Shown here one piece after another: positions 1 to 15,101 of a stretch of DNA of 15,101 bases; the first letter of the stretch is position 1, and each line of letters opens with the position of its first letter. The notes under the pieces were generated by a model. That model worked only from the letters and a program-made list of their open reading frames with translations, was not told where the DNA came from and did not search any database. The stretch is from a bacterium. GTDB taxonomy: Bacteria; UBP7; UBA6624. Location: assembly GCA_014384545.1 (NCBI GenBank), contig JACNFQ010000019.1:1-15101 (forward strand). The letters are read 5' to 3'. The position numbers were made by a program, and so were the translations under genes.

Positions 1-99
1 CGCATGAAGACCGCAAAAAGAAAACAAATTGAGGAACACTTCAAAACTAAGTATCTTGAACCAATGCGTCGTATGTTCAAGGGGATGCGTGACCCATAA
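1..99 (+). CDS. C-terminal tail of an unidentified protein (partial)
   Basis: An open frame runs from the window edge to a TAA at 97-99 and gives 32 residues, rich in Lys, Arg, Met and Glu and ending in GMRDP. The first codon inside the window is followed by an ATG at 4, but I see no ribosome binding site because the upstream sequence is missing. It is most simply the end of a gene that begins outside the window, on the same strand as the EF-G-like gene that starts 41 bases later. The basic, helical-looking tail does not identify a family. It could also be a chance open frame, since 99 bases is short. Confidence 0.4.
   Translation, partial: RMKTAKRKQIEEHFKTKYLEPMRRMFKGMRDP
29..57 (+). promoter_or_regulatory. 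Possible sigma-70-type promoter ahead of the EF-G-like gene
   Basis: TTGAGG (29-34) and TATCTT (52-57) are separated by exactly 17 bases. Each matches the -35 and -10 consensus at four of six positions. The pair lies inside the tail of the upstream frame, about 80 bases before the start at 141. This is a by-eye match only, and hits of this quality occur by chance. Confidence 0.2.
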
Positions 100-140
100 C
101 CTACAGCCTCTCCTCGGGGGGCAAGGGATACACTACAGCT

Positions 141-2078
141 ATGTCGACACCGAGTACATACGCAATCTTCGGGAACATAGATGTCGCCAAGAGTCTCGTT
201 GCCGAGGCGTTAGTTCATCGTGCGGGTGCCACGACTCGTTTGGGAAACCTCCAAGACGGCTCATCCCACTTTGCCACTCATTCTGAAGAGAAGAACAGAG
301 GAATGAGCCTCTTTCTCTCTACGGCTAGTTTTTCCCATGATGGCGTTGATCACCAGATTATTGACACCCCAGGATTTCCTGACTTCGTTTGCGACAGGAT
401 AGCAGGGTTGGCTGCTGCTGATGCTGCAATTCTCGTTGTGGACGGTGGTGCTGGTGCTGATATGGCGACTCGCCGAGCCCTTGCTCAAGCACGGGCATTC
501 GGTTTGCCCGTCCTCGTGGTCGTCAATAAGATGGATGGAAAAGAAGCAGAGACAGATGCTTGGGTCGGTCTAAGAGGGGCTCATCCCATACAGGAAACTG
601 AGTCTGGCGCTGGATTCTCGGAACCGACTTCACTCTTGGATGGTAAGGACCTCCCTGAAGATCTGTTAGATGCGATTGTGGAGCAAGACGACGATTTGAT
701 GGACTCTTACTTGGAAGGAACACTTCCTTCTCGAGAGCAACTTGAGCCCGCCATGAAAAAGGGCGTTCTCTCTGGAGATATTCTTCCTGTTCTCTATCTT
801 TCAGCATTGAATGAAGTAGGTGTTGATGCCCTCTTCCACGCCATTTCCTCCTTTTTGCCTGGAACGAAAGATTCCCCATTCGCTCGTCGAGCCGACCTCT
901 TGGGTTCATCCACACAGGCACTCCATATCTTCAAGACTAAGTACGAAGGACAGATGGGTGAAGTCCAGTTTGCGCGTGTCGCTTCGGGGGGGATTTCTAA
1001 GGGGGATACCCTCAAGAACAACCGGTCGGGTGATTCCGAGCGTATCTCTCAGATTTACAAGGTCTTTGGCGCTCAACGCACGCCCCTAGACCGTGCTGAA
1101 GCGGGGCAGATTATCGCCCTCGTAAAACTAAAGAGTACACAGACCGGTGATTCGCTCTCTTCGGCACCCGTCTCTTTTCCTCCTATTCCTTTTCCCGATC
1201 CCACGGCACGGGAATCTCTATCGGCGACCGAAGAACGGGATGAGGAAAAAGTCAATGAAGCTCTGCGGTCGCTCTTGCGTGAAGAACCTGCCGTCAATTT
1301 TGGATTCCATGAAGAGGTTTCCCAGAATATCATTGACTGTTTTGGCGAAACTCAACTCTCTGTGCTCTTAGCTCGTCTTTCCTCTGATTTCGGTCTATCG
1401 GGATCTGCTGCTCCACCCCGTATTCCTTACCGTGAGACATTCCAAGGCGCTGTTTCATCCCACTACCGACATAAAAAACAATCTGGTGGTAGGGGTCAAT
1501 TTGGGGAGTGCCACTTGCGCCTAGAGCCCCTACCCAGAGGTGAGGGGTTTACTTTTGAGGATGAGATCGTGGGTGGCAAGATTCCCGCCAAGTTTATTGC
1601 CTCGGTTGAAAAAGGGGTTCGAGAAGCGATTGAGGCGGGTTCTTTGTTGGGTTCTCCTGTCGTAGATCTTCTCGTCGCCGTCCACGATGGTAAGACCCAT
1701 GATGTGGACTCCAGTGATATCGCTTTTCAGATTGCAGGAAGGCAATGCTTTCGAGAAATGGAGAAGAAAGGTACCAAACTCCTCCTTGAGCCATTCGGAC
1801 TCGTTGAAGTGATCGTTCCGGAGGGTTTGACGGGCGAAGTGATTGGTGACCTAAACAGTAGGCGTGGACGTGTTGAGGGGATGGAGCCAGGAGAGGAACT
1901 TGGGACTTCGGTCATTCGAGCGCAAGTCCCCTTGAAGGAGATGTACAAGTACGACAACGCCCTTCGCTCCATTGCTAAGGGGGATGGCACTTTTTCGGTT
2001 ACCCCATCTACATATGAACAAGTTCCGCCCGACCTAGCGACGAAACTGATTGCCACTGCCCAAAAAGAGACCGAGTAA
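141..2078 (+). CDS. Elongation factor G-like protein (EF-G2-type) with altered GTPase motifs
   Basis: This is a 645-residue translational GTPase homologue, closest by eye to the EF-G-like/EF-G2 group rather than to the housekeeping FusA. Domain order is G domain (1-240), domain II (about 255-345), domain III (about 350-425, with FGETQL where EF-G has MGELHL), domain IV (about 428-545, HKKQSGGRGQFG at 444-455) and domain V (546-645, with DLNSRRGRVEGM). The P-loop reads GNIDVAKS (11-18), so the second Gly of GxxxxGK[ST] is Ala16. Switch I reads EEKNRGMS (49-56). G3 is DTPGFPDF (75-82), with Phe79 where EF-G has its catalytic His. G4, NKMD (129-132), is intact. The G' insert after G4 is shortened by roughly 40 residues compared with EF-G, which fits the length of 645 against about 690. 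Classical EF-G2 proteins bind GTP but are poor ribosome-dependent GTPases; here even nucleotide binding may be weakened (inference). A weak AAGGGA lies upstream of the ATG at 141. Its cellular role is unknown. Confidence 0.85.
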   Translation: MSTPSTYAIFGNIDVAKSLVAEALVHRAGATTRLGNLQDGSSHFATHSEEKNRGMSLFLSTASFSHDGVDHQIIDTPGFPDFVCDRIAGLAAADAAILVVDGGAGADMATRRALAQARAFGLPVLVVVNKMDGKEAETDAWVGLRGAHPIQETESGAGFSEPTSLLDGKDLPEDLLDAIVEQDDDLMDSYLEGTLPSREQLEPAMKKGVLSGDILPVLYLSALNEVGVDALFHAISSFLPGTKDSPFARRADLLGSSTQALHIFKTKYEGQMGEVQFARVASGGISKGDTLKNNRSGDSERISQIYKVFGAQRTPLDRAEAGQIIALVKLKSTQTGDSLSSAPVSFPPIPFPDPTARESLSATEERDEEKVNEALRSLLREEPAVNFGFHEEVSQNIIDCFGETQLSVLLARLSSDFGLSGSAAPPRIPYRETFQGAVSSHYRHKKQSGGRGQFGECHLRLEPLPRGEGFTFEDEIVGGKIPAKFIASVEKGVREAIEAGSLLGSPVVDLLVAVHDGKTHDVDSSDIAFQIAGRQCFREMEKKGTKLLLEPFGLVEVIVPEGLTGEVIGDLNSRRGRVEGMEPGEELGTSVIRAQVPLKEMYKYDNALRSIAKGDGTFSVTPSTYEQVPPDLATKLIATAQKETE

Positions 2079-2090
2079 GAATGGGTCTCT
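2066..2090 (+). repeat. Short inverted repeat across the EF-G-like stop codon
   Basis: AGAGACC (2066-2072) and GGTCTCT (2084-2090) are perfect 7-base complements around an 11-base loop that contains the TAA stop at 2076-2078. The downstream sequence is C-rich, not T-rich, so it is not a standard intrinsic terminator. It may be an RNA hairpin that modulates readthrough into glmS, or chance. Confidence 0.3.
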
Positions 2091-2127
2091 CCCCACCTCC
2101 TCCCTTCCCTTCCAATCAAGAAAGATA

Positions 2128-3918
2128 ATGTGTGGCATCGTAGGACTCATCCGACAGAAAGACGCAGCTGGTGCCGTTCTTGAAGCGCTCCAACGGCTAG
2201 AGTATCGCGGATATGACTCGGTTGGGCTTGGTGTCATTGACCACAAATTGGATGTCTTTCGGAAGGAAGGAAAAATCAATGTTCTCTTGGATAGTTTCCA
2301 GGGTCAGTTCCCTGAAGGCGGTACGGCGATTGCCCATACTCGATGGGCTACTCATGGGCGTCCCGAGGTCAAGAATGCCCACCCCCTTTCGGATGGGGGT
2401 ATCGCTGTCGTCCACAACGGTATCATTGAGAACGAAGCCTCTTTGCGCCAAGAGTTGATTAAGGGAGGGGCTCTCTTTAGCTCTGATACTGATACGGAAG
2501 TGATTCTTCGACTCTTACTTGAAGATGGCGGTAAAGTGGAAGACGCCCTGCCAAGGATATTACCTCGATTGGAGGGCGCTTTTGCCTTAGCGATTTTGGA
2601 CGAAAGAGAGAGAAACCGAATCTTTTTTGCCCGTCGACACTCCCCTCTCGTCTTAGGGATTGGTGAGAAGGAGAATTGGATGGCGAGCGACCTATCTGCT
2701 TTCCTTCCCGAAACGAGAGAAGTCATCTTCTTGGAGGAGGATAGATGGGGATGGATAACTGAAGAAGATATTGAGATTCGTCGGAATGATGGCTCCCCCG
2801 TGAAGCCTCAGGTCAAGATATTTCCTTGGAATCCTGTTTCGGCTCAAAAGGGGCGTTTTTCCCACTTTATGCTGAAAGAGATCCACGAACAGCCTCGCGC
2901 AATAACAGATACGCTTTCGGATAAGCTATCCCCACAAGGTCTCCATCTTTCAGAGGATGTGGTCGCCTTGCTAAGAAAGACGAAAAGAATTCAGTGTGTC
3001 GCGTGTGGAACTTCGTTCAATGCCACACTCGCTTTCCGTTCTTGGGTCGAGAATATTGCGGGGATCCCCTGCGAAGTAGAAATCGCCAGCGAGTCAAGGA
3101 ATCGACCTCTTTTTCCCTCTGAAGGTCTCCTCGTAATTGCCGTTAGCCAAAGTGGAGAGACCTTTGATACCCTCAAAGCGGTTGAACCCTTCTTAGATGC
3201 CCAAGTCCCCGTTCTTTCCGTTGTCAATACGACGGGGAATTCTCTAGAGCGATGTTCAACGGCTATTCTCAGGACTCATGCCGGGATGGAAATTGGCGTC
3301 GCTGCGAGCAAGACACACTTGGCTCAGTTATCCACCCTTTTTCTTGTTGCCCTTCAGTTGGCGGAACTAGGGGGGACTGATATTTCCGATGAATTACTAG
3401 CTCTCAGACGCCTCCCCAGCGTGCTTGAGACGGTCCTTGGAATGGAGCGAGACATCAAGGAGATTGCTCAGCGGTTTACCGCCACTCAGAATGCCCTTTT
3501 CTTGGGCCGTCAACGCCATTGGTCCACAGCGATGGAGGGAAGCCTCAAACTCAAGGAAATCTCTTACATTCATGCTGAAGCCTATGCGGCTGGTGAGATG
3601 AAGCATGGACCGATAGCTCTCATATCTAAAGAGATGCTGGTCGTGATTATCGCTCCTTTTGATGACCATTTCAAGAAGATCTATGGCTCTCTGCGGGAGG
3701 TCGCTGCCCGTAAGGGGCGCATCCTCCTCCTTACGACTAAGGAAGCACCCGAAGTGTCCGAAGCGGAGATTACCTTGGTTCTTCCCACCACTATTCCCCT
3801 ACTGAGCGCCTTCCCGGCACTCGTCGCTCTCCAAATCTTTGCTTATTGGATTGCACGTGAACGGGGTCTAGATATCGATCAACCCCGCAACCTAGCGAAG
3901 ACGGTCACGGTGGAATGA
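2128..3918 (+). CDS. glmS: Glutamine-fructose-6-phosphate aminotransferase (isomerizing)
   Basis: GlmS makes glucosamine 6-phosphate from fructose 6-phosphate and glutamine, the first committed step to UDP-GlcNAc for peptidoglycan and lipopolysaccharide. The start is set at the ATG at 2128 because Cys2 in MCGIVGLI must become the N-terminal nucleophile after Met removal; the open frame extends further upstream but that part is not coding. The protein is 596 residues, normal for the family. The glutaminase domain covers about 1-225 (TRWATHG at 71-77, HNGIIEN at 96-102). Two SIS sugar-isomerase domains follow (CGTSFN at 293-298, SQSGET at 340-345), and the C-terminus is DQPRNLAKTVTVE. The usual GVASTKAFT is changed to GVAASKTHL (390-398). 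A weak AAGAAAG lies 4-10 bases before the start. The stop overlaps the next gene as ATGA. No glmS ribozyme is apparent: the 49-base leader is too short and pyrimidine-rich. Confidence 0.96.
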   Translation: MCGIVGLIRQKDAAGAVLEALQRLEYRGYDSVGLGVIDHKLDVFRKEGKINVLLDSFQGQFPEGGTAIAHTRWATHGRPEVKNAHPLSDGGIAVVHNGIIENEASLRQELIKGGALFSSDTDTEVILRLLLEDGGKVEDALPRILPRLEGAFALAILDERERNRIFFARRHSPLVLGIGEKENWMASDLSAFLPETREVIFLEEDRWGWITEEDIEIRRNDGSPVKPQVKIFPWNPVSAQKGRFSHFMLKEIHEQPRAITDTLSDKLSPQGLHLSEDVVALLRKTKRIQCVACGTSFNATLAFRSWVENIAGIPCEVEIASESRNRPLFPSEGLLVIAVSQSGETFDTLKAVEPFLDAQVPVLSVVNTTGNSLERCSTAILRTHAGMEIGVAASKTHLAQLSTLFLVALQLAELGGTDISDELLALRRLPSVLETVLGMERDIKEIAQRFTATQNALFLGRQRHWSTAMEGSLKLKEISYIHAEAYAAGEMKHGPIALISKEMLVVIIAPFDDHFKKIYGSLREVAARKGRILLLTTKEAPEVSEAEITLVLPTTIPLLSAFPALVALQIFAYWIARERGLDIDQPRNLAKTVTVE

Positions 3919-5237
3919 GAATCTTCCCTTTCGTCGTAGCAGCTTTTCTTTCCTTAGCCGCCAAACCTGTCCACTTGGTAGAGTGGGTCGATTTTAAGTG
4001 CCCCTTTTGTTCCCAGTTTGCATCGGAGACACTTCCTCTTCTCCAAGACAAGTTTGGTGATGACCTTATCATTGAGATTCGTCAGCTACCCATTGAGAGC
4101 CTCCATAAGGGAGCTACATTAGCCGCCGAGGCTTCGGTCTGCGCAGAGGATGGGGGCTTTTTTTGGGCTTTCCACGATGCGCTTTTCCATCTCCAAGGCG
4201 AACCTACACTGGAAGGGTTGCTCCGTCTTGCCCAACCCCTTGAAGGGGATTACAACGCCTACTCTTCTTGCCTTAGATTTGGAGGGGGGTTTGATCGTGT
4301 CGCTACCGACTTAGAGAGTGCAATCCGTCAAGGTATCCGTAGCACTCCCTTCTTCTTTATTGACGAGATTCCCATTGCAGGAAACCTCCCTACCGAGACC
4401 TTTGTTTCGCTCATTGAAAAAGCTCTTGACATCAGAACACCTCTGAAGCTCGTTGATATCGACCCCCCCATTCAAGGAGTCCTTCGGATTGATTCGGACT
4501 GTGGTGCGCCGTGCCAAGAAGGGATTTCACTTTGGCTAGAGCGGACTTTCCCCACATTGGACCTAAAGAGAGCACCCGCACCCGATGACATTGAAGCGTA
4601 CCCGTGGAGCCCCTATCTAGAAGTTGATACCGCCATAGCAGGCGCCTTCAGATTTTCGGAAGTTGCCCGTCGCTTGATTCCTCGTGGAGAAAGATGGGTC
4701 TTACGACCCTCTGTATTTGGTTCTGTTTATTTGCGTCGTGCCCCTATTGTGGAGAATCGACCCACCCGTGGAGAGGGTCCAACAGCTGTTTTTTACACCT
4801 CCTTTACCTGCCCCTATTGTGCCCAAGAAGCAAGACTGCTTGGTGAGGTGCAAAAGGAAGCACCCTTCCGTCTCGTTTTCAAGCACTTTATTCGGGTTCA
4901 AGAAGATATCCCTTTGGCAGTCGCGGCTGAATGTATTTGGCAACAGGGAGGAGATACTCTCTTCTGGCCCTTCTTTGATGCTTTACTTACGAACCGACCT
5001 AGAGACGAGGCTGCGCTGAATCTCCTCTTTGCAACGACGGGGCTCCCCACCACCACGAGGGCTGAATGTGCAGAAGACCCTCTTATCTTAGATGCGATTA
5101 GAACAGATCAAACTGAAGCGGATCTCTTTGGCATCGATGCGACCCCTGCTACAGTCTTGGGAAGGACTCTTCATATCGGCTTAGTAGACAAGAAGCAGAT
5201 TCTTTTTTGGGCTCAAGGAGGAAACGAGGATGATTGA
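3915..5237 (+). CDS. Secreted protein with two DsbA-like thioredoxin domains
   Basis: This 440-residue protein starts with a short hydrophobic segment (residues 3-16) that looks like a Sec signal peptide, then carries two DsbA/Thioredoxin_4-type domains. Domain 1 (about 18-172) has CPFC at 29-32 and the cis-proline signature TP at 144-145, plus Cys76 and Cys119. Domain 2 (about 288-430) has CPYC at 299-302 and TP at 410-411. Between them, residues 177-275 form a divergent region with SDCGAPC (Cys196, Cys200), which could be a third, decayed thioredoxin-like unit (inference). Expected role: disulfide formation or isomerisation in the periplasm. No DsbB or DsbD partner is visible here. The gene overlaps glmS by 4 bases and purB by 8, so it is transcribed with cytoplasmic biosynthetic genes, an odd setting for a periplasmic enzyme. 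An alternative is a specialised thiol chaperone for one client. The family assignment is firm; the function is not. Confidence 0.85.
   Translation: MRIFPFVVAAFLSLAAKPVHLVEWVDFKCPFCSQFASETLPLLQDKFGDDLIIEIRQLPIESLHKGATLAAEASVCAEDGGFFWAFHDALFHLQGEPTLEGLLRLAQPLEGDYNAYSSCLRFGGGFDRVATDLESAIRQGIRSTPFFFIDEIPIAGNLPTETFVSLIEKALDIRTPLKLVDIDPPIQGVLRIDSDCGAPCQEGISLWLERTFPTLDLKRAPAPDDIEAYPWSPYLEVDTAIAGAFRFSEVARRLIPRGERWVLRPSVFGSVYLRRAPIVENRPTRGEGPTAVFYTSFTCPYCAQEARLLGEVQKEAPFRLVFKHFIRVQEDIPLAVAAECIWQQGGDTLFWPFFDALLTNRPRDEAALNLLFATTGLPTTTRAECAEDPLILDAIRTDQTEADLFGIDATPATVLGRTLHIGLVDKKQILFWAQGGNEDD
5215..5221 (+). promoter_or_regulatory. Strong ribosome binding site for purB
   Basis: AAGGAGG lies inside the end of the preceding disulfide-protein gene, 8 bases before the purB ATG at 5230. 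It fixes that start and shows that purB is translated independently despite the 8-base overlap. Confidence 0.75.
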
Positions 5238-6519
5238 AAGGTACCAATACCCAGAAATGGGAGAGATCTGGTCTCGCCAAGCTCGGTTTCAAGCATGGAT
5301 GGATGTTGAAATGGCATGGCTTGATGCCCTAGAAAAACGGTCTTTAGTTCCCCTTGGTTCAGCTTCTGCCTGCCGCCAAGCGCCTCTTGATATTCTGCGC
5401 CTAGACATCATTGAAAAGGAAGTAAGACATGAGGTGATTGCTTTTCTTGAGATGGTCCGTGAAGGTGTGGGTGAAGAGGGACGGTGGATTCATCACGGAT
5501 TGACGTCTAGCGATGTGATGGATACAGGTGTTGCCATCCAATGCGTTGCTGCCGCACAAACGCTCCTAACTGCAGGATCTGCCTATATTGAGTCCCTTCT
5601 GTCGTTGGCAGAGCGAACGTTGTCGCTACCTTCAGCAGGTCGCACCCATGGGATGCATGCAGAACCCCAGCCTTTTGGTCTGCGCTTTGCTCGCCATGGT
5701 GCAGCTGCAATCCGGGCTTGGAAAAGACTCAAAGAGGCGAAGATAGGTATCGCTGTGGGGAAGATGGCGGGCGCTGTGGGCACCTACCCCTTTATGGAGC
5801 CCGAAGTGGAGAAGGAAGCTCTTCTTGCCCTAGGACTAACCCCCGAAACCGCTCCTAGCCAAGTGGTGGCAAGAGACCGCCATGCCGCATTCCTAGAATC
5901 TATCGCTCTTTTCGGTGCTGTTGTGGAACAGTTTGCTATCGAGATTAGACATCTCCAAAGAACAGAAGTGGGCGAGGTTGAAGAGCCCTTTACTGCGGGG
6001 CAAAAGGGGAGTAGTGCTATGCCCCACAAACGCAACCCTATCGTTTCTGAGCGGCTAACGGGGCAGGCTCGCCTCCTACGGGGGTATGCCCAGACAGGGC
6101 TGGAGAATGTCGCCCTTTGGCACGAGAGAGATATCAGCCATTCGTCTAACGAAAGAGTCACTCTTGCTGATAGTACGACCTTGCTCCACTATATGTTGGT
6201 TCGTGCAGAGGGAGTTGCCAAAGGGCTTGTGGTCAATGAGAGAGCTGTTCAGGCGAACCTAAACAGAGGGGGCGGGGTGATGATGAGCAGTGCAGCATTA
6301 CTCGCATTGGTGGAATGTGGGATGACCAGAGAAGAGGCTTACGAAATCGTTCAATCCCTCTCTTTTCAAGCGAAGGAAGGTGGTGATTTTCGGGCACTGC
6401 TCCAAGCAAGTCCTCAAGCGGGACCCCTCCTTGCTGACAGAATGGACGAAATTTTCGATACCTCAAGATCGTTACGACACGGTGCCGCGATTCTCAAAGG
6501 TGTAAAGGAGCTACTTTAG
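5230..6519 (+). CDS. purB: Adenylosuccinate lyase
   Basis: PurB cleaves SAICAR to AICAR plus fumarate and adenylosuccinate to AMP plus fumarate, so it acts twice in purine synthesis. The 429-residue protein has the expected N-terminus MIERYQYPEMGEIWS, then HHGLTSSDVMDTG (88-100), RTHGMHAEP (138-146) with the conserved His140, and the superfamily signature GSSAMPHKRNP (260-270) carrying the mobile-loop serine. The length matches the short bacterial PurB type (about 430), as in Bacillus, rather than the longer E. coli form. The start is supported by AAGGAGG 8 bases upstream. The stop is one base before purC. I see nothing missing in the active site. Confidence 0.96.
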   Translation: MIERYQYPEMGEIWSRQARFQAWMDVEMAWLDALEKRSLVPLGSASACRQAPLDILRLDIIEKEVRHEVIAFLEMVREGVGEEGRWIHHGLTSSDVMDTGVAIQCVAAAQTLLTAGSAYIESLLSLAERTLSLPSAGRTHGMHAEPQPFGLRFARHGAAAIRAWKRLKEAKIGIAVGKMAGAVGTYPFMEPEVEKEALLALGLTPETAPSQVVARDRHAAFLESIALFGAVVEQFAIEIRHLQRTEVGEVEEPFTAGQKGSSAMPHKRNPIVSERLTGQARLLRGYAQTGLENVALWHERDISHSSNERVTLADSTTLLHYMLVRAEGVAKGLVVNERAVQANLNRGGGVMMSSAALLALVECGMTREEAYEIVQSLSFQAKEGGDFRALLQASPQAGPLLADRMDEIFDTSRSLRHGAAILKGVKELL

Positions 6520-6520
6520 G

Positions 6521-7225
6521 ATGAAAATACTTTATGAAGGGAAAGCGAAGATCCTCTTTGATGATGGTGTTCCTGGGACCTTGATTCAACATTTCAAGGA
6601 TAGTGCTACCGCATTTAACGCAGAGAAGAAAGAGGAATTTGAAGGCAAAGGGTTTTTGAACCGAGCGATTTCCGAACATCTATTCACCGTGCTGGCTGCT
6701 GCTGGTATCCCCACTCATTTTGTGGAGACCATTGATGGGAACAGAGACCGTGTCCGTCGTGTGGATATCATCCCCCTAGAAGTCGTCGTGCGCAACCGCG
6801 CCGCTGGTTCTTTTGTAAAGAGATTCGGGGCCCCCAAGAATCTCCCCTTTGTCCCCCCACTTTTCGAGCTTTATCTCAAAGACGATGCTTTGGGCGACCC
6901 CCAAATCTCCCCCGAAGCATCTTTCGCTCTCTCTTTGGCTACAGAAGAGGAGATCGCACAGCTTAAGGTATTCGCTTTGACGGTCAATGAGGTCTTGACA
7001 GCACTCTTCGCAAAAGTGGGGTTGTTGTTGGCCGACTACAAATTGGAGTTTGGACGCACAGCACCTGGAGAGATTCTCTTGGCTGATGAGATCAGTCCCG
7101 ACACCATGAGATTGTGGGACCCCGAAACGATGGAGAGTTTTGACAAGGATCTCTTCCGTGAAGACAAGGGAGACCTATTGGCGGGATATCGTGAGGTTCT
7201 TCGTCGTTTGGAGGCTACCCTATGA
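6521..7225 (+). CDS. purC: Phosphoribosylaminoimidazole-succinocarboxamide synthase (SAICAR synthetase)
   Basis: PurC joins CAIR and aspartate with ATP to give SAICAR, the substrate of the preceding gene's product. The 234-residue protein is typical in length and holds YEGKAKILFD (5-14), FKDSATAFNAEKKEE (25-39), RNRAAGSFVKRFG (91-103), DDALGDPQIS (121-130) and the C-terminal signature GEILLADEISPDTMRLWD (183-200). AAAGGAG lies about 10 bases before the ATG at 6521. The stop overlaps purS in an ATGA. Order purB-purC-purS-purQ places consecutive or physically interacting activities together. Confidence 0.96.
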   Translation: MKILYEGKAKILFDDGVPGTLIQHFKDSATAFNAEKKEEFEGKGFLNRAISEHLFTVLAAAGIPTHFVETIDGNRDRVRRVDIIPLEVVVRNRAAGSFVKRFGAPKNLPFVPPLFELYLKDDALGDPQISPEASFALSLATEEEIAQLKVFALTVNEVLTALFAKVGLLLADYKLEFGRTAPGEILLADEISPDTMRLWDPETMESFDKDLFREDKGDLLAGYREVLRRLEATL

Positions 7226-7461
7226 CGAAGATTGAGATCGTTGTGACCCCAAAGAGTGAAACGCTAGATCCTGAAGCGAGGACGATTCGTCGCACCCTTA
7301 TCAAGGGTGGATATCCTCTTGAAGATCTCCGAGCTGGACGGTGGTTTCTACTCACGTTTCCCGATTTAGGGAAAGAGGACGCTTTAGCCGAAGCCCAAAA
7401 AATCGCTGATTCCGTTCTCTCTAACCCCGTCGTTCATGAGGTGATGGTTCGACCGATATGA
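7222..7461 (+). CDS. purS: FGAM synthase subunit PurS
   Basis: This 79-residue protein (MTKIEIVVTPKSETLDPEARTI start) fits PurS, the small dimeric subunit that bridges PurQ and the small form of PurL in phosphoribosylformylglycinamidine synthase. The features are the early β-strand followed by LDPEARTI and the spacing to the terminal VVHEVMVRPI. GGAGG (7210-7214) sits 7 bases before the ATG. It overlaps purC and purQ by 4 bases each (ATGA both times), so the subunits are probably translationally coupled. Presence of PurS implies a small, separate PurL, which is not in this window. Confidence 0.93.
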   Translation: MTKIEIVVTPKSETLDPEARTIRRTLIKGGYPLEDLRAGRWFLLTFPDLGKEDALAEAQKIADSVLSNPVVHEVMVRPI

Positions 7462-8123
7462 AGGTTGGAATTGTCATTTTTCCGGGGAGCAACTGCGACA
7501 AAGATGCCTATCGTTTTATGGGGGAGTTGGGGTTTGAAACGGAGTGGCTTTGGCACAACAACCCCTCCACCAACGGTGTAGATTTGGTTTTTCTTCCGGG
7601 GGGATTCTCTTATGGAGACTACCTTAGAAGCGGTGCCATTGCACGATTCTCTCCCGTGATGGAGAGTGTCATTGACCACGCCCTTGCTGACAAACCGGTA
7701 ATCGGCATCTGTAATGGATTCCAGATTCTTGTTGAGAGCGGTCTGTTACCAGGAGCTTTGCGAAGGAATCAGGGGGGGCTTTTTCGGTGCAAGACCGTGG
7801 CGCTTCGAAAAGAAGAGAGTTGTGGGGGACCATGGTCTGGACCACCTGCCGGCACGATTCTTCAGATTCCTATTGCTCATATGGATGGCAACTGGTATGC
7901 GAACGAGACGCAATACGAAAGCGTTCAGGAAAACAACCAAGTCGCCTATCGCTACTTAGAGAACCCCAACGGCTCTTTAGGTGATGTCGCGGGTCTCCTA
8001 AATACCTCAGGGAATGTACTCGGGATGATGCCACACCCCGAACGCGCAGGGCGTGCATTATTGGGGAGCGAAGACGGAAGAGAGGTTTTTGCCTCCATCC
8101 TCCATACGACAGCTAGGACTTAG
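7458..8123 (+). CDS. purQ: FGAM synthase glutaminase subunit PurQ
   Basis: PurQ is the class I glutamine amidotransferase subunit that feeds ammonia to PurL for the conversion of FGAR to FGAM. The 221-residue protein starts MKVGIVIFPGSNCD and holds the oxyanion region LPGGFSYGDYLRSG (46-59), nucleophile Cys85 in GICNGFQ, and the catalytic pair His193 and Glu195 in MMPHPERAG. All three triad residues are present and the length is standard. It overlaps purS by 4 bases. It is the last gene of the + strand operon; purL does not follow, and the next gene is convergent. Confidence 0.95.
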   Translation: MKVGIVIFPGSNCDKDAYRFMGELGFETEWLWHNNPSTNGVDLVFLPGGFSYGDYLRSGAIARFSPVMESVIDHALADKPVIGICNGFQILVESGLLPGALRRNQGGLFRCKTVALRKEESCGGPWSGPPAGTILQIPIAHMDGNWYANETQYESVQENNQVAYRYLENPNGSLGDVAGLLNTSGNVLGMMPHPERAGRALLGSEDGREVFASILHTTART

Positions 8124-8153
8124 GGCGACCAGTACAGAACCAACCGATCGCCC
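8123..8153. repeat. Hairpin between convergent genes
   Basis: GGGCGACC (8123-8130) and GATCGCCC (8146-8153) pair over 8 positions with one mismatch around a 15-base loop, starting at the last base of the purQ stop codon. It sits in the 44 bases between two convergent genes, where a bidirectional terminator would be expected. Neither strand has a T-run after the stem, so it is not a standard intrinsic terminator. Confidence 0.35.
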
Positions 8154-8167
8154 ACCAACCGTGATCG

Positions 8168-9052
8168 CTACATACCCTTAGAGCCTGCGCGATGAGCATC
8201 TCTTAGACCAAAGAGTGACATCGCCATACCAAGGACAACGGCGACCCCTAGGACATGAATAGAGAACATCATCAAGTCCCCCATCACGCCACTTGTCGCC
8301 ATACTCTCCATCCAGGAGCGCAACCCATTCCAGACCCAACCCAAGAGGGCACCACCAACGAGCCAAGATAGGTTCATGCGCCAGTTCTGGGCGATTCCCC
8401 ACCATCTCTTCAACACATTCATGAGAGACGCTAATGGGGCTTCGTTTTCGCCTTGAGAGATGAAGATAGCAAGGACGGCAGGAATCCCAAAAAAGAGCAT
8501 CGCCAAGATACCAGGACCCCACAAAGTGGCGTTCATCTCTGGCCAAGGAACCATCTGTCCTTCAGACAATCCCTCTTTGGCTGTACTCAGTGCAGGAATC
8601 ATTGATAGGAGAGCTCCTCCAGCCCATAAGAGGATTAGAGAGCCAGTAACGGTTGCCAAGAACTCCGGTACACGCTTGACGGGGTTTCTTAGCCAGTCCC
8701 CAATCATTCCAAACCCTCCACCCCCTTCCCACAGGGATTTCAACGATTCAAGCGCAAGAATCATCGCTGCTGCAGCGGCAATCGCCGTCAACAACCCGAA
8801 GATCCATCCCGAAGAGAAACCTTGCCATGCTGATGCGGGGTTGAAACCACCTGACATCGTCTGAGAGAATGCAAATGTCGCAGCGACAAGAACGAAGCCT
8901 CGCCAATCTCCCAAGACGCGGCGAAACCCCTGCCAGGGCAAAACCATCACATCTGAGTCCAAAATCAGAACCCAAACAGTTCGAGCAGCATAGGCGAGTA
9001 CAACCCACCCCACTGCATTGACCATAATCGTAATCAAACTAGAGAAATCCAA
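8168..9052 (-). CDS. Polytopic inner-membrane protein of unknown function
   Basis: I do not recognise this 294-residue protein. It has six or seven hydrophobic segments, roughly at 5-30, 52-65, 82-103, 131-152, 178-198, 227-246 and 258-282. Polar or charged loops lie between, including a Gly-rich stretch GGGGFG at 110-115 and a probable amphipathic piece NVLKRWWGIAQNW (212-224). There are no Cys residues and no CxxCH. The start is the TTG at 9050-9052, chosen because AAGGAGG lies exactly 8 bases upstream; no ATG is placed as well. The gene lies downstream of the quinol oxidase operon on the same strand, behind a candidate terminator, so it may have its own transcript. A membrane chaperone, permease-like protein or accessory respiratory protein are all possible; none is supported by a motif. 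Confidence 0.75.
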   Translation of the reverse strand: MDFSSLITIMVNAVGWVVLAYAARTVWVLILDSDVMVLPWQGFRRVLGDWRGFVLVAATFAFSQTMSGGFNPASAWQGFSSGWIFGLLTAIAAAAAMILALESLKSLWEGGGGFGMIGDWLRNPVKRVPEFLATVTGSLILLWAGGALLSMIPALSTAKEGLSEGQMVPWPEMNATLWGPGILAMLFFGIPAVLAIFISQGENEAPLASLMNVLKRWWGIAQNWRMNLSWLVGGALLGWVWNGLRSWMESMATSGVMGDLMMFSIHVLGVAVVLGMAMSLFGLRDAHRAGSKGM

Positions 9053-9060
9053 ACTACTGT

Positions 9061-9067
9061 CCTCCTT
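9061..9067 (-). promoter_or_regulatory. Ribosome binding site that fixes a TTG start
   Basis: On the minus strand AAGGAGG is followed by 8 bases and then TTG at 9052-9050, opening the frame of the membrane protein. Spacing and strength are ideal, which makes TTG the most credible start codon for that gene. Confidence 0.75.
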
Positions 9068-9132
9068 CCTAACCGTATATTAGGGGTGAGGGCAACCCCA
9101 ACGAGGGCAAACGCATTCTACATCACTTTGAG

Positions 9133-9175
9133 AAAACCCCTTAGACAGGAGGTACAATCAGAGGCAACTAGGGGG
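9133..9175 (-). terminator. Candidate intrinsic terminator of the quinol oxidase operon
   Basis: On the minus strand CCCCCTAG (9175-9168) pairs with CTAAGGGG (9144-9137) with one mismatch, and TTTT (9136-9133) follows directly. It begins 12 bases after the stop of the multihaem cytochrome gene. The 23-base loop is long, which weakens the call. The rest of the 135-base gap to the next gene holds a short GGGGT/ACCCC hairpin near 9073-9089 and the ribosome binding site of the membrane protein; I found no convincing promoter. Confidence 0.4.
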
Positions 9176-9187
9176 TGAGAAGCTTAC

Positions 9188-10681
9188 TTACTGGAGCGAT
9201 TTCATATAAGCGATAATCGCTTGTAGATCTTCTTCTGAAAGCGTCTTTTCAAAGCCTCCAGGCATCATCCCTGCAAAGTAACCTTGGGCTACTTTCGCCA
9301 TCGGTTCCAAAATGGACTCTAGCATGTATTGTTCATCAGCCACAACGACAGTACCATCCGAAAGTATGCGTTCACTTCCATATAGCCCCTTCCAAGTAGG
9401 ACCCACCACCCGAATCCCCGTAATGGAGTGGCACGCCAGACATCCCGCCTTTTCGGCGATAGCCTGACCCACTGCCTCCAAGTCCTGAGCTTCAAAGAGC
9501 TCTTCGCTCTCATACCCTTGAGCAGGTCCCAAAATGGCACCTTCTAGGGGGGGGAGGGGCTCCAAATGGTTCATCGCTTCGTAACGCCTTGATGCCAACC
9601 GCGCATGCTCGCCCCGCTCACCTTCAGTCGGTCGCAGTTCGTGCCTGTTGGGGTTGTGACAGGTAATACAGACATTCCGGTCGGCGGAGATGCGCGCCAC
9701 CAAGGCACCTTCACCTTGAAAACTATGGGGGCCTGTCTTAGTAGGTACGGTGCCCCGCATCATCAGCCCCGCGAAAACTTCGCCCGGTCCGTGACACGCC
9801 TCACAAGTAACTCCTCCATCCCTATAAGTATCAGTTGCACTGTCATACCCTGTGGTATGGCACCCCTTACAGTTGGCTCTGTAGGCCTCTTCGGACAACC
9901 CCCTCGCCAAGAGAATCTCTGCTGGTGGCGTCAGATAGTCAGGCTCCTTTTCAACGACCCTAAAACTCTCAAACTTGCTCTCGCTCCATCGATCAATGTG
10001 GTCCCATGTTCTCTCCGAGTAGATATGTTCTGTGAGTCCTGTAGATCGTGCATGACAGGATAGGCAGACAGCGACACCGAACGTCCCCATCGGTTTCCCT
10101 GTGATACTGACATCTCTGTAGTCAGGTTGGCTTTCGGCTAGAGGATTTGAAAGGGGAGGAGAGACCTCTCTTAGCCTGTTCCAGAAAGAGATAATTGCAG
10201 CCGCATTTTCACTGTGGCTGTCCCACAAGGGTGCTTCCATTTCCGCCACACTCTTTTTCAAGCCATGGTGGGCACGGTGAATCTCCAAAGCCATTCTGTC
10301 TCCCCCATGACAAACCGTACACCCAAAGAAAGAGGTGGGGAATCGAGGATTTACATTTTCCAAGTGCCAACTTTCCAGCCCAGAATCGTCCACATGGCAC
10401 GAGCCACACCTTTCGACCTCACCAGATGCAAGGAAGAGCTGTCGAATCCCCCGTGGGGGCTTCCCCTCTGCTTCGCCTCGGTAATAGGCAGCCAATTCGC
10501 TGTTCCCTGCACTTTCTTCGGCAAGGGCAAGAGCGAGATAAGCCTCGTCTTGATAAACCCTGTAAGGCGGATTCATCTCCTTATAGATGAGTCCTCCGAC
10601 CAAGAGAACGAGAAAGAGGGATGAGATTGTGAACCAACTATCGACTTTCCGGTCCAACCCATCATTCAACGGCTTGTTCAT
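9188..10681 (-). CDS. Membrane-anchored seven-haem cytochrome c, subunit of the Rieske/cytochrome b complex
   Basis: The start is the ATG at 10681, which overlaps the stop of the subunit IV gene in an ATGA; the open frame extends 39 codons further but into that gene. The 497-residue protein has one N-terminal transmembrane anchor (about 16-33, preceded by DRK), so the rest should be periplasmic. Seven CxxCH motifs begin at Cys92, 121, 206, 271, 293, 338 and 414. The first six are in a cytochrome c554-like multihaem region (about 85-345). The last belongs to a C-terminal class I cytochrome c domain (about 400-497) with a likely Met ligand in AGMMPGGF (470-477) and the end helix SEEDLQAIIAYMKSL. 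No cytochrome c1 or f gene is present, so this protein probably takes their place as electron exit from the Rieske protein. Haem number follows from motif count; haem ligation and redox partners are inferred. Confidence 0.9.
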   Translation of the reverse strand: MNKPLNDGLDRKVDSWFTISSLFLVLLVGGLIYKEMNPPYRVYQDEAYLALALAEESAGNSELAAYYRGEAEGKPPRGIRQLFLASGEVERCGSCHVDDSGLESWHLENVNPRFPTSFFGCTVCHGGDRMALEIHRAHHGLKKSVAEMEAPLWDSHSENAAAIISFWNRLREVSPPLSNPLAESQPDYRDVSITGKPMGTFGVAVCLSCHARSTGLTEHIYSERTWDHIDRWSESKFESFRVVEKEPDYLTPPAEILLARGLSEEAYRANCKGCHTTGYDSATDTYRDGGVTCEACHGPGEVFAGLMMRGTVPTKTGPHSFQGEGALVARISADRNVCITCHNPNRHELRPTEGERGEHARLASRRYEAMNHLEPLPPLEGAILGPAQGYESEELFEAQDLEAVGQAIAEKAGCLACHSITGIRVVGPTWKGLYGSERILSDGTVVVADEQYMLESILEPMAKVAQGYFAGMMPGGFEKTLSEEDLQAIIAYMKSLQ

Positions 10682-11709
10682 ATATTCAACCACGGTGTCA
10701 CAAGGATGTACTTGATGCCAAAGATGAGACGCCAAAGAATCTTCCCTACCACCCCAAAAATCATACCCGTAAAGAGCATCGCTGTCCCGTAGCGCCACAA
10801 TCCCAACCTACGGAAAAAGAGGGGATTGAGGAGTGCGGGAATCACCAAGAATGCTATGTGCCAACTTCCCAATATCACCAAGCCAATCGCCATGTGATAG
10901 GGATGGTCTGGAGCCAAAGTATTCCCATCCACATCCTTCAAAGGTGTCCATGCCAAAGGAATCGCAGGGGGAGGGGTCAATTCTTCCCATGCCCCTCCTC
11001 TCCACACGTAGCTCTTCCCAATCGCGGTTCCCGTTCCCTCTTCTCCAGGCTCAAGATGGAAGACAGCCCCACTGGAGAAGGTTGCCCCCTCTTCATTCTC
11101 CATCTCCGATCCAAGAGTCCCCTCCATCATTGCCAAACCACCCTCTAGGTCGGGGCAAGAACGGTAGATAAAGGGCTCTTGAGCCCCTCGCCAACAATCA
11201 GTTGGCATGTAGAGATCCCAGTTCGTCCCTCTAAAGTAAAGCCCAAAGACTATGAGTGCGAACCAAAGAAACATCCCAAACCCAAATACCCCTAGCGCAA
11301 AGGGTCGCTCTTTCGGAGCAAATCGTCCGATTCCCTTTAGGTTCGTATCCACAAAGGGAATGAGGATAAGCCCCACAATGATGAGTGTAGGCAAGACGAC
11401 CCCAGCTAGCCAAGGATCAAAATAGACCAAGAGTTCTTGTAGCCCCACAAAGTACCACGGCGCTTTGGCGGGATTTGGTGTATGAGCATGGTTGGCGATT
11501 TCTTCAAGTGGGGCATCAAAAACCAAAGAGGCAATCGTCAACAAGACGGTCAATACCACAGCACCAGCAACGACCTGCTTGATGAGCGCTGGCCAGGTAA
11601 AGACAGACTCTTCGGGTGGAGGATTCTGGAGACGCTGCATCTTCCGACGAAGTGCATCTCTTTCCTTAGCTTCATGCTTTAGGAATCTACTTAGTGTCTT
11701 CTTATCCAT
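10678..11709 (-). CDS. Enlarged cytochrome b C-terminal subunit (subunit IV-like)
   Basis: This is the C-terminal half of a split cytochrome b. Residues 41-160 match subunit IV of cytochrome b6f: helices at about 41-63, 100-120 and 137-158, with the quinol-site loop reading KAPWYFVGLQELL (82-94). The canonical PEWY is thus APWY, with Pro84 in place of the Glu. The protein is 343 residues against about 160 for plant subunit IV. After the third helix comes a soluble stretch of about 110 residues (160-270) with Cys172 and Cys185, then further hydrophobic segments at about 271-293 and 305-337. From standard subunit IV topology the insert should face the periplasm (inference). A charged 35-residue N-terminal extension, probably cytoplasmic, precedes helix one. 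The gene begins 3 bases after cytochrome b6 and has no clear ribosome binding site. Confidence 0.88.
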   Translation of the reverse strand: MDKKTLSRFLKHEAKERDALRRKMQRLQNPPPEESVFTWPALIKQVVAGAVVLTVLLTIASLVFDAPLEEIANHAHTPNPAKAPWYFVGLQELLVYFDPWLAGVVLPTLIIVGLILIPFVDTNLKGIGRFAPKERPFALGVFGFGMFLWFALIVFGLYFRGTNWDLYMPTDCWRGAQEPFIYRSCPDLEGGLAMMEGTLGSEMENEEGATFSSGAVFHLEPGEEGTGTAIGKSYVWRGGAWEELTPPPAIPLAWTPLKDVDGNTLAPDHPYHMAIGLVILGSWHIAFLVIPALLNPLFFRRLGLWRYGTAMLFTGMIFGVVGKILWRLIFGIKYILVTPWLNI

Positions 11710-11712
11710 CAG

Positions 11713-12573
11713 TTATGTTTGGGGGAACGAGAAGCCATCTTTCCGAACACGCCAGAAATGATAGCAGATCATGATTGTAAGTACGAGGGGAAGGAAGAAG
11801 ACATGGAGGACATAAAACCTAATGAGCCCCGCAGGACCAATCTCGGTTCCTCCCACCAAACCAAAAGCAGCATCGTGCATATTATCCACGACAGCAAAGG
11901 GGCCCAAATGACCCAAGATGGGGGTATTGGCAGCCATCTGCTTTCCCACAGTAATAGCCCACAAGGAGAGTTGGTCCCAAGGAAGGAGATACCCCGTGAA
12001 CGAGAGGAGAAGCGTAAGGACCAACATAATTACGCCCAAGACCCAATTCAACTGGCGGGGTGGTCTATATGAGCCCGTAAAAAAGACGCGCGCCATATGG
12101 AAAATCGTCGTAAAGACCATCGCATGGGCTGCCCAACGGTGCATATTTCTCAAGAACATCCCAAAAGGGTAAACTCCTTCCCTAAAGTCAACCATATCAT
12201 AGTAAGCCAAGGGCACACTGGGTCGGTAGTAAAACATCAAGAGGACGCCTGTAATCGTCAAGACGATAAAGAACCATGTCGTTGTAAGACCCAGCCCCAA
12301 ATGGTAGGAAATACGCAAGTCGTTTCGGTGGGATTTGGGAGGCCACAAGTGTAGAAAGAGACTGTCTTTCATGACCTTGGTCCGTTGCCCCGCTGAATCG
12401 ATAGGACTCCTAACCGTATAGGTGCCGCGGTAAACTTCTGTGTCTACTAACCAATCGAGGAATACTCTCCAGCTTTCTCCTAGTTTGGAGAGTGAAAGGA
12501 CGGAGAGGATCGCCGTAATAAGGCGGTTCCCGAGTTCAAAGGGGTTAGGGATCTTGGGGAAGCGTGGACTCAT
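11713..12573 (-). CDS. Cytochrome b6-like N-terminal cytochrome b subunit
   Basis: This 286-residue protein is the four-helix, two-haem half of a split cytochrome b that oxidises quinol in the inner membrane. The haem ligands are His145 and His159 (MHRW...IFHMARVF, 14 apart) and His257 and His272 (VLHVFF...YHFW, 15 apart). A spacing of 15 in helix D is the b6 pattern; mitochondrial-type bc1 has 14. YYRPSV (115-120) and [10 protein letters not shown] (197-206) are also conserved. By eye the position of the covalent haem cysteine of plant b6 (Cys35) is Gly93, and the only Cys in the protein is Cys270, so a thioether-bound extra haem is unlikely. An 80-residue N-terminal extension with an amphipathic stretch (17-43) precedes the core. 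Its ATG follows the Rieske TAA with no gap, indicating coupled translation. Confidence 0.93.
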
Positions 12574-13104
12574 TTACAGCGTCAAGAAAAAAGCAGGATC
12601 TTTCGTTTCATCTATTTCCTGACCAGCTACAATCTTCACTTTGGGGGAAAGTGTATCCGACTTGTCCACTTCAAGACGCCCATCTGGAGCCAAACTGAGG
12701 TTTGCCCTCAAGAGAGGATAAGGAGCTGGTCCATAGAAGTTTCGGGCATACCGGTCATACTTGCTCCCGTGGCACGGGCACTCAAAAAGCCCCGCACCAA
12801 AGACCTCATGGACAAGCTCTGGATGCCAGTTAGGCTTACATCCTAAGTGGGTGCATTTGGCGATAAGTGCTGCGTATCCTTCTGGATAATGACCAATCCA
12901 AACACCCCGTCCTGTAAGGAAAGTAATCGAACCTTCAGGGTATACCGAAGGAGCACCCGCTTTGAACTTCTGAGGAGGCTCATAGGTCGCATTCGGAAAA
13001 AGGAATTTGAGAAATGAGAGGAGGCTTCCTCCTACATAAAGAGCGACTGAAGAATAACCGAGCACCAATAGCCCGATAAAGCCTCTACGATTCGTCTTCT
13101 CCAT
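12574..13104 (-). CDS. Rieske [2Fe-2S] protein of the quinol oxidase complex
   Basis: The Rieske subunit takes an electron from quinol and passes it to the c-type cytochrome. The 176-residue protein starts MEKTNRRGFIG, a twin-arginine export signal with an uncleaved hydrophobic anchor (about 9-36). The cluster-binding motifs are CTHLGC (84-89) and CPCHGS (109-114): two Cys and two His ligands plus the extra Cys pair for the disulfide. The start at the ATG 13104 places the RR motif near the N-terminus, as in the family. An in-frame ATG at 13188 would add 28 residues (MSRILHFHLESLF...) and cannot be excluded, because neither start has a well-spaced ribosome binding site. It is the first gene of the operon Rieske, cytochrome b6, subunit IV, multihaem cytochrome c. 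Confidence 0.93.
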   Translation of the reverse strand: MEKTNRRGFIGLLVLGYSSVALYVGGSLLSFLKFLFPNATYEPPQKFKAGAPSVYPEGSITFLTGRGVWIGHYPEGYAALIAKCTHLGCKPNWHPELVHEVFGAGLFECPCHGSKYDRYARNFYGPAPYPLLRANLSLAPDGRLEVDKSDTLSPKVKIVAGQEIDETKDPAFFLTL

Positions 13105-13209
13105 GCGTCTGTTGTTCTTGTGCCCCCTAGCAATACCGGGAGGGAATACAAAGAGCGATTCTAAGTGAAAATGGAGGATTCTTGACATGACCCCTAATAA
13201 GATAGCGAT
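13105..13209. promoter_or_regulatory. Divergent intergenic region, Rieske operon / quinone methyltransferase
   Basis: These 105 bases separate two divergent starts (13104 minus, 13210 plus) and must hold the promoters of both units if the starts are right. A perfect TTGACA occurs at 13182-13187 on the + strand, but the nearest -10-like boxes (TAATAA 13195, TAAGAT 13198) are only 7-10 bases away, so no standard promoter can be assigned. I found no clear operator palindrome. Confidence 0.4.
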
Positions 13210-13881
13210 GTGAAAACGGCTCCCACCATTCCCCTCTTCAATGCCCTCTCTTCTCATTACGACCGCATGAACCGTTTCATCAGTTTGGGATGTGACCATA
13301 AGGTGCGTCAGGTCTTGATCTCTAAGTTAGGTTCCTTGGAGGGCGTGGACGCCTTAGATGTAGCGACCGGGACGGGTGACCTCGCTATCCTGTTGGCAAA
13401 GGAAGGTGCCCGAGTACGGGGTGAAGATCTTTCGGAACAGATGCTCGCGTTGGCGAGAGAAAAGAACGATCTGTCCCATCTAGATATTCACTTCCACTTG
13501 GGTGATGCCTCTAGACCTATTGGAGAGTGGGACGTAATTACGATTGGATGGGGGCTCAGGAATATTCCAGATGTAGGAGGGACAATCAAACGCCACAGTG
13601 AAGCGCTCAAACAAGGGGGGGTTTGGGGTTGTTTGGATTTAGCCCAACCAGAGAACATCGTTCTTCGTTTTCTCCTTCGTATCTGGCTCGCTCTTCTTCC
13701 TGTTCTTGCCCGTTTGAAAGGTGCCCCTCCCGATTCCTATCTTTACTTGGGAAAGAGTATCCAGAGTTTCCCGCGCCTCTCTGCCCTCTCCTCAGCGATG
13801 GAGCGAGCGGGGCTTGAAGTTCTCCATGCTCAACCCCTTTTCCTACCGGGGCTGATTCTTCTCGTTGGGAAAAAACGGTAG
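13210..13881 (+). CDS. ubiE/menG: Demethylmenaquinone/ubiquinone biosynthesis methyltransferase
   Basis: This SAM-dependent C-methyltransferase of the UbiE/MenG family performs a late ring methylation of menaquinone (and of ubiquinone in organisms that make it). The 223-residue protein opens with FNALSSHYDRMNRFISLG (10-27), then the SAM motif DVATGTGD (50-57), EDLSEQMLALA (72-82), GDA (98-100), the family signature ITIGWGLRNIPD (110-121), and YLYLGKSIQSFP (177-188). The start is a GTG at 13210. It is the only in-frame start that keeps the conserved YDxMN region with a normal lead, and a TAG lies just upstream in that frame; no good ribosome binding site is seen. With a b6-like cytochrome b next door, menaquinone is the more likely product (inference). 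The stop faces the ELM1-family gene 16 bases away with no terminator hairpin visible. Confidence 0.93.
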   Translation: MKTAPTIPLFNALSSHYDRMNRFISLGCDHKVRQVLISKLGSLEGVDALDVATGTGDLAILLAKEGARVRGEDLSEQMLALAREKNDLSHLDIHFHLGDASRPIGEWDVITIGWGLRNIPDVGGTIKRHSEALKQGGVWGCLDLAQPENIVLRFLLRIWLALLPVLARLKGAPPDSYLYLGKSIQSFPRLSALSSAMERAGLEVLHAQPLFLPGLILLVGKKR

Positions 13882-13897
13882 TATCTTCCTTTTTCCT

Positions 13898-14800
13898 CTA
13901 AACTCTCTCTTGAAGAGACCCAACGAGCTCTTCAATATGTGCCAAGAGTTCCTCGTAGTGAGGGGCAGGTCCTCCACGGAGTAGGTGGGGAACCTCACCG
14001 GAAATCGGGCTCCTGTCAATCCATCCTTTGTCATTCAGTGTCATCCACACCGAAGTGAGTTTTTTCGCCGTCCCCGTCTCCCACACCCGAGGACGAAACC
14101 CTGCTTGGATCGCTTCAGAGACCAAAGAGTAACTGTCGTCAGTTACCACCACGCCCCTCACCTGCCTAAAGAGCTTGTCTAGAGACTTCTCTTGGCTCCA
14201 TACTCTTACACCCCTCCTAGCCATCTTTTCTAGGGAAGAAAGAGGTGTTCGTCTGGATGGAGCAACCACAAAACTCATCCCCTTCTCCCCGAGTCTGTTT
14301 GCAAGATCTAAGATCCCCTTCTCAAGGGGTTCCCAAGGCCAGCTAGCTCCATGACGACCTCCTCCCAACAGGAGGGCAACCTCGTCCTTTCGTGCCCCTT
14401 TACTGTAAGCAAAGGGTGAGGGAGCAACGAGCGAAACGATTTCATGAGGGGACCCTATGGAATCATGGGGCGGAAGAACCGCTCCTTTGAATCTCGAACG
14501 AGGAATACCCCACGGGACCATCACGCTCCATACGGGGCAAGGAACTCTACGCCCCCAAGCCAATGCGGGAACGGCTGAGGCTGTCCCCACAGAAAAGATA
14601 AGGTCACACCGTTCTGTTCTTTGCGGCAAGGCAACGGGGGAAGGTGAACCACCTAGAGCGACCCATAATCGCCCAGCCCTCTCGGCCCAAAGAGAAGACC
14701 AAGACGCCTCCACCACAAAACCCTCCCCAAACCAACGAAGAATGCCCAAAGCCTGAGACCGATGCCCCGCCTTGCCATCATGAACGACACCGATAATCAA
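13898..14800 (-). CDS. ELM1-family protein (mitochondrial-fission ELM1-like, GT-B-like fold)
   Basis: The protein begins IIGVVHDGKAGHRSQALG, the hallmark opening of the ELM1/DUF1022 family (usual form xxLTDGKxGHxxQ). It also has VVAPSRRTP (178-186) and VVTDDSYSLVSEA (218-230), which match the family's middle and C-terminal motifs. The best start is the TTG at 14800: its last two bases and the next A form the TGA stop of the upstream gene (TTGA overlap), and it gives 300 residues beginning directly at the conserved strand. The open frame extends to a GTG at 14953, but the added 51 residues run through Gly-rich sequence that codes for the other gene. The family resembles GT-B glycosyltransferases and in bacteria is often near envelope-polysaccharide genes; no substrate is established. 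Cys65 and Cys88 are not family markers. Alternative start: GTG at about 14832. Confidence 0.72.
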   Translation of the reverse strand: MIIGVVHDGKAGHRSQALGILRWFGEGFVVEASWSSLWAERAGRLWVALGGSPSPVALPQRTERCDLIFSVGTASAVPALAWGRRVPCPVWSVMVPWGIPRSRFKGAVLPPHDSIGSPHEIVSLVAPSPFAYSKGARKDEVALLLGGGRHGASWPWEPLEKGILDLANRLGEKGMSFVVAPSRRTPLSSLEKMARRGVRVWSQEKSLDKLFRQVRGVVVTDDSYSLVSEAIQAGFRPRVWETGTAKKLTSVWMTLNDKGWIDRSPISGEVPHLLRGGPAPHYEELLAHIEELVGSLQERV

Positions 14801-15101
14801 GGGAGAGTTGCTAACTGGATGTCCAACCCCCACGTATGGCGGAGAGCATCCCACCCCAAAACGAGAGCCATTCCATGAATCTCCTTCATCAATAGGAGAG
14901 AGGCACTTGCCCAATTCCCTTCCCCCCAATCCCATTCTCCCCACCCCCCACACCCCCAGCCAAAGCCGGGCGTGAGAAAGATCTCTCCAATCGCTCCCTT
15001 ATAAGCAATGACCTCTCGATTAGGTAGAGGCTGCCGGTTCTCCCCATCCAAAATCCCACCGCCTAGGCCAAAATCGCCCCAATCTCTCCGCACCCTCCCC
15101 A
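14797..15101 (-). CDS. Gly/Trp-rich C-terminal part of an unknown protein (partial)
   Basis: The frame is open from the window edge to the TGA at 14799-14797 and gives 100 residues. It is very rich in Gly and Trp, especially around FGWGCGGWGEWDWGEGNW, and then shows alternating hydrophobic stretches (ASLLLMKEIHGMALVLGW, HTWGLDIQLATLP). A pattern of short strands with aromatic residues would suit the end of an outer-membrane β-barrel protein, possibly linked to polysaccharide export. That is a guess from composition only, and it does not end in the usual terminal Phe. The stop overlaps the TTG start of the ELM1-family gene, which supports both being real. A GTG at 15093 exists, but the frame continues upstream of it, so I treat it as internal. 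Confidence 0.55.
   Translation of the reverse strand, partial: GRVRRDWGDFGLGGGILDGENRQPLPNREVIAYKGAIGEIFLTPGFGWGCGGWGEWDWGEGNWASASLLLMKEIHGMALVLGWDALRHTWGLDIQLATLP
14910..14957 (-). repeat. G-tract cluster with G-quadruplex potential
   Basis: Seven runs of three to six G occur on the minus strand within 48 bases (C-runs on the + strand at 14910-14912, 14917-14919, 14922-14927, 14931-14933, 14939-14942, 14944-14949 and 14953-14957), with spacers of 1-5 bases. This satisfies the usual four-tract quadruplex rule several times over on the coding strand, so the mRNA could fold as well. It encodes the Gly/Trp-rich segment of the partial gene. Confidence 0.6.

Follow-up and report, generated by a model that had tools for sequence, protein, structure and literature searches.

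A Rieske/cytochrome b gene cluster with an anammox-like heptahaem cytochrome c and a probable electron hand-over to a caa3-type oxidase

Four adjacent genes on the minus strand probably encode a Rieske/cytochrome b quinol-oxidizing complex, an analogue of complex III of the anammox-like multihaem kind, in which a seven-haem cytochrome c would pass electrons on to a caa3-type oxidase. We place the probability of this explanation as a whole, oxidase hand-over included, at roughly 0.6. The genes lie in a window of 15,101 nucleotides (the whole stretch of DNA analyzed), which is the entire contig C68 of a 1.39-Mb MAG (G000) that is 79% complete. Comparison within the phylum covered three genomes, this MAG and the sister genomes G001 and G002, all of them incomplete.

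A preliminary description of this DNA had listed, in this order, a Rieske protein, a b6-like cytochrome b, a subunit IV and a cytochrome of 497 residues that contains seven CxxCH motifs. Open reading frames, Pfam matches and motif counts all agree with that list, to which one gene just downstream is added here:

13104-12574, minus strand: Rieske protein, 176 aa, with CTHLGC at residue 84 and CPCHGS at residue 109
12573-11713, minus strand: b6-type, four-helix cytochrome b, 286 aa
11709-10678, minus strand: subunit IV, 343 aa, five transmembrane (TM) helices
10681-9188, minus strand: membrane-anchored heptahaem cytochrome c, 497 aa
8168..9052, minus strand: multi-TM protein of unassigned function just downstream, 38% identical to a protein at the same position in the sister genus

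The Pfam matches are Cytochrome_B (2.7e-35), Cytochrom_B_C (9.4e-5), Rieske (1.5e-5) and, at the C terminus of the cytochrome, Cytochrom_C (3.8e-10). The coupling of the genes also proved to be as described, all four being on the minus strand with the cytochrome b ATG placed directly after the Rieske stop codon, 3 bp between the cytochrome b and subunit IV genes and a 4-bp overlap (ATGA) between the subunit IV and cytochrome genes. The multi-TM protein may possibly be an accessory subunit of the complex, a candidacy suggested by its position.

The N-terminal region of the Rieske protein holds RRGF and one TM helix, and its ligand boxes read CTHLGC and CPCHGSKYD. The Ser and Tyr of the CHGSKYD box are typical of high-potential Rieske proteins. 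Among 59 PDB matches, the top two were 9rk4 (E = 3.1e-19) and 9rk3 (E = 6.9e-17), which are the crystal structures of the Kuenenia Rieske proteins Kuste4569 and Kustd1480, respectively (PMC12954380); the next match was at 3.2e-10. The haem ligands of cytochrome b are His145 and His159 in helix B and His257 and His272 in helix D, and the location of the latter pair upholds the b6-type spacing of 15 that had been attributed to helix D. The column of b6 Cys35, the haem cN cysteine, holds Gly in the cytochrome b of the window, with a His two positions before it; across the family, this column contains Cys in most members and Gly in a sizeable minority. A cytochrome b tree placed the protein beside Entotheonella, a placement on which we do not rely because the branches are long.

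Two features stand out in subunit IV:

11452..11463, minus strand: APWY motif, residues 83-86, invariant in 13 relatives
10900..11229, minus strand: periplasmic loop of ~110 residues inserted between TM3 and TM4

The quinol-site APWY motif named in the preliminary description is part of a KAPWYF stretch that does not vary across a family alignment of 13 members. The term 'enlarged' that had been applied to this subunit holds in part, as the five-TM form (TM helices of cytochrome b and subunit IV are from hydropathy only) is common to the family, and it is the periplasmic loop of ~110 residues that is confined to this phylum, where it occurs in the window and in the sister genus.

The cytochrome contains exactly seven CxxCH motifs, at residues 92, 121, 206, 271, 293, 338 and 414, and all 14 of its cysteines fall within them; in shuffled versions of the sequence the mean count of CxxCH was 0.013 and the maximum was 2. 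The motifs and the C-terminal domain are located as follows:

10394..10408, minus strand: haem motif 1, CGSCH
10307..10321, minus strand: haem motif 2, CTVCH
10052..10066, minus strand: haem motif 3, CLSCH
9857..9871, minus strand: haem motif 4, CKGCH
9791..9805, minus strand: haem motif 5, CEACH
9656..9670, minus strand: haem motif 6, CITCH
9428..9442, minus strand: haem motif 7, CLACH
9188..9475, minus strand: C-terminal domain (residues 403-497), a class I cytochrome c of caa3-oxidase type that the sister genus lacks

By homology, the seven haems are made up of a six-haem anammox-like part and one class I domain. Over haems 1-6, the protein is 34-35% identical to the six-haem cytochromes of Brocadiales and Scalindua, and the CxxCH motifs stay in register across that alignment except at motif 6 of Scalindua, where there is a small insertion. 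Haems 1-2 correspond to an N-terminal module common to the family, and haems 3-6 match a c554-like module. When further six-haem relatives were sought, only those of G001, the anammox loci and G209/G387 turned up. The class I domain (residues 403-497) in which the haem wire had been proposed to end is recovered by the Pfam Cytochrom_C match. A linker of ~30 residues, modelled with low confidence, leads to this domain, which is itself better predicted. An AlphaFold2 model built for the cytochrome from a 12-row alignment has a mean pLDDT of 54 and reaches confident values only around the TM helix and in the class I domain.

The neighbourhood of the complex in G001 matches the window, with glmS, dsbA, purB, purC, purQ, the multi-TM protein, the four genes and a divergent ubiE. 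Identity between the two is 82% for cytochrome b, 73% for the Rieske protein, 68% for subunit IV and 56% for the cytochrome. The G001 cytochrome is a six-haem protein, in which five CxxCH motifs can be read directly and the sixth is obscured by one unread residue; it ends before the class I domain, and the next gene is only ~100 bp away. Hence either this lineage gained the seventh-haem domain or G001 lost it. As to the electron acceptor of the Rieske protein, a multihaem protein had been proposed to stand in place of cytochrome c1 or f, and profile searches of the own MAG and the two sister MAGs agree, with no match to PF02167 (c1) and none above cut-off to PF01333 (f). PF01333 matches on contigs C38 and C69, in long frames and below the cut-off, were discarded.

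The origin of the seventh-haem domain points toward an oxidase. In 78 diverse genomes, 15 of its 16 nearest relatives were cytochrome c domains fused to COX2, and its best PDB match, 1w2l (E = 4.7e-23), is titled 'cytochrome oxidase subunit II'. These similarities assign the domain to the family that caa3 oxidases carry as a fusion to COX2. Overall, it matched best the class I domain that the MAG's own oxidase bears on its COX4-like subunit (46% identity, 105 bits), and both have an additional residue ahead of the MMP motif; the pairing of the two domains in a domain tree has a support of only 0.65. This caa3-type oxidase is split over the ends of contigs C69 and C74, and the bc and cox genes are on separate contigs. 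In G001 and G002, the COX4-like subunit bears a plastocyanin/azurin-type cupredoxin instead of the class I domain (Pfam Copper-bind, 7e-9 in G001, with G002 nearly identical in sequence), and in each of the three genomes COX2 carries a class I domain of its own. A six-haem bc cytochrome goes together with a COX4 cupredoxin in the sister genus, and the co-variation of the bc cytochrome with the oxidase amounts to a single contrast between two genera.

The fusion of an oxidase-type domain to the end of the cytochrome suggests that the complex may plug straight into the oxygen-reducing enzyme. The idea of direct docking to a terminal oxidase, put forward in the preliminary description, gains circumstantial support because the domain is of caa3 type, its best match lies on the own oxidase, class I cytochrome c above cut-off in the sister genomes is found only on COX2 and a dedicated soluble class I cytochrome c was not recognized in the three incomplete genomes. 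We tentatively extend this idea, at somewhat less than even odds, to a matched pair: the multihaem subunit of the bc complex and COX4 of the oxidase may each have gained a tethered class I domain, the two domains being paralogues, in replacement of the cupredoxin hand-over of the sister genus. The carrier would then have been exchanged by a two-sided domain fusion, with no diffusible carrier left.

The electron route that we infer would begin with the oxidation of quinol at a site between cytochrome b and the APWY motif of subunit IV. The low-potential electron would pass through the two b haems to the n-side, with no haem cN on its way, and the high-potential electron would leave by the Rieske head, reach membrane-proximal haems 1-2 and proceed over haems 3-6 to the tethered class I domain. 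Swinging on its ~30-residue linker, this domain could deliver electrons to the caa3-type oxidase, where the probable acceptor would be the matching class I domain of the COX4-like subunit or that of COX2, presumably with no dedicated soluble cytochrome c in between. By way of COX4, electrons would plausibly enter the paralogous domain first and continue to the COX2 haem and CuA.

The alternative that retains most weight, although we regard it as unlikely, is that the terminal class I domain serves several diffusible acceptors in the periplasm, such as NosZ, a periplasmic nitrate reductase and other cytochromes, and does not dock to an oxidase. Candidate acceptors are at hand, as nos genes (named from sequence by eye) immediately adjoin the oxidase genes and a cluster on contig C70 encodes a NapA (above the NCBIfam cut-off) and a NapB-like protein. 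Searches with PF00034 and PF13442 returned only the COX2-fused domain in G001, and in G002 the same domain besides one weak below-cut-off match; in G000 they returned three fused domains and two other class I cytochromes, one of 223 residues at the end of contig C78 and one of 328 residues with helix-hairpin-helix repeats on C72. No small soluble cytochrome c was recognized with these profiles in the three incomplete genomes, and with the MAG at 79% completeness, a soluble carrier may be encoded in the part that was not recovered. Two observations speak against this alternative: the Nap cluster comes with its own Rieske/cytochrome b genes and an HAO-like octahaem cytochrome, and the class I domain, which is of the COX2/caa3 type, finds its best match on the own oxidase.

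An Ext-like complex that sends electrons outward to metal or chalcogen oxyanions is considerably less probable than diffusible acceptors. The nearest NCBIfam models are indeed ExtP for cytochrome b and ExtQ for subunit IV, which in Geobacter belong to a cluster that has been tied to the reduction of selenite and tellurite (PMC5877670), but the scores stay below the curated cut-offs (234.1 versus 290 and 55.4 versus 150, respectively), no porin or outer-membrane cytochrome genes adjoin the cluster, and the last domain is of oxidase type. Slightly more improbable still is electron bifurcation as in Kuenenia, in which NAD(P)H would be made and the high-potential electron would go to a nitrogen-oxide reductase. 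The closest solved Rieske relatives and the homologous hexahaem subunit come from that setting (PMC12954380), yet NAD(P) oxidoreductase and HAO-like genes are absent beside the four genes and the haem cN cysteine is replaced by Gly. The lineage of G209 keeps a flavoprotein with its hexahaem complex, and the absence of one here is informative for that reason. Finally, it is scarcely credible that the seventh haem is an artefact of assembly or of a frameshift fusing two genes, as the shorter protein of the sister genome might hint, given a single continuous, gap-free frame of 497 codons and a contig gene order that is the same as in the sister genome on both sides (glmS-dsbA-purB-purC-purQ and ubiE).

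A subunit IV profile search confirmed at least 581 bacterial contigs, and the best 80 of these were analyzed as loci. The check for a conserved four-gene order, which the preliminary description had proposed, came out in its favor: a multihaem cytochrome gene directly follows subunit IV in 73 of the best 80 loci. Among these 73, the cytochrome has eight haems in 57 cases and five in 11, the rest being incomplete genes or having other counts. The order Rieske, cytochrome b, subunit IV, multihaem cytochrome c extends, among the best 80 of at least 581, over at least 15 bacterial phyla, including Acidobacteriota, Planctomycetota, Nitrospinota, Omnitrophota, Elusimicrobiota, Poribacteria, Methylomirabilota, Gemmatimonadota, Chlorobiota and Bdellovibrionota. 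No other seven-haem protein of the six-plus-one kind was seen among these 80.

Given the work on anammox bacteria and on multiple Rieske/cytochrome b complexes, the arrangement is likely known to specialists. The replacement of cytochrome f by a multihaem protein has already been described in the anammox bacterium Kuenenia (PMC12954380), and the general design is not new. For the heptahaem form, or for the wider family outside anammox and Geobacter, the open-access literature yielded no relevant earlier description; a multihaem complex III family found in at least 15 phyla is detailed in the open-access papers found only for anammox and, under the name Ext, for Geobacter. The cupredoxin/cytochrome swap on the oxidase side of the sister genera offers a natural experiment on the co-evolution of hand-over partners.

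Among known systems, the closest are Kuste4569-4574 and Kustd1480-1485 of Kuenenia stuttgartiensis, which combine a b6-like cytochrome b and a five-helix subunit IV with a hexa- or octahaem cytochrome for f (PMC12954380). The window resembles them in its Rieske protein, for which they are the closest of the PDB matches, in its b6-like four-helix cytochrome b with a separate five-TM subunit IV and in the TM-anchored multihaem cytochrome c that is encoded directly downstream and replaces f; with related anammox loci it has in common a hexahaem subunit of homologous haem order. Unlike Kuenenia, it has no NAD(P) oxidoreductase reading frame within the 15-kb window, no HAO-like gene beside the four genes and a Gly in place of the haem-cN cysteine, and it has in addition the C-terminal class I cytochrome c and the subunit IV loop. 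Gene order, APWY, the TM-anchored multihaem cytochrome and the conserved two-haem N-terminal module are those of the wider family, in which C-terminal class I domains occur in several of the best 80 of at least 581 members, whereas the haem count differs from the eight (57 of 73) or five (11 of 73) that prevail there. Geobacter ExtO, ExtP and ExtQ likewise comprise a Rieske protein, a b-type cytochrome and a membrane protein homologous to cytochrome b/subunit IV, with multihaem cytochromes nearby, but beyond the sub-threshold scores, Ext differs in its cytochromes, its porin cluster and its inferred role. With cytochrome b6f, the complex shares the split into b6 and subunit IV and the helix D spacing of 15; it differs in having no cytochrome f, five instead of three helices in subunit IV and no haem-cN cysteine. 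From cytochrome bc1 it is set apart by the absence of c1 (PF02167) and by a cytochrome b that is split rather than in one piece. Direct transfer through a fused carrier is established for bcc-aa3 in Actinobacteria and has been reported for bc:caa3 in Bacillus (PMC9145763); in light of these precedents the principle is known and the parts are different here. As in those systems, additional c haems carried as fusions on the bc complex or the oxidase would bypass a soluble carrier. Carrier-free transfer from complex III to complex IV is best known in Actinobacteria, where it uses the dihaem cytochrome QcrC, in contrast to the six-haem part and class I domain of the unrelated cytochrome c architecture found here. 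The anammox-like multihaem complex seems to reach the same end by the addition of an oxidase-type cytochrome domain.

Other genes in the window are as follows:
Window 3915-5237, plus strand, tandem DsbA/thioredoxin-like protein of 440 residues
Window 8168-9052, minus strand, multi-transmembrane protein without a family

The multi-transmembrane protein is conserved at 38%, 3' of the multihaem cytochrome gene, in both sister genera, and is possibly an accessory subunit of the Rieske/cytochrome b complex. The tandem protein, with two DsbA/thioredoxin-like domains (motifs CPFC and CPYC), is kept at the equivalent position in sister MAG G001.

Redox loci from the window's own MAG (G000) and its sisters comprise:
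L034 (G000 contig C70, 14000-33900) 5842-12010, plus strand, second Rieske/cytochrome b complex
L035 (G000) 9842-10579, minus strand, COX4-like oxidase subunit fused to class I cytochrome c
L163 (G001) 10260-11003 and L164 (G002) 10102-10845, both plus strand, COX4-like oxidase subunit fused to cupredoxin
L037 (G000 contig C40), MauG-like peroxidases, then Rieske protein, then molybdenum enzyme

The second complex looks like a quinol-to-nitrate-reductase complex, and NapA in its cluster scores above the NCBIfam cut-off. Its cytochrome b is one-piece (345 aa); an HAO-like octahaem cytochrome and a NapB-like tetrahaem protein are also encoded there. The differing COX4-like fusion partner in G000 versus G001 and G002 is a carrier-domain swap across sister genera. 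In L037, two di-haem MauG-like peroxidases adjoin a Tat-type Rieske protein, and the arsenite-oxidase-like molybdenum enzyme is incomplete, interrupted by the contig end.

More distant relatives include:
L077 (Entotheonella) 6845-8155, plus strand, five-haem cytochrome homologue
L188 (G209) 5513-10842, minus strand, hexahaem complex with GltD-like NAD(P) oxidoreductase

In Omnitrophota and Elusimicrobiota, cytochrome b and subunit IV are fused into a single 490-600-residue protein, with a five-haem cytochrome encoded 3' of it (fusion loci L070, L071, L074, L080, L083, L121, L127, L129 and L134). Like the window's heptahaem cytochrome, the Entotheonella protein carries a class I domain at its C-terminus. 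G209 and the window belong to separate phyla; the G209 hexahaem complex with its oxidoreductase resembles the Kuenenia arrangement of anammox Rieske/cytochrome b complexes (PMC12954380).
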